Of a DNA stretch of 64,000 nucleotides, positions 1 to 64,000 are shown one piece after another. A program made the translations under genes and the position numbers. The DNA comes from Scytonematopsis contorta HA4267-MV1 (GTDB lineage Bacteria > Cyanobacteriota > Cyanobacteriia > Cyanobacteriales > Nostocaceae), in contig JAHHIC010000057.1 of assembly GCA_019359035.1 (NCBI GenBank), forward strand, positions 1 through 64,000. Reading direction: 5' to 3'. The notes beneath the pieces are model-generated. The model made no database searches. It saw only the letters and a list, made by a program, of their open reading frames with translations, and was not told the origin of the DNA. Numbering within the stretch: the stretch's first letter is position 1; each line of letters opens with the position of its first letter.

Positions 1-33
1 TCTCCTCAAAATGCAATTACCATTGTCATAAAA

Positions 34-71
34 AGTACTCGTAGTTCTTCTTTTGAACTACATCTTGTACT
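34..71. repeat. Stem-loop at left edge
   Basis: GTAGTTC and GAACTAC pair around a 7-nt loop, extended by an outer AGTAC/GTACT match. A short T-rich stretch follows on the plus strand. It may be a terminator for a gene ending left of the window. Nothing coding is recognised in bases 1-187. Confidence 0.35.
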
Positions 72-187
72 AACTTTTTTTGAAGTATATCGTGACCGTT
101 TGGTCAAATTATGGTTCAAATCACAATAAGCAATTCAAAGATATTATATTGCAAGAAAATTTAAATATTTTAGATACAAATATTGAA

Positions 188-405
188 CCCCCTCCTCGCT
201 TGCGGGGAGGGGGTTGGGGGTGGGGTTGAAAAGTGGAATTTCCTACAAAATAGAACTCCCTCCTAATTTGCCGAGAGGGGATTGGGGTGGGGTTCCCGGA
301 CAAAATAGAGGGAGTTCTGGGGTATGTCCTCTCCGGGGGAGGAGAGAACATTGGGGGGGGGAATGTTACCTCTGGGGGAGGAGATAACGGGGGAGGGGGG
401 AAACT
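188..405. repeat. G/C-rich palindromic repeat cluster
   Basis: A hairpin of CCCCCTCC paired with GGGGAGGGGG opens this stretch. Related GGGGTTGGGGT and CTCTGGGGGAGGAG units follow, up to the stop codon of the PRC-barrel gene. Similar palindromes occur at 5294-5423, 17652-17677 and 41876-41916. The open frames here read only repeat-derived proline-rich sequence and are not taken as genes. Confidence 0.7.
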
Positions 406-1410
406 TTAATACCCACCTTCTTCTTCGTATTCAGGCTGCTTTTCTTTTACTTTTTTAGGAATATTAACCGGCTTTGGTTTTTCTTCCCAAGCATCGCCTT
501 CAACGTCGTCATAATCATTGTAATCATCTTCTGGCGATTTTGTCAATGGCTGCGGGTCAAATTTTCCAGATTGTTTAGCTGGTTGTTTATAATTGTCCGG
601 GCCAGTCGCCTCACTCCAATTATCTTCTTCGTCATCATCATCGTCCTCGTACTGTACTGGTTCGTAAGGACGTGCTTCCATTACTTTACGCTCTCGGCGT
701 TGTTCCGGTTCGTAATAATCTTCGTCCCACTCTTCTTCCCTTGCCACAGGTTCAGGTGCGCGAAGTTTTGTTTTCGGTGCTTCTAATGGTATTCCCGAAG
801 GTAGTTGATTTGGGGGTGCAATTGTTTTGGGTTTGTAATATTGCTCCTCGTCTTCCCTATCCCACGGTGCTCTACCGATACCTAGTCTTTCTAACACACC
901 TACTGTTAATTGCTGTACTCGTTCTTCCGAACCTTCATAGACAATTAGTCTATTTGCTCCGGTACTGACGACTTCATCAATTGATATTTCGTAAGTACTT
1001 AAAAATGATTCGGGAATTTGCGGTAACCCAAGGGAGGCTATTACGATACTATAAATTCTTCCATTTTCTGGATTAAATTTAAAGCCCCGCACCCTACCTA
1101 AAACCTCCCCAGTTTCGGTGATAACTTCCCAGTTCATCAAGTTACTGTAGGCTTCAACGTCTACATCCTCAATGACATCTTCGTTTTCTACCAAAATCAC
1201 ATCGCCAATGCGGGTGATGCTGTTAAGGTACATGTAACGGGGTATACCAGAAACTGAGATCAGGCTGTCTCGTAAGCCTAGAGCCACTACCTCTCTCTCG
1301 TCTATGTCTACCCATAACTGACTGACTATACCTAGCCGCTTACCGTTGTCTGAGGTAACTACTTGGGTATTTAAAATATCGGAACGCCTAATTGATTGTT
1401 CAGAGGTCAT
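406..1410 (-). CDS. PRC-barrel domain protein with acidic C-terminus
   Basis: A 334-residue soluble protein. Two PRC-barrel-like modules can be seen, at about residues 10-85 (VVTSDNGKRLGIVSQLWVD) and 92-165 (VITETGEVLGRVRGFKF). PRC-barrels are small beta-barrels found in RNA-processing and photosynthetic reaction-centre proteins. The second half is disordered and very acidic (an EDDDDDEED run) with repeated Pro and Tyr, suggesting a binding tail. No catalytic motif is visible. It ends 59 bp upstream of the next gene on the same strand (smc), so it may be transcribed after smc. Cyanobacteria commonly carry such proteins with no assigned role. The domain call is fairly secure; the function is unknown. 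Confidence 0.75.
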   Translation of the reverse strand: MTSEQSIRRSDILNTQVVTSDNGKRLGIVSQLWVDIDEREVVALGLRDSLISVSGIPRYMYLNSITRIGDVILVENEDVIEDVDVEAYSNLMNWEVITETGEVLGRVRGFKFNPENGRIYSIVIASLGLPQIPESFLSTYEISIDEVVSTGANRLIVYEGSEERVQQLTVGVLERLGIGRAPWDREDEEQYYKPKTIAPPNQLPSGIPLEAPKTKLRAPEPVAREEEWDEDYYEPEQRRERKVMEARPYEPVQYEDDDDDEEDNWSEATGPDNYKQPAKQSGKFDPQPLTKSPEDDYNDYDDVEGDAWEEKPKPVNIPKKVKEKQPEYEEEGGY

Positions 1411-1469
1411 TCTACTATACCGAGTCCTGATCTCGAATCCGGTTAAACTACTATATTATTAACAAAATC

Positions 1470-4400
1470 TCAAGCTGATGTACGGTCGGATTGTAATTTT
1501 ATACCCAAAACTTGAGTAAACGCTCCCCGTGCTTGAGTAACGCCTATAGTGCGTTCGGCCGATTCTATCATTGGACGACGCAAACTAACAACTATAAATT
1601 GTGCTTGCTGTGCTTGTTGTTTAATCATTTTAGATAATCTTTCTACGTTTGCCCCATCCAAAAACATATCTACTTCATCAAAAGCGTAGAATGGTGATGG
1701 GCGATAGCGTTGCAGGGCAAAAATGAAACTTAATGCTGTCAGCGATTTTTCTCCTCCCGACATTGACGCTAATCGCTGCACTGGTTTACCCTTAGGGTGT
1801 GCGACTAAATTAAGTCCGCTATTAAATGGGTCTTCGACATTATCTAATTGTAAGTAACCGTCACCCTCGCTCAGCTGAGCAAAAATTACTTTAAAATTTT
1901 CATTTACTGCCTCAAAGGCTTCATTGAAAGCTCTTTGGCGTAATGTTGTAAAGTTTTCAATTCTTAACAATAATTCCGTCCGTTCCCCTTCCAAAGTCGC
2001 CAATTTTTGGCTAAGTTCATTTAACCTATTTTGCGTACGTTCGTACTCTTCCAACGCGAGCATATTTACTGGTTCCATTCCCTGAAGCCTTTTGGACATA
2101 GACTTCAGTTCTTTTTGTAATTCTTCTAAATCTACTTTATCTGGTACTTCTGGCAAAGGTGACGGTAATTCCGGTGCTACAGTTTGTAAAGAAGCTTGGA
2201 CATTCGTTAACTCTTCTCTTCGCGTATGTTGTGTTTCCCGTAATTTCTCGATTTCCCATTCTAACTGTTGCTGACGCAATAAATCTGAACGCAACTCCGC
2301 TTCCAAGCGATCGCGATTTTGTTTTTCTTCACCTAAGTTCGCTTCCATCTGCTTTAGCGCGTTGCGGGTCTCTTCCATTTGTGCGCTAAGTGCTGCGTGC
2401 TGGGTGTTGAGAGTAGCTAGTTGATTTTGCTGATTTATTTGTCGCTGAAGATACTGTTGAATTCTCTCCTCAGCCTCTTGAATTTTCTCTAGCGAACGCT
2501 GCTGTTGATTTTCTAAATTACTTAACCTTTCCTCTGCTTGACGTAATGTCTGCTCGTACTGTTGTAATTGTTGCTCTTGAATTTTAATCGTTGCTTGAAT
2601 TTGTTGCCATTCACTAGGGGTTTGCGAAGCTTCCAACTCCGCAAGTACCTGTCGTAACTGTTGTAATTCTTGCTCCTTACCTGGTAATTCCCGCTCCAAT
2701 ATTTCCAAACGAGATTGGGCTTGGGTAAACTTTTCGGTGTTTTGCTTGAGCTGATTGCGGGTGGTTTCCAATTGCGTGAGTAGGGTTTTTATTTCTTTTT
2801 GTAAAGCTTCAAATTGCAATTGCTGTTCCCGTCGTCCTTGACGTGTTTCGGTCAATTGCTGAGAAAGTTCTTTAGCCCTAGCAGAAAGATTTGTAATTGT
2901 TTCCCCACATCGCTCTAAAATAACTTCAATTTCACCCAAACGTTTTTTCAGAGCAGTAACTTCTTCCGAATCAGTAGCTTCCACCGTACCAAAGCGTAGC
3001 TGTGACCGTTGGGCTATACTACCACCAGTCATAGCACCGCTAGTTTCCAATAACTCCCCTTCCAAAGTGACAATACGATACTGTCCCAAAAAGCGACGAG
3101 CTGAATCAATAGTGGAAAATACCACCGTACTGCCAAAAACATAAGAAAAAATATCGCGGAAGCGAGGCTCAGACTCAATCAAATTTACGGCATAATCAAG
3201 AAATCCATTAGCGTAACGTAAATTATCCCCACCACCTAAACGCTGTCCTTGAATTTTATTTAACGGTAAAAAAGTTGCCCTTCCTGCACGTCGCTGCTTC
3301 AATAACTCAATACCAGCAGCAGCAATACCATCATCTTCCACCACTATATGACCTAACCGCGCACCAGCAGCGATTTCCAAAGCTAACTGATAACGGGGGT
3401 CAACACGTCCTAATTCCGCAACAATCCCACAAACCCCGGGTATTCCCGACTGTAAAATCAACTTACTAGCTTGAGTCCCTTGTGCTTCTTGCTGTGCTTG
3501 TACTTGTGCTTCCAATTTATCAAGCTGACGTTGTTTATCCCGTTGTTCATTATTTAGACGCTTTTGAGTTTCCTGCTGTAACTGTAACTCTTGTTCCGTA
3601 GCGGCTAAATTTTGAGCCAAATCTTGAATCGGTTGTGCTGAACCACCAAATTCACTTTCCCATTGAGAATATTCAGCTTGTTTTGCAGTTAACTCAGGTT
3701 CCAAAGTTTGAACAATTTGAGTTTGCTCCTCGATTTGCTGCCGTAACTGGGTATTTCTTTCCCGTAACTGCGCTTGTTCTGTTCGTTGAGGCTCAATAAT
3801 TTGTAACAAACTCTCCACTTGACGAGTAAGATTAGTTTGTTGCTGCACCCAAGCTTCAGAAGCAGAAGCAATTTGAGTCGCAGTTTCGCGAGAAATTTCC
3901 AAATTGGAACGTGCTTCATCCCGTTGTCCCCGTAGAGACGCGATTAATCGCGTCTCTACGTCCTGCTGTAGGGTCAATTGTTCAATAGATTGTTGATTTT
4001 GTTGAATTTCTTGCTGAGTTATTTGTAAACGTCTAGCCGTTTCCTGCTGAGCAGAAGTTAACTCATTTTGTTGACGCTCAATTTGTCGCTTTTCTGCTTC
4101 TTGAGTAGCAAGAGTAGCTTGAGCAGCTAAAAGTTGTTCCTCACCCAAAGCTTTTACATGAGCATTTAACTGTTCAACCCGAACTGTTTTCTCCGCAATT
4201 TGACCATTAAGAATTGTAAGCTGCTCACTAATTTCGGTATTTCGCTTATCACCCTCTTGAATTTGCGTCTCCAAACGGTCTTGCTGACTTTGTAAAGTAC
4301 GCCATGATAATACCGCTTCCCAAGACTGCTTCTGTAAATATTCCGTACGTAACTTCTGATATTTTTCCGCTTTTGCTTTATCCTGAGCTAAACGCTCACA

Positions 4401-5177
4401 CTGAGCAGTTAACTCAGTTTCAATAATCCTACAGGAATCTTCCTTTTCCTTAACTTCTTCTAAAGTACCCTTAGCCTGATTAATTTTACGGTCAAAAGCG
4501 GCAACCCCAGCCAACTCGTCAATAATTTCTCGACGCTCCCGTGCGTTCATAGAAATAATACTAGTCACGTCCCCTTGAAGCACAACATTATAACCTTCAG
4601 GGTGAACCCGTAACTTTTCCAACTCAGCATGTAACTCCGTCAGCGTGCAAGTAATACCATTAATAGAATAAGTCGAAGTATAACCTTGCTGAGTTACCCG
4701 TAACTTGCGCGTAACACTCCACTCCGAACCTCTTTTAGCACTAATTTTTTCGCGACGACTCCTATCTTCCTCGCTATCCGCTTCTTTTTTTTTCTCTACC
4801 TCTTCCTCTTTCCCTTCTTCTTTAGGGGTTGCATCATCCTCTGTAGTTACATCAACCTCATCAGAAATAACCACAGGAACTTCTTCCAAAACTTCATCTG
4901 GCTGATGGTCAGTCAAATCAAAAGTCACAGTAACGGAAGCTTCTACCCCACCACGAGATTTTCCTGCTTGGGTAGTATTGACCAAATCCGGAAGTCGGTC
5001 AGCACGCATACCTTTGGAACTAGCGAGTCCCAAGCAAAATAAAAGAGAATCTAGGATGTTTGACTTACCAGAACCGTTTGGACCCGAAAAAACAGTGAAT
5101 CCAGGTAGTAACGGGACAGAAGTGTTACCACCAAAGGACTTGAAGTTTGTGAGGTCAACGCGCTTGATATGAACCAT
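1470..5177 (-). CDS. smc: Chromosome segregation protein SMC
   Basis: A 1235-residue SMC ATPase, the core of bacterial condensin. It folds on itself through a long antiparallel coiled coil and organises and segregates the chromosome. Seen: Walker A GPNGSGKSN (residues 32-40), a glutamine-rich coiled coil, a central hinge (about 560-720, with GVCGIVAEL and GAMTGGS), a second coiled coil, the ABC signature MSGGEKSLTAL and Walker B FYAFDEVDMFLD. A highly charged Glu/Lys insertion (about residues 105-142) interrupts the N-terminal head; similar charged inserts occur in other cyanobacterial SMCs as I remember them. A 30-bp perfect palindrome at 3931-3960 sits in frame in the first coiled coil, encoding about residues 406-416. 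Start ATG at 5177 gives the expected MVHIKRVDL N-terminus. Confidence 0.96.
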   Translation of the reverse strand: MVHIKRVDLTNFKSFGGNTSVPLLPGFTVFSGPNGSGKSNILDSLLFCLGLASSKGMRADRLPDLVNTTQAGKSRGGVEASVTVTFDLTDHQPDEVLEEVPVVISDEVDVTTEDDATPKEEGKEEEVEKKKEADSEEDRSRREKISAKRGSEWSVTRKLRVTQQGYTSTYSINGITCTLTELHAELEKLRVHPEGYNVVLQGDVTSIISMNARERREIIDELAGVAAFDRKINQAKGTLEEVKEKEDSCRIIETELTAQCERLAQDKAKAEKYQKLRTEYLQKQSWEAVLSWRTLQSQQDRLETQIQEGDKRNTEISEQLTILNGQIAEKTVRVEQLNAHVKALGEEQLLAAQATLATQEAEKRQIERQQNELTSAQQETARRLQITQQEIQQNQQSIEQLTLQQDVETRLIASLRGQRDEARSNLEISRETATQIASASEAWVQQQTNLTRQVESLLQIIEPQRTEQAQLRERNTQLRQQIEEQTQIVQTLEPELTAKQAEYSQWESEFGGSAQPIQDLAQNLAATEQELQLQQETQKRLNNEQRDKQRQLDKLEAQVQAQQEAQGTQASKLILQSGIPGVCGIVAELGRVDPRYQLALEIAAGARLGHIVVEDDGIAAAGIELLKQRRAGRATFLPLNKIQGQRLGGGDNLRYANGFLDYAVNLIESEPRFRDIFSYVFGSTVVFSTIDSARRFLGQYRIVTLEGELLETSGAMTGGSIAQRSQLRFGTVEATDSEEVTALKKRLGEIEVILERCGETITNLSARAKELSQQLTETRQGRREQQLQFEALQKEIKTLLTQLETTRNQLKQNTEKFTQAQSRLEILERELPGKEQELQQLRQVLAELEASQTPSEWQQIQATIKIQEQQLQQYEQTLRQAEERLSNLENQQQRSLEKIQEAEERIQQYLQRQINQQNQLATLNTQHAALSAQMEETRNALKQMEANLGEEKQNRDRLEAELRSDLLRQQQLEWEIEKLRETQHTRREELTNVQASLQTVAPELPSPLPEVPDKVDLEELQKELKSMSKRLQGMEPVNMLALEEYERTQNRLNELSQKLATLEGERTELLLRIENFTTLRQRAFNEAFEAVNENFKVIFAQLSEGDGYLQLDNVEDPFNSGLNLVAHPKGKPVQRLASMSGGEKSLTALSFIFALQRYRPSPFYAFDEVDMFLDGANVERLSKMIKQQAQQAQFIVVSLRRPMIESAERTIGVTQARGAFTQVLGIKLQSDRTSA
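3931..3960. repeat. 30-bp perfect palindrome inside smc
   Basis: The sequence is identical to its own reverse complement over 30 bp. It has arms CGTAGAGACGCG and CGCGTCTCTACG around ATTAAT. It belongs to the GTAGAGAC palindrome family that is otherwise intergenic in this window (7437, 13529, 22345, 27611, 56815). Its length is a multiple of three, so the smc frame stays open. Confidence 0.9.
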
Positions 5178-5293
5178 TGGCGTTGGGTATGTGAGCTTGG
5201 GTGTGTGATGCTAAGTTCAGGTAAGATTGTACCAATAAATTTCCCTTTCTGCGAGAAATTCAACAAAATTTTAGTTATTGCCGCAAACCAAGA

Positions 5294-5423
5294 GACCTAA
5301 CCCCCCTACCCCCCTTCCCTAATAGGGAAGGGGGTTTGTATATATCTCCTCCAACAACCAGAGATTCAGAAATAACCTTTAATTTCCCCTTCCCTTGCAG
5401 GGAAGGGGGTAGGGGGTTAGGTC
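5294..5423. repeat. MITE-like inverted-repeat element
   Basis: Outer arms GACCTAACCCCC and GGGGGTTAGGTC face each other about 130 bp apart. Inside are two CCCTTCCCT/AGGGAAGGG palindromes. A half-size relative lies at 41876-41916. It sits in the gap between smc and the glycosyltransferase and could act as a hairpin terminator for the latter. There is no coding capacity. Confidence 0.65.
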
Positions 5424-5431
5424 TTTAGAAA

Positions 5432-6712
5432 CTACGCAACAACTATCGCATCAAACGATTTTCTCAAATTGGCAGTTGCTGTATTGATAACTTTCTCATA
5501 CTCCTCCACGTAGCGTTTAGCCATTCTAGTGACAGAGTAGTTATCCCAAGTATCAGCAACCATCTTTTCACGGTCGATATTCTTGCCAACAGATTCAACT
5601 AATTCAGCCATCTCGTCAACAGAAGCAGCAAAAGCTCCATTGATTCCTGGCTTAATTAACTGATTAGCAGCACCACGTTTATAACTGATTACAGGAGCAC
5701 CACAAGCCATTGCTTCAATCATTACCAAACCGAATGGTTCTTCCCACTCAATAGGATTCAAGAAACAGTATGCACCTTCCAACAGTTTCATTCTCTGAGC
5801 AGTATTGACAGAACCAATAAACTCTGCATACTCAGGATGCTTATCTAACAGAGGTTTAACTTCCTCATTGAAATAATCAATGGAATCAGGAACGTATTCA
5901 TCTATGACCCCAGCAATGAGAATTTTCCTTTTCGCTTTCACCGCAGCTTCAATAGCATACTTTGTGCCTTTATTTCTGCATATTTTACCAACCCAAGCTA
6001 GGTGGCTTCTTTCGGTAACTGTCTTTTTTAAAAAATGATTGTCTGGTAAACCGTGAGGTACAACTTCGACAATATTCACCGGAAAGCCAGATTCTAGCGC
6101 GTCCTCCTTGGCTCTTTCGCTAATCGCAATCATTGGTGTTTTTTGAGCGAAGCTGAGATAATAATTGTCTGCTAAACCAGTAAAGTCTTCTCTTTTATCA
6201 AGCGGGAATCTGCTGTGCAGCGTGCAGATATGAGGAACAGATATTTGGGATGCTAATTTTAGTGTGTGTAAATCGGATGTTGATGAAACATGGATGTGAA
6301 CTACATCGTATTTTTCTGGATTGTTGGCAATTTCCCTAAAGCTATTAATTAAATGGTAATCAGCTTCAGAATGATTATCCCAAGCAAATCCTGCGTCAAT
6401 TAGTCCTTTATCCACATAAGATATAAGTTCGGCATTGGTTTGAGAATCGCCAGATGCGAAAAGCGTAACCTCGTGCCCCTGTCTGACTAATTCTTCAGTC
6501 AGATTGCTGATTACTGCTTCCGTACCACCATAGTTTTGTGGGGGAACCGACAACCAAGGAGGTGCTATTTGAGCAATTCTCAAAGGTTTATCGCTACCTT
6601 CGACCGTCGTAACCTTGTCTATTCTAATTGAGGTGTCAAACGTTTTCTTGTTTTTCCTTGTTTGTGGAACCTCCAAAGTTCTGAACAATTGGTTTTTTTG
6701 CTTAGTACTCAA
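5432..6712 (-). CDS. Glycosyltransferase family 4 protein
   Basis: A GT-B fold glycosyltransferase that probably transfers a sugar from a nucleotide-sugar donor to a polysaccharide or glycolipid. Seen: N-terminal Rossmann half with IAQIAPPWLSVPP and GGTEAVISNLTEEL, then the C-terminal donor-binding half with LAWVGKICRNKG, EEPFGLVMIEAMACGAPV (E-x7-E type motif) and the PVISYKRGA segment. The frame is open back to an ATG at 6880. I chose the TTG at 6712 because a strong AAAGGAGG Shine-Dalgarno lies 7 nt upstream and the residues before it do not match the family. That gives 426 residues, still with a short unaligned leader before PLRIAQ. Acceptor and donor are unknown. Confidence 0.85.
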   Translation of the reverse strand: MSTKQKNQLFRTLEVPQTRKNKKTFDTSIRIDKVTTVEGSDKPLRIAQIAPPWLSVPPQNYGGTEAVISNLTEELVRQGHEVTLFASGDSQTNAELISYVDKGLIDAGFAWDNHSEADYHLINSFREIANNPEKYDVVHIHVSSTSDLHTLKLASQISVPHICTLHSRFPLDKREDFTGLADNYYLSFAQKTPMIAISERAKEDALESGFPVNIVEVVPHGLPDNHFLKKTVTERSHLAWVGKICRNKGTKYAIEAAVKAKRKILIAGVIDEYVPDSIDYFNEEVKPLLDKHPEYAEFIGSVNTAQRMKLLEGAYCFLNPIEWEEPFGLVMIEAMACGAPVISYKRGAANQLIKPGINGAFAASVDEMAELVESVGKNIDREKMVADTWDNYSVTRMAKRYVEEYEKVINTATANLRKSFDAIVVA

Positions 6713-6720
6713 GGTATTTC

Positions 6721-6728
6721 CTCCTTTT
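6721..6728 (-). promoter_or_regulatory. Strong RBS supporting a TTG start
   Basis: On the minus strand AAAGGAGG is followed 7 nt later by TTG AGT ACT. This is the only strong Shine-Dalgarno near the 5' end of the glycosyltransferase frame. It argues for the TTG start over the ATG at 6880. Confidence 0.55.
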
Positions 6729-6880
6729 GATATGGACTCTATGGTGGAAGAATTTTCACCAGCCCTTTTGTAATTTGGTAATAACTTGGGGTCTACCTTT
6801 CTAACTATTCCAGTATGAAGTAGCAGAATTGATAAGGAGTAATGAATTAATTCTTCTTGGCTCCTTATCCTTGATCCCAA

Positions 6881-7478
6881 ATACCTTTTCTCTTATTCAG
6901 TTATCATCTTCACTAACTATATAACCAGACTTTTGACTTTGAAAACATCTAACTAAAGATTTATTTTTCATCAATTCTTACATATATACATATTTTCAAA
7001 TAATGGAGTAATCTTATATACAAAAATCTTATAACCGTTTTGTAACTTAAGATACGCATCAAATATTACTTCGTAGGAGAATATCCTCAGAAAACCCAAT
7101 AATTGCGTAATGACATCTATGTAACTATATCTTGGGAATGGTATTACTTAGTTTGCTAATTACTTCTATGATACGTCTTATGATACTTTAACATGTACCA
7201 TTTTACAGGATAATGACTATATTTTCATCATACCTAAGACTAATTTTTTAATATTTTCTTTATAATTTACTATTGCTTAAATTAGATAGTTGTAATTGGA
7301 AACGGAGATATTCTATAAGCGATAAATACTTTTGCCAACCGTTTAAATCCTGAAAATACTGATACTATCCCAGTCATTAATACAAGGGGTTATACCCTTT
7401 ATTGCTCCATAGCATAAGAATGTAAAAATACAAATAGTAGAGACGCAATATGTCACGTCTCTACATTTTTTTTCCGCA
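6881..7478. other. AT-rich intergenic region
   Basis: About 600 bp between two minus-strand genes. It is AT-rich with no recognisable gene. It should hold the promoter of the glycosyltransferase and the terminator of the TPR gene. The only structured element seen is the GTAGAGACG palindrome at 7437-7464. Confidence 0.5.
7437..7464. repeat. GTAGAGACG palindromic repeat
   Basis: GTAGAGACG and CGTCTCTAC arms enclose an AT-rich loop. It lies 15 bp beyond the TPR gene stop codon and is followed on the plus strand by a T run, so it may serve as a terminator hairpin. Confidence 0.7.
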
Positions 7479-9323
7479 TCAAATTTCGCTAGTATATTCT
7501 TCCAGAAGTTGAGGGACATAATCAAAACCATCCACACCAATAACAGAAATAATTCTGGGACGGTGTTGTTGCAAAGCAGCCTTAAAAGCTTCCGCACCCA
7601 TTTGTCCTTGTAAAACTACTAATAGCCCAGCCACAGGACGCCATTCACGGGAAGCTATTTGATTTAATAAATACATCCCCAACGCACCAGTATAAATTGC
7701 GCGGTCAAAATTTTGCAGATTATAATTTGCTTCAGCTAAGGAAGCTAAATTCCGACCCTGAAGATAAAAATCACCAGAAACTTGTGCAGCTTTAAAACCT
7801 TCTTCCAAAGACTTAATAGCATCTTGTGCTTGTCCAACAACCAAATAAGCAATACCTAAACTACTAAAACATAAAGCTTTACTTTGCACATCACCCAATT
7901 GCTCAGATAATTTTAAACCTTGCTGCAAGTAATTAATAGCCATTTCATAAGTTTCTGGTTCTACTTGTTCTAATTGTTGCGCTTGCATAACTTCGCTGTA
8001 ACCCAAATTTACCAGCGCATTAGCCTCTCCAGTTTTATCACCAGTTTGACGACTTAATATTAAAGCTCGTTGACTATAATTAATAGCTTCACCATAATTT
8101 TTTTGTTGTACATAAGTACGACTCAAATGATTAAAATTAGCAATTTCACAGGTTCTATCACCAGCAGAACGAGCAATTTCTAAAGCTTGCTGATGAAACT
8201 CCAAGGAACGCTCGTACTCTCCCAAAGCTCGCTGGGAATAACCCAAAAGAGTTAATACTCTAGCTTTCTCCTGAGTTACTTCCGATTTTCGCAATGGTTC
8301 ATTCAAATAGTCCAATGCATTTCGCAGAAATTTACCTGAAAACGAAGCAAAAATTCCACCATACAAAGGAAAATAACTACGCTGAGCAAAATTCCTAAGA
8401 ATTTGCAGCATTATCTGATTAGCTCCATCGCTGTAAATTGCATTAAAACGATGAAAACCATTTGCTAACAAACTCCAAATAACAGCAAAACTGAGGAAAG
8501 TCGAAATCGAAAGCTTAGAACCAGCTTTAACATTATAAGGTTGTTGGTCAAACCAATTAATTAACCCTCGCTGCAAAAGCTGTAAAACTAAAGCCAACTC
8601 AACCCAATCACTAACAGAAGTACCGCGTTGCTTTTCGATAAAATCAATCACAGGTTCTTCCATTGCCAAAGTTTTGAATAATCCCTTGGGTAATTCGCTA
8701 ATAATTTGTTTTCCCCAAGTACCCCAAGGACCCCTGTCTCCAGTATTTCCCCCAAATCCCATTGAATCTTGTGGCTCATACATCCAACTGACTAAATGGT
8801 CTTGTAGTCGTTGCCAAGTACTTAAACCACGGTTAATTCCTTCTGAAATTAGTTGTAAATCAGAATTTTCTTGAGCATACTGCTGTAAACTTTTTGACAA
8901 TTGCTGAAGTTGCTGTAAGTTTAAGCTATATTTGCGGTTGGGGTCGGAAACACGCAAAAAGGCAATTAGACGCTCTCCTTCGCTAGCAGTAGTAATTTCT
9001 CTAACCGCAGCGATAATTGCTTCCGTAGCCTTATTCCGTTCTTGTAAGCGCTGCCATTGAGTCTGAATAGTCTTAATCGCTCTTAAACTACGAGTAGCTT
9101 TTGCTTTCTTCAATTCATCTTTTTCAGTATCCGCTGTTTTCTGAATCGCGCTTAGGCGTTCAGATAAACCTAACTCAAAAATTTCTCCCGTTCCAACTGT
9201 TACCCCGTTGAGCAACATTTGATACACTTGTTCAACAGAACTAATTTTACCCTTGAGAGTGGTCTCGACAATTTCGTCGATGAGGGCTAAGTATTTTTCA
9301 CGCAATGGCATTTCGTCAGACAT
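7479..9323 (-). CDS. TPR repeat protein
   Basis: A 614-residue protein with no signal peptide or clear membrane segment. The N-terminal half (1-330) is helical and unrecognised, with a Lys/Arg-rich stretch near 90-115. The C-terminal half (about 350-560) holds consecutive tetratricopeptide repeats, for example LLGYSQRALGEYERSLEFHQQALEIAR and ALVNLGYSEVMQAQ, with the usual 34-40 residue spacing. TPRs mediate protein-protein contacts. It lacks an attached kinase, CHAT or NB-ARC domain, so its partner is unknown. Monocistronic by position; a GTAGAGACG hairpin follows its stop. Confidence 0.75.
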   Translation of the reverse strand: MSDEMPLREKYLALIDEIVETTLKGKISSVEQVYQMLLNGVTVGTGEIFELGLSERLSAIQKTADTEKDELKKAKATRSLRAIKTIQTQWQRLQERNKATEAIIAAVREITTASEGERLIAFLRVSDPNRKYSLNLQQLQQLSKSLQQYAQENSDLQLISEGINRGLSTWQRLQDHLVSWMYEPQDSMGFGGNTGDRGPWGTWGKQIISELPKGLFKTLAMEEPVIDFIEKQRGTSVSDWVELALVLQLLQRGLINWFDQQPYNVKAGSKLSISTFLSFAVIWSLLANGFHRFNAIYSDGANQIMLQILRNFAQRSYFPLYGGIFASFSGKFLRNALDYLNEPLRKSEVTQEKARVLTLLGYSQRALGEYERSLEFHQQALEIARSAGDRTCEIANFNHLSRTYVQQKNYGEAINYSQRALILSRQTGDKTGEANALVNLGYSEVMQAQQLEQVEPETYEMAINYLQQGLKLSEQLGDVQSKALCFSSLGIAYLVVGQAQDAIKSLEEGFKAAQVSGDFYLQGRNLASLAEANYNLQNFDRAIYTGALGMYLLNQIASREWRPVAGLLVVLQGQMGAEAFKAALQQHRPRIISVIGVDGFDYVPQLLEEYTSEI

Positions 9324-9646
9324 GGCAACTATAAATCATTACTATGATTGTAACTTGTTGGCGGTTGACGGTTGACGGTTGACTGGTGTTTTCTTTATTT
9401 CCAATTCAAAACTCTTAAATTCCCACTTCAAAACTTAAAACTCTTAATTCTTACCCTTCAATAAATAAGTCATCATTCTTCCCTCTTTCTTCTTCTTTCT
9501 TTGTTAAATCAGTTTTAACCGGTTTTAGCTGTAAATATGAGATTTCACTCAAACTTGCAGCTTAAATTGTAAAATCTTTACTAAAGGAAAAAATCTTCTT
9601 CCTTTTTCCCTCTTCCTTCTTTCTTCATTCTTGAGAGTTGTTTTCA

Positions 9647-11245
9647 ATGCCTCGCACTTCCAAATTAACTTTTGACCGTGGTACATTGATTCTGCATCCA
9701 CCACCCCGTGGTAGAGCCTGGATGGATTTTGCAACATGGGATGATAGAGTCGAAAAATTCCGCATCCCAGCAATAAAATACCGTCCCTTGGTAGAAGCTA
9801 TGCGAGCGGAGAGTACTAATTTTATTGATGAAGCTCAGGGTTTTCACTCGATAGAATTAGTTTCCAGTTTAGAAATGGAACCCTATCCCCACCAAAGTGA
9901 GGCTTTAGCTGCTTGGAAATTGGCTGGAAGACAGGGTGTTGTGGTGCTTCCTACTGCTGCGGGGAAGACTTATTTGGCACAAATGGCAATGCAAGCTACA
10001 CCACGAACGACGTTAATTATAGTACCAACTTTAGATTTAATGCATCAGTGGTACGCACATTTAAAAGCAGCATTTCCTGATACTGAAGTCGGTTTGTTGG
10101 GTGGAGGTTCACGAGATAAAACACCAATTTTAGTTGCTACTTATGATAGTGCTGCTATTCATGCAGAAACTATAGGAAATTTATATGCTTTGATAATTTT
10201 TGATGAGTGTCATCATTTACCGACAGATTTTTACCGAGTAATTGCTGAGTATACTATTGCTCCTTATCGTTTAGGACTTTCTGCAACTCCTGAACGTACT
10301 GATGGTAAACATACGGATTTAAATGTTTTAATTGGTAGAGAGGTATACCGTAAACGAGCAGAAGAATTGGCTGGGAAAGCTTTAGCTGAGCATGAGATTA
10401 TTCAAATCAAAGTGAAATTGTCTCAATTAGAAAGAGAAAGATATAACTATTTAATTAAGGTTAGAAATGAATTTTTGAAAGCTGCTAAGATTTCTTTGGG
10501 AAGTCTTCAAGGTTGGCAACTGTTTGTGCAAATGAGTGCTCGTTCCCAAGATGGCAGAAGAGCTATGTTAGCTCATCGAGAAGCGAAGGAAATTTCTTTG
10601 GGTACTGATAGCAAGTTGAGAGTTTTAGCGGATTTATTGGCTCAGCATTATCCAGAACGGACTTTGATTTTTACGGCTGATAATGCTACTGTTTATCGCA
10701 TTTCTTATAGGTTTTTGATTCCGGCTATTACTCATCAAACTCCTGTTAAGGAACGTCATGAGATTTTGACTAAGTTTAAGGAGGGTGAGTTTAAGACTTT
10801 GGTTGCTTCTCATGTTTTGAATGAGGGGGTTGATGTTCCTGCTGCTTCTATTGCAATTATTTTGTCGGGTACGGGTTCAGCACGGGAGTATACTCAAAGG
10901 TTGGGGAGGGTTTTAAGGAAGGGTAATGTGGAGAATAAGCAGGCTATTTTGTATGAGGTGGTGACGGAGGATACTAGTGAGGAGGGTACTTCTGCTAGAA
11001 GGAGGAACGAACCGCCAAGAAGCCAAGAAAGCCAAGGAAGAGATGGACAGGGAGAGGATAAAAGGGGAGGTTTGCAGGTGGTTTATGGGACTGGTGATGG
11101 GCAAAAAAATTCTCGTGCTGCTGAGGGTTTGGAGAGTGATTATTCTATGGGTAATCAAGATTCTAAATATCAGAAAAAGAATGATAATTCTGCTCAGCAG
11201 ATGGAGTTATGGAGCAATCCAAATTCTGATGATTTTCCTTTTTAG
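9647..11245 (+). CDS. XPB-like DEAD/DEAH-box helicase
   Basis: A superfamily 2 DNA helicase of 532 residues. Seen: Walker A LPTAAGKT (about residue 112), the Walker B variant DECHH, motif III LSATPERTDG, and motif VI QRLGRVLRKG with the arginine fingers. This layout matches the archaeal/bacterial XPB (RAD25) family, which unwinds DNA in repair. The next gene on the same strand is a DUF790/Bax1-like nuclease; XPB-Bax1 is an established helicase-nuclease pair in archaea. I use the ATG at 9647 (MPRTSKLTF); an in-frame TTG lies 9 bp earlier. After motif VI the tail is low-complexity. Residues about 454-465 are encoded by the ACGAACCGCCAAG repeat that is intergenic elsewhere, so the C-terminus looks rebuilt by repeat insertion. 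Confidence 0.88.
   Translation: MPRTSKLTFDRGTLILHPPPRGRAWMDFATWDDRVEKFRIPAIKYRPLVEAMRAESTNFIDEAQGFHSIELVSSLEMEPYPHQSEALAAWKLAGRQGVVVLPTAAGKTYLAQMAMQATPRTTLIIVPTLDLMHQWYAHLKAAFPDTEVGLLGGGSRDKTPILVATYDSAAIHAETIGNLYALIIFDECHHLPTDFYRVIAEYTIAPYRLGLSATPERTDGKHTDLNVLIGREVYRKRAEELAGKALAEHEIIQIKVKLSQLERERYNYLIKVRNEFLKAAKISLGSLQGWQLFVQMSARSQDGRRAMLAHREAKEISLGTDSKLRVLADLLAQHYPERTLIFTADNATVYRISYRFLIPAITHQTPVKERHEILTKFKEGEFKTLVASHVLNEGVDVPAASIAIILSGTGSAREYTQRLGRVLRKGNVENKQAILYEVVTEDTSEEGTSARRRNEPPRSQESQGRDGQGEDKRGGLQVVYGTGDGQKNSRAAEGLESDYSMGNQDSKYQKKNDNSAQQMELWSNPNSDDFPF
11006..11040. repeat. GAACCGCCAAG repeat inside helicase gene
   Basis: The unit AACGAACCGCCAAGAAGCC with further GCCAAG steps also appears between genes at 26555-26585 (inverse orientation), 45812-45870 (inverse) and 49861-49890. 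Here it is translated as an Arg/Gln/Ser-rich segment of the helicase tail. Confidence 0.7.
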
Positions 11246-11389
11246 TAGTGCGAGCATCTTGCTCGCTATTCGTAGTGCGAGCATCTTGCTCGCTATTCGA
11301 TTTAATTTGATTTAATTTAATTTGATTTGGTTTGATTTAATTTGGTTTGATTTAATTTCATTAGGAAGCGAGCAAGATGCTCGCACTAC
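11245..11389. repeat. GTAGTGCGAGCATC repeats flanking a TTTAATTTGA tract
   Basis: Two direct copies of GTAGTGCGAGCATCTTGCTC begin right at the helicase stop. One inverted copy ends 8 bp before the nuclease start. Between them is a simple-sequence tract of TTTAATTTGA/TTTGGTTTGA units. The arms can form a long hairpin between the two genes. Confidence 0.8.
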
Positions 11390-11396
11390 ATAAAAA

Positions 11397-12614
11397 ATGT
11401 TACCAACAGATTTGCTTATTCATCGTCAAAATGGGGAAGAAATTATTCCCAAGAGGTTAAGAGTTGATAGTCAAAGTTTACAGGTGGCTAATCAGCTAAT
11501 TGCTTGTTTTAAGGAAGCTATTGGAAAAACTCAAGGTCAACTTGAACATCGTTTGTCGGAAATTGAGGGGGATTCTCCTGATTATAAGTTGAAGCGGGGA
11601 TTGGGATATCTATTAAAAAGTGGTTTTTGTAATTTTGAGGTCGTCAGTCCAATGGAACCTTCTATGTTACGTGAAAGAGTTTTTTCTTTAGCTGCAAAAT
11701 CTCTCCCTTGTCGCGTTTCAACAGAGACAACATTAACTACTGTTGCTTCAGAATTAAGTCGCGAATTAGAAAAAGAAGTTTTACCTCAACAAGTCCATAA
11801 TGGATTGTATGCTGACTTAGCTGAAAATAAAATTTTAATTAATTTTGATGCTCCAACACCAGAGAGTTTAGTACATCGTTATAATTTGTCTCAAGTACAA
11901 GGTGTTTTTTATAAGTCCAGCCAATTAGTGTTACATGCTCATCGTAACGTTCCTGGAGAATATAAACTGTTATTTCGCTATTTAAAGCTATTTCAATTAA
12001 TGGCTTATATTGAAGGCGATGCAGACCACGGTTTTACAATTTCTATTGATGGTCCAACTAGTTTATTTACTCCTAGCACCCGCTATGGTTTAGCAATTGC
12101 GAAATTAATTCCAACTCTGCTTCATGTTACTAAATGGAGTTTAGCCACAACGCTGCAAATGCGTGATTTTTACACCAATAATTGGAAAACAGGACGTTTT
12201 ACCCTAAACTCCGACTGTGGTTTAGTTACTCACTATCCACCCGGTAAGCCCTACGATAGTATGTTAGAAGCTTCCTTTGCTGATAAATGGGATTCATTAA
12301 AAACCAAGTGGGTATTAGAGCGAGAAGTAGACTTAATCCCTATCCCCGGTAGCGTAATGATTCCTGATTTTCGCTTAGTGCATCCAGACGGACGTGATTT
12401 TTTACTAGAAATTGTTGGTTATTGGCGACCCGAATATTTACAAAAGAAATTTGCACAAGTAAGAAAAGCAGAATGTAACAACCTAATTTTAGCAATTTCC
12501 GAACGTCTCAACTTAGAAAAAGCAGGCGTTAAACTTGATGATGTACCCGCTAAAATTATTTGGTTCAAAGATAAACTATTACCCAAAGCCGTGCTTTCCG
12601 TAATCGAATCATAA
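11397..12614 (+). CDS. DUF790 / Bax1-like nuclease
   Basis: A 405-residue DUF790 protein. In archaea this family is Bax1, a structure-specific endonuclease that works with XPB. The N-terminal part carries family features (SLQVANQLIACFKEAIGKTQGQL) and a central region around AYIEGDADHGFTISIDGPTSLF. The C-terminal part looks like a PD-(D/E)xK-type nuclease core: SMLEASFADKW, then VMIPDFRLVHPDG, then FLLEIVGYWRPEYLQKK, where D, E and downstream Lys would bind metal. The gene follows the XPB-like helicase on the same strand, separated by 150 bp of palindromic repeats. The pair suggests a nucleotide-excision-like repair activity. The domain call is good; the activity is inferred from archaeal relatives. 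Confidence 0.85.
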   Translation: MLPTDLLIHRQNGEEIIPKRLRVDSQSLQVANQLIACFKEAIGKTQGQLEHRLSEIEGDSPDYKLKRGLGYLLKSGFCNFEVVSPMEPSMLRERVFSLAAKSLPCRVSTETTLTTVASELSRELEKEVLPQQVHNGLYADLAENKILINFDAPTPESLVHRYNLSQVQGVFYKSSQLVLHAHRNVPGEYKLLFRYLKLFQLMAYIEGDADHGFTISIDGPTSLFTPSTRYGLAIAKLIPTLLHVTKWSLATTLQMRDFYTNNWKTGRFTLNSDCGLVTHYPPGKPYDSMLEASFADKWDSLKTKWVLEREVDLIPIPGSVMIPDFRLVHPDGRDFLLEIVGYWRPEYLQKKFAQVRKAECNNLILAISERLNLEKAGVKLDDVPAKIIWFKDKLLPKAVLSVIES

Positions 12615-12676
12615 ACCTCTCAACTCTTTCCTTCTCTTCTTCCTTCGTGCCCTTTGTGTTCTTCGTGGTTCATATA

Positions 12677-13249
12677 TTACTTATAAAACTTCTTCAAATT
12701 ATGTACCGAAGACACCAAACCTGCTTGCTCAGGGTCATAAACAATATCACAACGGTGACAGTAATGTAATCGTCCCCAAATACGACTATTTCTTCGCCAA
12801 ATATTAAAACGTTGTTGATAACTCCTTCTAGGCTTCCTCAAAAAAATAAACTCACAAAGCCATCGACATAAGTAAGCAATAAACAAAATAAGCGCAGCCA
12901 AAGGAAATCCTGGGAATATCATATAAGCCATCCAACCCATTCGGTGTCCCGACATCATAATAAACGCGAAGGGAACAACCGCTAGTACTACTGTATATTT
13001 TAAGTATTCCTCAGTTGGAACTTTTGGCTTTTTTGGTGGTACAAATTTTTGCTGTAGATAAGCTTTCCCATCTTCATTAAGTTGAATTTTGACGCTAATA
13101 CTAATACTCGTGTTCTTAGTATTAATCCAACTACCGTCACTATCTAAATCTGAAGTATTATTATTTTCTGATTCGTGACCTGAGTTATATATTGCACTAA
13201 CTCTTTGCACTAAATCCGTTTGCTGGCAGTGGGGGCAATTAAAGTTCAT
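12677..13249 (-). CDS. Membrane protein with split zinc-ribbon cysteines
   Basis: A 190-residue protein. An N-terminal CPHC (residues 5-8) and a C-terminal CHRC (near 165) could together bind zinc. Between them are one or two hydrophobic segments (about 90-140, VVLAVVPFAFIMM and AYMIFPGFPLAALILFIAYL). So the two Cys pairs lie on the cytoplasmic side if the segments form a hairpin. No family name is recognised. It is convergent with the nuclease gene and stands alone. Confidence 0.6.
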   Translation of the reverse strand: MNFNCPHCQQTDLVQRVSAIYNSGHESENNNTSDLDSDGSWINTKNTSISISVKIQLNEDGKAYLQQKFVPPKKPKVPTEEYLKYTVVLAVVPFAFIMMSGHRMGWMAYMIFPGFPLAALILFIAYLCRWLCEFIFLRKPRRSYQQRFNIWRRNSRIWGRLHYCHRCDIVYDPEQAGLVSSVHNLKKFYK

Positions 13250-13743
13250 TCTTCTACATAATAATATTCATAGCAATTCTGTCTTGCGGCGCTATTTTAT
13301 TTATTCGCACCGAAAGGTTAGTAATTATACTTTTTGTTAAGCACTCGTTAACATTTATGTCAAAATAATGCAATAAGTTACCTAACTATTTACTATAGCT
13401 TTTAACTATTGTAAACATAAGTAAACTTTAGGTATTTTTAATATTTGCGAATGTCACTTAACAAGCATTTTGATGTAATGACATCGCTTCAATTAAGCAT
13501 CCGAAGAGTACATAATTATCCCAAGCACAGAGACGTTATATATAACGTCTCTACATTTCGACGTTGAGTACATTATATTCTCACAAATAAAAAATGCAAC
13601 ATATATTATTTGTTTTGATTTCACTACAATTACTTATTGCCGATATAAAGTATGCTAGGTTACGATTTATGCTGGTGCTGCGATATAATACCTAGTAAGA
13701 AAATCCCAGCAAACGTAACAATCAAAAATGAGGTTACAGGGTG
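13250..13743. other. Intergenic region with one palindrome
   Basis: About 490 bp between divergent genes. It must carry both promoters. A GTAGAGACG-family hairpin lies at 13529-13554. No coding frame is convincing. Confidence 0.5.
13529..13554. repeat. GAGACGT palindromic repeat
   Basis: AGAGACGTTATA pairs with TATAACGTCTCT. It is a member of the palindrome family also present at 3931, 7437 and 27611. Confidence 0.7.
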
Positions 13744-14112
13744 ATGAAAATTAAATTATTCACAGTTTTGACAGTAATTGCATCTTTTTTCAGTGTCGTC
13801 AGCCACTCTCAGGCACAAACAGCTCAAGCACAAACACCAGCAACCCCTAATCCACAGAAAGAAGACTATACCTTAACAGGTGATTCCCTCGTCGGTGTTG
13901 ATAGTAAAAGAAGTTTGGATGATTACACAAAATTCTTTGGAGGAAACAACCCTGAAAACCCTACCGTGAATAACACTGAGCAGAAAAAGGCTCCTGTGGT
14001 ATTGCGTTTAGACCCGTCAGTTACAAATCTATACGTGCTACCTAACACCCAACCAATCCAATTTCAAGGGGATAGCGACAAACTACAACTACAGTTAGGC
14101 TCCCCGCAGTAA
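13744..14112 (+). CDS. Small secreted/periplasmic hypothetical protein
   Basis: A 122-residue protein with a clear N-terminal signal peptide: Lys, a hydrophobic run, then SHSQAQTAQAQ with likely cleavage after AQA. The mature part is polar (Pro/Asn/Gln) with the phrase VVLRLDPSVTNLYVLPNTQPIQFQ near the end. The start is the ATG at 13744; a GTG directly before it is also in frame. No family is recognised. It resembles the secreted protein at 63358-63789 only in size and signal peptide. Confidence 0.6.
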   Translation: MKIKLFTVLTVIASFFSVVSHSQAQTAQAQTPATPNPQKEDYTLTGDSLVGVDSKRSLDDYTKFFGGNNPENPTVNNTEQKKAPVVLRLDPSVTNLYVLPNTQPIQFQGDSDKLQLQLGSPQ

Positions 14113-14118
14113 CAAAAC

Positions 14119-14181
14119 AATTACCAATTACCAATTACCAATTACCAATTACCAATTACCAATTACCAATTACCAATTACC
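14119..14181. repeat. Heptamer tandem repeat TTACCAA
   Basis: About nine head-to-tail copies of a 7-bp unit. It is of the short tandemly repeated repetitive (STRR) type known in heterocystous cyanobacteria. The same unit recurs at 35935-36311 and 56611-56652. Confidence 0.9.
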
Positions 14182-14244
14182 CTCGTAAACTCATGGACTG
14201 CACTTTGCAGTAGAATGATTCCTTGAGATAGAGGAGGGAAAACA

Positions 14245-15597
14245 GTGACTCGTGTTATAATAGTACGCCACGGTCAAAGCACGTATAATGTCGAAAAACG
14301 CATTCAAGGGCGTAGTGATGCGTCCAGGTTAACAGAAAAAGGTTGTAATGATGCTGTTCGAGTAGGCAAATCCCTCGACGGCATCAAGTGTAATCAGCTT
14401 TACTGTAGTCCTCTACAACGGGCAAAAGAAACAGCAAAAATTATTGCTCACGAGTTAAGTAATAGTTCTGGCTTATCAATCGTTCCCCAAAGCTCTAATA
14501 AACTCTTAGAAGTTGACCTAAAGCAGTGGGAAGGGATGTTAACTTCGGAGGTCAAAGAAAAATTTGCTGAAGATTATGGTACTTGGCACTCGCGTCCAGA
14601 TACCTTAAAGATGAGGGCTATAGACGATTCTGAAACTAGAGAATATTTCCCAATTTTATCTTTGTATGAACAAGCACGAGAATTTTGGCAAGAAATTCTT
14701 ACTCGTCATCAAGGGGAGACTATTATTATTGTCGGACACAACGGCATTAATCGCGCTTTAATCAGCACGGCTTTGGGTATGTCTCCTAGTCGTTATCACA
14801 GTATTCAACAATCTAATTGTGCCATCAGTATTTTGAATTTTGCTGGCGGTTTGGGTGAAGGGGTACAACTTGAATCACTCAACCAAACTCAGCATATGGG
14901 TGAAATTTTCCCTTCCTTGCGTCCTGGTCACCAAGGTGTGAGATTGCTACTCGTCCGTCACGGAGAAACCGAGTGGAATCGTCAAGGTAAGTTTCAAGGA
15001 TTAATTGATGTCCCTCTCAACGACAATGGTAGAGTACAAGCTCAAAAAGCATCTCAATTTCTTAAAGAAGTTGCGTTGAATTTTGCTGTTTCTAGTCCTA
15101 TGTTGCGTCCTAAAGAAACTGCGGAAATTATCTTACAATCCCACAATAATGTAAAGTTGGAATTACAAGATGGACTGAAGGAAATTAGCCACGGACTCTG
15201 GGAAGGAAAGTTCGAGAAAGAAATTGAACAAGAATTTCCAGGAGAGTTGGAACGTTGGCGAACAGTTCCAGCCTCTGTACAAATGCCCGAAGGGGAAAAT
15301 TTGCAACAGGTGTGGGAACGTAGCACCGCAACTTGGCAAGCAATTGTCCAGTCTGCTATCGAAAAACAACTCCAAACCGGGTTAGTTGTTGCTCACGACG
15401 CTACTAACAAAACATTACTCTGCCATATTCTCGGTTTATCACCTGAGAATTTCTGGAATTTCCGCCAGGGTAATGGTGCCGTCAGCGTGATTGACTATCC
15501 CTTTGGTCTCAACGGATTACCAGTACTGCAAGCAATGAATATTACAGCTCACTTGGGTAGTGGTATTTTCGATAAAACTGCGGCTGGAGCATTGTAA
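14245..15597 (+). CDS. Double-domain histidine phosphatase (PGAM family)
   Basis: A 450-residue protein with two phosphoglycerate-mutase-like domains in tandem. Each has the RHG signature with the phosphorylated His: IIVRHGQSTYN (His9) and LLVRHGETEWN (His239). Each also has the second catalytic His in IIVGHNGINRALI and VVAHDATNKTLL. The family includes cofactor-dependent mutases and phosphatases of sugar phosphates or small metabolites; the substrate is not shown by sequence. It starts with GTG at 14245, supported by the strong GAGGAGG at 14231-14237. Such two-domain proteins are common in cyanobacteria and are often annotated as phosphoglycerate mutase, which overstates the evidence. Confidence 0.88.
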   Translation: MTRVIIVRHGQSTYNVEKRIQGRSDASRLTEKGCNDAVRVGKSLDGIKCNQLYCSPLQRAKETAKIIAHELSNSSGLSIVPQSSNKLLEVDLKQWEGMLTSEVKEKFAEDYGTWHSRPDTLKMRAIDDSETREYFPILSLYEQAREFWQEILTRHQGETIIIVGHNGINRALISTALGMSPSRYHSIQQSNCAISILNFAGGLGEGVQLESLNQTQHMGEIFPSLRPGHQGVRLLLVRHGETEWNRQGKFQGLIDVPLNDNGRVQAQKASQFLKEVALNFAVSSPMLRPKETAEIILQSHNNVKLELQDGLKEISHGLWEGKFEKEIEQEFPGELERWRTVPASVQMPEGENLQQVWERSTATWQAIVQSAIEKQLQTGLVVAHDATNKTLLCHILGLSPENFWNFRQGNGAVSVIDYPFGLNGLPVLQAMNITAHLGSGIFDKTAAGAL

Positions 15598-15607
15598 CTT
15601 TTTAACA

Positions 15608-15633
15608 CTGTGGGGTGGGCATCCTTGCCCGCC
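15608..15633. repeat. GTGGGGTGGGCATCC palindromic repeat
   Basis: TGTGGGGTGGGCATCCTTGC is followed by CCGCCC. It is the same unit as the outer element at 39572-39780. Confidence 0.6.
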
Positions 15634-15719
15634 CTGGTATACCTAACTAACGCAGTATTGAACCGGGTGTGGGGAGTTGCTAATTGCAACTAGGGATTTA
15701 CCAGCGAACAAAAAATCTT

Positions 15720-17108
15720 ATGACTGAACTTCTGCAACAAGTACGGGTTCTTAACCCAATCTCCGGAACTGACGAAGTGGCTGATGTCCTAATCAGTGAC
15801 GGTTTTATTCAGGCGATCGCACCTGCTCTGACGGTGAATATTACAGACCTACCAAACGACGCTCAAATAAAAAATTGTCGAGGATTAGTGCTAGCACCGG
15901 GATTAATAGATTTATATAGCCACTCTGGAGAACCAGGACACGAAGACAGAGAAACCCTCACCTCCCTACTACAATCAGCAGCAGATGGTGGCTTCACAAG
16001 AATTTGTATCCTACCCAATACATCCCCACCCGTTGATAACCCTGCAATGGTGACACAACTATTGCAAAAAAGTCGAAGAAACAAACAAGGAAAATACCCA
16101 ACTCCCCTCCTCTCTATTTGGGGAGCCATCACTCAAGATTTAGCAGGGAAGCAAATGACCGAATTAGCGGATTTAGCTGCTTCTGAAGTCGTCGGCTTTA
16201 CCGATGGTTTACCATTAGAAAATTCTGCATTGGTGCGTAGGGTATTAGAATACCTTCAACCTCTAGGAAAGCCCGTAGCCTTTTCTCCTTGCAACCGCGA
16301 ACTGGCATCTAACGGAGTCATGCGCGAAGGAAGAGACGCAATTCGTTTTGGGTTACCTCCGATACCAACATCTGCAGAAACTTCCGCCCTAGCTGCACTA
16401 TTAGAACTAGTCGCTACCACAGGTACTCCCACCCATATTATGCGCGTCTCCACCGCTCGTAGCGTTGAATTAATCAAAAGAGCCAAAGCGGATGGCTTAC
16501 CCGTAACAGCAAGTACTACTTGGATGCATCTTTTACTTGACACAAAATCAATTAAAAGCTATAATCAGTCGCTTCGTTTAGAGCCACCTTTAGGTAACCC
16601 CAGCGATTTAGTAGCATTGCGACAAGCAGTAAAAACAGGAATATTAGACGCTATTGCGATTGACCACACACCTTACACCTACGAAGAAAAAACCGTAGCC
16701 TTTGGGGAAGCACCATCAGGAGCAATAGGTCTAGAACTAGCACTGCCATTACTATGGCAACATTTGGTAGAAACAGGGGAATTTACTCCATTAGAACTAT
16801 GGCTAGCTTTAAGCACCCGTCCAGCGAAATGCTTGCAGCAGAATCCCAGCAAAATCGCTCTCCAAGAACCAACAGAATTAATTTTGTTTGACCCGCAACA
16901 TAGTTGGAAGCTGGATAAACAAAATCTTCATACCCTTTCCTCAAACACACCTTGGTTAGGACAGCAACTCACGGGTAGAGTAGTGCAAACTTGGTTGAAT
17001 CTTCCTGAAAAAACAATCTCCGAAGAAACAAACAACCAAAGATATTTCGTTAATGGCAATGTCAGCAATAGTAATAGTTCGGTAAACCTCATGAGCAAAT
17101 ATATATGA
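15720..17108 (+). CDS. Dihydroorotase-like amidohydrolase, ligands degenerate
   Basis: A 462-residue dihydroorotase family protein (PyrC/PyrX type). The canonical metal site D-x-H-x-H-x-R-x-P-G reads DLYSHSGEPG here: the first His is Tyr66 and the Arg is Gly70, and only His68 is kept. Further substitutions are seen at the usual His positions (SPCNRE, HIMRVST), while the DHTP segment near the end is retained (IAIDHTPYTYEEK). This may be a non-catalytic subunit like the inactive dihydroorotases that assemble with aspartate transcarbamoylase, or a variant active site usual in cyanobacteria. The ATG at 15720 begins a normal N-terminus; an upstream TTG at 15684 is unlikely. The gene follows the phosphatase by 122 bp. 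Confidence 0.8.
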   Translation: MTELLQQVRVLNPISGTDEVADVLISDGFIQAIAPALTVNITDLPNDAQIKNCRGLVLAPGLIDLYSHSGEPGHEDRETLTSLLQSAADGGFTRICILPNTSPPVDNPAMVTQLLQKSRRNKQGKYPTPLLSIWGAITQDLAGKQMTELADLAASEVVGFTDGLPLENSALVRRVLEYLQPLGKPVAFSPCNRELASNGVMREGRDAIRFGLPPIPTSAETSALAALLELVATTGTPTHIMRVSTARSVELIKRAKADGLPVTASTTWMHLLLDTKSIKSYNQSLRLEPPLGNPSDLVALRQAVKTGILDAIAIDHTPYTYEEKTVAFGEAPSGAIGLELALPLLWQHLVETGEFTPLELWLALSTRPAKCLQQNPSKIALQEPTELILFDPQHSWKLDKQNLHTLSSNTPWLGQQLTGRVVQTWLNLPEKTISEETNNQRYFVNGNVSNSNSSVNLMSKYI

Positions 17109-17234
17109 ACTGCCATCAAAGTTAATTGAGATGAAGAAATTCTTCAGAATTCATGAGTACGGGAACCTCTAGTACTAAGCTTAACCTCCAAGCATTACAA
17201 TTAACATAATAAAGCAAGTTGAGGAGCCACTGGG

Positions 17235-17609
17235 ATGCAAGACACCTACGATTCCGATAAACGTAAACTGCTATCCTGTCTTTGTCACGGGTCGATTTTC
17301 TTTAGTACACTGTTATTTTCTATTGGAATTCCTATAGTTATTCAAATAATTTCTGATGACCCAGTTGTTAAAACTAACGCTAAAGAATCCATTAACTTTC
17401 ACCTTAATGTTTGGTTTTGGGCAACACTAATCGGAGGAACAATTGGGATTTTATCTTTCCTTACCCTTGGTATTGCTGGATTTTTATTATTCCCTGTAAT
17501 CCTTCTTGGTTTTGCAATACATTGGGGATTAACAATTTGGGCGCTGCTTCACTGTTTCAGCAACCCCGATGAACCCTTTGGTTATCCGTTTATTTTCCGG
17601 GTTTTTTAA
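17235..17609 (+). CDS. DUF4870 membrane protein
   Basis: A 124-residue DUF4870 protein. The family hallmark NAKESINFHLNVW (residues 52-64) follows a first membrane segment, and two further hydrophobic segments lie at about 66-108. Function is unknown; members are small integral membrane proteins. GAGGAG sits about 8 nt before the ATG. Stand-alone gene. Confidence 0.85.
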   Translation: MQDTYDSDKRKLLSCLCHGSIFFSTLLFSIGIPIVIQIISDDPVVKTNAKESINFHLNVWFWATLIGGTIGILSFLTLGIAGFLLFPVILLGFAIHWGLTIWALLHCFSNPDEPFGYPFIFRVF

Positions 17610-17651
17610 ATAAATCCCTGAACAAAAAAACCACCCCCAACACCCAAAGAA

Positions 17652-17677
17652 CCCCCTCCCCGCGTGCGGGGAGGGGG
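17652..17677 (+). terminator. G/C palindrome, probable terminator
   Basis: CCCCCTCCCCGC and GCGGGGAGGGGG form a hairpin 43 bp after the DUF4870 stop, with a T-rich run shortly downstream. It is also a member of the repeat family at 188. Confidence 0.55.
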
Positions 17678-17801
17678 CTACGATTTTTGTTTTTTTTCTG
17701 TGATTGTGTTTGTGTAGGTTATCCTATATACACTTTTGCCCTCTGCCTTCCTCGATAAAGCATGATATAATTGTTCTTCTTAACAGTTATAGAGGCGAAA
17801 A

Positions 17802-18423
17802 ATGGTTCAATCAGCCCCAAAACTTCTCACTGTTGATGAATTTATTACTCAGTACGGTGACAGCGCAGGCTGTGAATTAATAGACGGTGAATTAATTGAA
17901 ATGGAACCTACAGGACCGCACGAGCAGGTATCTGCTTTTATTAGCCGAAAACTGAACGTCGAAATTGACCGTCAGGATGTACCCTATTTTATCCCTCATC
18001 GCTGTTTAATCAAATTATTGGGAACAGATACCGCTTTTCGTCCTGATGTAATAGTCTTAGACCAAAATAAACTGATAAATGAGCCGTCGTGGCAACAAGA
18101 ACCCGTAATTACATTAGGGAACTCCATTAAATTAATTGCAGAAGTTGTCAGTACAAACTGGCAAAATGATTATGCTCGTAAGGTTGAAGATTATGCACTA
18201 TTAGGTGTAACTGAGTATTTGGATTGTTGATTATTTAGGCATTGGTGGCAGAGAATATATTGGTAAAAATAAGCCTGCAACAGTGACAATTTGTACACTA
18301 GTAGATGACGAATATCAAAAAGAATTATTTAAAGATAACGATGTACTTGTTTCCAAAATTTTCCCCAACTTACGGCTAACAGCAAAACAAGTTTTTGCCT
18401 CTGGGATATCTATCAATATTTAA
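17802..18423 (+). pseudogene. Uma2-family endonuclease, frameshifted
   Basis: A Uma2 (DUF820) family protein of the PD-(D/E)xK fold, common in multiple copies in cyanobacteria. The first 139 residues are normal: LTVDEFITQYGD, YELIDGEL-type segment CELIDGELIEMEP, FRPDVIVLD, and LIAEVVSTNWQNDYARKVEDYA. Then one extra T in the TATTTGG run near 18218-18220 shifts the frame and gives a stop at 18230. The next frame continues exactly as expected with WIVDYLGIGGREYIGK and ends at 18423. This is a recent single-base lesion or a sequencing error in a T run. Confidence 0.85.
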
Positions 18424-18467
18424 ATTTAGCTTGAAAAAAGCTTTTTTCTTGGCTCTCCTCATCTCCC

Positions 18468-19943
18468 TCATCTCCCCGCCAAAGTATTCGCACAAATAAT
18501 ACCCGAAGCAGCCACAGCAGGCACACCAATTCCTGGCATAGTGCTATCCCCCACCCGATACAACCCCTTAATAGGCGTATACATACCAGGAAACATCCCC
18601 TTACCCGCAGCAATACTCGGTCCATAAGTACCCTGATATCTTCTTAAATAATGAGCATGAGTCAAAGGCGTACCAATAAATTCAACAACAACCCGCTCTC
18701 GAACATCAGGAATAACTTTCTCCAAAGCACGATATAAGCTTTGTGCCTTCTCCCGCTTCTTTCCCTCATATTTATCATCGCGTACCCAACCAGCAAAAGG
18801 TTCCAAAGTATACGCATGAACCACATGATGTCCCTCAATTGCCAAAGAAGCATCCCACACACTAGGAGTCGATATCATACAAGTATTTCCCGGCACAGTA
18901 ATATCTTTCCCAGCGTCATGAAGCACCACATGATGTCCCGTCAAATTTTCCAGACCATCCCCCCGAATCCCTAAATGTAAATGCATAAAACTTTCTATCG
19001 GAGACGTACCTAAAGCAGCTTGTCGATAATTCTCAGGTAAATATTCCAAACGTAACAATTTAGTATACGTATCCCACAATGTCGCATTAGAAATTACCAC
19101 CGGAGCCTTAATAACTTCACCGTTACGAGTTCTAACACCAACAGCTTGACCAGACTCCACCAAAATTTGTTCAACATGACACCCCAAAAGTAACTCACCT
19201 CCCCAACGTTCCAGACCTTTAACCAAAGCCTTAACGATAGCCCCACTACCTCCCACAGGATATTCCACCCCAGCACGGGAGCGTTCCCCCAACATAAAAG
19301 CTACTTCTGGTGCAATTGTCCCATGTGCCTTCAAACCCGACAGCAGAAAGCATTCCAAATCAATTAAACGTCGTACCCAGGGGTCTGTAATTGTCGCATC
19401 CATCACATCACCCATAGACGATTGAACCAACGGTAAATTAGGTAGCATTTTTAATAAAGAAGGCAAATAACCACCTATCAAAACAGGAAGCAACTGCCAA
19501 TCAGCCCGTAATGCTAAAGTGGGAATACCTTTCATTGCGTCATACAAAGGCAACAAGCGACGTTCAAAAGCTTCTAGCTCCCTCGCACCTTTGGGAGTAA
19601 TTTTAGCTACTTCCTTTCGATAAAGCTCGGCATTGCTATAAACAGCAAAAGTTCCTTCCGGAAAATGATAATGTCCTAGGGGGTCGTAACGAACTGCTTC
19701 CAACGACTCACCTAAAACATCCAGAACTTGCTTTACAGGATTTAAACTCTCAGAGCCAGTTAAACCGCAATAAAAGGAAGGCCCGGAATCAAATTCAAAC
19801 CCTCGTCGTCGAAAACTATGGGCTGCACCCCCAGCAATAGAGTGACTTTCGCAAACTATTACTTTTTTTCCGTAACGAGCGAGTAATCCAGCCGCACATA
19901 ACCCACCAATACCGCTACCAATGACTATGATATCAAAGCTCAT
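18468..19943 (-). CDS. Carotenoid isomerase / phytoene desaturase-like FAD oxidoreductase
   Basis: A 491-residue FAD-dependent oxidoreductase of the CrtI/CrtISO superfamily. The N-terminal dinucleotide motif is VIGSGIGGLCAAGLLARYGKKVIVCE, followed by GGAAHSFRRRGFEFDSGPSF, which binds FAD. The C-terminal FAD segment GLYRVGDSTMPGIGVPAVAASG is intact. Family members isomerise or desaturate carotenes in membranes. Cyanobacteria have the true prolycopene isomerase CrtH plus paralogues; I cannot tell which this is. The gene lies convergent with the Uma2 pseudogene and divergent from mlaF. Confidence 0.82.
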   Translation of the reverse strand: MSFDIIVIGSGIGGLCAAGLLARYGKKVIVCESHSIAGGAAHSFRRRGFEFDSGPSFYCGLTGSESLNPVKQVLDVLGESLEAVRYDPLGHYHFPEGTFAVYSNAELYRKEVAKITPKGARELEAFERRLLPLYDAMKGIPTLALRADWQLLPVLIGGYLPSLLKMLPNLPLVQSSMGDVMDATITDPWVRRLIDLECFLLSGLKAHGTIAPEVAFMLGERSRAGVEYPVGGSGAIVKALVKGLERWGGELLLGCHVEQILVESGQAVGVRTRNGEVIKAPVVISNATLWDTYTKLLRLEYLPENYRQAALGTSPIESFMHLHLGIRGDGLENLTGHHVVLHDAGKDITVPGNTCMISTPSVWDASLAIEGHHVVHAYTLEPFAGWVRDDKYEGKKREKAQSLYRALEKVIPDVRERVVVEFIGTPLTHAHYLRRYQGTYGPSIAAGKGMFPGMYTPIKGLYRVGDSTMPGIGVPAVAASGIICANTLAGR

Positions 19944-20090
19944 TTTTTACAAAGGAAGAAGAAAGAATTATTTTTGCGACAATTGTATAGCTTGTCATTT
20001 GCAATTTATAGCTTGTTATTTGTAAATTACAAATACCCATTACTTTGCAAATTGCCTTGACTAATAAAAATGGCTAAATAAAAATGACTA

Positions 20091-20873
20091 ATGACAGAAC
20101 CATTGATTGAATTAAAAGGTGTTTCCAAATCCTTTGGCAACAACAAAGTCTTAGATAAAGTGGATTTGACGATTTACCAAGGGGAAGCGTTGGGGATAAT
20201 TGGCCCTAGCGGTACTGGAAAATCAACTATATTAAGGGTAATAGCCGGATTAACTCCTCCCGATGAGGGTGAAATTTATGTTCAGCAAGAACTACGTCAG
20301 GGTTTGATAGAAGATGGAGCTAGTCCAGTTGGAATTAGTATGGTATTTCAGCAGGCAGCTTTGTTTGATTCGCTGACTGTGGAGGAAAATGTCGGCTTTT
20401 CGCTTTTTCAACACTCAAAACTGCCCAAACGGCGTATAAGGGAACTGGTAAATGAAAGATTAGAGATGGTGGGTTTACCAAATACAGGAAACCGCTATCC
20501 TTCTGAACTTTCGGGAGGGATGCGAAAACGGGTAAGTTTTGCCCGTGCTATTATGCATAATCCAGACAGCCCCAACGACAGACCAGAGGTTTTGCTATAC
20601 GATGAGCCTACTGCAGGACTAGACCCAATCGCCTCAACGGTAATTGAAGATTTAATTCGGCAGTTGCAATGTATGCAAGAGGTCTGTAGTACATATATTA
20701 TTGTTACTCATCAACACAGTACAATTCGTCGAACAGCAGATAGGCTTGTGTTTCTCTATCAAGGAAAAGTTCACTGGTCTGGTTCAGTTAATGAATTAGA
20801 CACTACAGACAACCCTTTGATTAGACAGTTTATTAGTGGGAGCATAACCGGGCCTATTCATGTAGCGGGTTAG
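20091..20873 (+). CDS. ABC transporter ATP-binding protein, MlaF-like
   Basis: A 260-residue ABC ATPase. Walker A is GPSGTGKST (about 44-52), the Q-loop FQQAALFDSLTVEENV, the signature LSGGMRKRVSFARA and Walker B LLYDEPTAGLDP. The LSGGMRKR signature and the partner gene point to the Mla/TGD family, which moves phospholipids between membranes. The MCE protein gene follows directly. Start ATG at 20091. Confidence 0.9.
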   Translation: MTEPLIELKGVSKSFGNNKVLDKVDLTIYQGEALGIIGPSGTGKSTILRVIAGLTPPDEGEIYVQQELRQGLIEDGASPVGISMVFQQAALFDSLTVEENVGFSLFQHSKLPKRRIRELVNERLEMVGLPNTGNRYPSELSGGMRKRVSFARAIMHNPDSPNDRPEVLLYDEPTAGLDPIASTVIEDLIRQLQCMQEVCSTYIIVTHQHSTIRRTADRLVFLYQGKVHWSGSVNELDTTDNPLIRQFISGSITGPIHVAG

Positions 20874-20900
20874 GTGCTTAGAGAAAAAATTCGAGGTCTT

Positions 20901-22337
20901 ATGACAAGAAACTTTGCCTCAGCGCGAACAATTAGAGAAGGTTCTGTTGGCTTACTACTCCTCGTCGGGGTAGGGGTATTAGGTGGTTTTTTTCTGTGGT
21001 TAAATAGATTAACAGCAGGTAATAATTCCTATAAAGCAATTGTAGAATTTGCTAATGCGGGAGGTATGCAAAAGGGTGGACCAGTTCGTTTTCGTGGCGT
21101 ACAAATTGGTAATATTTCTGCCATTAGACCAAACCCCAATGGTGTTGATGTGGAAATTGAAATTAGTCAACGCGATTTAATTATCCCCGCTAACGTCACA
21201 GTAGAAGCTAATCAAAGTGGACTTATTAGCGAAAATATTATCGATATTACTCCCTCAAGTCCAATCACTTTCTCTCCTGCTGATGTTAAAGCAAGACCCC
21301 TGGATAAAAATTGTGACCGTCAAAAAATAGTTTGTAGTGGTTCTCGGTTAAAAGGAGGTATTGGTACCAGCTTTGACGAGTTGATTAGAAAATCAACCAA
21401 ACTTGCTGATACTTACAGTGATGATAAATTTTATAGTAATTTAAATAAAGTTTTAGATAGCACTGCCGTTGCTGCTGCTAACATTGCACAGCTTAGTGCT
21501 AACCTTAATACCCTTACAAAAACTGCTCAAAATGAAATAAAAACATTTTCATCTACTGCTAATTCTATAGAAAGAGCAGCAAATAATGTCTCATCGTCAG
21601 CGACTCAAACTATAAATAAATTTGGTGATACAGCAGATACATTTGGTAGTACCGCAGACAAGTTAAATACCACAGTAAACCAATTTAGTACAACCGCAAA
21701 AGATATAAGTTCTACAACAAAGCAGGTTAGTAGCTTATTAACTAATCTCGATAGTTTGGTAACTACAAATCGTTCATCATTAGTTAGTACTTTAAATAAT
21801 ATTAAACAAACTAGCGAACAACTTCGCACCACAGTTACTTCATTATCCCCAGCAGTTAACCGCTTAACTCAAGGAGAAATTCTTAAAAACTTAGAAACCT
21901 TAACAGCAAATGCGTCTGAAGCGTCAGCAAATCTTAAAAATGCTAGCGTTGCTTTAAACGACCCAAAAAATATATTAGTGCTGCAACAAACCTTAGATTC
22001 CGCAAGAGTAACTTTTGAAAATACTCAAAAAATTACCTCTGATTTAGACGAACTTACAGGTGACCCCAAATTTCGAGACAATTTACGTCAGCTAGTAAAT
22101 GGATTGAGTAGCTTAGTTTCTTCTAGTCAGGATATTAACCAACAAGTACAATTAGCTAACACTCTCGATTCCATAAAAACCAGTATGGAAAATACTAAGC
22201 AAGTGACTAATACCTTAGAAGCAAATAACATCACATTTGCGGCTGGAAAAACTAACCGACTAACTCCCGACAAAGAATTGCAACAAAGACAAGAAGCAAT
22301 CCAACGTCTTGAAGCAACCCTTAAAAAAAATCAATAA
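20901..22337 (+). CDS. MCE-family protein, MlaD-like
   Basis: A 478-residue MCE domain protein, the periplasmic lipid-binding subunit of a Mla/TGD-type transporter. An N-terminal membrane anchor (VGLLLLVGVGVLGGFFLWL) precedes the MCE domain (YKAIVEFANAGGMQKGGPVRFRGV, about 45-130). The rest is a long Ser/Thr/Asn-rich helical region with heptad-like patterning, longer than in E. coli MlaD. It overlaps mlaF tightly. A GTG at 20874 follows the mlaF stop directly, but GAGG lies 5 nt before the ATG at 20901, so I use the latter. No MlaE permease gene is next to the pair. Confidence 0.88.
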   Translation: MTRNFASARTIREGSVGLLLLVGVGVLGGFFLWLNRLTAGNNSYKAIVEFANAGGMQKGGPVRFRGVQIGNISAIRPNPNGVDVEIEISQRDLIIPANVTVEANQSGLISENIIDITPSSPITFSPADVKARPLDKNCDRQKIVCSGSRLKGGIGTSFDELIRKSTKLADTYSDDKFYSNLNKVLDSTAVAAANIAQLSANLNTLTKTAQNEIKTFSSTANSIERAANNVSSSATQTINKFGDTADTFGSTADKLNTTVNQFSTTAKDISSTTKQVSSLLTNLDSLVTTNRSSLVSTLNNIKQTSEQLRTTVTSLSPAVNRLTQGEILKNLETLTANASEASANLKNASVALNDPKNILVLQQTLDSARVTFENTQKITSDLDELTGDPKFRDNLRQLVNGLSSLVSSSQDINQQVQLANTLDSIKTSMENTKQVTNTLEANNITFAAGKTNRLTPDKELQQRQEAIQRLEATLKKNQ

Positions 22338-22344
22338 TAATAAT

Positions 22345-22369
22345 GTAGAGACTAAACATGTTTAGTCTC
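22345..22369 (+). terminator. GTAGAGAC hairpin after mlaD-like gene
   Basis: GTAGAGACTAAA pairs with TTTAGTCTC 8 bp after the stop codon. It is both a member of the palindrome family and a plausible terminator, although the T run is weak. Confidence 0.5.
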
Positions 22370-22404
22370 CTCTCCCCCCTCCCCTATGTTGACTAAACTC
22401 AAAC

Positions 22405-23013
22405 TTACCCAATAGGCAAATGTCCCGGATTCACAGCATGAATATATTCACTACCAGCAAAAGGTCTACCACGTTTATAACAAGCTTCCTCCGGTTTACC
22501 CCATCCCAGTTGCAAAATTAATTCTAAAAAGTTTTTATTTTCCCATTTCCACAAACTTCCCCATTCGCTTCTCGCAATCATTCTTTCTAAATCAAATATT
22601 GTGATTTTGCGGTGGTCTCTACCATTATTTAAGCTTAAATATAATTCCATTCCCACTGTAATTTCATGCCAAAATTCCACAATTTCGTTTTTGGCTGACT
22701 TTAATATTTCCAAATCAATCGGTAAAGAAATTAATTGCGCGTCAACTTCCGGATAACGCAATATTTTTCCCTTTACATTCATTTCTTTCCATACAACACC
22801 AGAAACTTGGTGCTCTACTTGATATTCATGAATTGCTTTCTTAAAATCTTGGTACGCAGTAAATTTTTGCAGCCCTTCGGTTTTGATAAACTGGTCAATT
22901 ACAGGATTACCAGAAACAGTCACCTCTAACTTCAAGCGTTCCCCCTTGAGACAAGCTTGACGTTCTGCTGCTAAAATTTCGATTAGCTCCTTGGTAGTAT
23001 AAACTTTTGTCAT
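22405..23013 (-). CDS. Conserved hypothetical protein
   Basis: A 202-residue soluble protein starting MTKVYTTKELIEILAAER. The ATG at 23013 gives this N-terminus; the frame is open 29 codons further but that part looks non-coding. Mixed alpha/beta, with several Trp and charged residues in the C-terminal half (FWHEITVGMELYL, ERMIARSEWGSLW). I recall similar proteins in other cyanobacteria with no known role. There is no signal peptide or membrane segment. Confidence 0.6.
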   Translation of the reverse strand: MTKVYTTKELIEILAAERQACLKGERLKLEVTVSGNPVIDQFIKTEGLQKFTAYQDFKKAIHEYQVEHQVSGVVWKEMNVKGKILRYPEVDAQLISLPIDLEILKSAKNEIVEFWHEITVGMELYLSLNNGRDHRKITIFDLERMIARSEWGSLWKWENKNFLELILQLGWGKPEEACYKRGRPFAGSEYIHAVNPGHLPIG

Positions 23014-23100
23014 CTTAACCCACGGTGAGATTTGGGATTCGAGAGTTAAAAGTAATGAGTTTGGAATTTTAACTAGTCGATAGTCAATATACAATAACAA

Positions 23101-23407
23101 AGATAAGTTTTTGCTATAGAATGTTGCTGTAGACTATAAAATAAACTCCTAACTACATATACTCCTTATTCTTAACTTCTAATTTTATTTATGTCAGCAA
23201 CTAAAAAATTGTATATGGGTTCGTAGTTGCGCTTTAGCGCTTCTTTAAAATTTAGTACCTCTTCAAAATTTAGCGCTTTAGCACCTCTTTAAAATTTAGC
23301 GCTAAAGCGCAACTACGAACCTTATTGAACCATTATCTCTTACTAGTCCGGGAGTGGTGGTATCTTACATAACTAAATAGATGATAGATACATAGGATAC
23401 GATAAAT
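23101..23407. other. Intergenic region with MITE-like element
   Basis: About 300 bp upstream of the hypothetical gene and downstream of the thylakoid protein gene. The inverted-repeat element at 23219-23321 fills a third of it. No gene is seen. Confidence 0.5.
23219..23321. repeat. GGTTCGTAGTTGCGC inverted-repeat element
   Basis: Arms GTTCGTAGTTGCGCTTTAGC and GCTAAAGCGCAACTACGAAC are perfectly complementary. Inside, TTTAAAATTTAG blocks repeat. About 100 bp, non-coding; a related TAGTTGGGCTTTAGCCC lies at 24110. Confidence 0.85.
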
Positions 23408-23995
23408 TTACTTAGATAATTCAGAACTAAACTCGTTAAATGAACGTTGTTTCAAAACGGGCGCTTTTTCTCGTGGTAGTAAATCGAACACATTTCTGAA
23501 GCTGTCGTCAATTTCTTCGTAAGGTACTTGACCTTTTTTGTTCAAAACGACCTTACCCGATTTGTCAAAAACTACCACTTGAGGAACTCCGGATGTGTAA
23601 TAGTAACCTACTTCTGTGGGTTCATAACTGGCTTTTACGGGAATAGTATCCACATCCACAGGAATAATTTCTGCTACTTTTCCATAAAATGCCTGTACTT
23701 GTGAAACAACGATTGCATATTGTTTGCAGTCCTTACTGTCATCTACATAAAAAAAGAGGAATGTCGGTTTATGCTCCTTTAAGGATTGTGCTAATTTGAC
23801 TTTTGGTGGGACTAGCGAACCATTACCAGCGTAAACCACAAATAAATTACCGTCATACCTATCGTCTTTGATACCTGCAAATGCTGATGGTGTCGCCAGC
23901 AAAAAGATGCAAGTCATGAATAGTAGGCATTTAGATAGCAACCGCCGCCAATTATAAAAATTTGAGGGTAAAAATTGCAACTTTATGTTTTTCAT
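23408..23995 (-). CDS. Thioredoxin-like thylakoid protein (PSI accumulation factor type)
   Basis: A 195-residue protein with an N-terminal hydrophobic signal/anchor (about residues 18-40, ending SAFAG) and a thioredoxin-like fold after it. The usual CxxC is missing: the matching stretch FLFFYVDDSKDCKQY has one Cys. The cis-Pro motif GVPQVVVFDKSGKVVLNKKG is kept. This matches a cyanobacterial family annotated as thylakoid photosystem I accumulation factor (I recall Synechocystis Slr1796 as the type). It is likely lumenal or membrane-attached, and structural rather than redox-active. The family call is from memory. Confidence 0.7.
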   Translation of the reverse strand: MKNIKLQFLPSNFYNWRRLLSKCLLFMTCIFLLATPSAFAGIKDDRYDGNLFVVYAGNGSLVPPKVKLAQSLKEHKPTFLFFYVDDSKDCKQYAIVVSQVQAFYGKVAEIIPVDVDTIPVKASYEPTEVGYYYTSGVPQVVVFDKSGKVVLNKKGQVPYEEIDDSFRNVFDLLPREKAPVLKQRSFNEFSSELSK

Positions 23996-24368
23996 CTAAA
24001 ATAGAACCTTTTGCTCTTTACTGTACGGAGAAGGAAGAAGGAAGAAGGAAGAAGGAAGAAGCAGTTTGGATTCGACAAAAGATGAATGGCACAATGTAAA
24101 GGCTTGTAGTTGGGCTTTAGCCCTTTAACAAATATAGGCATCGCCCTCAACTACAAACAAAAAATGTGACAGTATCGTAAGTCCTATTTTATTTACTTCT
24201 TCTCTCTTCTTTCTACCTGTAACAACTTATAGGATTATCTCTCGAAAAGGGAAAGTGAGGCTATTTGTCATCTTCGGACTGGCTTTTTTAGCAAAGATTC
24301 GTTAAACTCACAAGATTAAAATTATTCTTGCTTTTTCTTTCTTCCTTCATTTTTCTAGAGTACGAAAT
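23996..24368. other. Intergenic region with GAAGAAG repeats
   Basis: About 370 bp between divergent genes. GGAAGAAGGAAGAAG repeats lie at 24030-24060, and a TAGTTGGGCTTTAGCCC hairpin near 24107-24126. Promoters for both flanking genes must be here, but none is obvious. Confidence 0.5.
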
Positions 24369-25706
24369 ATGGTCAACACTATTAAACCTATAGATAAACT
24401 ACGACTGGGTGTAGCTGTCTCAGTCGCAAAAAGCATTACTTTTATGGTCAGGTCGTTACGCTTAGGGGCTGCGTCAGTTCTACCAGGGTCTATTGCAAGG
24501 CGTATTGAACCCCGTTTGTTAGAATTGCTAAGTCAGCAAGTCAAAAAGGGAGTTATTTTAATTGCTGGTACTAATGGTAAAACTACAACCTCCCTGCTTT
24601 TGTGCGAAATACTAGAACGCAAAGGCTATCGAGTCGCTCATAATTCTACAGGAGCTAACTTAGAAAATGGCTTAGTCACGGCTTTAATGGAAAGCACCAA
24701 CTCCGTAGGTTCGCTAAACGTAGACTACGCCATTTTAGAGGTCGATGAAAATATTGTACCAAAAGTCTTGGCTCCGATTAAACCTAAAGTAATTCTCTGT
24801 TTAAACTTGTTCCGTGACCAATTGGATAGGTATGGGGAAGTTGATACAATTAGCAAGCGTTGGACAAAAGTAATTGCGACTCTTCCGGAAGATACTGTAG
24901 TTGTAAGCAATGCGGACGACCCGACCTTATCTTATCTTGGTCAACAATTACCGCAAAAAGTTGCATTCTTTGGTTTAAGCGAACCTGAAAAATTTCTCGA
25001 AGAAATTCCTCACGCACAAGACTCGATTTATTGTCCCAGTTGTGGACATTCACTCGACTACGAAGGTTATTATTTGTCCCATTTAGGAGATTACAATTGT
25101 CCTCAATGCGGTTTTACCAAAAGTCAACCTACTCTCAACAGCAGCGAATGGCCACAAGTACTCGTGGGATTATATAACAAATACAATACTTTAGCCGCTG
25201 TGACTGCTGCTGTGGAATTAGGTATTGATGAAGCAACAATTCGCGACACTATCCCCACTTTTCAACCTGCTTTTGGACGTGCTGAAGAGTTAACGATTCA
25301 AGGTAAAAACGTCAGGATTTTGTTATCAAAAAATCCCGTGGGTACAAATGAAACTATTAGAGTAGTTACAGAAAGTCAAGATACTACTACCTTATTAGTA
25401 TTAAATGACCGAATTCAAGATGGTGAAGATGTCTCTTGGATTTGGGATGTTGATACAGAAAAATTAGTCGAACGGGGGGGAACTTTAGTAGTTAGTGGTG
25501 ATAGAGTTTATGATATGGCTCTGCGTTTACGCTACAGCGAAAAAACAGTAGAAAGAAATTTTAACTTAATTGTTGAAGAAGATTTACGTAAAGCAATAAA
25601 TACCGCTTTGGAACGCACACCAAATAATGAAACTTTACATATTTTACCCACTTACACAGCTATGTTGGACGTGCGGGAGGCTTTGACAGGTAAGAAAATT
25701 AGGTAA
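24369..25706 (+). CDS. murT: MurT-like lipid II isoglutaminyl synthase subunit
   Basis: A 445-residue Mur ligase family protein with a C-terminal DUF1727 domain. MurT with GatD amidates D-Glu of the lipid II stem peptide to D-isoGln. Seen: the ATP loop LIAGTNGKTTTSLLL (about 73-87), the LNLFRDQLDRYGEVD segment, and a four-Cys zinc ribbon CPSCGHSLDY...CPQCGF (about 222-256), which is typical of MurT. The GatD gene lies 1.07 kb downstream on the same strand but is separated by a repeat array and an opposite-strand gene. Confidence 0.93.
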   Translation: MVNTIKPIDKLRLGVAVSVAKSITFMVRSLRLGAASVLPGSIARRIEPRLLELLSQQVKKGVILIAGTNGKTTTSLLLCEILERKGYRVAHNSTGANLENGLVTALMESTNSVGSLNVDYAILEVDENIVPKVLAPIKPKVILCLNLFRDQLDRYGEVDTISKRWTKVIATLPEDTVVVSNADDPTLSYLGQQLPQKVAFFGLSEPEKFLEEIPHAQDSIYCPSCGHSLDYEGYYLSHLGDYNCPQCGFTKSQPTLNSSEWPQVLVGLYNKYNTLAAVTAAVELGIDEATIRDTIPTFQPAFGRAEELTIQGKNVRILLSKNPVGTNETIRVVTESQDTTTLLVLNDRIQDGEDVSWIWDVDTEKLVERGGTLVVSGDRVYDMALRLRYSEKTVERNFNLIVEEDLRKAINTALERTPNNETLHILPTYTAMLDVREALTGKKIR

Positions 25707-25709
25707 TCA

Positions 25710-25862
25710 GGGAGTGGGGAGTGGGGAGTAGGGAGTAGGGAGTGGAGAATTGTTGATTAATAATTAATGCATGGGAATAGTTTTTACTTTGTACTCCCCA
25801 TTCCCCATTCCCTACTCCCCATTCCCTACTCCCCATTCCCCATTCCCTACTCCCCATTCCCC
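25710..25862. repeat. Facing heptamer repeat arrays (GGGAGTG / CACTCCC type)
   Basis: Copies of GGGGAGT lie at 25710-25745, then an AT-rich spacer, then the inverse CCCCATTCCCTACTC at 25793-25862. The two arrays can pair into a long hairpin between murT and the next gene. Confidence 0.85.
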
Positions 25863-25864
25863 AA

Positions 25865-26266
25865 TTACTGCAATTTCACTGCAGCACATTGTAGGGGTAA
25901 AACTTCTTCTAAAGTTAGTTCGTGGTCGGCTGTGAGGTGGCTGTTACAACAAATTGTACTAAAGAAAACTTTTTGACCCACAACTGCGGAAAAATGTTTT
26001 TCTAATAGTAACCTTGAGGTAATATCACCCAATAAATCTCCTAAGTCTTTGGTGAGTTGGTCTTTGTCATCGCGGTGAACCATTCTATATTTAAATGGTT
26101 TTTCTCCTACTATTTCTCTAATTGCTGAGTCAAATTTATCTGCTGAAGCGCGAACATAATCCCAAGATACTTGCTCTAGAAAATCCCAAGCATCTGGAAA
26201 TATTTGTTTGATATTTTCCAGATGATTTTCAGTTTGGTAGACCAGAGTCGCTGTTTTGCAATCCAT
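25865..26266 (-). CDS. Conserved hypothetical protein, small
   Basis: A 133-residue soluble protein with no recognised domain. Acidic and helical N-terminus (MDCKTATLVYQTENHLENI), a central VREIVGEKPFKYR-like patch, and two Cys at ICCNSH. It lies on the opposite strand between murT and gatD. The coding quality is moderate: the length is clear of stops, and the stop is just inside the repeat array. Confidence 0.5.
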   Translation of the reverse strand: MDCKTATLVYQTENHLENIKQIFPDAWDFLEQVSWDYVRASADKFDSAIREIVGEKPFKYRMVHRDDKDQLTKDLGDLLGDITSRLLLEKHFSAVVGQKVFFSTICCNSHLTADHELTLEEVLPLQCAAVKLQ

Positions 26267-26773
26267 TCGATAATTCCCCTAATATCAAAATCAATCAAAT
26301 CAAACAGGCACAAGTTTCTATATTACGACTGAAATGAGTAATTTACATACAATTCCGTATATTTTTATCAAAAATTAAAACTTTTATCTATAAATTATTT
26401 TTAATTAGTAAAAATTAACTTCCTGCAAATACTGAAAAAATCAACTTTCTTCAAGCACCAGATTTTTATTAAAATTAATAGTCGCAACCGTTACAAATAA
26501 ATGCAATTTTTTATGATAAGCTCCCTCCCTACTAAACTACCCACCCTTTTCTTCTTGGCTTCCTTGGCTACTTGGCGGTTCGTTAAAAAAAACCAATAAA
26601 ATTTCTTGACTAAAACAATTAGATACGTGAATAATCAAGGAAAAGTTTATACCCTACCGGATTTTACGACCATAAGGTGAAAAAAATATAATCCCCCTGG
26701 ATTGCGACTTTAAATGTAAAACCACTTATAAGCTATCAGCAGAGTTATCAGTAAGGAGTTATTAATTTTAATT
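26267..26773. other. Intergenic region upstream of gatD
   Basis: About 500 AT-rich bases between divergent genes. An inverse GAACCGCCAAG repeat lies at 26555-26585. No coding frame is supported. Confidence 0.5.
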
Positions 26774-27595
26774 ATGACTAATCAAAAATATGAACTAACA
26801 ATTGGCTGGCTATATCCTAAGTTAATGAGTACCTACGGTGACAGAGGTAATGTCATTACCATCGAACGCCGTTCCCAGTGGCGTGGATATAGCGTTAAGG
26901 TATTACCATTAGACCAAAATTCTACACCAGAAGATATTAAATCTGTAGATGTAATTGTCGGTGGTGGGGCACAAGACCGTCAGCAAGAAATTGTTATGCG
27001 CGACTTGCAGGGTGCAAAAGCCGAAGCTATGCGCGAAAAATTAGACAATGGTACACCGGGAGTGTTTACCTGTGGTTCTCCACAATTGTTGGGACATTAC
27101 TATGAACCTGCTGCTGGACAAAGGATTCAAGGTTTAGGAATACTTGATTTAGTGTCCATACATCCTGGTGAAAACACTAAGCGCTGTATCGGTAATTTGG
27201 TCATCGAAGTTACTGCTGAGCGTTTAGCACAAGATTTAAGGACTATGTTGGGTGGTGCAACACCTTACTTAGTTGGGTTTGAAAATCATGGTGGACGTAC
27301 AAAACTGGGTAAGGTCGAAGCTTTAGGTCAAGTCGTCTACGGTTTGGGTAACAATGGTGAAGATGGTACCGAAGGGGCTTTTTACCAAAACGCTATTGCT
27401 ACTTATTCCCACGGTCCTTTGTTACCGAAAAATCCCTTTGTTGCTGATTGGTTAATCCAAACTGCGCTAAGGTTAAAGTACCAACAACCAATAGCTTTGA
27501 CCCCTCTTGAAGATAGCCTAGAAATGCAAGCACGGTTCGCAATGCTGAAACGCTTAAAAGTTAACACCACGAATCCAGAAGCAGTTAAAGTTTAA
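26774..27595 (+). CDS. gatD: GatD-like lipid II isoglutaminyl synthase glutaminase subunit
   Basis: A 273-residue CobB/CobQ-type class I glutamine amidotransferase. Catalytic Cys is in VFTCGSPQLLG (about residue 96) and the His in YSHGPLLPKNP (about 213). The start TIGWLYPKLMSTYGDRGNV is typical of GatD. It would supply ammonia to MurT to amidate the peptidoglycan precursor. It is not in an operon with murT here. Confidence 0.93.
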   Translation: MTNQKYELTIGWLYPKLMSTYGDRGNVITIERRSQWRGYSVKVLPLDQNSTPEDIKSVDVIVGGGAQDRQQEIVMRDLQGAKAEAMREKLDNGTPGVFTCGSPQLLGHYYEPAAGQRIQGLGILDLVSIHPGENTKRCIGNLVIEVTAERLAQDLRTMLGGATPYLVGFENHGGRTKLGKVEALGQVVYGLGNNGEDGTEGAFYQNAIATYSHGPLLPKNPFVADWLIQTALRLKYQQPIALTPLEDSLEMQARFAMLKRLKVNTTNPEAVKV

Positions 27596-27610
27596 TCCCC
27601 ACCACTAGTC

Positions 27611-27638
27611 GTAGAGACCGAATTAATTCGGTCTCTAC
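27611..27638 (+). terminator. Perfect GTAGAGACC palindrome after gatD
   Basis: A 28-bp perfect palindrome (GTAGAGACCGAA / TTCGGTCTCTAC) 15 bp after the gatD stop. It belongs to the interspersed family and may terminate gatD transcription. Confidence 0.6.
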
Positions 27639-27715
27639 CAATCGTCGGAACGGATAATAAAAAATACATGTCTATAATGGGCACAGAAAATTATTTTTAT
27701 GAGTAATACAAATAT

Positions 27716-28375
27716 ATGTTACGCAAATGGTTATCGTTGTACTGGCGGCAATTACTAGGCTTGCTAATATTTAGCGCAACAATCACTCCAATCGCGCTGA
27801 ATGTTTATGTTAATTTTACTACTAATAACCAACGCTTTACCGAACCAGGAAAAATACCACCACATCGTGTAGCAATTGTTTTTGGTGCGGGTGTGCGAGA
27901 AAACGGAATACCATCACCCATGCTAGCAGATAGAGTAACAGCAGCAGTGGAACTTTATAAACTGGGACGAGTACAAAAATTATTAATGACGGGAGATAAC
28001 AGCCGTCCTGACTACGATGAAGTTACAGCGATGGAACGTTTTGCAGCTGAAAAAGGCGTACCCAAAAAAGATATTACCTTAGACTATGCGGGCTTTAGTA
28101 CTTATGAAAGTTGCTATCGTGCTAAGGAGATTTTCGGTGTTAAAAAAGCGGTTTTAATTTCCCAAAAATTTCATTTACCTCGCGCTGTTTATATTTGTGA
28201 GCAACTTGGTGTAGAATCCGTAGGCTTGGGAACTCCAGATTGGGAAACCTATAGTCAGAAAACAATTGGTTTCTATAGTTTCCGAGAATTCTTCTCAACC
28301 ATTAACGCATTGTTAGAAGTACATATTACTCGTCCTAAACCGACTTTCTTAGGGCCATTTGAAGGAATACAATAA
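27716..28375 (+). CDS. YdcF/SanA family membrane protein (DUF218)
   Basis: A 219-residue protein with one N-terminal membrane segment (about 8-30) and a DUF218 domain outside. Seen: VAIVFGAGVRENGIPSPMLADRV, LLMTGDNSRPDYDEV, and the basic VLISQKFHLPRAVYICEQLGV. E. coli SanA and its relatives act in envelope integrity; the reaction is not established. The position near murT and gatD fits an envelope role. Confidence 0.87.
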   Translation: MLRKWLSLYWRQLLGLLIFSATITPIALNVYVNFTTNNQRFTEPGKIPPHRVAIVFGAGVRENGIPSPMLADRVTAAVELYKLGRVQKLLMTGDNSRPDYDEVTAMERFAAEKGVPKKDITLDYAGFSTYESCYRAKEIFGVKKAVLISQKFHLPRAVYICEQLGVESVGLGTPDWETYSQKTIGFYSFREFFSTINALLEVHITRPKPTFLGPFEGIQ

Positions 28376-28380
28376 GTAGG

Positions 28381-28446
28381 TTGACCGTCAACAGCCAACC
28401 ATCAACTGTCAACCATCAACTGTCAACCATCAACTGTCAACCATCA
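28381..28446. repeat. 14-bp tandem repeat CAACTGTCAACCAT
   Basis: About four head-to-tail copies fill the gap between ydcF and hetF. The last copies run up to the hetF stop. Related GGTTGACGGTTGAC steps are at 9361-9383. Confidence 0.85.
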
Positions 28447-28448
28447 AC

Positions 28449-30941
28449 CTACTGACTCGCTTGTTGTTGACTGCTTTTTCGGTTTAACAGGGATTTCCAA
28501 TCCCCAATTGCTTTTTCTGTCCACAGCCAATCTTGTTTCAATTGATTTACCTGGAAATTTTCAGGAGCCTCTTTAACCACCTTTTGACGGAATTTAATTG
28601 CCTCACTCAAATACCTGTCCCGTTTGCTGGCTTCAAATTGGTCATCAACAGACTTATACAACCCTAAGGCTAACCCTGCGTATGCTGTTAAAGTATCCTT
28701 TTGGGAAGTTCTTTGTTCTACAGCTAATTTCAAACCTCTAAACCAAGCATCATTAGCTCGTAAAAGATTACCTTCTGCGTAGAAAGCAAATCCCAAAGCA
28801 TTTTTATACAACACTGAGTCAGGCTTTCTTTTTGCTGCAGCTTCCCACAAAAGACGTGCATCATCAAAGTTATATTTTTTATCTCCTGTTTGAATCAACT
28901 GCCAAATCAATCGACCTTTATAAAAGTTAACTGCTGGGTCTTCCAATTGTGCAGCAGGAATCAAATCCAAGATAGCTTGAGCTTTGGGGAGTTCACTACG
29001 GTCAAGTAGTTCTTCCACAGCCATCAATCCTGCATTTAAGTCTCCCTGATTGATTTTGTCGGTAGCAAACGTGATTAGCATACCTGTTGAAGCTGTTTTT
29101 ATATCCTTGGTATTAAAGCTTTGCCTAGCCCCTGGTTTTGGCTGTGCTTGAGTTTCTGTTCTTGTAGAAATTGGTAGCGCTTCTGGCTGCTGTGGTCTTT
29201 GACTTAGACCCCACATACTTACACCAACAACAAATGCAAGAGCGCTTGCTCCCATAACACCAACAATTGCTCTGGGTTTGTGCTTACGCTTTGTTGTTGT
29301 GTTCGCTGATGTGTTTGTGATGCCACCATCAATAGCATTTAAGCTTAGTAAAGACGAGTCTTGGCTATCATCCCAATTATCCCAACTAGCAGTTTGGCTG
29401 GTAACGGAGGCTATTTCCCCAGATATTTTACTGCTAAATTGGCTACTGCTAGATTGGCTAGTTTCTGTCGATGGAATTGACTCTGAACTATCGCTATAAG
29501 ATAACTCAGTATTTGAAGAATGCTGGTCTAACTGATTAAACAGTTCCGAAACGATGGCAGAGTCTTCTTCATAGCTTGAGTCCCCTGTATAAACATCTCC
29601 AATAAAATCATCCCACGTATCATCCCCAAGCCAGTCGAGGTCTGAGGAGTCCCTGAGTGCGGAGCCTGTTATATCCTCAATGGGTAAAGGCATATCGCTA
29701 TTGGTTAGCGATTGAGAATAAATATTATCTGTTGTTTGTAAAGGAACTGTTACATCACCTAGTAACTCCGTAATTTGAGGAAAAGGCATTTCGGGACACA
29801 GGTAACCATTAAAGTCTGACTGTAGATATAAAATTGGCAATGCCCAAAACATTTCATGAGCGCTATAAGCTGTGATTAAACCTTGACGAACGCGACTGAC
29901 GCACAAATCTAAGGCGTAACCTTGAGATAAATTGCGATAAAACAATTGTGTCAGGGTAACAGCAACATCATCAGGAATGCGTTCGGACATTGCTAAAACG
30001 CTTTTTATACCACGTTTTACAAGGGTTTCAGTTAGATTACTTTCCCCTGTTTCCAAATTGTCCAAAGTTGCCCCTGCTCCCAAACAGGAGTTGAAAACAG
30101 CCATTTGGATGTTATTGTTAACAAGCAAGCCAGCCAAATCGTCGCCAGTTAAAGCTTCTGTTAAACCAGTTCGATTATTAACAAGGTAAATTGCACCACC
30201 ATTTGCCCCCACGTCACTATGACCAGAGTAGTGTAAAATATGGTACTTCCCTTGCTCTAGAGCTTGTGTTAACTCTTCCCTTCCTGGTTGTTCCAAAACA
30301 GTTAACTCAATTTCTGGCAAATAATTACCATTTTCATTAATTCTAGGTGTTTGTCGATGGTGCAATTCTGCTCTTAGTTTGACAGCCTCTTGGTTAAGCA
30401 AATCGAGACGTACCAAATCAGTAGGTGAAGCAATCACCATCAATACTCTAATCGCACCATCGTCTGGTAGCATGGGGACATTTGCTGTACCCCAACGAGA
30501 AGTATTACCAATACGACTTTGATAACGAGAAAAAGAAATATAAGGACCAGTGGCAATGGGACGACGCGAATCGTGCATCACTTCCCAAGGCAAACGTGCT
30601 AGTCTGTTGTCCTTTAAGCCCAAACGCAAACGCAGTACCTGTTGGTGGTTCTGAGCGATACTTTGCGCTGCTATCCAACTATCCCTGAGAGTGCCTTGAA
30701 ACAGTGCATTGTAGAGTTGCTGACCCAAAGTTACTAAGTTTACAGAGTTATGTGTAATTTCGCTCTGAAAAACGGATGTTAAAGGGTCATTCATTAAATG
30801 TCCAGCAGCTGTCAACCATTCAGCTACAGGCCAAGTTACTAGTTCTTCTGCCAATGGCACCCCAGGTGCGACTTCTTCCGTCCGCACCAAGTAGTCGTTT
30901 TGCCCTACTGGGGTTACGGAAATATGAAATTCCTGGGTCAC
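28449..30941 (-). CDS. hetF: HetF-type CHAT protein, heterocyst differentiation
   Basis: An 830-residue protein. N-terminal CHAT (caspase-like) protease domain with the dyad His241 (HYSGHSD) and Cys286 (VFNSCLGAG). Then a long acidic, Ser-rich linker (about 420-540), one membrane segment (about 557-577, IVGVMGASALAFVVGVSMW) and C-terminal TPR-like helices. HetF is needed for heterocyst differentiation and cell division control in Anabaena, affecting HetR turnover and PatU3. Identification rests on this architecture plus the NsiR1 array directly upstream, the known neighbourhood of hetF. It starts with GTG at 30941, with AGGA 7 nt upstream. The first NsiR1 copy lies 700 bp upstream on the opposite strand, so a long hetF leader would be antisense to it. 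Confidence 0.87.
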   Translation of the reverse strand: MTQEFHISVTPVGQNDYLVRTEEVAPGVPLAEELVTWPVAEWLTAAGHLMNDPLTSVFQSEITHNSVNLVTLGQQLYNALFQGTLRDSWIAAQSIAQNHQQVLRLRLGLKDNRLARLPWEVMHDSRRPIATGPYISFSRYQSRIGNTSRWGTANVPMLPDDGAIRVLMVIASPTDLVRLDLLNQEAVKLRAELHHRQTPRINENGNYLPEIELTVLEQPGREELTQALEQGKYHILHYSGHSDVGANGGAIYLVNNRTGLTEALTGDDLAGLLVNNNIQMAVFNSCLGAGATLDNLETGESNLTETLVKRGIKSVLAMSERIPDDVAVTLTQLFYRNLSQGYALDLCVSRVRQGLITAYSAHEMFWALPILYLQSDFNGYLCPEMPFPQITELLGDVTVPLQTTDNIYSQSLTNSDMPLPIEDITGSALRDSSDLDWLGDDTWDDFIGDVYTGDSSYEEDSAIVSELFNQLDQHSSNTELSYSDSSESIPSTETSQSSSSQFSSKISGEIASVTSQTASWDNWDDSQDSSLLSLNAIDGGITNTSANTTTKRKHKPRAIVGVMGASALAFVVGVSMWGLSQRPQQPEALPISTRTETQAQPKPGARQSFNTKDIKTASTGMLITFATDKINQGDLNAGLMAVEELLDRSELPKAQAILDLIPAAQLEDPAVNFYKGRLIWQLIQTGDKKYNFDDARLLWEAAAKRKPDSVLYKNALGFAFYAEGNLLRANDAWFRGLKLAVEQRTSQKDTLTAYAGLALGLYKSVDDQFEASKRDRYLSEAIKFRQKVVKEAPENFQVNQLKQDWLWTEKAIGDWKSLLNRKSSQQQASQ

Positions 30942-31604
30942 AACGTTTCCTGTTTGCCTCCTAAATTGGGTTTGAAACTAGACAGTTTCTCGTAGATGCA
31001 CTGACTTATTGTTACTAGATGCATCCTGATACACACATGTTTCTGATTTGAGTTGTTTTGCTCATATTGCTTAACTTTTACAACTTTATCCGGATAATAT
31101 TGCAGTTACACAGAACACTAGCTGGTAAATACACCTTAAATTTTCACTTCCCCTCCACTGGTGGTTTTACTCCAATGGGGGTTTTTCCAATAGTTGGAAC
31201 ACAATAATCCCCGTTCTAGCAAATTTCTTCTAAATATGGTGTTCGGTTTTGTGAAAGTTTCAACATATTGATTTACCTGTCATCCATATTAACTGTAGTA
31301 ACTCGTGCAACATTTCGTTAGACAATACGAACATTTTTATAGAAATTTCACGTAGACTGTTTAGACCACAATGCATGGCTTGTTGACAACCTCCGAGATA
31401 ACATCTGTATAAATAGATTGTATTCTTTTGTATGAGTTCCTTTTAACTTTTCAGTTACTTTGTACAATAAGTCTGTTCATCGTCATGTCAGCTACAATAC
31501 CTCAAGTCCTTGAATTATAAGGCTTTTTAATTTATGATTTTTAGATTTAATTTAAATAATTATTTGCTCAAAAACACCAATAATTCTCTTTTTTGGTAAA
31601 TTTA
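30942..31604. promoter_or_regulatory. Upstream region of hetF
   Basis: About 660 bp between hetF and the first NsiR1 box. A degenerate NsiR1-like 5' end (TAGATGCATCCTGATA) lies at 31016-31033. A hairpin CCCCTCCACTGG / CCAATGGGGG followed by T5 at 31150-31187 looks like a plus-strand terminator. The hetF promoter should be here or further upstream; no clear sigma-70 pair stands out. Confidence 0.5.
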
Positions 31605-31640
31605 TCCTGAACGTACTGGTTAGATTCAGAACATGTAATT

Positions 31641-31699
31641 GGTAGATGCACCCTGATAACTAATTTCCTAGTTGGAGAATTTCTTCAGCTAGGTTTTTT
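31641..31699 (+). ncRNA. nsiR1: NsiR1-like copy 1
   Basis: Nearest copy to hetF and 500 bp apart from the main block. TCCTGA box at 31605. Divergent hairpin CCTAG/CTAGG with T7. This copy could overlap a long hetF leader in antisense. Confidence 0.82.
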
Positions 31700-32160
31700 A
31701 TTTTCTTAATCTAGTTATGTGGAGAAAAAATAGTTAACAAATTCCTAGGGGAATAAGGCGACCTCGACCCAAATTTGTACCTTAAGAGCATCCAAAAAAT
31801 ATTGCCCTCCCAACGGTGACTCCCCCTCCCCGTTCAATACTTGGAAGGTTTTGCCGCAAAATACCTAAATACGTAGGTTGGGTTGAGGAACGTTCACCGA
31901 AGGTGGAGCGGAGCGCTTAACCCAACAAATACAACGTTTCGGTTGGGTTTCCGTCCCGTCCTCAACCCAACCTACAAAATCTCAAAACCTTCGCAGTATT
32001 GCCTCCCCGTTAACCTACCGTGTACGCGAGGAGGAGAGGGTTGGAGGTGAGGTTTCTTTGGCTGAGACGACCACCTAAATTGCGAATATCTGTTTATCAC
32101 GAGGACTTATACCCCTAATTCGCCAACAGTATGCTAGAAGTTTTGCAGTATTCAAGCCTA
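31700..32160. other. Insertion-like gap in the NsiR1 array
   Basis: About 460 bp separate copy 1 from copy 2. The gap contains the inverted-repeat element at 31873-31975 and other palindromic pieces (CCTCCCCGTTAAC, CCTCCCCGTTC). No gene or NsiR1 unit is seen. Confidence 0.6.
31873..31975. repeat. GTAGGTTGGGTTGAGG inverted-repeat element
   Basis: Arms GTAGGTTGGGTTGAGGA and TCCTCAACCCAACCTAC are complementary about 100 bp apart. An inner AACCCAAC/GTTGGGTT pair lies between them. MITE-like, common type in cyanobacteria. Confidence 0.85.
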
Positions 32161-32196
32161 TCCGGATTTGATGAGTAATGAATAGAACAATTAAGT

Positions 32197-32255
32197 GGTA
32201 GATGCACCCTGATAACTCATTCCCTTAGTTGGTTAAGACCTGCTAGGGGATTTTT
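32197..32255 (+). ncRNA. nsiR1: NsiR1-like copy 2
   Basis: TCCGGA box at 32161. CCCTTAG/CTAGGGG stem with T5. First of five nearly identical 142-144 bp units. Confidence 0.85.
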
Positions 32256-32338
32256 ATTTGATTTTTTTAATATTGGTATTGATTACACTCAGTCAAAATC
32301 TATCCGGATTTGATGAGTAATGAATAGAACAATTAAGT

Positions 32339-32397
32339 GGTAGATGCACCCTGATAACTCATTCCCTTAGTTGGTTAAGACCTGCTAGGGGATTTTT
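32339..32397 (+). ncRNA. nsiR1: NsiR1-like copy 3
   Basis: TCCGGA box at 32303. Identical to copy 2 as read by eye; period 142 bp. Confidence 0.85.
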
Positions 32398-32480
32398 ATT
32401 TGATTTTTTTAATATTGGTATTGATTACACTCAGTCAAAATCTATCCGGATTTGATGAGTAATGAATAGAACAATTAAGT

Positions 32481-32539
32481 GGTAGATGCACCCTGATAAC
32501 TCATTCCCTTAGTTGGTTAAGACCTGCTAGGGGATTTTT
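32481..32539 (+). ncRNA. nsiR1: NsiR1-like copy 4
   Basis: TCCGGA box at 32445. Identical to copies 2 and 3; period 142 bp. Confidence 0.85.
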
Positions 32540-32622
32540 ATTTGATTTTTTTAATATTGGTATTGATTACACTCAGTCAAAATCTATCCGGATTTGATGA
32601 GTAATGAATAGAACAATTAAGT

Positions 32623-32681
32623 GGTAGATGCACCCTGATAACTCATTCCCTTAGTTGGCTACGACCTGCTAGGGGATTTTT
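32623..32681 (+). ncRNA. nsiR1: NsiR1-like copy 5
   Basis: TCCGGA box at 32587. The loop differs slightly from copy 4 (GGCTACGACC instead of GGTTAAGACC). Confidence 0.85.
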
Positions 32682-32766
32682 ATTTGATTTATTTTTAATA
32701 TTGGTATTGATTACACTCAGTCAAAATCTATCCGGATTTGATGAGTAATGAATAGAACAATTAAGT

Positions 32767-32851
32767 GGTAGATGCACCCTGATAACTCATTCCCTTAGTT
32801 GGCTATGACCTGTGGTTACGACCTGTGGTTACGACCTGCTGGGGGATTTTT
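32767..32851 (+). ncRNA. nsiR1: NsiR1-like copy 6, expanded loop
   Basis: TCCGGA box at 32731. The terminator loop carries two extra 13-nt TGTGGTTACGACC units, making the RNA about 85 nt. The stem CCCTTAG/CTGGGGG is kept. Confidence 0.82.
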
Positions 32852-32934
32852 ATTTGATTTTTTTAATCTTGGTATTAATTACACTCAGTTGAAATCCATC
32901 CGGATTTGATGAGTGATTAATAGAACAATTAAGT

Positions 32935-32994
32935 GGTAGATGCACCCTGATAACTCATTCCCCTAGTTGGCTGCCACCCGCTAGGGGGTTTTTT
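32935..32994 (+). ncRNA. nsiR1: NsiR1-like copy 7, hybrid unit
   Basis: The upstream half is of the TCCGGA type (box at 32899) as in copies 2-6. The transcribed half is of the CCCCTAG/CTAGGGG type as in copies 8-11. It looks like a recombinant between the two subfamilies. Confidence 0.85.
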
Positions 32995-33061
32995 ATTTTT
33001 CGCAAATAACATTCGTACAAAATTATCCTGAAGAACCTGTTTCGGTAGCGAACATTAAATT

Positions 33062-33122
33062 GGTAGATGCACCCTGATAACTCATTCCCCTAGTTGGCTG
33101 CCACCCGCTAGGGGGTTTTTTT
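33062..33122 (+). ncRNA. nsiR1: NsiR1-like copy 8
   Basis: TCCTGA box at 33026. CCCCTAG/CTAGGGG stem with T7. Confidence 0.87.
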
Positions 33123-33189
33123 ATTTTTCACAAATAATATTCGTACAAAATTATCCTGAAGAACCTGTTTCGGTAGCGAACATTAAATT

Positions 33190-33250
33190 GGTAGATGCAC
33201 CCTGATAACTCATTCCCCTAGTTGGCTGCCACCCGCTAGGGGGTTTTTTT
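33190..33250 (+). ncRNA. nsiR1: NsiR1-like copy 9
   Basis: TCCTGA box at 33154. Near-identical to copy 8; period 128 bp. Confidence 0.87.
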
Positions 33251-33317
33251 ATTTTTCGCAAATAACATTCGCACAAAATTATCCTGAGGAATCTGTTTCG
33301 GTAGCGAACATTAAATT

Positions 33318-33377
33318 GGTAGATGCACCCTGATAACTCATTCCCCTAGTTGGCTGCCACCCGCTAGGGGGTTTTTT
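33318..33377 (+). ncRNA. nsiR1: NsiR1-like copy 10
   Basis: TCCTGA box at 33282. Near-identical to copy 9; period 128 bp. Confidence 0.87.
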
Positions 33378-33444
33378 ATTTTTCGCAAATAACATTCGCA
33401 CAAAATTATCCTGAGGAATCTGTTTCGGTAGCGAACATTAAATT

Positions 33445-33502
33445 GGTAGATGCACCCTGATAACTCATTCCCCTAGTTGGCTGCCACCCGCTAGGGGTTT
33501 TT
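33445..33502 (+). ncRNA. nsiR1: NsiR1-like copy 11
   Basis: TCCTGA box at 33409. Stem CCCCTAG/CTAGGGG with a shorter T5 run. Confidence 0.87.
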
Positions 33503-33586
33503 ATTTTTCACAGTGAAATGATGATTACAAACACTTTTCGCAGTAAATTATCTTGAAGACTTTATTTTACTGACGAACATAAAACT

Positions 33587-33642
33587 GGTAGATACACCCT
33601 GATAACTCATTCCCTAGTTGGCTACGAACTCTAGGGCTTTTT
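33587..33642 (+). ncRNA. nsiR1: NsiR1-like copy 12
   Basis: Box changed to TCTTGA at 33551. The 5' end reads GATACACCC instead of GATGCACCC. Stem CCCTAG/CTAGGG. Confidence 0.8.
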
Positions 33643-33725
33643 ATTGTAAACAATAAACAATAAAAAATAAAGCCTTTTACAAAAAATCATCCTGATGGTT
33701 GTGTTTTACAAGCGAACACTGAATT

Positions 33726-33786
33726 GGTAGATGCACCCTGATAACTCATTCCCTTAGTTGGCTAACGCCTGCTGGGGGATTTTTTT
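33726..33786 (+). ncRNA. nsiR1: NsiR1-like copy 13
   Basis: TCCTGA box at 33690. Stem CCCTTAG/CTGGGGG with wobble pairs, T7. Confidence 0.85.
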
Positions 33787-33901
33787 ATCCAAATCAAAAA
33801 ATAAACTACTTTTTATAAACGCTTTTTTACAAACAAAGTTAGCAAAAAAACTATTACAAAAATTATCCTGAAGGCGTTGTTTAACTCGCGAACATTAAAT
33901 T

Positions 33902-33960
33902 GGTAGATGCACCCTGATAACTCATCCTCTAGTTGGCTAACACCTGCTGGAGGATTTTTT
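33902..33960 (+). ncRNA. nsiR1: NsiR1-like copy 14
   Basis: TCCTGA box at 33866. Stem CCTCTAG/CTGGAGG: both arms changed together compared with CCCC/GGGG copies. This compensatory change supports the RNA hairpin. Confidence 0.87.
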
Positions 33961-34046
33961 ATTTATTCAAAAATAAACTGCTTTTTACAAATAAGGTTCG
34001 CAAAAAACTATCCTGAAGATTGTCTTTCGCTGGCGAAGATTAAATT

Positions 34047-34105
34047 GGTAGATGCACCCTGATAACTCATCCCCTAGTTGGCTGCCACCCGCTAGGGGGT
34101 TTTTT
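34047..34105 (+). ncRNA. nsiR1: NsiR1-like copy 15
   Basis: TCCTGA box at 34011. Stem CCCCTAG/CTAGGGG, T6. Confidence 0.85.
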
Positions 34106-34191
34106 ATTCCAAAAATAAACTGCTTTTTTACAAACAAAATTCGCTTTCCAAAACTATCCTGAGGATTGTCTTAACTAGCGAAGATTAAATT

Positions 34192-34247
34192 GGTAGATGC
34201 ACCCTGATAACTTATCCCTGGTTGGTTAAAACCTTCTAGGGCTTTTT
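34192..34247 (+). ncRNA. nsiR1: NsiR1-like copy 16
   Basis: TCCTGA box at 34157, only 35 nt upstream (one base deleted from the spacer). Stem CCCTGG/CTAGGG. Confidence 0.8.
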
Positions 34248-34330
34248 ATTGTAAACAATAAACCCGAAAAAATAAAGGGTTTTACAAAAAATCATCCTGA
34301 TGATTGTATTTAAATGGCGAAGATTAAATT

Positions 34331-34386
34331 GGTAGATGCACCCTGATAATTTATCCCTAGTTGGTTAAAACCTTCTAGGGCTTTTT
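34331..34386 (+). ncRNA. nsiR1: NsiR1-like copy 17
   Basis: TCCTGA box at 34295. Stem CCCTAG/CTAGGG, T5. Near-identical upstream region to copy 18. Confidence 0.83.
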
Positions 34387-34469
34387 ATTGTAAACAATAA
34401 ACCCAAAAAAATAAAGGGTTTTACAAAAAATCATCCTGATGATTGTATTTAAATGGCGAAGATTAAATT

Positions 34470-34536
34470 GGTAGATGCACCCTGATAACTTATCCCTAGC
34501 TAGTTAACTAATTGGTTAAACCTGCTAGGGTTTTTT
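34470..34536 (+). ncRNA. nsiR1: NsiR1-like copy 18
   Basis: TCCTGA box at 34434. The loop is longer, with CTAGTTAACTAATTGG. Stem CCCTAG/CTAGGG, T6. Confidence 0.83.
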
Positions 34537-34620
34537 ATTGTAAACAATAATCTGTTAATTGCCAATAATATTCGCTTAAAACTATCCTGATGATTATGCC
34601 GAACTCGCGAACACTATATT

Positions 34621-34687
34621 GGTAGATGCACCCTGATAACTTATCCCTAGCTAGTTAACTAATTGGTTAAACCTGCTAGGGGTTTTT
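34621..34687 (+). ncRNA. nsiR1: NsiR1-like copy 19
   Basis: TCCTGA box at 34585. Same long loop as copy 18. Stem CCCTAG/CTAGGG, T5. Confidence 0.83.
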
Positions 34688-34770
34688 ATTGTAAACAATA
34701 ATTTGTAGATTGCAAATAATATTCGCGAAAACTAATAAACAAATTGCTTTTAGCTCGCGAATATTAAATT

Positions 34771-34834
34771 GGTAGTCGTAGATGCACACTGATAACTCAT
34801 TCCCTTAGTTAGCCTTTACGCCACTAGGGATTTT
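34771..34834 (+). ncRNA. nsiR1: NsiR1-like copy 20, probably decayed
   Basis: No box at the -36 position (reads ATAAAC). The 5' end has a 6-nt duplication (GGTAGTCGTAGATGC) and CACACTG in place of CACCCTG. The T run is short. Probably silent. Confidence 0.6.
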
Positions 34835-35074
34835 CATTGTAAAGAGTCTTTGGATAAATTCATAGGGGGTGATACCCCTTGGACATTATTTTCTCAATTA
34901 TTCAAATATTTGCGGAAATATAATTAATTATTTTTCGGTTTTTAATTTCTATCATGATTTCGCCAAGATAAGCTGATTAAAAAGCACAAATTACAATTTA
35001 AACTGATTTGCTAAATGTTTTTGAGCAAACCAATTTGAAAAGAGCTAAAATTCAGTAATTTTCCCCAGAAATTA
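34835..35074. other. Gap between NsiR1 copies 20 and 21
   Basis: About 240 AT-rich bases without an NsiR1 unit or gene. A short hairpin AGGGGGTGATACCCCT lies at 34864-34879. Confidence 0.5.
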
Positions 35075-35110
35075 TCCTGAGGATTGTAAATAAACAAGGA
35101 ATATTAAATT

Positions 35111-35173
35111 GGTAGATGCACCCTGATAACTCATTTCCCTAGTTAACTATTAAAGCTAATTAGGGGTTTTTTT
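35111..35173 (+). ncRNA. nsiR1: NsiR1-like copy 21
   Basis: Last copy. TCCTGA box at 35075. Divergent but longer stem CCCTAGTTA/TAATTAGGG with T7. It ends 110 bp before the thioredoxin-like gene on the same strand. Confidence 0.82.
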
Positions 35174-35282
35174 ATTATGGGCTACTAAGAAGCCTGTAGC
35201 TTTTGGTGCAGTGCGACCAATATGCTAGGATTTAATACTATACATGAAAAAATCTTCTTAATCACACTTTTCTGGCAAATCT

Positions 35283-35606
35283 ATGGAATTAGCCGTAATC
35301 AAGTTCTCTAGCGAAGAATGTGGTATTTGCCACAAAATGTCCCACTATGACCAAAAAGTGTCAGAAGAACTGGGATTACGATTTATTAGCGTCAAAATGC
35401 AGGATACTGCGACTTATCGCCAGTATCGTAAGATTTTACTAACTCAATATCCTGATAAATCTGAAATGGGATGGCCGACCTATATTATCTGCGACTCTCC
35501 TGAAGGGGAATTTAAAATTCTGGGAGAAGTCAAGGGGGGACATCCTAAAGGTGAATTTAGAACCCGTATGCAAGAAGTTCTGGATTCTGTAGGGAGTGGG
35601 GAGTAG
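35283..35606 (+). CDS. Thioredoxin-like protein
   Basis: A 107-residue thioredoxin-fold protein with an active-site-like CGIC (residues 13-16, FSSEECGICHKM) and a cis-Pro in MGWPTYIICDSPEG. It probably acts as a dithiol oxidoreductase in the cytoplasm. The last five residues (VGSGE) and the stop are encoded by the GGGAGTG heptamer array, so the C-terminus has been replaced by repeat sequence. It lies 110 bp downstream of the last NsiR1 terminator on the same strand, so NsiR1 read-through could reach it. Confidence 0.8.
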   Translation: MELAVIKFSSEECGICHKMSHYDQKVSEELGLRFISVKMQDTATYRQYRKILLTQYPDKSEMGWPTYIICDSPEGEFKILGEVKGGHPKGEFRTRMQEVLDSVGSGE

Positions 35607-35675
35607 GGAGTGGGGGAGTGGGGAGTGGGAGTTGGGAGTGGGGAGTTGGGAGTTGGGAGTGGGAGTGGGGGGAGT
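35594..35675. repeat. GGGGAGTGGGAGT repeat array
   Basis: Irregular head-to-tail GGGAGTG/GGGAGTT heptamers that begin inside the thioredoxin-like gene and run past its TAG stop. Confidence 0.85.
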
Positions 35676-35697
35676 TAAAGATAGGGATGAGGAATAA

Positions 35698-35922
35698 TTA
35701 CATCACTTCAAAAGATTTTACTTCTAACACCGGACCAATCATGGCTGCCGTCATTATGTCTTGACGTACGTTCCCAGTGACTTTAGCTTTTTGTCCTACT
35801 TTCAGTAAATTTTTGTCAGCACCACGAAGAATTTCGTAAGTTGTGCCTTCGTCAGAGACCAAAGCCCAAGCTCCGGTTCCTATATCTTTTTTCTCGATAG
35901 TGCCTGTTATTGAAATGCTCAT
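35698..35922 (-). CDS. Small conserved protein, OB-like
   Basis: A 74-residue protein starting MSISITGTIEKKDIGTGAWAL, with a stretch KVGQKAKVTGNVRQDIMTAAM typical of small beta-barrel (OB-like) domains. The ATG at 35922 is chosen because the upstream frame reads only repeat-derived HYPLPITHY-like sequence. Related small proteins occur in other cyanobacteria as far as I recall; the function is unknown. Confidence 0.65.
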   Translation of the reverse strand: MSISITGTIEKKDIGTGAWALVSDEGTTYEILRGADKNLLKVGQKAKVTGNVRQDIMTAAMIGPVLEVKSFEVM

Positions 35923-35934
35923 GGTGGAGAATTG

Positions 35935-36311
35935 GTAATTGGGAATTGGGAATTGGTAATTGGTAATTGGGAATGGGTAATGGGTAATGGGTAATGGGTA
36001 ATGGGTGATGGGTAACGGGTAATGGGTAACGGGTAATGGGTAATAGGTAATGGGTAATAGGTAATGGGTAATAGGTGATGGGTAATGGGTGATGGGTAAT
36101 GGTAACGATTCCCAATTCCCAATTACCAATTACCAATTACCAATTACCAATTACCAATTCCCCATTCCCAATTCCCAATTCCCAATTCCCAATTCCCAAT
36201 TACCAATTCCCAATTACCAATTCCCAATTACCAATTACCAATTACCAATTACCAATTACCAATTACCAATTACCAATTACCAATTACCAATTACCAATTA
36301 CCAATTACCCA
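35935..36311. repeat. Two facing heptamer arrays (GGTAATT / AATTACC)
   Basis: From 35935 to 36098 the array reads GGTAATGG/GGTAATT. From 36110 to 36311 it reads the inverse, AATTACC and AATTCCC. Together they form a very long inverted repeat. The right array provides the TAA stop of the subtilase gene (GGGTAATTGG on the minus strand). Long open frames here are repeat artefacts. Confidence 0.92.
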
Positions 36312-38146
36312 TTTTTACTAACTGATAAACGAGCTAGTGCGAAGCAAAGGATGGCGTTTGCAAGGAGAAATAGACGGTCTAATCCTGCTGGTAATCCCCA
36401 AACTGTGGGGTCTGTTATTGCGCTTACTCCTAAGCAAGCTGCAACTCCTAAGGATGAACCAACTGCAAACCATTTCCAAACTGGGTGTCCCAATAACAAC
36501 GACATTAATACAAAGGGTATTAAGACGCTGGCAAATATGGGATTAAAGGCATCGGTTCCTTGTAAGGTGTTACCTAATTCAGGAAGCGAACTACCTAAAA
36601 GTCTTAAGGGCCATTGGGGTAGGTCAAAGATAAATATGGTCTTGAGGAAGAATAATCCAGAGCTTCCGGCAATTAAGCCGCTGAATAATGACCAACCCCA
36701 TTGAACAGGGAAGTATATCCGCAAGAACCAGGCTAGTAGGTAAGAACCGACTACCATTAGTATTTTAGGTATTAAGGCTACTGCTCCGCCATCTATCCAA
36801 AAGCCGGGATTTAAATATCCGTTATCTCTTAACCAACGGAAGAAGTCTTGGAACGTAATTTGTCCTTGTACAGCGAGTTTAACTGCGGCTTCGGCGTTCA
36901 GTTGTCCTGCACCATAGTAGTTTAAACCATCATCGTTGATAACTATTGCGGAGTTTTTCAGGACTTTCAAAATCTCATCTGGTTCTTTGACTCCAGAGGC
37001 TTTGATTAAAGCTGCAACTCCAGCAACGTGGGGTGATGCCATGCTTGTACCTTGGAAGCCAAGAAATGTTTCTTCACCTCGGTTATCTATGTCGATGGTT
37101 TCTTGCAGGATTTTACCTGCATCGCTACCACCAGGAGCGGAAATATCTACCCCAGCTCCAAAATTGGAATATGGTGCTTTTTCTGCGTCTGGACCATAAG
37201 CAGAAACACCCATTACATGGGGATAACGTGCGGGATAGGAGGCTGAACTTTCGTTTTCATTTCCAGCAGCAGCAATAATAACTACACCTTTTTGATAGGC
37301 ATAATCTATCGCGTCTTTCATCAAATGGCTTTCACCACCACCACCAAGGCTCATATTAATTACATCTGCACCGTTATCAGCAGCAAATTTTATGGCTTCA
37401 GCGATGTCAGCAATTGTACCACCACCATATTCATTAAGTACTTTTAAGGGCATCAAATTAGCTTCGTAAGCGACACCCACGACTCCGTAACCATTATTGG
37501 TGGATTGGGCTACTGTGCCAGCAACGTGAGTTCCATGTCCGTTATCATCGCTAGCGTCTTCTTTGTCGTTAACAAAGTCGTAGCCTTTGACAAACTTTGT
37601 CTCCACCAAATCGCGAACTTTAGAAATGCCTGTGTCAATTACCGCAACAGTTATGCCGCTACCTTTTGTTTGAGACCAAGCTCCTTCCACATTAATTTGC
37701 CGCATGTTCCACTGTTTGCTGTACAGTGGGTCATTAGGACCAATTAATTTAGGTTGAGCCTGTTGTTCCTCGTTTGGCTTCAAGAATTCCGCCAATCGTG
37801 CCGATTCTCCCGGTTTTGGTATCTTATAAATATAATTTGGCTCGATTATTTCGGTATCTTTGGCGAATTTAGACCATCTCAGCTTTTGCAGGAGCTGTTT
37901 ATCGCCCTTGATAATATAAACATTGTCCTTTGCGGAAAATTTATTGTCCAGTTTGGGAGTAACGTTATACTGCTTCGCTATTGCTTTCAGTTCTTTCTGT
38001 AGAGCATCAGCAGGAATAGTTTCCTTAAAATCCAGCAGAATCGTCTGGTATTCCCCACGAGCTGCTAGTCCTCCAAAATTGAGGAAGCCAATCAAAGCAG
38101 CCGTAACACTTACAAAAAACAAAGACAGAAATATAAGCTTTCTCAT
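36305..38146 (-). CDS. S8 family (subtilisin-like) serine protease with membrane tail
   Basis: A 613-residue subtilase. N-terminal signal/anchor (1-20), a propeptide-like region (about 30-130), then the catalytic domain with Asp171 (VAVIDTGIS), His204 (DNGHGTHVAG), oxyanion Asn296 (AAAGNEN) and Ser368 (GTSMASPHVAGVAALI). After about residue 440 there are about four to five hydrophobic segments (for example ALIPKILMVVGSYLLAWFL, LFSGLIAGSSGLFFL). So the protease is extracytoplasmic and fixed by a C-terminal membrane domain. The substrate is unknown. The last codons and the stop come from the adjacent heptamer array. Confidence 0.9.
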   Translation of the reverse strand: MRKLIFLSLFFVSVTAALIGFLNFGGLAARGEYQTILLDFKETIPADALQKELKAIAKQYNVTPKLDNKFSAKDNVYIIKGDKQLLQKLRWSKFAKDTEIIEPNYIYKIPKPGESARLAEFLKPNEEQQAQPKLIGPNDPLYSKQWNMRQINVEGAWSQTKGSGITVAVIDTGISKVRDLVETKFVKGYDFVNDKEDASDDNGHGTHVAGTVAQSTNNGYGVVGVAYEANLMPLKVLNEYGGGTIADIAEAIKFAADNGADVINMSLGGGGESHLMKDAIDYAYQKGVVIIAAAGNENESSASYPARYPHVMGVSAYGPDAEKAPYSNFGAGVDISAPGGSDAGKILQETIDIDNRGEETFLGFQGTSMASPHVAGVAALIKASGVKEPDEILKVLKNSAIVINDDGLNYYGAGQLNAEAAVKLAVQGQITFQDFFRWLRDNGYLNPGFWIDGGAVALIPKILMVVGSYLLAWFLRIYFPVQWGWSLFSGLIAGSSGLFFLKTIFIFDLPQWPLRLLGSSLPELGNTLQGTDAFNPIFASVLIPFVLMSLLLGHPVWKWFAVGSSLGVAACLGVSAITDPTVWGLPAGLDRLFLLANAILCFALARLSVSKNG

Positions 38147-38297
38147 TTCATCCTGTATATATCTAATTGATGAAAGCCAGGTTGCTCACTAAGATAACTT
38201 AATATATAGGGGTTTTGGGAGCATAATACATTTAATGTTACCAAACTAGTACAGCAGTTTTTAATTTCTTCACATACATTTTTGACTTTTTTACACA

Positions 38298-38711
38298 ATG
38301 GAACGCGGTCTTTTATGGTTACCCTTGCTAGCTGCATTTATCTGGCTAGCTTGGCAAGGTTCGAGAGAATTTCAGAAAGTTGAGACATATCGGGTATGGG
38401 CAGAGCAGTTTGAACGCGCTAAATATGACATTTATGCGGTTTTAGCTCAAAAAGGTGACTCTATTACCTGGGGCAAACCCACGCCAAAAGGACCGATTCA
38501 ATTAGAAACGTTTTCTTTAAATGACGTAAAAATAATCAATCTTTTGGTAGATGACAAAATTGTGGATATAATTAATTTACCGGAGAAAGGTCGGAAAATT
38601 TATTTAGAATTCATCTTTGCATCTACAAAGCAAGTGCGCGTTCCATTTACAGAAATCCCCCTAGCAGCTGAGTGGGGTAAATTTCTGCAAGGACGATTGC
38701 ATGGAAAATAA
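38298..38711 (+). CDS. Membrane-anchored hypothetical protein
   Basis: A 137-residue protein with one N-terminal hydrophobic segment (LLWLPLLAAFIWLAW) and a polar domain after it (AKYDIYAVLAQKGDSITWGKPTPKG). It ends 12 bp before thiD on the same strand, so it is probably cotranscribed with it. No family is recognised. Confidence 0.65.
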   Translation: MERGLLWLPLLAAFIWLAWQGSREFQKVETYRVWAEQFERAKYDIYAVLAQKGDSITWGKPTPKGPIQLETFSLNDVKIINLLVDDKIVDIINLPEKGRKIYLEFIFASTKQVRVPFTEIPLAAEWGKFLQGRLHGK

Positions 38712-38723
38712 GGAATTTTTAAT

Positions 38724-39557
38724 ATGAACGCTGATAAAAAATTTAGGGTGCCTGTTGCTTTGACCATTGCCGGTTCTGATAGCGGTGGTGGTGCTGGTAT
38801 TCAAGCTGATTTAAGAACTTTTGCTTTTCACTGTGTCCACGGCACTAGTGCAGTTACTTGCATCACATCACAAAATACTTTGGGTGTAAAGCGGGTTGAT
38901 GCTATGCAACCTGAAGCTGTTGTGGCCCAAATACAGGCTGTTGTCGAAGATATTGGGGTGCAAGCGACCAAAACAGGTATGTTGCTGAACAAAGAAATTA
39001 TCGCTGTTGTCAGTAAACAAGTGCAAAACTTGAACCTGAGTAATTTGGTGGTAGACCCCGTAATGGTCTCTCGCACTGGAGCGCAGTTAATTGATGACGA
39101 TGCGGTTAAGATTCTACGGTCTGCTCTGATACCATTAGCTACCATTGTGACTCCTAACCGTTATGAAGCACAAATTTTAAGCGGTTTGGAAATTAATTCC
39201 CTGGATAGCATGAAAAAAGCTGCCGAAGTTATTCATAAAGAGCTTTCTCTGAAAACTATTTTAGTTAAGGGTGGCGGAATGCGAGGTAGTTTGCGCTGTG
39301 TGGATATCTATTTCGATGGGGAAAATCTGGAAACTTTGTTTACTCAACCTGTAGATACGAAAAACACTCATGGTACAGGTTGCACTTTATCATCTGCTAT
39401 TGCCGCGAATTTGGCTTTAGGGCAAAATCTTCTCACATCTGTTAAACGAGCTAAAGAGTATGTCACCACCGCTTTAACTTATGCTCTAGACATTGGTAGC
39501 GGACAAGGTCCCGTTGGACATTTTTTCCCTTTACTACTTAGCAAAGACAAATACTAA
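38724..39557 (+). CDS. thiD: Hydroxymethylpyrimidine/phosphomethylpyrimidine kinase
   Basis: A 277-residue ribokinase-like kinase. ThiD phosphorylates hydroxymethylpyrimidine twice in thiamine synthesis. Seen: LTIAGSDSGGGAGIQADLRTF (substrate loop), ITSQNTLGV, VVDPVMVSRTG, TPNRYEAQILSG and the anion hole THGTGCTLSSAIAA. Start ATG at 38724. No TPP riboswitch is possible in the 12-bp gap upstream. Confidence 0.95.
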   Translation: MNADKKFRVPVALTIAGSDSGGGAGIQADLRTFAFHCVHGTSAVTCITSQNTLGVKRVDAMQPEAVVAQIQAVVEDIGVQATKTGMLLNKEIIAVVSKQVQNLNLSNLVVDPVMVSRTGAQLIDDDAVKILRSALIPLATIVTPNRYEAQILSGLEINSLDSMKKAAEVIHKELSLKTILVKGGGMRGSLRCVDIYFDGENLETLFTQPVDTKNTHGTGCTLSSAIAANLALGQNLLTSVKRAKEYVTTALTYALDIGSGQGPVGHFFPLLLSKDKY

Positions 39558-39571
39558 ATATACAAGTATCC

Positions 39572-39780
39572 TCTTGTGGGGTGGGCATCCTTGCCCGCCT
39601 TGGCTATGGACGAATGGCACTAAGAAAAGCCTCCTCAATACCCCTGAACTAAAGTATCCGAAGCGGACGCTGGCGCGAACGGGCTGAAAGCTTAAACCCG
39701 TTAAAAACGGGTTGTAATTCAAACACAGTAAATCTTAGTGCCATTCGGCTATGGACGGGCTAGAAGCCCATCCCACAAGA
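39572..39780. repeat. Outer palindromic repeat split by a MITE
   Basis: Ends TCTTGTGGG and CCCACAAGA. Without the inner element it would be a simple hairpin of the GTGGGGTGGGCATCC family also seen at 15608. It follows thiD by 14 bp. Confidence 0.85.
39612..39746. mobile_element. 135-bp MITE-like element with 10-bp target duplication
   Basis: Perfect 13-bp terminal inverted repeats GAATGGCACTAAG and CTTAGTGCCATTC. It is flanked on both sides by the direct repeat GGCTATGGAC (39602-39611 and 39747-39756), as expected for a target-site duplication. No coding capacity; it must have been moved in trans. An inner AAACCCGTTAAAAACGGGTT hairpin is present. Confidence 0.85.
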
Positions 39781-39988
39781 TAGGACTATCCCAGAGGATA
39801 GGGGAATCTTACATTTTCATTTTTGATGTCTGGTGGACTTGTATTCTATTTCATCAAAAATGTAAATTAATAATCTTTACTGAGATGATAGTTTTCTATT
39901 ATTCTTTTGCTTAGTCGTAAATACTGGCTGTGTTCAAACGCAACAGTGAATACTTAAAAACTAGTACTATCTTATACTTAAAAAAACA

Positions 39989-40552
39989 ATGCAAGCAGCC
40001 CAAGGTTATATTCCAAGCGCCCAGCCTAAAAGCTCTCCAGTTCAAAAACCATCTGTGCCGATGTCTGTATATCGAGATTTATCCACAGAGTTACAAGCAG
40101 CACAGGTGATGGTAGAATCCCTGACTACCAAAAATGAAAAGTTAGTCGCAGAAAATCAACATCTCCGTCAAGAAATTGCCAGAGCGGTTCAGTCTGTTTT
40201 GCACCTGCAAAAGGTGGTTGACTCTTATGCAGCACCAAATTATAACAAAGCTCCCTACTCTTCTCCCGATATTAGAACTCAACCCAAACAACCCCAAAAC
40301 CAGCCACAGACAAAGGTATCTCCCCCCCCTCCAACCCTGATTCAGCCTCCTGTATTTGAGAATAACTTACCAAGTCCAGAGCCTATTTATATAGAAGAGC
40401 AAGAGGTTCGTTATTATGAGTTCAACGAATCACGCCCAAGAGAAGTTAACGGGTGGTTTTTGCTTATTGGTATTTTTATAGTTATTATGTCGGCTTTCGG
40501 AACTGGTTATTTGATTGTCCGTCCTCTGTTTGAAAATCCCAACGCTAAGTAA
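39989..40552 (+). CDS. Hypothetical protein with coiled coil and C-terminal membrane segment
   Basis: A 187-residue protein. Residues about 25-75 form a coiled coil (YRDLSTELQAAQVMVESL, ENQHLRQEIARAVQSV). A Pro/Gln-rich linker follows (90-125). One membrane segment lies near the C-terminus (about 155-178, GWFLLIGIFIVIMSAFGTGYLIV). The coiled coil is therefore cytoplasmic or lumenal, tethered by the tail. No family name is recognised; it lies on the same strand upstream of glnB. Confidence 0.65.
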   Translation: MQAAQGYIPSAQPKSSPVQKPSVPMSVYRDLSTELQAAQVMVESLTTKNEKLVAENQHLRQEIARAVQSVLHLQKVVDSYAAPNYNKAPYSSPDIRTQPKQPQNQPQTKVSPPPPTLIQPPVFENNLPSPEPIYIEEQEVRYYEFNESRPREVNGWFLLIGIFIVIMSAFGTGYLIVRPLFENPNAK

Positions 40553-40729
40553 AATAACTTTCTGAATATTTTAATCGCGTTATTATTGGGCAAATATTAG
40601 GCATTATTTAGCCTTTATTAGGTTACAAAAATCACCTATAATTCACAATACCAAAGAGGATAAGCCTCTGATGCTATAAAGCAAATGATTATTGTGAAAG
40701 GCTGAAAATGCCTAATTTCATCATTTATT

Positions 40730-41212
<483 letters not shown>

Positions 41213-41227
41213 AGAGTTTTGAGTTTT

Positions 41228-41815
41228 TTACTTTAAATCTCTTAACTGAGGAACTAAATCTGCAAAAGCTTTGCCTCGATGGCTTATTGAGCGTTTTTGC
41301 TCTTTTGTCATTTGGGCAAAGCTTAATTGGGATTCTTTGACATAAAAAATTGGGTCGTAACCAAAACCCCCATCTCCTCTGGGTGCGTGAAGAATTTCCC
41401 CTCTACATACTCCTTCGCTTTCTACGGCAATACTACCATCAGGACGGGCAATCGCTACAGCACAGACAAATTGTGCTTGTCGGTTTGTTTCGTCTCCCAA
41501 TTCCCGTAATAAGCGAGCAATACGTTCTGCGTCGTTTTTACCATACCGTGCGGAAAATACTCCTGGGGCACCCCCCAAAGCATCTACTTGTAGACCTGAG
41601 TCATCGGCAATTGCCCAATTGCCTGTTGCTAAAGCTACGGATGAAGCCTTGAGACAAGCGTTTGCAGCAAAGGTATCACCAGTTTCTTCGACGTCTAACT
41701 CTTCGGGTTTTAAAGTTAGCTCCCAGTTAAAATTGCCGACGTTAGAATCAGCTAGGTAAGCTTGCATTTCTCCTAATTTGCCGGGGTTTGATGTGGCAAC
41801 AATTAATTTAGTCAT
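41228..41815 (-). CDS. rdgB: Non-canonical purine NTP pyrophosphatase (RdgB/HAM1)
   Basis: A 195-residue Ham1 family protein that hydrolyses ITP, XTP and dITP to monophosphates. Seen: LIVATSNPGKLGEM, the TGDTFAANACLKA segment, ADDSGLQVDALGGAPGVFSARY, and GFGYDPIFYV. Convergent with glnB. Confidence 0.95.
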   Translation of the reverse strand: MTKLIVATSNPGKLGEMQAYLADSNVGNFNWELTLKPEELDVEETGDTFAANACLKASSVALATGNWAIADDSGLQVDALGGAPGVFSARYGKNDAERIARLLRELGDETNRQAQFVCAVAIARPDGSIAVESEGVCRGEILHAPRGDGGFGYDPIFYVKESQLSFAQMTKEQKRSISHRGKAFADLVPQLRDLK

Positions 41816-41875
41816 CTTTAGTTACCAATGTTAAACATATTCCTAACCGCTCATTATATACATTACTAGTATTTT

Positions 41876-41916
41876 CCCCCTTCCCTATTAGGGAAGGGGG
41901 GTAGGGGGGTTAGGTC
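41876..41916. repeat. CCCTTCCCTATTAGGGAAGGG palindrome
   Basis: Half-size relative of the element at 5294-5423, ending in GGGGTTAGGTC. It lies between rdgB and cheR and may act as the terminator of cheR. Confidence 0.75.
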
Positions 41917-41931
41917 TCTTTCGGCTATTTT

Positions 41932-42750
41932 TTACAATCGATAGCAGATTCCTTTGTCAAATTGAACTCGTTTAAATTCTTGGTCTAAATTTAATGTAGT
42001 TTCTCCGCTACCAAGAAACAAATAACCATTAGTTTTTAATATGTTTTTTACTTGTGATAATATTTTTTTCTTATTTGGAATATCAAAATAAATTAATATA
42101 TTGCGTAAGAAAATAATATCCATTTTAGGTAAATTTGAGTAATATTCAATCAGATTAAGTTGACGAAAATCAATCATTTCTCTAATTTTCTGCTTAATTC
42201 GCCATTGATTCCCATCTGAATAAAAATATTTTTTTTGTAATCTTTTTGGTAGCCCTCTGCTAATTTCAAGCTGATTATAAATCCCTTCGCTGGCTCTTGC
42301 TAATACTTGGGATGATAAATCACTCGCAATTATCTTTAGCTTGTAGTCATCGAGTATAGGAAAGTTTTCTTTAATCAGCATAGCTATACTGTAGGGTTCT
42401 TGTCCCGTCGAACATGCAGCACTCCAAATATTGATTATCTCGTCTGATTTTTGCTGTTTAATTATTTCTGGTAATACAAGGTCTTTTAATATTTCAAAAG
42501 GATAAGTATCTCTAAAAAAACTTGTTTCGTAGTTCAGTAATAGTTCTATTACTTGTACATGTAAGCTCCCAAATGGTAAATTCTTTAGGTGCTCTACCAA
42601 CTCACTAATTGAGTCAAATCCTATTTGTTGTGCTAGAGTTGCTAAATGTAATTCTGCTAAATATTCTTTACCAGCCTCAAGAGCAACACCTGAGTGACTG
42701 CGAATTAATTTGCGAAGATAATCAAAATCGATACTGCTGATAGTCCTCAT
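41932..42750 (-). CDS. cheR: CheR-type protein-glutamate methyltransferase
   Basis: A 272-residue CheR. It methylates glutamates of the chemoreceptor. Seen: an N-terminal helical domain (FDYLRKLIRSHSGVALE), YETSFFRDTYPFEIL, the SAM motif IWSAACSTGQEPYSIAM and FLRNILIYFDIPNK. First gene by position at the distal end of the minus-strand che operon; cheB ends 17 bp upstream. Confidence 0.93.
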   Translation of the reverse strand: MRTISSIDFDYLRKLIRSHSGVALEAGKEYLAELHLATLAQQIGFDSISELVEHLKNLPFGSLHVQVIELLLNYETSFFRDTYPFEILKDLVLPEIIKQQKSDEIINIWSAACSTGQEPYSIAMLIKENFPILDDYKLKIIASDLSSQVLARASEGIYNQLEISRGLPKRLQKKYFYSDGNQWRIKQKIREMIDFRQLNLIEYYSNLPKMDIIFLRNILIYFDIPNKKKILSQVKNILKTNGYLFLGSGETTLNLDQEFKRVQFDKGICYRL

Positions 42751-42766
42751 TGTGTCTATTACAAAG

Positions 42767-43852
42767 CTAATTATTACCTACTTCTTGCTTTATTGCACCC
42801 GCCATTTGGTCGATAGGAATCACTCGTTCGGCTAGTCCTGCATTTGCGACAAATCCAGGCATACCCCAAACTACACTGCTAGTTTGGTCTTGTACAAAAA
42901 TATGGCCTCCAACTTCACGAATGTACTGGCAACCACGTAATCCATCTTGCCCCATACCTGTAAGAATTACAGCAAGGCTTTTGGCTCCGTATATTTTTGC
43001 TACTGAATACAATAAAATGTCAACTGCTGGACGACAGAAATTTTCTGGTGGTGCTTGGTTTATTCCTATTTGTACTTTGTTACCATTATTTTGCTCGACC
43101 ACCATGTGGTAGTCTCCGGGTGCTATCCAAGCTTCTCCTCCTTTGATGACTGTACCTGCTACTGCTTCCTTAACCAAAATTTGGCACTTTGAATTAAGTC
43201 GCTCTGCTAGCAACTGCGTAAACACCGGTGGCATGTGCTGGACAATCAAAATCGGGACGGGAAAGTCAGCAGGAAAAGCTGGTAGGATTTGCGCTAAAGC
43301 ATTTGGTCCTCCGGTTGAGACGCCTATCGCTACTACATCGATTTTTGCAGTGGAAGTATTTAAGAAAATATCTGGGAGAACTGGGGAGGTCGGCAAATGT
43401 ATTTCTCTTGCTTCCTGTTCTTGTTGTTCTATGTTTTGTGTCTCAAATAATTTGCCAAATAATTTGACTTTAAGTACCAGGTTGGTCAGGATGTGTTCGT
43501 TTGCAGCTTCGATACTACCTAAGTTGCTGGGCTTGGTCGCGTAGTCATTTGCTCCTAATGATAATGCTTCTAAGGTTATTGTAGCCCCTGCTATTGTGAA
43601 GCTACTAAACATGATTACTGGTAATTCTGGATACTTTTCGCGGATAGCTACTAAAGTTTCCAGCCCATTCATGTCTGGCATTTCTACATCCAAGATTATT
43701 ACGTCCGGATTTGTTTGGGGAATTGCAGCAAGGGCTATGCGTCCATTTGCAGCCACCCCAGCAATTTCAATTTCGGGTACGGTAGATAAAACTTTTGATA
43801 CTCGACTGCGAACGGTGACTGCATCATCTACTATAAGGACGCGAATTTTCAT
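42767..43852 (-). CDS. cheB: CheB protein-glutamate methylesterase
   Basis: A 361-residue CheB. N-terminal receiver (phospho-Asp in VIILDVEMPDMNG), then the methylesterase with catalytic Ser in GVSTGGPNAL, His in VQHMPPVFT and Asp in TGMGQDGLRG. It removes methyl groups from the receptor when phosphorylated by CheA. The ATG at 43852 gives MKIRVLIVDDA; the open frame upstream reads only repeat-derived PHSPLPTPHSPLP. Confidence 0.94.
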   Translation of the reverse strand: MKIRVLIVDDAVTVRSRVSKVLSTVPEIEIAGVAANGRIALAAIPQTNPDVIILDVEMPDMNGLETLVAIREKYPELPVIMFSSFTIAGATITLEALSLGANDYATKPSNLGSIEAANEHILTNLVLKVKLFGKLFETQNIEQQEQEAREIHLPTSPVLPDIFLNTSTAKIDVVAIGVSTGGPNALAQILPAFPADFPVPILIVQHMPPVFTQLLAERLNSKCQILVKEAVAGTVIKGGEAWIAPGDYHMVVEQNNGNKVQIGINQAPPENFCRPAVDILLYSVAKIYGAKSLAVILTGMGQDGLRGCQYIREVGGHIFVQDQTSSVVWGMPGFVANAGLAERVIPIDQMAGAIKQEVGNN

Positions 43853-43857
43853 TTTTT

Positions 43858-43925
43858 GGGGAGTGGGGAGTGGGGAGTGGGGAGTGGGGAGTGGGGAATG
43901 GGGAATGGGGAGTGGGGAATGGGGA
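43858..43925. repeat. GGGGAGT heptamer array
   Basis: About nine GGGGAGT/GGGGAAT units directly upstream of cheB, overlapping nothing but its leader. The same unit as in cheA (47988-48020) and at 60861-60901. Confidence 0.88.
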
Positions 43926-43938
43926 GTTGCGAATTGCG

Positions 43939-45744
43939 TCAATATTTGAATTTGCTGATGACTTTTTGCAATTCTACTGCCATATGCGATAGCTCGCTTG
44001 CAGCTTGGGAAGTATTGCTTGCTCCTAATGTTGTGTTTTGAGCGTTTAAAGCGACGATACTAATATTTTTGGCTATATCTATGTTCGCTTGGGCTGCTTG
44101 GGAGACGTTACGAGATATTTCGCTGGTGGCTGCGGTTTGTTGCTCGACTGCGATCGCAATTGTGTTTTGAATGTCGTTGATTTGGTTGATGATGCTTGTA
44201 ATTTCCGTGATTGCTTCGACTGAGCTTTTAGTATCGGTTTGAATTGCTTCAATCCGCTGGCTAATATCTTCCGTAGCTTTACTAGTTTGTTTAGCTAATT
44301 CTTTAACTTCGCCTGCAACTACCGCAAATCCCCTACCAGCATCGCCTGCTCTTGCTGCTTCGATGGTAGCGTTAAGTGCGAGTAAGTTGGTTTGTTGAGC
44401 TATTGAGGTAATTACTTTGATTACTTTGCCAATTTCGATACTACTTTGACCAAGTTTAGTGATTGTAATATTCGTGTCATTGGTACTATTAACGGCAGAT
44501 ATTGCTACCAGTGCTCCTTCCGCAGCATTTTTGGAAATCTCGCGAATACTAGCGTTCATTTCTTCTACAGCAGTAGCCACAGTGATTGAATTTTGACTTA
44601 TTTGTTCGGCAGAAGCGGATGCTGATGTTGCTTGCTCAGCGGTTTGCTTGGCATTTACTGTCATTTCCCGACTAACGGTACTAAATTCTTCTGATGCAGA
44701 AGCAACCGTAGAACCTATTTCAGCAATTTGTTGAATAGAATTTTGCAGGTTGATTATCATCGTGTTGACATTGTTAGTTAGCGCACTAAATTCGCCAACA
44801 TTTTGTGTTTCAACTTGCTTAGATAAGTCACCCTGCGATACTGCTAATACAATTTCCGCAATACTTCGGAATTGATAAGTAACATTTTGTGACATACGGT
44901 TGACATTTTCGATTAGTTCCTTCCAGGTTCCAGTTGCATTTTCAACCGTAGCACTAGCACCGAGCTTACCTTCCGTTCCAATTTCGCGAGTAACTCTGAT
45001 AATTTCGCCCGTAAAAATATTAAGCTGCTCAACCATAGTATTCACAGTATCTTTGAATACTTCTAACTCTCCTTGAGCCTCAACAGTGATTTTTTTGCTT
45101 AAATTACCTTGTGCAACCGCAGTAGAAATTTCAGCAATATTGCGAATTTGCCCACCCAGAGTGCTTCCCATACGGTTGACACTTTCAATTAATTCTTGCC
45201 AAATACCAGAAGCATCTTCAACCACAGCTTGTGAATCGAGCTTACCTTCCGTCCCAACTTCTCGTGCCATTTGAATGACCTCAGTAGCAAAACTATTAAG
45301 CTGCTCTACTATCGAATTAACGATAGTAGCCACCCGTAAAAGCTCACCATTCAAAGACTTACCATTATTTTCCAAAGACATTTTTTGCGACAAATCCCCA
45401 CGAGCAATAGCACCAAGTACTCGCTCAGCTTCCATCGTTGGTTGAGTCAAATTATCAATTAACAAATTGATAGCATTAACACTATCGTCCCATCCCGATA
45501 TAGAACTATTTGACAACCGTTGACCTAACTTACCATCCTCACCAACACTCGTACTAATTGACGCAATACTATTAGCAAAACTTTCATTAGAAGCTACTAA
45601 TTGATTAAAAGCATCAGCAACTTCGCTTAAACCATCACCATCATTAAAAGATAAACGTATTGTCAAGTCTCCATTATTTACAGATTGTAATGCATCTAAT
45701 AAAACTTGCCATTTAGCATCACTTAAACTTACTTGATTACTCAT
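43939..45744 (-). CDS. Soluble methyl-accepting protein with HAMP-like repeats
   Basis: A 601-residue chemoreceptor without any membrane segment. Residues about 1-330 are a chain of HAMP-like modules ([39 protein letters not shown], each followed by a GTEGKLG-type segment). The signalling domain follows with the conserved hairpin tip [39 protein letters not shown]. It must sense an internal or partner-delivered signal. It sits between cheB and cheW in the operon. Confidence 0.92.
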
Positions 45745-45866
45745 AACTCATCATTTATTTATTGCTAAAAATTTATAATGTAATAGCGAAAAATTTATCT
45801 TTTCTTTCTTTTCTTGGCTTCCTTGGACTCTACCCTGCGGGAAAACCTCCGGTTTATGGCGGTTCG
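45745..45866. repeat. GAACCGCCAAG-family repeat between MCP and cheW
   Basis: Inverse copy TTGGCTTCCTTGGACTC ... GGCGGTTCGTTAA at 45812-45870, interrupted by ACCCTGCGGGAAAACCTCCGG. Same family as in the helicase gene. Confidence 0.7.
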
Positions 45867-46319
45867 TTAACTCATAAAACCCTTACTCCCCAAAACTTTT
45901 TCTGCATTTAAAATCAATAAAAAACTATCGTCAAATTGATAAGTCCCATATAGCATCTGCCTAATATTACCATTTAAAGTAGCCGGAGTATCTTCAATCT
46001 CACTATCAATTATCTCCACAACATCCCCCATTTCATCAACTAGTAAACTCACTAATTCCAACCCAGTACATAATATAATATTAAAACTACCATGTTCATC
46101 TACCATTAATTCCTTACTCATATCCAACCTACACTTAAGGTCAATTACAGTAATAATTTGTCCACGTAAATTAATTAAACCCGCAATATCCAGGGGTGCA
46201 AGTGGGATAGGAGTAATTTCTTGAAAGCGAACAACCTCTTGAACTTGCATGACATCAATACCAAAGTAAATATCATTAATAAAAAAAGTACAAAACTGCA
46301 TTCTTCTAATCTCCCCCAA
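45867..46319 (-). CDS. cheW: CheW coupling protein
   Basis: A 150-residue CheW. It links the receptor to CheA. Seen: FFINDIYFGIDVMQVQEVVR, LAPLDIAGLINLRGQIITVIDL and SLLVDEMGDVVEI. It overlaps the cheA stop by 14 bp, indicating translational coupling. Confidence 0.94.
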   Translation of the reverse strand: MGEIRRMQFCTFFINDIYFGIDVMQVQEVVRFQEITPIPLAPLDIAGLINLRGQIITVIDLKCRLDMSKELMVDEHGSFNIILCTGLELVSLLVDEMGDVVEIIDSEIEDTPATLNGNIRQMLYGTYQFDDSFLLILNAEKVLGSKGFMS

Positions 46320-48519
46320 TCTCCCTAATCTCCCCCACTCCCCTCAACAAATAAGGATTAGCAATATGAATTACATTTTCGATGTCAAGTATTTCAGTAA
46401 TTTGGTTTTGGATAACTGCGAGTGTTTTAATTCCCAAACGGGTCGGGGTTCCCAAAACTTTGAGAGGCTCTTCTACAATATCCAAGATTTTGCCTACAAT
46501 AATACCGAAGTTATGCTTTTGGTTTAATGAAACCACAACCACTTGAATAATTTCCCTAGATACTATGTTTTGCCAATTGTCGGGAAATACAGTTTTCAAA
46601 TCAATAAGTGAAAGTACCTCACCACGATATTGAATTACTTTTTGATTGCCTATAGTTTCAATCGCTGCATAGGGAAACTCTTCAAGACGATTAGCTAGAC
46701 TAATAGGGATACCCATCCTTGTATTTTCCCCTGCTTGAAATAAAAGTATCATTTGACGGTCATCTTCTAATATATTAGTTGTGGATGTAACCGTAGATAA
46801 ACGCTGTTGAATTTGGGATGTAACACCTGCAAGATTAGCCAGTATAACTGCATCAATTATTAATGCAACCTGACCATTCCCCAGAATTGTTGCACCAGAA
46901 AATACAGTCATGTCTTTTAATTGCTGTCCCAAAGGTTTGACAACAATATCTTGAGTATCTTCGATTGCGTCTACAACCAAGCCAAAATGATAGTCTTCAG
47001 CTTTGATAACGACTATATATATAGTGTCAGCATTTTGTGTCTCCTCAAATCCAAAAATTTTATTTAGATACACGATGGGCAAAATCTTTCCCCGTAACCT
47101 TAATACCGGAATATCATAAAGTTCTTCTATGTTGTTGATTGCTACTCCACTTTCAAGTCGTACTAATTCTTGAATGCTCGCTTGAGGAATGGTAAAAAAT
47201 TGCTTACCACTGCTAATAATTAAAACTGGAATAATTGCCAGTGTCAGAGGAATTTTAATTTTAAACGTCGTACCTTCTCCAGGTTGACTATAAATTTGAA
47301 TTGTGCCGTTTACCCGTTCGATATTTGTTTTAACTACATCCATTCCCACACCTCGTCCTGACAAGTTGCTAACGTGGCTAGATGTGGATAAACCTGATGA
47401 AAAAATCAAGTTGAAGGCTTCGTTTTTGCTCAGATTTTTAACTTGCGTTGAACTAATTAACCCTATTTCTTGAGCTTTTCGTTTGATGCTGTCCCATTCG
47501 ATTCCCTTACCGTCATCACTAATTTCGATATTGACTTTACTACCTTCATGAAATGCTCGCAGACGCAATTTTCCTTGGACAGGTTTACCACAAGATATTC
47601 GTACTTCGGGTGTTTCTATCCCGTGGTCAATGCAGTTGCGGACTAAATGCATTGTTGGGTCTTTGATAGCTTCTATAATATTACGGTCGAGTTCTGTTTC
47701 CCCTCCTATAATTTCTACTTGTACTTGCTTTCCAGATACGACTGCAACATCACGTACTACACGGTGTAGTTTTTGCCAAATTGTATTTATTGGTTGCATC
47801 CGGGTTTTCATTACCCCGAATTGTAGTTCCGAGGAAATCAAATTTAGTCGCTGACTAATTGTATTAAACTTTGTATCCTCTAAATCACTTCCAAACTGTA
47901 AAAACTGATTGCGTGTTAGCACCAACTCACCAACTAAATTCATCATTTTGTCGAGTAATTCGATATCGACACGGATGGAAGATTGGGAAGTGGGGAGTGG
48001 GGAGTGGGGAGTGGGGAGTGGAGGGGATGAGGGGGATGAAAGCGGGAGAGCGGAAATAGTTTCTTCTTTTATTTCTATACTTTCCCCACTCCCCACTCCC
48101 AACTCCTCACTCCCTATTGCCAACTCCCCACTCCCCACTCCCAAATTATTAATAGTTTGAATCAAATAGGAATAATCTTCTTCACCTTCACTATTGCTAG
48201 CTTCTATATTACTTAAAATATTACGTATGTTGTCGATTGTTTGAAGTAATATTGTGATTATTTCTGCATTTATTTTTAATCTTCCTTCACGCAATTTTCC
48301 AAGTAAGCTTTCACCAGCATGAGCCACTGCTTCTAATTTGGAAAAAGCTAAAAAACCACAATTACCCTTTATTGTATGTAAATAGCGATAAATATTTACT
48401 AATTTATCGCTAACAGTTGATGTTTTTTCTAAATCAACAATATCGGTTTCAATCTGATTAATGTTCTCATAACTTTCAGCTAAAAATGCTTTAATATCAT
48501 CGCTGTCTAATTCAAGCAT
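46306..48519 (-). CDS. cheA: CheA histidine kinase with two CheW domains
   Basis: A 737-residue CheA. Hpt domain with His48 (RYLHTIKGNCGF), a linker, the dimerisation domain (MNLVGELVLTRNQFL), HATPase with HLVRNCIDHG, DDGKGI and GRGVGMDVV, then two CheW-like domains (about 410-540 and 555-700) instead of one. The linker (about residues 128-180) is partly encoded by the GGGGAGT/CACTCCC heptamer repeats, reading GSGELAIGSEE and PLPTPHSPLP. There is no receiver domain. First gene of the minus-strand che operon. Confidence 0.93.
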   Translation of the reverse strand: MLELDSDDIKAFLAESYENINQIETDIVDLEKTSTVSDKLVNIYRYLHTIKGNCGFLAFSKLEAVAHAGESLLGKLREGRLKINAEIITILLQTIDNIRNILSNIEASNSEGEEDYSYLIQTINNLGVGSGELAIGSEELGVGSGESIEIKEETISALPLSSPSSPPLPTPHSPLPTSQSSIRVDIELLDKMMNLVGELVLTRNQFLQFGSDLEDTKFNTISQRLNLISSELQFGVMKTRMQPINTIWQKLHRVVRDVAVVSGKQVQVEIIGGETELDRNIIEAIKDPTMHLVRNCIDHGIETPEVRISCGKPVQGKLRLRAFHEGSKVNIEISDDGKGIEWDSIKRKAQEIGLISSTQVKNLSKNEAFNLIFSSGLSTSSHVSNLSGRGVGMDVVKTNIERVNGTIQIYSQPGEGTTFKIKIPLTLAIIPVLIISSGKQFFTIPQASIQELVRLESGVAINNIEELYDIPVLRLRGKILPIVYLNKIFGFEETQNADTIYIVVIKAEDYHFGLVVDAIEDTQDIVVKPLGQQLKDMTVFSGATILGNGQVALIIDAVILANLAGVTSQIQQRLSTVTSTTNILEDDRQMILLFQAGENTRMGIPISLANRLEEFPYAAIETIGNQKVIQYRGEVLSLIDLKTVFPDNWQNIVSREIIQVVVVSLNQKHNFGIIVGKILDIVEEPLKVLGTPTRLGIKTLAVIQNQITEILDIENVIHIANPYLLRGVGEIREIGGD
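47985..48146. repeat. Heptamer repeats inside cheA
   Basis: GGGGAGT units at 47988-48020 and the inverse CACTCCC units at 48086-48146. Both are in the cheA reading frame and face each other. Confidence 0.88.
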
Positions 48520-48839
48520 AATAAGTGTTATATAATTGAAAGAATTATATATTTCATGCCAATACTAAGCCTAGCTTCTTATAAATATACATCTATCTAC
48601 AGATAGAATTGAAATCATCCTTAAGGATGATGACTATTTTATTTTACGTTGAGACAATGTTTAAAATAATATTATTTAAACATTTTTTTTAGAAAACGAA
48701 TAATTGTTATATATTTATTTTTATAACAAGAAAAATATTTTTATAGAAGTTGAGGTGAAACTTAATAAGTATTAAGTATTGAACTGAAGTAGTTTTAAGT
48801 AACGAATTATTCGATTCAACCTAAGTTAAAGTGTGAAAA
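48520..48839. promoter_or_regulatory. Divergent promoter region of the che locus
   Basis: About 320 AT-rich bases between cheA and the cheY-like gene. TCCTTAAGGA dyad at 48618-48627. Both operons must start here. No further motif is recognised. Confidence 0.5.
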
Positions 48840-49205
48840 ATGACCTCTATCCTGATTGTTGATGACGCCGCCTTTGCTCGCAGGATGCTTCGTAAAATTC
48901 TCCAACTGGATGGTTATGAGATATTGGAAGCAAGTAATGGAAAGGAGGGACTGGAGATGATTAGAAATCATACTCCTGACTGTGTTTTAACAGATATATT
49001 AATGCCAGATGTAGATGGGTTTGCTTTTCTTGAGATATTACAAACCGAAGGTATAACTGTGCCGACGATAATCATTTCTGCTGATATCCAAGATGCTACA
49101 CGTGAACGTGGATTGGAACTTGGCGCTGTTGGCTTTTTAAATAAGCCTATCAATGAGAGTGAGGTACGTCAAGCAGTACGTCAAGCATGTGACGTTCGGG
49201 AGTAA
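48840..49205 (+). CDS. CheY-like response regulator
   Basis: A 121-residue single receiver domain. DD acidic pair in ILIVDDAAF, phospho-Asp in CVLTDILMPDVDG, Thr/Ser in IIISADIQ and Lys in GFLNKPI. It is the likely phosphate acceptor of the CheA. The cheC-like gene follows 1 bp after the stop. Confidence 0.93.
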   Translation: MTSILIVDDAAFARRMLRKILQLDGYEILEASNGKEGLEMIRNHTPDCVLTDILMPDVDGFAFLEILQTEGITVPTIIISADIQDATRERGLELGAVGFLNKPINESEVRQAVRQACDVRE

Positions 49206-49206
49206 A

Positions 49207-49836
49207 ATGATATATACCATGCGTAAACTTGAAGAGGCACATATTGATGCTTTACAAGAGTTAATAAATATTGGTGTTGGTCGAGCGGCTAATCTACTCA
49301 ATCAAATGCTTGGTTCACGGATTTTTTTAAAAATTCCCTCAGTTCAAGTTCTCAGTTTTAGTGATTTACAAAAAGAGCTAAAACAGCGGTTTGATAAAGA
49401 TGATTTTGCTGCTGTGCGATTAAATTTCACGGGTTCATTTTCAGGAAAAGCAAATTTAATTTTTCCGACTACAAGTGCATCGAAACTCGTTAGTGTGCTG
49501 ACCGGGGAAGATGCGGATAGCCCTGATTTGGATTCTGTGAAAATTGGTACATTAAGCGAAGTTGGTAATATCGTGATTAACGGCATCATGGGTTCAATTA
49601 GTAATGTTCTTAATCAACATCTTAATTATGCACTACCGACGTATTTAGAAGACTCTATTGAGCAAGTATTATCTCTGGATAATGTTCGTCAGGAAGCTGT
49701 ATTTTTATTAGCGCAAGCGAGCTTTGAAATAGAAAATTTAGAACTTATGGGTGATATTGTATTAATTTTTGAGATGGATTCTTTTGATGTATTGATTGAT
49801 GCGATTAATAAAGAATTGGGATTAGGGGTTTTATAA
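49207..49836 (+). CDS. cheC: CheC-like phosphatase/adaptor
   Basis: A 209-residue CheC family protein. The motif D-x3-E-x2-N is present in the N-terminal half (DALQELINIGVGRAANLL). The second half has SEVGNIVINGIMGSISNVL where only E and N are kept. CheC dephosphorylates CheY-P in Bacillus and Thermotoga. The ATG at 49207 starts 1 bp after the cheY stop; the frame is open upstream inside cheY. Confidence 0.85.
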   Translation: MIYTMRKLEEAHIDALQELINIGVGRAANLLNQMLGSRIFLKIPSVQVLSFSDLQKELKQRFDKDDFAAVRLNFTGSFSGKANLIFPTTSASKLVSVLTGEDADSPDLDSVKIGTLSEVGNIVINGIMGSISNVLNQHLNYALPTYLEDSIEQVLSLDNVRQEAVFLLAQASFEIENLELMGDIVLIFEMDSFDVLIDAINKELGLGVL

Positions 49837-49986
49837 AATTTGTCATAATTTTATATAATTACGAACCGCCAAGGGAGCCAAGAGAGCCAAGAAAGTAAAG
49901 AAAGTAAATCTATCTTTAAGTTAAATTATTGTAAAATTATGTTATTTAGGTAGTAAGGTGATGTTAAAAGTAAAATGTGTACCTGA
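49837..49986. repeat. GAACCGCCAAG repeat between cheC and kinase gene
   Basis: ACGAACCGCCAAGGGAGCC and GCCAAG steps at 49861-49890, in the plus orientation. Confidence 0.7.
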
Positions 49987-51594
49987 ATGATGATGAACAA
50001 AATAAGTCAGGCGCAGGAAAAATTTAGCTATTTTGATTTAATCCCATTGGGTGTGTGTGTTCTACAATCCGATTATATTGTTCTGTTTTGGAACAGTTGT
50101 TTAGAAGAATGGACAAAAATTCCTCGCAATCAAATTTTAGGTACGCCAATTACACAAATATTTCCTCATTTTGGGCAACCTCATTATACGAGTCGCTTGG
50201 AACAAGTTTTTCAAGGTGGACTTCCGACAATTTTCTCATCGCAATTACATAAATATACTATTCCTGCGCCACTACCACATGGGAAAAATCGTATTCAGCA
50301 CACAACTGTAACTTCATTGCCTGGACTAGATGATGACTACTACGCGCTTATGTCGATTCAGGATGTAACTGATTTAACATTTCGTGTGCAAGAGTATCGA
50401 AGTATGCGCGACCATGCTTTAGCGGAAGCGGAAAAGCGTCGTCTTGCTCAAGAGTCAGCGGAAGCGGCAAACCGTGTAAAAGATGAATTTCTGGCGATTT
50501 TATCTCACGAGCTTCGTACTCCTCTTAATCCTATTTTAGGCTGGGCAAAAATACTCAAAAGCGGTAAGTTAGACCAAAATAGAACAATTCAAGCTGTTAA
50601 TACTATCGAACGCAACGCTAAACTTCAGGTGCAATTGATAGATGACTTGCTTGATGTTTCGCGAATTTTGCGGGGTAAAATCAAATTAAATTTGTCAGCC
50701 TTTGATTTTGCATCTGTTATACAAGCATCTTTAGAAGCGGTGCGTTTGGCTTCAGAAGCTAAATCTATTCAAATAGAATTGCAACTTAATCCTCATACAG
50801 GTAAAGTTTTGGGAGATGCTAACCGTCTGCAACAAGTCGTTTGCAACCTCTTAACTAACGCAGTCAAATTTACTAATGCTGGTGGTAAGGTTGAGATTTT
50901 TTTGGAACAAATCAATTCTCAACTGCAATTGCGCGTTCGTGACACAGGTAAGGGTATTACACCAGAGTTTTTGCCTCATATTTTTGAATATTTCCGTCAA
51001 GCTGATGCTAGTACCACACGTCAATTTGGTGGATTGGGATTGGGTTTAGCTATTTCGCGTCACTTAGTGGAATTGCACGGTGGCACAATTATGGCAGAAA
51101 GTCCTGGTGAGGGACAGGGAGCAACTTTTATTATTAATTTACCTGTGATTTTTGTCCCCGAAAAAGAAATACAAGAGGCAAAAATAGATAACGGTTTTCC
51201 ATCTTTGGTTGGGGTTAAGGTGTTAGCTGTTGATGATGATGCTGACAATTTGGAGTTTGTCTCATTTTTGTTAGAACAAACAGGAGCACAGGTAACATCT
51301 GTGACTTCTGCTAAAGCGGCTTTGGAAGCTATTAAGATTAATATACCTGATGTGTTGGTTAGTGATATCGGTATGCCAGATATGGATGGTTTTCAGTTAC
51401 TTAGGCAAATTAAGACGTTACCACTTCAAGAAGGCACATCAATTCCTGCAATAGCACTTACTGCTTACGCGACTGATGCAGACCGTAAACGAATTCTTGA
51501 TGTTGGTTACAGCCACCATTTTGTTAAACCCATTACTCCTGATGAATTTATTGAAGCGGTTGCTAATTTAGTTTTGAGTATTGTACGCTCTTAG
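49987..51594 (+). CDS. Hybrid histidine kinase (PAS-HisKA-HATPase-receiver)
   Basis: A 535-residue soluble sensor kinase. PAS domain (about 15-130), HisKA with His in LSHELRTPLNPILGW, HATPase with the N box (NLLTNAVKFT), DTGKGI and GGLGLGLAI, and a C-terminal receiver with phospho-Asp in VSDIGMPDMDG. No membrane segment. It follows cheC by 150 bp. It probably adds a second input into the same locus. The stop codon TAG is at the edge of the MITE-like element. Confidence 0.92.
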   Translation: MMMNKISQAQEKFSYFDLIPLGVCVLQSDYIVLFWNSCLEEWTKIPRNQILGTPITQIFPHFGQPHYTSRLEQVFQGGLPTIFSSQLHKYTIPAPLPHGKNRIQHTTVTSLPGLDDDYYALMSIQDVTDLTFRVQEYRSMRDHALAEAEKRRLAQESAEAANRVKDEFLAILSHELRTPLNPILGWAKILKSGKLDQNRTIQAVNTIERNAKLQVQLIDDLLDVSRILRGKIKLNLSAFDFASVIQASLEAVRLASEAKSIQIELQLNPHTGKVLGDANRLQQVVCNLLTNAVKFTNAGGKVEIFLEQINSQLQLRVRDTGKGITPEFLPHIFEYFRQADASTTRQFGGLGLGLAISRHLVELHGGTIMAESPGEGQGATFIINLPVIFVPEKEIQEAKIDNGFPSLVGVKVLAVDDDADNLEFVSFLLEQTGAQVTSVTSAKAALEAIKINIPDVLVSDIGMPDMDGFQLLRQIKTLPLQEGTSIPAIALTAYATDADRKRILDVGYSHHFVKPITPDEFIEAVANLVLSIVRS

Positions 51595-51876
51595 AAGGTG
51601 TTTATAGATAAAATATTAAGCTTTATTCATACCACTAGAAGCTAGAAGCCAGGGAATAAATTCCCTGTCTAAAAGCTGAAGTCCTCTGAAAGAGGACTGA
51701 GTAATACATCAAAACAAGTATTTTACACACTTTAAAATACTCCTAAAAATCTTATTGCTTCTTAGTCCTCTTCAGAGGACTTTAGCTTTTAGACAGTGAC
51801 TTTAGTCACTGGCTGGCTTGTAATATACTAGACTGTAATATACATAGCGCTTAATATTTTATTTATAAACACCTTC
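51594..51876. mobile_element. MITE-like element with ~28-bp inverted repeats
   Basis: About 283 bp. Ends GAAGGTGTTTATAGATAAAA and the complement of the same with one mismatch, flanked on both sides by TTA, a possible 3-bp target duplication. Inside, GTCCTCTGAAAGAGGAC and GTCCTCTTCAGAGGAC hairpins and AGGGAATAAATTCCCT. No coding capacity. Inserted exactly at the stop codon of the kinase gene; TAG would be kept without it. Confidence 0.8.
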
Positions 51877-51929
51877 TTAGGATTTCCGTGGGGTTATCAG
51901 CAGGTGTGCTGAGCTTTGAACTTTGAGTT

Positions 51930-52436
51930 TTAAGGCAACTTGCTTTTTAAGGAAAGCCAGGTGCTAAGTTTTTGATTTGGAGTTAATTTATCGCTCTCTA
52001 TTAACACAGATATTATATTTAACCTATTTTTAATTTTTCTTAATTCTCGAATTTCTTGAATATTACAATTTCTCCAGTTAGTTGCTTTTTTGTTTGCTTC
52101 ATCTGGAGAAATCTTTAACTCATTAAAAAACCAATTAACAACCTGGTCGATATCGAGAACTGGATTACCTGGTACTGAACCTAGTTTCGCTATCATGGCA
52201 GTTCGCAGTAACATTGATGAGTTACGGTACAATTCTGCTGCTGACTCGGATGCTGAGTTCCCAAGATGCTCGTAAACCGACGTTGCTACCTCTGCCCAAG
52301 AAAGGCTGGAAACTAATGAACTATTATCAAGATTTGACCGAGCGTCAAAAGCCGCTGCTTCTGCAAAACCATGCCAATTAAAATTCTCTGGTGATTGTAA
52401 TTGTCCCGACCAAACTTGTTTCAACCAAGCTAGCAC
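51930..52436 (-). CDS. Hypothetical protein, start uncertain
   Basis: A 168-residue helical soluble protein with no recognised domain (LSWAEVATSVYEHLGN, SAAELYRNSSMLLRTAM). The only start in frame is a GTG at 52436 without a Shine-Dalgarno. The frame stays open upstream to about 52515 with plausible coding sequence (VINQLESTNLLNEILQK) but no ATG/GTG/TTG. It may be a gene that has lost its 5' end. Confidence 0.5.
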   Translation of the reverse strand: MLAWLKQVWSGQLQSPENFNWHGFAEAAAFDARSNLDNSSLVSSLSWAEVATSVYEHLGNSASESAAELYRNSSMLLRTAMIAKLGSVPGNPVLDIDQVVNWFFNELKISPDEANKKATNWRNCNIQEIRELRKIKNRLNIISVLIESDKLTPNQKLSTWLSLKSKLP

Positions 52437-52577
52437 ATCAGAGGCATCTTTTTGCAGTATTTCATTGAGTAGGTTTGTAGATTCTAATTGATTAATAACA
52501 AATGATTGATAGTTTTATTCTTACAGAAAATCTACACGCTTTATCAATGGTTCACGTAAATTTTTATTAAATACTTT

Positions 52578-54400
52578 TTAATATGAATCTGGTAAATTCA
52601 ACCGAGGACGCTGACTAAAATCAGGTAATTGCACTGGATTTTCCGACAACTGTTGTAAAATAACTTCAATCGCTTTATCTAACTGTGGGTCTTTATTTTC
52701 TGCCCAATCTTGAGGTTTAATTTCCACTTCAATATCTGGATTAGTGCCATAATTTTCTACACCCCAAGCAACATCTGGAAACCAAGAGGAAAATTCTGGT
52801 TGTTTTACGATTCCTCCATCTACTAAGTGCTGATTTTGTGTGATGCCAATTACACCACCCCAAGTGCGTTTTCCTATTAATGTTCCCAATTTCATTAGTT
52901 TGAAGCAATGGCTAAAAATATCTCCGTCAGAAGCTGCGTATTCGTTAGTAATTGTCAGAATCGGTCCACCCATAGAATACTTAGGATAGGGAAATGGTTT
53001 ACACCAACGGGAGAATTTGTAACTAATGGGTTTGCGTGATAATTTTTCTAGTAGTAATTGAGATACGTTGCCACCAGTGTTATAACGCACATCCACGATT
53101 AGTGCTTCTTTTTGGGCTTCCACATGGTAATAACGATGAAATTCCGCATAACCTACAGCTTGCATGTCAGGTACGTGGACGTAACCAACGCGACCATCTG
53201 TTTTTTCGTGAATAATCCGACGATTGCGTTCAACCCATTCACGATAACGAGCCTTTGTTTCGCTTCTGAGAGTTTTTACCGTAATTGTACGGTATCCATC
53301 TGGTGTTGAAGTCGCAAATGTGAGAATCACTTCAAAGTCTGCTTGGTTGACCAACAATTCATGTGGTGATTGTTCTTTACTAACTCTTTGTCCGTTTACA
53401 GCTACCAGCAAGTCTCCGACCTGCACATTAGCACCAAGACGATTTAAAGGAGAGTCTGCTTTTTCGTTCCAAGAGTCACCACGTACAATATGTTCGACTC
53501 TATAAGCATCAGCCTCTGCATCGTAGGAAAAATCTGCACCTAACAAACCCAAGCCATAGTTGGGAGGATAACGATAATCCCCATTTGTGGACTCCGGAAA
53601 TCTATTTGAATTTGCTGATGTTCCTCTGTTGCGGGGTTAAAGTAAAAAAGCTCCGCACCCGCTTGATATACTATTGATTTACTATCCGTAGTGGCATTAC
53701 GAACATAGTAATCACGGCTATTAGTGTGCTGTTTTAAATCTAATCCATTGGTTGTACAAGAATGGATATTACCAATTCCCTCATGGTCGGAGATAAAGTA
53801 AATGCGGTCTTTTATCCACATCGGGGAAGCTAAGTTTCCGGGTAAATTAATTAACTTTTGGAATATACCTGTTTGTTGAACATCAATCCATAGTACTCCT
53901 GCTCTACCACCTCGGTAACGTTTCCAACGTGCAATATCATTGGTATTTCTACCCAATACTCTGCCACCATTAGCACTATAGGAAATGTGATGTGCTAATC
54001 CTAATGGTAAATTTTCCGGAAATCCACCTTCTGTATTTATTTTGTATAGTTTGTATATTCTATTAAAAGCTTGGGCTGTATTACTAGCAAAAATAATTGA
54101 TGTGCCATCTTGACTCCAACCTACCACGCTGGAATCTGCTGCTAGATATGTTAGTCTCCTCGCAACACCCCCATCTGCAGGCATTACATAAACTTCCAGA
54201 TGCCCTTCTTCTCGACCCACAAACGCTAATTGTGTTCCATCTGGAGACAAAAATGGGTGAGTTACTTCTCCCAGGTTTGATGTTAAACGTGTTGCTATAC
54301 CACCTTCTAAAGAAACGCTCCAAAGGTCATCTTCGCATACAAAAACTACCCGGTTACCTGCAACTGTCGGAAACCGATAATAGCCAGATTGTTTAATCAT
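52578..54400 (-). pseudogene. Tricorn protease homologue with internal deletion
   Basis: Two frames of one gene. The upstream part (from ATG at 54400) is a six-bladed beta-propeller (VVFVCEDDLWSVSLEGG, LSPDGTQLAFVGREEGHLEVYVMPADGG) and ends at FRSPQ near 53590. The downstream part (52578-53552 plus a few codons upstream, GDYRYPPNYGLGLLGADF) holds the PDZ and C-terminal catalytic domain (GHLV-type ASDGDIFSHCFK with the nucleophile Ser, GKRTWGGVIG). The second propeller and the domain before the PDZ are missing, and the frames do not match at the join. Intact homologues are about 1050-1100 residues, so roughly 450 residues are lost. Confidence 0.85.
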
Positions 54401-54497
54401 TTTTTTACACAAACTTATAAAAATTTTTGCTTTTTATTAATGTTTACTGAGTAGTTGCTATTCTCAGCAAGCTTTACTTCTTAATATACTAGTGTAG

Positions 54498-54592
54498 CGG
54501 ATTCAGCATTTTATCGCAATCTAGTACCGCAAGGCGGAATTCAAAATAAGCGCGACGCACAACGTAGTGAACAAAATTCAAATGCTGACTCA
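54498..54592. repeat. Short inverted-repeat element near parE remnant
   Basis: Ends GATTCAGCATTTTA and TCAAATGCTGACTC are imperfect inverse copies. An inner GTACCGCAAGGCGGAATTCAAAA unit is present. Its right end coincides with the point where the ParE similarity stops, so its insertion probably truncated the toxin. Confidence 0.5.
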
Positions 54593-54666
54593 TTATTTTG
54601 TTCAACGAACCACCAAATGTCTGCCAAATCTCCCTTTGCCTCAACGGTAATTCGTAACTCCCTCAT
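54541..54666 (-). pseudogene. Truncated ParE-like toxin
   Basis: Frame of 41 residues starting at the ATG that overlaps the parD stop (ATGA). It begins like a ParE/RelE toxin: MRELRITVEAKGDLADIWWFVEQNN. After ESA the sequence changes to unrelated residues and a stop. A full toxin is about 95-100 residues. The catalytic C-terminal half is gone. Confidence 0.7.
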
Positions 54667-54953
54667 GCTTGGGTGTTCCTTTGCATTGCACCAAGTTTTT
54701 TCCGACCTTCTGCCTTAATTTCCGAAGCCAAATCTTCTGATGAACTATAAGTATAAAATTCCCCCCGCTCAAGTTGGTCAATCCCCTTTTTAACCTCTTG
54801 TTTTAGTTCTTCAAGCTTAAGTTTTTTTAAGTCTTCCCGCTCTTTTAGCAACTGTAGTGCCTCGCGTAGAACCTCACTTTGTGATTCGTATAGTCCGTTG
54901 GCAATAAGTTCTGCTACAAAATTATCAAAAGTTTCTCCAAGCTGTACGTTCAT
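54663..54953 (-). CDS. ParD-like antitoxin
   Basis: A 96-residue ParD/CopG-type ribbon-helix-helix antitoxin: MNVQLGETFDNFVAELI with NGLYESQSEVLREALQLLKERE, followed by a charged C-terminal toxin-binding helix. Its toxin partner downstream is truncated, so this antitoxin is an orphan. It should still repress its own promoter. Confidence 0.85.
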   Translation of the reverse strand: MNVQLGETFDNFVAELIANGLYESQSEVLREALQLLKEREDLKKLKLEELKQEVKKGIDQLERGEFYTYSSSEDLASEIKAEGRKKLGAMQRNTQA

Positions 54954-55106
54954 GACACGTCTCTTTTAATTTTCGGTATTTCTATATGATACAAAAATAC
55001 CGATATACTAGCAAGAAAGCAAGGGCGTCCAAAACGCTATTATGCGACCATCTACAACTAGGGAGCTGAAAAGCCCCCACTACTTATCTTTGTTTAAGCA
55101 ATTAAT

Positions 55107-56543
55107 TTACTCAGCCCATTGTTTAGCCCAAGCAAGAGTTTGATGCACTTGCTCAATAGTCGGAGCTTCGCAATAAAGACGTAAAACAGGTTCAGTACCG
55201 CTAAAGCGAATCATTAACCAGCTATTATCAGCAAGACGGAATTTATAACCATCAATTGTTTGACAATCAATTACAGCTTTGCCATCAATTTCCGTCAACG
55301 GTGTACTTTGCAACTGTTCCAAAAGACGTGCTCGTACTTCCATACTAGCCAGGGGTAAATCGATACGGTCATAAGCGGAATTGAACTCTGCTAAGGACTG
55401 TAAATGACTGTAATATTCACCTAAATCCATCTCAGATTCTACAATTGCCTCCAGCACATAAAGCGCTGACAATAACGCATCCCGTTCGGGAATATGGCTA
55501 CCGTAACCAATACCCCCAGATTCTTCTCCACCCAGCAATACTGGAGTGGTTAACATCCTGTCAGCAATATATTTATAACCAACAGCAGTTTCATGCACAG
55601 ACAAATTATGCAGCTTAGCTACCAAAGGAATTAAATCAGAGCCGCTAACAGTTTTAACTATTTCACCAGTAAAACCTCTTCTCTTAGTTAAGTGGTCGAT
55701 TAATATGGGAATCAACACCTGCGAACTGAGGAAATTACCATTTTTATCTACAGACGCGATGCGGTCGCAATCGCCATCAAAGACCAAACCGACAGCTAAA
55801 CCATCTGGATTTGCTGAGCGGTGATTTGCCATAACCTCAAACAAGCTGGAAATATACTTTGGTAAAGGTTCTGGCGCACCCCCACCAAATAAGGGGTCAC
55901 GATTACTGTTAATTTCTTTAACTTTATCGCCCAACAGCATAGCTAATCCCCCTGCTGCTGCACCATGCATAACATCAACAAACAAAGTTAATTTACCTGT
56001 ATCAATAGCATCGCGAATTTTAGCAATATTAACTTTTCCTTCTAAACCTTGACAATAACTTCCCCAAGGATTAAACATTTCTAACTCGCCTGGGGGGGCG
56101 TTAAATGAAACTTCACCTAGTAATAAAGCTTCTATTTCCTTTGTAATTTCCGGGGGTACTGAGCCGCCAAAAGCACCTTTTACTTTTAATCCCGAATATT
56201 TTCCTGGATTGTGACTTGCGGTTATCACCAACGCTCCTAAAGCGTTTAGTTCTTTTGCTGCCCAACTAAATGCAGGAGTTGGGGCAAAAGTATCCGTCAA
56301 CAGCACATCAAATCCTGACTCGATTAACGTGTCTGCGACTTTTTTCGCAAAATCTTCCGACATAAATCGGCGGTCATAACCGACAATGATTGTGCGTGTC
56401 CCAACCATTTCGCCATATGTATATAACAATACTTTAGCCGCAGCGGGCGCAACTAAGGCAACACGCTCAAAAGTAAATTCATCAGCGATGACTCCGCGCC
56501 ATCCGTCTGTACCAAATTTGATTGGATTACTGGTAACTGACAT
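55107..56543 (-). CDS. Phosphoglucomutase/phosphomannomutase family protein
   Basis: A 478-residue phosphohexomutase. Phosphoserine loop in VITASHNPGKYSGLKVKG (about 107-124), metal loop FDGDCDRIA, sugar loop GEESGGIGYG and phosphate-binding RFSGTEPVLRLY. It interconverts sugar 1- and 6-phosphates. Glucose versus mannose or glucosamine specificity is not readable. Monocistronic. Confidence 0.92.
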   Translation of the reverse strand: MSVTSNPIKFGTDGWRGVIADEFTFERVALVAPAAAKVLLYTYGEMVGTRTIIVGYDRRFMSEDFAKKVADTLIESGFDVLLTDTFAPTPAFSWAAKELNALGALVITASHNPGKYSGLKVKGAFGGSVPPEITKEIEALLLGEVSFNAPPGELEMFNPWGSYCQGLEGKVNIAKIRDAIDTGKLTLFVDVMHGAAAGGLAMLLGDKVKEINSNRDPLFGGGAPEPLPKYISSLFEVMANHRSANPDGLAVGLVFDGDCDRIASVDKNGNFLSSQVLIPILIDHLTKRRGFTGEIVKTVSGSDLIPLVAKLHNLSVHETAVGYKYIADRMLTTPVLLGGEESGGIGYGSHIPERDALLSALYVLEAIVESEMDLGEYYSHLQSLAEFNSAYDRIDLPLASMEVRARLLEQLQSTPLTEIDGKAVIDCQTIDGYKFRLADNSWLMIRFSGTEPVLRLYCEAPTIEQVHQTLAWAKQWAE

Positions 56544-56610
56544 GGGAATTTCCTAACTAATCAAACGTGGATATTAACATTTACAATGTATAAAATGTCA
56601 AGCCGGATGT

Positions 56611-56652
56611 GGTTAATTGGTAATTGGTAATTGGTAATTGGTAATTGGTAAG
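56611..56652. repeat. Heptamer tandem repeat GGTAATT
   Basis: About five copies, the same unit as at 14119 and 35935. Confidence 0.9.
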
Positions 56653-56814
56653 TCTAATATTTAACTAAATTTTTATCATAATTACATAGTAGTTTAAAAA
56701 TATTAGTTATGAAATATTTGTTGAAACTTTGTATATATAAAGAAACTTTGCCAATTATTTATCAAAAAAAACGATTTTCTCTGCTAAAGTTTTAATTAAT
56801 GGGGAGAAATGAGT

Positions 56815-56840
56815 AAAGACGTGAATTTTCACGTCTCTAC
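56815..56840. repeat. AAAGACGTGAA palindrome
   Basis: AAGACGTGAA/TTCACGTCTC family member with a weaker left arm, downstream of the ParR-like gene. Confidence 0.65.
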
Positions 56841-56903
56841 AGCATGTTTTATTCTTCCAAGCAATAATTTTCCCTTATCCTAAAAGGAAAATTAAATTCA
56901 GCC

Positions 56904-57428
56904 TTAGAAATCATCAAGAAACTGACTAAGGCGGTTGAGTAAGGGGTCAACCTCTTGAGGAGGGGTAGGAGTAGGTTTGTTTGTATGTACTACCTCTGCC
57001 GCTGGTACTGGGGTTGACGGAGATTGGTAAACAGGTGCATGGTTCACCATCATAGCCAGTTGAGCTACTTGTTGAGAAAGTTGCGAAATTTGGCGTTCCA
57101 TCTCCGCTAACCGATTTGATTCCTTGGCGAAAAAACGTCCCTCAAGGTCAGCTAATTGACGTTGCAGTTGAATTATTTGGAGTTCAAACTGCGGTGATGC
57201 TGTTGTTGGCGAAGTTGGTGTTCCTGTTGCCGTTGCCGTCGGTTTACCACCAGGTCGGACAGATTCCGGTACGCATAAAGTTTGCCACAAGGCTTCCTTA
57301 CAAAGGTCGCTGAAAGTCAGATGGGGGTTATTGTCCAAATGACTTTCCACAAGTCCTAACAAGCTTTCGTCAGCGACCCCTGGATTAAACGTAACCGATT
57401 TAACTACCTTTTTTGACCATTGGAACAT
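56904..57428 (-). CDS. Small partner of ParM-like actin (ParR-like candidate)
   Basis: A 174-residue protein. Its N-terminal part (VKSVTFNPGVADESLLGLVESHLDNNPHLTFSDLCKEALW) resembles a ribbon-helix-helix-like domain. Then a Thr/Pro/Ala-rich linker, a coiled coil (about 78-125, LQRQLADLEGRFFAKESNRLAEMERQISQLSQQVAQLA) and a C-terminal tail ending LLNRLSQFLDDF. It follows the actin-like gene by 9 bp, so they form an operon. ParM systems have such a DNA-binding partner that contacts the filament through a C-terminal helix. The ParR role is an inference. Confidence 0.6.
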   Translation of the reverse strand: MFQWSKKVVKSVTFNPGVADESLLGLVESHLDNNPHLTFSDLCKEALWQTLCVPESVRPGGKPTATATGTPTSPTTASPQFELQIIQLQRQLADLEGRFFAKESNRLAEMERQISQLSQQVAQLAMMVNHAPVYQSPSTPVPAAEVVHTNKPTPTPPQEVDPLLNRLSQFLDDF

Positions 57429-57437
57429 TTTTCAATA

Positions 57438-58601
57438 TTATGCCCTAGCAGCGCGATTGGCGGATAATTGAGCCTCTCCATAAATATACTGCCCCAAGGC
57501 GTTCGCTTGTCGCGAGGGTGCAGCTAAATGGGCGTTAATTTTTGCTTCTTTAAGTAGACGTTGAATGTCTTCCCAGAAAAACTCGCCACCACCACCAGTG
57601 AGGATTACATCAGTTACCCGCTCTGGTAGCCATGCTAACACACGACTACAAATTTCACGGGAGAACATTTCCTTTAGGTTGGGGAGAGTATCATCCAAAT
57701 TGGTGGGTTTACTAGCACCTCTTGGACGATAATAGCGTTCGCCTTTTGGCTTGTTGACAGCAGAAATTAATGATAAAGACTGGCTATCAGCACCTTCGAT
57801 TTCAGCTGCTACTAGTTCATAAAACTTGTTCATTCCGAAATCTTCGCTCTTAGAAGCAGCCCGTGCGAAACGGAAGTTATCAATCATTAAACAATCGGTG
57901 GTTTGATGTCCTATGTCAACAATCGCGACCGATAATCTGGTGAAATCAGGAGTAGTAGGAGCTTTTTTGGGTTGGGATTCGCACCATAACAGGCTGCCAT
58001 AACCTTCTGGCATTACCCAAACCTTGGTAACATTAATGGAAATACTTTCCCCACGGAAGTTCATTACATGAGGACCGCTTACTTGGCTGATTAACTCATT
58101 TTTTTCCCGTTCAAATTGGTCTAAGCCCAGATAAGGTAGACCTAAAATAACGGTAATTTCATCTTTTAGTTTGAAGTAACCAGCACAAGCCATTACTTTG
58201 ACAAGTGCGTCCTCAACCTTAGATTGACCAACTCCGAGATTTGCGCCAAAGTCAGCAGCTAGTTGACCAACAGCGTAACCTTTACCTTGATACTCTAACC
58301 ACAAATCCATCAATGGGTCAGTAGCGCGGGCTTCAAATATACCACCGCGTACTTGCTCCATTGTCATCTGTTTAACGTTGGAGGAGATAAAAGCCACATT
58401 ATTGGGTTCGCGGCTAACACAAGTTTTGGTAGAAGTTCTTCCCAAGTCAACACTGAGAATAGCCTTTCCGTTGTAACCACCACCACCAGTGGTAGGTGTA
58501 GTTTTAGGAATTGAGTTAATCGGTGTCGCTGCTGCCGATACCTTATTCATAGGAATTGCCGCAGCGTTCATTGGGGTAGCGGCTGATGGTTGGTCTGTCA
58601 T
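57438..58601 (-). CDS. ParM/StbA-like actin homologue
   Basis: A 387-residue actin-like ATPase. Phosphate 1 motif AILSVDLGRTSTKT, phosphate 2 VAIVDIGHQTTDCL, adenosine motif VILTGGGGEFFW. An N-terminal Thr/Pro/Ala repeat tail (MNAAAIPMNKVSAAATPIN) precedes the actin fold. It likely polymerises with ATP. ParM-type proteins move plasmid DNA; this copy is on what looks like a chromosome and is paired with a small coiled-coil partner. The exact role is unknown. Confidence 0.85.
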   Translation of the reverse strand: MTDQPSAATPMNAAAIPMNKVSAAATPINSIPKTTPTTGGGGYNGKAILSVDLGRTSTKTCVSREPNNVAFISSNVKQMTMEQVRGGIFEARATDPLMDLWLEYQGKGYAVGQLAADFGANLGVGQSKVEDALVKVMACAGYFKLKDEITVILGLPYLGLDQFEREKNELISQVSGPHVMNFRGESISINVTKVWVMPEGYGSLLWCESQPKKAPTTPDFTRLSVAIVDIGHQTTDCLMIDNFRFARAASKSEDFGMNKFYELVAAEIEGADSQSLSLISAVNKPKGERYYRPRGASKPTNLDDTLPNLKEMFSREICSRVLAWLPERVTDVILTGGGGEFFWEDIQRLLKEAKINAHLAAPSRQANALGQYIYGEAQLSANRAARA

Positions 58602-59145
58602 GAAAGCTCCTAGTCCTTACGTTGCTTTAACAAGTTATCATGCTGGTCTTACAAAAACCTGTGCTACCAGATTTTTCGGTAGTTACAGCGTGTAGCTAAA
58701 ATATGCCAAAAATTACTTACGGTGCAAGCGGCATGTCTTGATGTTGCAAGTCTATTGTGAGCATTAATTCTCACAGTTTAGAGTAAATTGCAGCATACGT
58801 AACGCTTGCTATTACACAAATTTCTCCTGATTTTTATTTTTTTCTAGTTTTCTCTTTGCGCTTGACTATCCAGAAAATTACCGAGAAGACAAGCGCATTT
58901 TGCACAACCTTGGAGATAATACTTATGTATGTTTCTACAAGTTCATACTGATTTCACAGTGTATATCCTGAGTATGTTAGCAGACCAGCCCAAGCTGCGC
59001 TACCTAAAGTTGTATAAATTAAGGAAGAAGGAAGATGGAAGATAAAAGAGGAAAGAAGGAAGAAATTTTTCTCCACTATTTTGCTAAGAATTTTAAATTC
59101 TCTAACAAATACCTTCTTCCTTCTTTTCTCTTCCTTCTTCCTTCG
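58602..59145. other. Intergenic region upstream of the actin-like gene
   Basis: About 540 bp. A GTGAG/CTCAC hairpin at 58757-58774. GGAAGAAGGAAG and its inverse CTTCCTTCTTCC at 59022-59068 and 59112-59145 face each other. No tandem iterons like a plasmid parC are seen. Confidence 0.55.
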
Positions 59146-60219
59146 CTAGAGTGTATGTGTTAATGATTGTACTACTGGTTCTGGTTGCCAGTCGTTTGTG
59201 TTCCATGCTCGGTCGTCCAAAGCCATCTGCTCAATTAAAGATGCGTATCTTAAGGCTTTCAGCGCTTGTTCCCCACCTACGGAAGGCTGATTACCCCCAC
59301 GCACGCAGTTGGTGAAATGTTCCAACTCGGCACGCAACGGCTCTAATTTATTATTCGTGTAAACTTTTTCAATTAATCCATCTTGCCTGTAAAGTGTTTG
59401 CTTTCTTTCGTTAGTCGAATTGCCTGTAAACTGTCTATGAATTAAAATTTCATTAGTCAAAAAATCTGCCTCAGTAAAAGAATCTTTACAGTGGGCAACA
59501 ATTTTACGAATTTTACGATGGGTGACTTTACTCGCACTTAGGGTCGCTACCGTGCCGTTGGCAAATCCTAAAGTGGCTGTGACGTAATCTAAATAAGCAG
59601 AATCAGGACTACGAGTACCTGTTGCTGTTAATTTTACTACTGGGGAAGCTGCTAAATCCAAAAGAAGGTCTATGTCATGAATCATTAAATCCAATACAAC
59701 AGAAACATCATTTGCTCGATTTGAATAAGGACTCATACGGTGAGCTTCCAAAGCCAGCACTTCCTCTATTTTCAGCACTTTGCTAAGTTCGCTAAATGCT
59801 GGATTAAAGCGCTCAATGTGTCCTACTTGCAAAATACAGCCAGACTCTGCTGCCGCATTTACCAACGATTCTGCCTCGGAAATACTTGCCGCTATTGGTT
59901 TTTCAATTAGTACATGTATTCCGGCTAACAAGCAGTTCATACCGACCGCGTAATGCAGACGGGTGGGAACCGCAATGCAAACAGCCTCCACATGGGGCAG
60001 TAATTCGCAGTAATCTTCAAAGAAACGTACCTTGTATTTACTGGCAGTTTCTATCCCTCGTTCGACGCTGATATCTGCTACACCCACCAGTTCAACATCT
60101 TTCATTGAACTCAGTACACGAGTGTGGTGTTGTCCCATGTTACCCACACCAATTACGCCTATGCGGATTGGCCGTGGCTGGTTACGCTGTGAATATGGAT
60201 TCGGTTCTGCCACTGACAT
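59146..60219 (-). CDS. Gfo/Idh/MocA family oxidoreductase
   Basis: A 357-residue NAD(P)-dependent sugar/inositol dehydrogenase-like protein. Rossmann motif RIGVIGVGNMGQHHTRVL, catalytic-loop EKPIAASISEAE and the HIERFNPAFSEL segment. The ATG at 60219 (MSVAEPNPYSQ) is chosen; a codon run further upstream is open but not supported. The substrate is unknown, likely a sugar nucleotide or sugar phosphate. Confidence 0.87.
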   Translation of the reverse strand: MSVAEPNPYSQRNQPRPIRIGVIGVGNMGQHHTRVLSSMKDVELVGVADISVERGIETASKYKVRFFEDYCELLPHVEAVCIAVPTRLHYAVGMNCLLAGIHVLIEKPIAASISEAESLVNAAAESGCILQVGHIERFNPAFSELSKVLKIEEVLALEAHRMSPYSNRANDVSVVLDLMIHDIDLLLDLAASPVVKLTATGTRSPDSAYLDYVTATLGFANGTVATLSASKVTHRKIRKIVAHCKDSFTEADFLTNEILIHRQFTGNSTNERKQTLYRQDGLIEKVYTNNKLEPLRAELEHFTNCVRGGNQPSVGGEQALKALRYASLIEQMALDDRAWNTNDWQPEPVVQSLTHTL

Positions 60220-60907
60220 GCTTTCTTGCACTACTATATATCTCCTCAACCACCAAATTTAGAGAGACGCTATGCTTGGACTTCGTACTTTTTTTTGATT
60301 TATAGTTACGAATCCGTTTAAAACCATCCAGATGGTAACATAGAGGTTCTGTTTATGAAGAATTTCAAAGTTTGTTGTGAGTTCCCACCATCTGGCATTG
60401 TTTTTGATGACAACTCTAAGACAGATGCTTTTTTTGGGGTTTACATAAAACACAACATGTCTTTTTGGTAACTTTAAAATCATAAATATGCAAACAGAAA
60501 AAAATTTCGCAAGTGATTGCGAATACCTTTTGCATTTTTCACAATAGAAATAGCTATGTTTCTTTTTATCCCATATTTTATGTATAAAAAGTCGATGTGT
60601 TTTTTTACGTATTGATTCTGTTAATTCGACGTTTAACAGAGTCCCCAGCAGCATATCTAGTTGATTTGTCTGCTTCAAGAGTCGATTTATACTATTGAAA
60701 TTTATTCACTCGTTTTGTCTCCGAAAGTACAATTATGTGAAAATATACCACTCTAAAAGTTTTTTTTCAGGAAAGTTTACCTAATTCACTCATATGAAAG
60801 CCGTTCTTTTGTTCGTTAGGGGGAGTCGATTCATCTACTCTGTTGTACCAATTTCCAATTCTCCACTCCCCACTCCCCAATCCCCAATCCCCACTCCCCA
60901 ATCTTCT
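60220..60907. other. Intergenic region
   Basis: About 690 bp. An open frame of 139 residues (60259-60678, minus) is not taken as a gene: composition and residues look random. CCCCACTCCCCAATC repeats at 60861-60901. The remainder is AT-rich. Confidence 0.55.
60861..60901. repeat. CCCCACT/CCCCAAT heptamer array
   Basis: About six copies immediately downstream of the CNNM/CorC gene stop. Confidence 0.88.
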
Positions 60908-62251
60908 TCACTCCAAACGTCGCAATTGTATTTGATGCACACGAGGACCAATTACCGATACTGCTGTGAATTCTAAGTTTTGATAGCGGAAGGTTTCACC
61001 ATTGCTAGGAATTTTTTGCAAATTATATAGCAGAAAACCACCGATGGTGTGATATTCGTTGCGTAAAGGTAAATTTAGATTTAGTGTTCCATTCAGGTTT
61101 TCTAAGTTCATTTGGGCTTGTACTTGAAAGGTTTGTTCGTCTATTCTTTGGATTAGCAAATCTGATGCATTTTGTGATTCCGCTGATTTGCCTATAATCT
61201 CAGAGATTACATCTTGAATTGTTACTAGACCTACGGTTCCCCCAAATTCATCTACTACCATCACCATTGCTGGCTTTTCTTGTCGCATCATTGGTAGTAG
61301 TTCACTTAATGTTGTATTTTCCGGCACAAATCTTGCTGGACGCATCCAAGATTGTATTTGAGCATTAAGTGTTAATTTTCCTATTGCTAATGGTTTTGCT
61401 AAGTCTTTGAAATACACAATACCCGCAATATCATCTAATGATTCACCTATTAATGGGTAGCGAGAGTGACCAGTTAGTGCCATCTCGTTAAAAAATGTTT
61501 GTAAAGTTGCATTTTTAGGCAGGGCTACAATATTAGACCGGGGAACCATTATCGCTTGAGCTGTTACATCCCCGAATTCAAAGATATTATTTAGTAGTTC
61601 TCTTTCTGCTACTTGTAAACCTATTGATTCTCTTTCTGTAGAAATTATTAGTTGCAATTCTTCTGGTGTAACTGGTGGTCTCCATATTTGCCCTGTGTAT
61701 TGAATGCCAAATATACCCAATAACCATCGGGTTGATTGATTTAATATCCAAATTACTGGTGTAAAAAAGCGTACAATTGCTTTGACTAAAGGTCCCAAAA
61801 AGCGTGCTAAATCTTCTGAATACAGCATCGCTAAGGATTTTGGGCAAAGTTCTCCTAAAACTATTTGTAAATAGGCTATTAAAAGAAATGAAATGGGGAT
61901 GGATAGGGAATGTGCCAGAAAAATATTGGTTCTTTCTGGCAAAGGTAACCATTGGAACCAAGTGCTTACCAATACAACAATAGTATTTTCGCCAATCCAC
62001 CCCAGTGCTAGACTCGAAAGCGTTATACCAAGCTGCGTTGTCGATAATAATCGGTCTGTACTCCGTTGCAGCGTTTGTACCGAAATCGCTTGCACATCTC
62101 CCGCTTCTACCAACTGGAGAATTCGCGATCGCCGCACAGTAACCATAGAAAATTCAGCTGCGACGAAAAAGGCATTGATAGCAATCAGCAGTAAAACTGA
62201 CAAAAATCGCAGCCCGATATCCGTCCAAGTCAAGTTAAAATAAGCATTCAC
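60908..62251 (-). CDS. CNNM/CorC-type membrane protein (hemolysin family)
   Basis: A 447-residue protein. DUF21/CNNM transmembrane domain (three to four segments, about 1-190, with FFVAAEFSMVTVRRSRI), two CBS domains (about 215-345, IMVPRSNIVAL and MVVDEFGGTVGLVTIQDV) and a C-terminal CorC_HlyC domain (FTAVSVIGPRVHQIQL). The family handles Mg2+ and related ions; the hemolysin label is historical. Monocistronic. Confidence 0.9.
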   Translation of the reverse strand: MNAYFNLTWTDIGLRFLSVLLLIAINAFFVAAEFSMVTVRRSRILQLVEAGDVQAISVQTLQRSTDRLLSTTQLGITLSSLALGWIGENTIVVLVSTWFQWLPLPERTNIFLAHSLSIPISFLLIAYLQIVLGELCPKSLAMLYSEDLARFLGPLVKAIVRFFTPVIWILNQSTRWLLGIFGIQYTGQIWRPPVTPEELQLIISTERESIGLQVAERELLNNIFEFGDVTAQAIMVPRSNIVALPKNATLQTFFNEMALTGHSRYPLIGESLDDIAGIVYFKDLAKPLAIGKLTLNAQIQSWMRPARFVPENTTLSELLPMMRQEKPAMVMVVDEFGGTVGLVTIQDVISEIIGKSAESQNASDLLIQRIDEQTFQVQAQMNLENLNGTLNLNLPLRNEYHTIGGFLLYNLQKIPSNGETFRYQNLEFTAVSVIGPRVHQIQLRRLE

Positions 62252-62309
62252 CGCCAGAGATTCATGTATAAATTTTAAGTTTTGAGTTGAGAGTTTTGAC
62301 TCCTACTTA

Positions 62310-63011
62310 TTAGCGCTCGACAGGAATATCAGACACTTGTAGCTTGAGACGCTGAGCAGGATAGTCAGTTAAGGAAAGAGAAATCCGCTTAACATCATCA
62401 AGTAAAGCCGTGGGGATACTGACAGTCCCAGAAAAAGTTGGGCCGTTGGCTGGTAATTCAGATGGTAAACCTTCGGTGGAAGCGCTCAAAGTGCGACCCT
62501 TATCATCGGTGACATCCAAGAAACTATATAGAAAGCGTACAGTATCTTGTCCTTTATTCTGCATTTTGACACGAACAAGTAAAGCACCACCAGAAAAACG
62601 AGCGGACTGGACAGCTAAATTAACACCTTCGCTGTCGGAGGAGATAGGAAAACCTGCTTGGGGTTTATCTAAATCCTCTTCTTTGGGTTTTTCTGGAGGT
62701 TTTTGTTGCTTATTAGTCTCATCCTCTTCATCTTCGGTTTTCTGGGACTTAGCGGCTTTGGTTTTGCCTTCGATACGTTCCTTAACGGTTTTGATAATAT
62801 CTGATTCGCGTAAAAGAGCCACTCCTGCTTGGGGGGTCGCTCCTGCTTTGTTATTAGCAAATTTAGTTGTGGGACGAGCATCGGGAGCGGTAACACCTTT
62901 GAGAGCTTCGCTACCCACAGCGAAACCTAAATAGGCACTAACTGAACCGGCTCCCAACATAGTAGTTAGAAGAACCAAGGTTAGTAAAACGGTGGAGTTT
63001 AGTTTCATCAT
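62310..63011 (-). CDS. Secreted/anchored hypothetical protein
   Basis: A 233-residue protein with an N-terminal membrane anchor or signal (VLLTLVLLTTMLGAGSVSAYLGF), a charged Lys/Glu/Pro linker (about 80-120) and a C-terminal beta domain (ALLVRVKMQNKGQDTVRFLYSFLDVTDDKG) of the immunoglobulin-like type. The extracellular domain suggests surface or periplasmic binding. No family name is recognised. Confidence 0.65.
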   Translation of the reverse strand: MMKLNSTVLLTLVLLTTMLGAGSVSAYLGFAVGSEALKGVTAPDARPTTKFANNKAGATPQAGVALLRESDIIKTVKERIEGKTKAAKSQKTEDEEDETNKQQKPPEKPKEEDLDKPQAGFPISSDSEGVNLAVQSARFSGGALLVRVKMQNKGQDTVRFLYSFLDVTDDKGRTLSASTEGLPSELPANGPTFSGTVSIPTALLDDVKRISLSLTDYPAQRLKLQVSDIPVER

Positions 63012-63271
63012 TCCTGAAAGAGTGGCAAAAAAGGACGCAGGATTAATTTAGAGGAATACAAGATACTTAAGCAATTAAATATATAGTTTGCCCTATTCTA
63101 GTGTGAAATAAAGTAGTGGTGATATTACGTCATTTTCCTCTACAATAATTTTCCTGTCTGACAGCCTTCCTTTTGTGTAAGCAGGAGTACATAATTTGCA
63201 ATACCCAATCAGCCTAATTCTTTAGATGTATTGACAAAAAGTAAATTTGCTATATGATTAATATTCGACGA
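63012..63271 (+). promoter_or_regulatory. Intergenic region with tRNA promoter
   Basis: About 260 bp. It contains the tRNA promoter described below; otherwise nothing specific is seen. Confidence 0.5.
63231..63258 (+). promoter_or_regulatory. Sigma-70 type promoter of the tRNA gene
   Basis: TTGACA (63231-63236), 16-nt spacer, TATGAT (63253-63258). The predicted start is near 63265, just before the tRNA. Confidence 0.75.
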
Positions 63272-63344
63272 CCAGGGTTGGCCGATCGGTTGAGGCAACG
63301 AACTCATAATTCGTGTTAGACAGGTTCGACTCCTGTACCCTGGA
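63272..63344 (+). tRNA. tRNA with CAU anticodon (Met or Ile2)
   Basis: A 73-nt cloverleaf. Acceptor CCAGGGT/ACCCTGG, D stem GCC/GGC, anticodon stem ACGAA/TTCGT with loop CTCATAA, T stem ACAGG/CCTGT with TTCGACT loop, discriminator A. The CAU anticodon could be elongator Met or Ile2 (lysidine-modified); it is not the initiator, by acceptor sequence. Starting with C1 is not common for bacterial tRNA. CCA is not encoded. Confidence 0.88.
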
Positions 63345-63357
63345 CTTTTATTTACTT

Positions 63358-63789
63358 TTACCGTGACTGTACAGATTCAAAGCGAAATTCAGTCCCTGCT
63401 CGCAGTCTGTTCATTTGAGGAGACGTTAACAAGGAAGAACCGTAAGGATTTGGTAAGTCAGGAGTACGAAGGATTGGGTCGTTTGTGGATTGTTGAGCTA
63501 ACAAATCCCGGTAAACAACATTAACCAATTCAGCATCGCGAGCTATTTCATTTTCGGGAAAAGAGTTGCGGAACAATGTACCAGGCCCAAGCATCCAGTC
63601 AATATTGCGACTAAAAGAGTTATTCCCGTAAAAATTGGGGTCATCCTTAAAAAAAGCTCGTTCAATAACTGCATTTGGTGATTGGCTATTAGGAGCACTC
63701 TGTGCAGAAGCGACAGTGGAAACTCCAAAAGTAGTGGCAAGTAGTACTATTAAACTACCGAAATGTTGGTACTTTAAATTAATCTTCAT
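63358..63789 (-). CDS. Small secreted hypothetical protein
   Basis: A 143-residue protein with an N-terminal signal peptide (SLIVLLATTFGVSTVASAQS, cleavage after ASA) and a polar mature part rich in Asn/Ser/Arg (FKDDPNFYGNNSFSRNIDWMLGPG). No family is recognised. It is convergent with the tRNA gene, 13 bp away. Confidence 0.6.
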   Translation of the reverse strand: MKINLKYQHFGSLIVLLATTFGVSTVASAQSAPNSQSPNAVIERAFFKDDPNFYGNNSFSRNIDWMLGPGTLFRNSFPENEIARDAELVNVVYRDLLAQQSTNDPILRTPDLPNPYGSSLLTSPQMNRLRAGTEFRFESVQSR

Positions 63790-63929
63790 GTGTTTTAGTG
63801 TTTGTGCGAATCATAACTTATGCTAAATTTCAGAACCTTTATATAAACTTGCCTTCCAATTACATTTGGGAATGCTCACTGGTATAAAGTGTTCACTTTC
63901 CGGTTTAGCACAATTTTTGATTGATTGTA

Positions 63930-64000
63930 ATGACTTATCAAGCTGAAACCCTCACACAGAAAGAGATTTGGGCTACTAATGCCGATTTAACAACCCTGCG
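63930..64000 (+). CDS. Start of a gene cut by the window end
   Basis: An ATG at 63930 opens a frame that runs to the window end: MTYQAETLTQKEIWATNADL. Only 23 codons are visible. The product cannot be named. It is divergent from the secreted protein gene. Confidence 0.4.
   Translation, partial: MTYQAETLTQKEIWATNADLTTL

Follow-up and report, generated by a model that had tools for sequence, protein, structure and literature searches.

What does a run of some twenty near-identical short units beside hetF encode, and what would so many copies do? The obvious candidate is NsiR1, an RNA that in Anabaena depends on HetR and is produced at an early stage in cells turning into heterocysts. Other DIF1 promoters of Anabaena require HetZ.

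Anatomy and identity of the array

A scan of the window (the whole 64-kb stretch of DNA analysed here) gave 21 plus-strand units spanning 31641-35173 (Table 1). This agrees with a sequence-only reading of the same DNA, which had described 21 NsiR1-like units with DIF1-type boxes upstream of hetF. Its statement that the box starts exactly at -36 in 19 of the 21 units was reproduced by our recount if TCCTGA and TCTTGA are allowed as DIF1-type boxes: the -36 box reads TCC[GT]GA in 18 units and TCTTGA in unit 12, the box of unit 16 is found at -35, and unit 20 lacks one. Exact TCCGGA is present only in units 2-7 and in unit 0, an additional copy discussed below. All units share the exact 19-nt 5' end except unit 12 (33587; one change) and unit 20 (34777), which reads CGTAGATGCACACTGATAA. 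With at most one mismatch the 17-nt seed occurs 30 times in the genome and its reversed control not once, which excludes chance.

Table 1 Features of the hetF-array region of the window
Feature	Positions	Strand	Evidence or remark
hetF coding region	28449..30941	-	NCBIfam NF045509 equivalog, 1235.6 bits (cut-off 1200); CHAT domain
GTAGATGCAC, seed copy in putative hetF 5'UTR	30992..31001	+	complement in hetF mRNA
TAGATGCATCCTGATA, conserved hetF-UTR word	31016..31031	+	candidate trans site
DIF1-type box TCCGGA of unit 0, at -35	31089..31094	+	relatives keep TATCCGGA
Unit 0, diverged NsiR1 copy, nearest to hetF	31124..31187	+	17.3 bits, below cut-off
NsiR1 unit 1	31641..31700	+	RF02399 45.7 bits; box -36
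Nested inverted repeats, MITE-like insertion, between units 1 and 2	31835..32001	+	
NsiR1 units 2-4, identical, 142-bp period	32197..32540	+	63.6 bits each
NsiR1 unit 5	32623..32681	+	63.1 bits
NsiR1 unit 6, internal repeat lengthens hairpin	32767..32852	+	53.5 bits; -25.3 kcal/mol
NsiR1 units 7-11, 127-128 bp period	32935..33505	+	67.0-69.6 bits
NsiR1 unit 12, one seed change, box TCTTGA	33587..33645	+	46.9 bits
NsiR1 units 13-15	33726..34106	+	66.6-68.1 bits
NsiR1 units 16-19	34192..34690	+	51.5-61.7 bits
Unit 20, decayed: altered seed, no box	34777..34838	+	33.4 bits, below gathering score
GGGG-TGATA-CCCC word between units 20 and 21	34866..34878	+	HetR-type (GGGN5CCC) by sequence
NsiR1 unit 21	35111..35173	+	54.6 bits
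107-aa ORF with CGIC motif, conserved right-hand array neighbour	35283..35606	+	

The Rfam covariance model of NsiR1 (RF02399, gathering score 39 bits) matched 20 of the 21 units above this score, in the range of 45.7-69.6 bits; unit 20 and unit 0 fell below it. The NCBIfam match confirmed hetF, which lies on the minus strand, so that array and gene diverge. The proposed identity of the units and their placement upstream of hetF are thus both correct, and the locus is multi-copy NsiR1, an expanded example of an already known type. It resembles the PCC 7120 locus in its tandem units of about 60 nt with DIF1 box and terminator hairpin, in its position upstream of hetF on the opposite strand, and probably in a hetF-nearest copy placed over the hetF 5'UTR. 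It differs by its 21-22 units instead of 12 (excerpt of PMC9045159), by the decayed seed of the hetF-nearest copy and by two seed words in the hetF UTR. This genome also holds three solo copies and a second, HetR-type array. The array of Nodularia spumigena CCY9414, likewise upstream of hetF, has 12 repeats, and the available part of PMC3610870 reports no second class. A 57-nt NsiR1-like RNA, RNA162, was detected as a transcript in the hetR-patS strain Limnospira indica PCC 8005, which, however, forms no heterocysts; the RNA is likened to NsiR1 by description (excerpt of PMC8400943). PMC9679502, PMC12475003 and PMC4365693 name NsiR1 in their reference lists only.

Promoter and terminator hairpin account for most of the variation between units, some stem changes being compensated, and mean identity is 0.83 for the RNA body vs 0.69 for the promoter. 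In an alignment of the 15 distinct bodies the stem covariation score was equalled by 1 of 500 shuffles, the stem having been taken from the same alignment; one slid version has equally many double-changed pairs (3). Of four hairpins folded singly, three (units 0, 8 and 20) did not surpass their dinucleotide shuffles (z -0.7 to -1.0). A micropeptide was considered and rejected: the conserved end does contain ATGCACCCTGAT, but reading on leads to a stop in some units and to none before the terminator in others, and the would-be synonymous positions are invariant in 19/21 units (read by eye). The MITE-like insertion shares 35 identical nt with a spacer of the second array. The 107-aa ORF on the right, for which a Pfam search gave no family, has an 85% identical counterpart in genome G002, where it adjoins a second part of the array.

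The hetF leader and unit 0

At TAGATGCATCCTGATA the hetF mRNA is a near-complement of the NsiR1 5' end. The site ranks with the best conserved 8-mers in this region; in 14 of 17 hetF-linked loci TAGATGCA stands 51-93 nt away from the start of hetF, and the UTR word followed by the NsiR1.1 box (TAGATGCAT-N45-75-TATCCGGAT) occurs in 100 of 217 family genomes (reversed control: 0). All copies could therefore act on hetF in trans. Three of the 17 loci (G204, G207, G039) have lost the UTR word and G211 has an altered one; genus g53 accounts for three of these four genomes. A search for hetF relatives yielded two Leptolyngbya loci only. Both lack TAGATGCACCC, and in one of them (L045) TGCATC is missing from the 222 nt that precede hetF, which speaks against a hetF site common to all.

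For 15 units (6 distinct 24-mers), the first 24 nt are predicted to form duplexes of -22.2 to -25.3 kcal/mol with the hetF UTR. At most one of 200 shuffles per duplex matched these energies (mononucleotide shuffling, applied to the target alone). The second, nearer seed word GTAGATGCAC belongs to the best duplex for 14 of the 15 units tested; it was not seen in the 16 other hetF-linked loci. Unit 12 pairs best with the cis site, not the trans site.

Unit 0, a 22nd unit that the sequence-only reading had missed, lies nearer to hetF than unit 1 and has a hairpin with T run (-15.6 kcal/mol, z -1.0). Units stand 174-204 nt from hetF in 8 of the 16 other loci, judged by seed count, and at about 195 nt in three more. 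In Anabaena, NsiR1.1 is the hetF antisense copy. Unit 0 is its positional counterpart and probably antisense to the hetF 5'UTR: it lies 183-246 nt upstream of the hetF start, within the 256-nt UTR length of PCC 7120, where the hetF transcription start is at -256 (excerpt of PMC8406250). The same excerpt states that alteration or deletion of the NsiR1.1 -10 box changed hetF-gfp little. NsiR1 represses hetF and alr3234 (excerpt of PMC9045159).

Each of the about 20 intact units has the look of a separate gene, with a putative start at GGTAG, a DIF1-type box 36 nt before it and a terminator hairpin, and the HetZ requirement of DIF1 promoters may extend to those of NsiR1. The common 5' end would then pair with the near-complement in the hetF 5'UTR and lower HetF, and would probably also pair with a hetP-like mRNA, as in Anabaena. 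Unit 0 would probably act as a cis antisense RNA, for which no seed is needed since it overlaps the hetF UTR.

Copy number and what it may mean

At least one NsiR1 over the cut-off is present in every family genome (217/217). Among 17 hetF-linked arrays, drawn mostly from high-hit genomes and not at random, that of the window has the most units, the 16 others carrying 6-18 seeds. The array had been called much enlarged; this is right against these 16 and the 12 copies of PCC 7120, but it tops a continuum, with G102 (18 seeds) as runner-up. Counted per genome (107 candidates scored in each of 37 genomes chosen mostly for high score, not at random), NsiR1 reaches 32 copies here, 27 in G095 (38% contaminated) and 25 in G060. 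In G158 and G159, arrays of 11 and 9 seeds were found with hetF absent from the 17-18 kb examined around each; the former adjoins a NACHT-domain gene. The solo copies of the present genome lie between LGT and tetrapyrrole methylase genes (C36), over the 5' part of an opposite-strand NUDIX ORF (C29) and next to a PD-(D/E)XK gene (C39).

The simplest reading of the enlargement is dosage, and we consider it likely that the array acts mainly by dose on hetF, with a putative further HetR input to the same seed through the second class of units described below. Copy number might instead be neutral, produced by unequal crossing-over without any dose effect or by an assembly miscount of identical units. 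Units 2-4 are indeed identical, forming an exact repeat of 359 nt, and identity between units falls with distance (Spearman -0.54 for promoters, -0.27 for bodies); yet miscounted units would shift the total by a few only, and the presence of NsiR1 throughout the family with 6-21 seeds in 17 hetF-linked loci speaks against neutrality, which we regard as possible but improbable. It is unlikely that the units act as separate sRNAs on different targets and that the large array serves as a store of variants. The 15 distinct bodies and the different action of NsiR1.1 and NsiR1.4 of Anabaena on alr3234 (excerpt of PMC9045159) would fit such a diversification, but the 5' end is exact in 19/21 units, the differences lie mostly in promoter and hairpin, and the predicted hetF-UTR duplexes of all 15 units tested are similar in energy; the multi-variant set suggested by the sequence-only reading is therefore weak.

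Very unlikely is a role as DNA, in which about 20 DIF1 boxes titrate HetZ or a partner and set a threshold, the RNAs being secondary: 19 of the window's 51 plus-strand TCC[GT]GA words do fall in 31501-35200, and copy number differs between genomes, but the RNA bodies are better conserved among the units than the promoters, a near-complement of the RNA is retained in the hetF UTR, and the published effects came from RNA driven by a foreign promoter (excerpt of PMC9045159). The sponge that had also been suggested, i.e. an array soaking up another RNA or a protein instead of repressing mRNAs, is hardly credible. It has only high copy number in its favour; nothing pointed to a soaked-up partner, in a complement search that covered the seed itself, and four of the 36 matches to the 14-nt seed (at most one mismatch) in this genome lie outside the listed units (hetF UTR, C13, C66 and C94), with no hairpin seen at C13. 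This natural strain, whose NsiR1 copies are nearly double those of the model strain, is well suited to showing whether dose governs the time of commitment.

A second class of units that follows HetR

A second array of this genome, between gatB and argJ (C55, L009) and likewise missed by the sequence-only reading, consists of eight units with the 5' end of NsiR1 and a different terminator. All eight score 31.0-34.7 bits with RF02399 and hence below 39 bits, so that we do not file them as NsiR1 despite the same 5' end. Near -35, seven of the eight carry the palindrome GGGN5CCC, used here to define a HetR-type site (excerpt of PMC4649674); the first unit has a 6-nt gap. The GGGN5CCC core and CTC flanks of the HetR site in the hetP promoter, GAGGGGTCTAACCCCTC, match those of the second array, GAGGGGTATTGCCCCTC (PMC4192349; excerpt of PMC4649674), but the hetP site controls a protein gene and the palindrome would control tandem sRNA genes. 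The second class was found in 211 of 217 family genomes, the strict palindrome being absent in 135 of the 217. Some genomes of other families hold many scattered seed copies.

The seed letters were not found in the literature searched, and no title or abstract start searched names a gatB-argJ sRNA array, which NsiR1 and PatX papers of 2010-2020 may mention. sRNA 4547237r of PCC 7120 (about 51 nt) is unlikely to be the second-array RNA, because it occurs in 12 of 27 heterocystous genomes, compared with 211 of 217 for the second class, and the available part of PMC4734099 notes no likeness to NsiR1. We think it quite unlikely, too, that the second class is a leader or attenuator of argJ and not a trans-acting RNA. 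The loci lie on the argJ strand with argJ at most two genes downstream in 17 of 21 cases, as a leader would; against this, each of the eight tandem units has its own -10 word and terminator, the distance from the first unit to argJ varies from 119 to 1387 nt, four of the 21 loci have no argJ there, and the scattered copies of other families do not fit a leader.

We read the palindrome class as a putative second, direct HetR input to the common seed. In a sample of 195 related, not independent genomes of the order, 103 of the 113 that have HetR also have seed plus palindrome, as against 2 of the 82 that lack HetR; by family the counts are 18/18 vs 0/15. Most of the HetR-bearing genomes concerned belong to families other than the window strain's; in that family, 7 of the 12 genomes sampled have HetR but no palindrome. 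G335 (f32) has a DIF1-type box with the seed, yet lacks HetR. Predicted HetR sites may prove unbound or dispensable: distinct gel shifts were not obtained for new sites (excerpt of PMC4192349), and a GGGN5CCC site before hetR is dispensable (PMC7377430). HetR control of the seed family and its targets are predictions from sequence.

This HetR-tracking seed family is the new part of our findings, the window array being of a known kind. We incline slightly to the view that NsiR1 is one branch of an older HetR-linked sRNA family with the invariant 18-nt 5' end GUAGAUGCACCCUGAURA, the promoters of which would carry near -35 either a DIF1 box (HetZ) or a HetR palindrome (direct). Such a family, accompanying HetR in nearly all HetR genomes sampled in the order and usually absent or without palindrome elsewhere, would therefore be older than heterocysts; in filamentous cyanobacteria, an ancestral output of HetR may have been to repress hetF and further mRNAs through this seed. 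Elhai and Khudyakov are said to have described in 2018 that PatX with its DIF1 promoter is coextensive with HetR. It is likewise a short element that follows HetR beyond the heterocyst formers, but a peptide gene under DIF1, whereas the second class would be an sRNA under a HetR palindrome. The role of hetR and patX in species without heterocysts has been called a mystery (excerpt of PMC11298460). With a candidate HetR target that occurs in 105 of 195 genomes and keeps its operator at almost the same position, such a non-heterocyst role becomes testable.

The NsiR1 array beside hetF

The array of 21 plus-strand units that the sequence-only reading had described in the window (contig C57 of the 10.66-Mb, 109-contig genome) is real: the sequence and the matches to the Rfam NsiR1 model RF02399 both confirm it. 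A search with the covariance model, as that reading had proposed, scored 20 of the 21 units at 45.7–69.6 bits, above the gathering score of 39 bits, and unit 20 (34777) at 33.4 bits, below it. The gene beside the array is certainly hetF, transcribed divergently, which bears out the position upstream of hetF. The 5' end GGTAGATGCACCCTGATAA is identical in 19 of the 21 units. The statement that 19 units have their box exactly at −36 is right, because TCC[GT]GA stands there in 18 units and TCTTGA in unit 12; the box of unit 16 lies at −35, and unit 20 has none.

Features of the hetF locus (contig C57) and related copies on other contigs of the same genome
Feature	Position	Strand	Details
hetF	28449-30941	-	NF045509, 1235.6 bits
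Unit 0	start 31124	+	TCCGGA at 31089; start GGTAAATACACC; hairpin; T run
NsiR1 array, units 1-21	31641-35173	+	sequence, Rfam RF02399
MITE-like nested inverted repeats	31835-32001		between units 1 and 2; inverted-repeat analysis
Unit 6	32767-32852	+	hairpin lengthened by internal repeat of GGTTACGACCTGT-type words; RNA 85 nt
HetR-type palindrome GGGGTGATACCCC	34866-34878		between decayed unit 20 and unit 21; no seed at usual distance
Low-complexity reading frames	35698-36704	both	ITNYPLP-type repeats just past the array's right-hand gene; suggestive of short DNA repeats
Reading frame, presumably P-II (glnB-like)	40736-41212		named from its sequence; ~5.5 kb beyond the array
Second array, 8 tandem units (L009)	C55:6038-7288	-	between gatB and argJ
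Second-array promoter sequence with GGG and CCC			GAGGGGTATTGCCCCTC
Solo NsiR1-like copy	C36:151769-151819		above Rfam cut-off
Solo NsiR1-like copy	C29:192829-192880		above Rfam cut-off
Solo NsiR1-like copy	C39:59020-59069		above Rfam cut-off

Units 2–4 are identical, with a 142-bp period and an exact repeat of 359 nt, and units 7–11 repeat every 127–128 bp. Identity between units falls with the distance separating them (Spearman −0.54 for promoters, −0.27 for RNA bodies), which fits growth of the array by local tandem duplication. Mean pairwise identity across units 1–21 is 0.83 for the RNA body versus 0.69 for the preceding 60 bp. In the alignment of units both sides of the terminator stem have changed in three of seven pairs. 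One shuffle in 500 matched the covariation score, and none of the slid versions did. This is modest evidence that the terminator hairpins have been kept, since the alignment itself supplied the structure and three double-changed pairs occur in one slid version as well. Among four window units folded singly, the hairpin of unit 1 stood out from its dinucleotide shuffles (z −3.0), unlike those of units 0, 8 and 20 (z −1.0, −1.0 and −0.7); one unit of the second array gave z −2.8. The MITE-like repeats share a 35-nt identical stretch with the second array's spacer.

The array had been called much enlarged, and this holds. The arrays of PCC 7120 (PMC9045159, partial text) and Nodularia (PMC3610870, partial text) each have 12 copies. 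Our comparison set comprised 20 NsiR1-array loci from 19 other genomes, chosen mostly for many matches; hetF is present in 16, giving 17 hetF-linked arrays with the window, whose 21 seeds (the RNA 5' end common to NsiR1 and the second array) are the most, followed by 18 (G102), 14, 14, 13 and down to 6. Among 217 family genomes, all with at least one NsiR1 above cut-off, the 17-nt seed (≤1 mismatch, second class included) occurs 30 times in this genome, 26 in G095, which is 38% contaminated, and 21 in G060, the next clean genome. The window array is an enlarged example of an already known type. G002 and G003 each have an array part with no hetF in the sequence fetched around it; in each case it adjoins genes matching those right of the window array in size and order (106/107 aa, then a 616/613-aa subtilase; 85% and 75% identity, checked in G002), and we take the locus to have been split by rearrangement. 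G158 and G159 (L162, L163) have arrays of 11 and 9 seeds with no hetF within the 17–18 kb fetched, and that of G158 adjoins a NACHT-domain gene. The three solo copies of this genome carry TCCGGA or CCCGGA words upstream, and the one on C29 lies across the 5' part of an opposite-strand NUDIX ORF.

The copy nearest hetF and a complement in the hetF leader

Nearest to hetF, 183 nt from its start, lies a diverged copy that the sequence-only reading missed, unit 0, with the promoter word TATCCGGA and only 17.3 bits with RF02399. Eight of the 16 other hetF-linked loci have their nearest seed (≤3 mismatches) 174–204 nt from the hetF start, and G060, G062 and G066 have a more divergent unit at ~195 nt; these 11 units share the promoter word, G001 excepted. 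In PCC 7120, hetF transcription starts at −256 with NsiR1.1 after it (PMC8406250, partial text); this copy is the one that runs antisense to the hetF UTR (PMC9045159, partial text). Because distance and promoter word match those of relatives and the placement that of PCC 7120, unit 0 is likely this strain's NsiR1.1; as a cis antisense it would not need the conserved seed.

The sequence-only reading also missed the word TAGATGCA, which 14 of the 17 hetF-linked loci have on the array strand at 51–93 nt from the hetF start (G204, G207 and G039 lack it there) and which reads TAGATGCATC in 13 of the 14; by sequence, hetF mRNA therefore contains a stretch nearly complementary to the NsiR1 5' end. 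An alignment of 14 loci over 270 nt (G039, G019 and G014 excluded) places the word among the most highly conserved 8-mers (0.955), as it does the NsiR1.1 box and seed. Of 217 family genomes, 100, from 26 of 56 genera, contain the pattern TAGATGCAT-N45-75-TATCCGGAT, which joins UTR word and NsiR1.1 box, and none contains the reversed control. In this genome two near-complement words precede hetF, one at 30992 and the other at 31016. Duplexes of −22.2 to −25.3 kcal/mol are predicted between the hetF 5' region and the first 24 nt of 15 units (six distinct 24-mers); for each, at most one of 200 target shuffles pairs as strongly, and the two-word stretch is the best predicted site for 14 of the 15, unit 12 preferring the cis site; one second-array unit pairs at −23.9 kcal/mol, matched by 3 of 200 shuffles.

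These predictions suggest that the many copies may have a dose effect at a common site in the hetF UTR, in agreement with the report that identical NsiR1 copies also partly regulate hetF (PMC9045159, partial text). Against such a dose effect, removal or change of the nsiR1.1 −10 box altered hetF-gfp little (PMC8406250, partial text), the word is altered or missing in all three g53 genomes compared (G211, G204, G207), and the distant hetF locus L045 lacks it.

A second seed-bearing array between gatB and argJ

The same genome contains another array, likewise missed by the sequence-only reading, whose units start with GTAGATGCACCCTGATRA as NsiR1 does but end in a different terminator (GGAGAG...CTCTC). 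We do not class it as NsiR1, because its units score 31.0–34.7 bits with RF02399, below the cut-off; no other Rfam family came near its own cut-off for them. The promoters upstream of the units carry a palindrome GGGG-N5-CCCC and a TATAMT word; the palindrome core is present near −35 in seven of eight units, and the first has a 6-nt gap. GGGN5CCC is required by HetR (PMC4649674, partial text), and the HetR site of hetP is GAGGGGTCTAACCCCTC (PMC4192349, partial text). Genome-wide, the strict form GRGGGGTNNNNCCCCTC has two matches, both inside this array, and its reversed control has one.

At E≤1e-5, a model built from the eight units has matches in 211 of 217 family genomes, and the strict pattern GGGGN5CCC-N14-40-GTAGATGCACCC is found in 82 of 217, with no reversed matches. 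Although 27 spans were permitted, 121 of 127 among the matches listed have the identical span, in which the centre of the palindrome precedes the G of GTAG by 35 nt. Of 21 second-class loci in 18 genomes, 16 have gatB no more than two genes upstream and 17 have argJ no more than two genes downstream, and every locus has at least one of the two. The palindrome site is degenerate in G211, G204, G157 and G137.

Co-occurrence with HetR across the order

The order sample comprised 195 genomes, 12 of the own family and 183 of 32 others. HetR (PF03574, E≤1e-20) is present in 113 and the seed with palindrome in 105 (reversed control 0): 103 have both, 10 HetR only, 2 the palindrome only and 80 neither. 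The palindrome-only genomes, G224 and G353, belong to f9 and f10, families in which HetR is present in the other genomes sampled. The seed, whether as the exact 18 nt or in palindrome form, is found in 112 of 113 HetR genomes, the exception being G387 (7% contaminated), and in 14 of 82 without HetR, 12 of these lacking the palindrome. The 18 of 33 families with HetR are the same 18 that have the seed with palindrome, the other 15 having neither, and the only f30 genome without HetR is also without the seed with palindrome. Fisher tests give 1e-40 by genome and 1e-9 by family, which ignore relatedness and indicate scale only. Against the link, HetR occurs without the strict palindrome in 7 of 12 own-family and 3 of 10 f5 genomes.

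Both promoter classes recur in 20 loci of seven other families, with DIF1-type boxes in f5, f15, f32 and f33 and palindromes in f3, f15, f24 and f33. By GTDB taxonomy, the other sampled families are not known to form heterocysts. Rfam NsiR1 exceeds its cut-off in 6 of 12 of these loci scanned (15 matches). The four f18 loci have a second-class body without palindrome, and HetR is absent from all 11 f18 genomes. G335 (f32) has DIF1-type boxes and no HetR, which speaks against that class being strictly tied to HetR. Four f15 genomes (G380, G368, G391, G279) have 10–17 exact seed copies each, partly in tandem arrays of either promoter class and partly scattered. Limnospira, which has hetR-patS but no heterocysts, transcribes a 57-nt NsiR1-like RNA (PMC8400943, partial text). 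In Leptolyngbya BL0902 hetR has been deleted (PMC11298460).

The window array is thus known in type, and for a seed family tracking HetR across the order we found no description in the open literature searched, several key papers being outside our reach. Caution is advised, since newly predicted HetR sites failed to give distinct gel shifts (PMC4192349, partial text) and the HetR site before hetR is dispensable (PMC7377430, partial text). For this genome we infer expression, binding and repression. In the simplest model a single seed would have two inputs: the second class would receive HetR directly through its promoter palindrome, and NsiR1 would respond to HetR-HetZ, if the role of HetZ extends to it. 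The outputs of the seed would be hetF and, in PCC 7120, alr3234.
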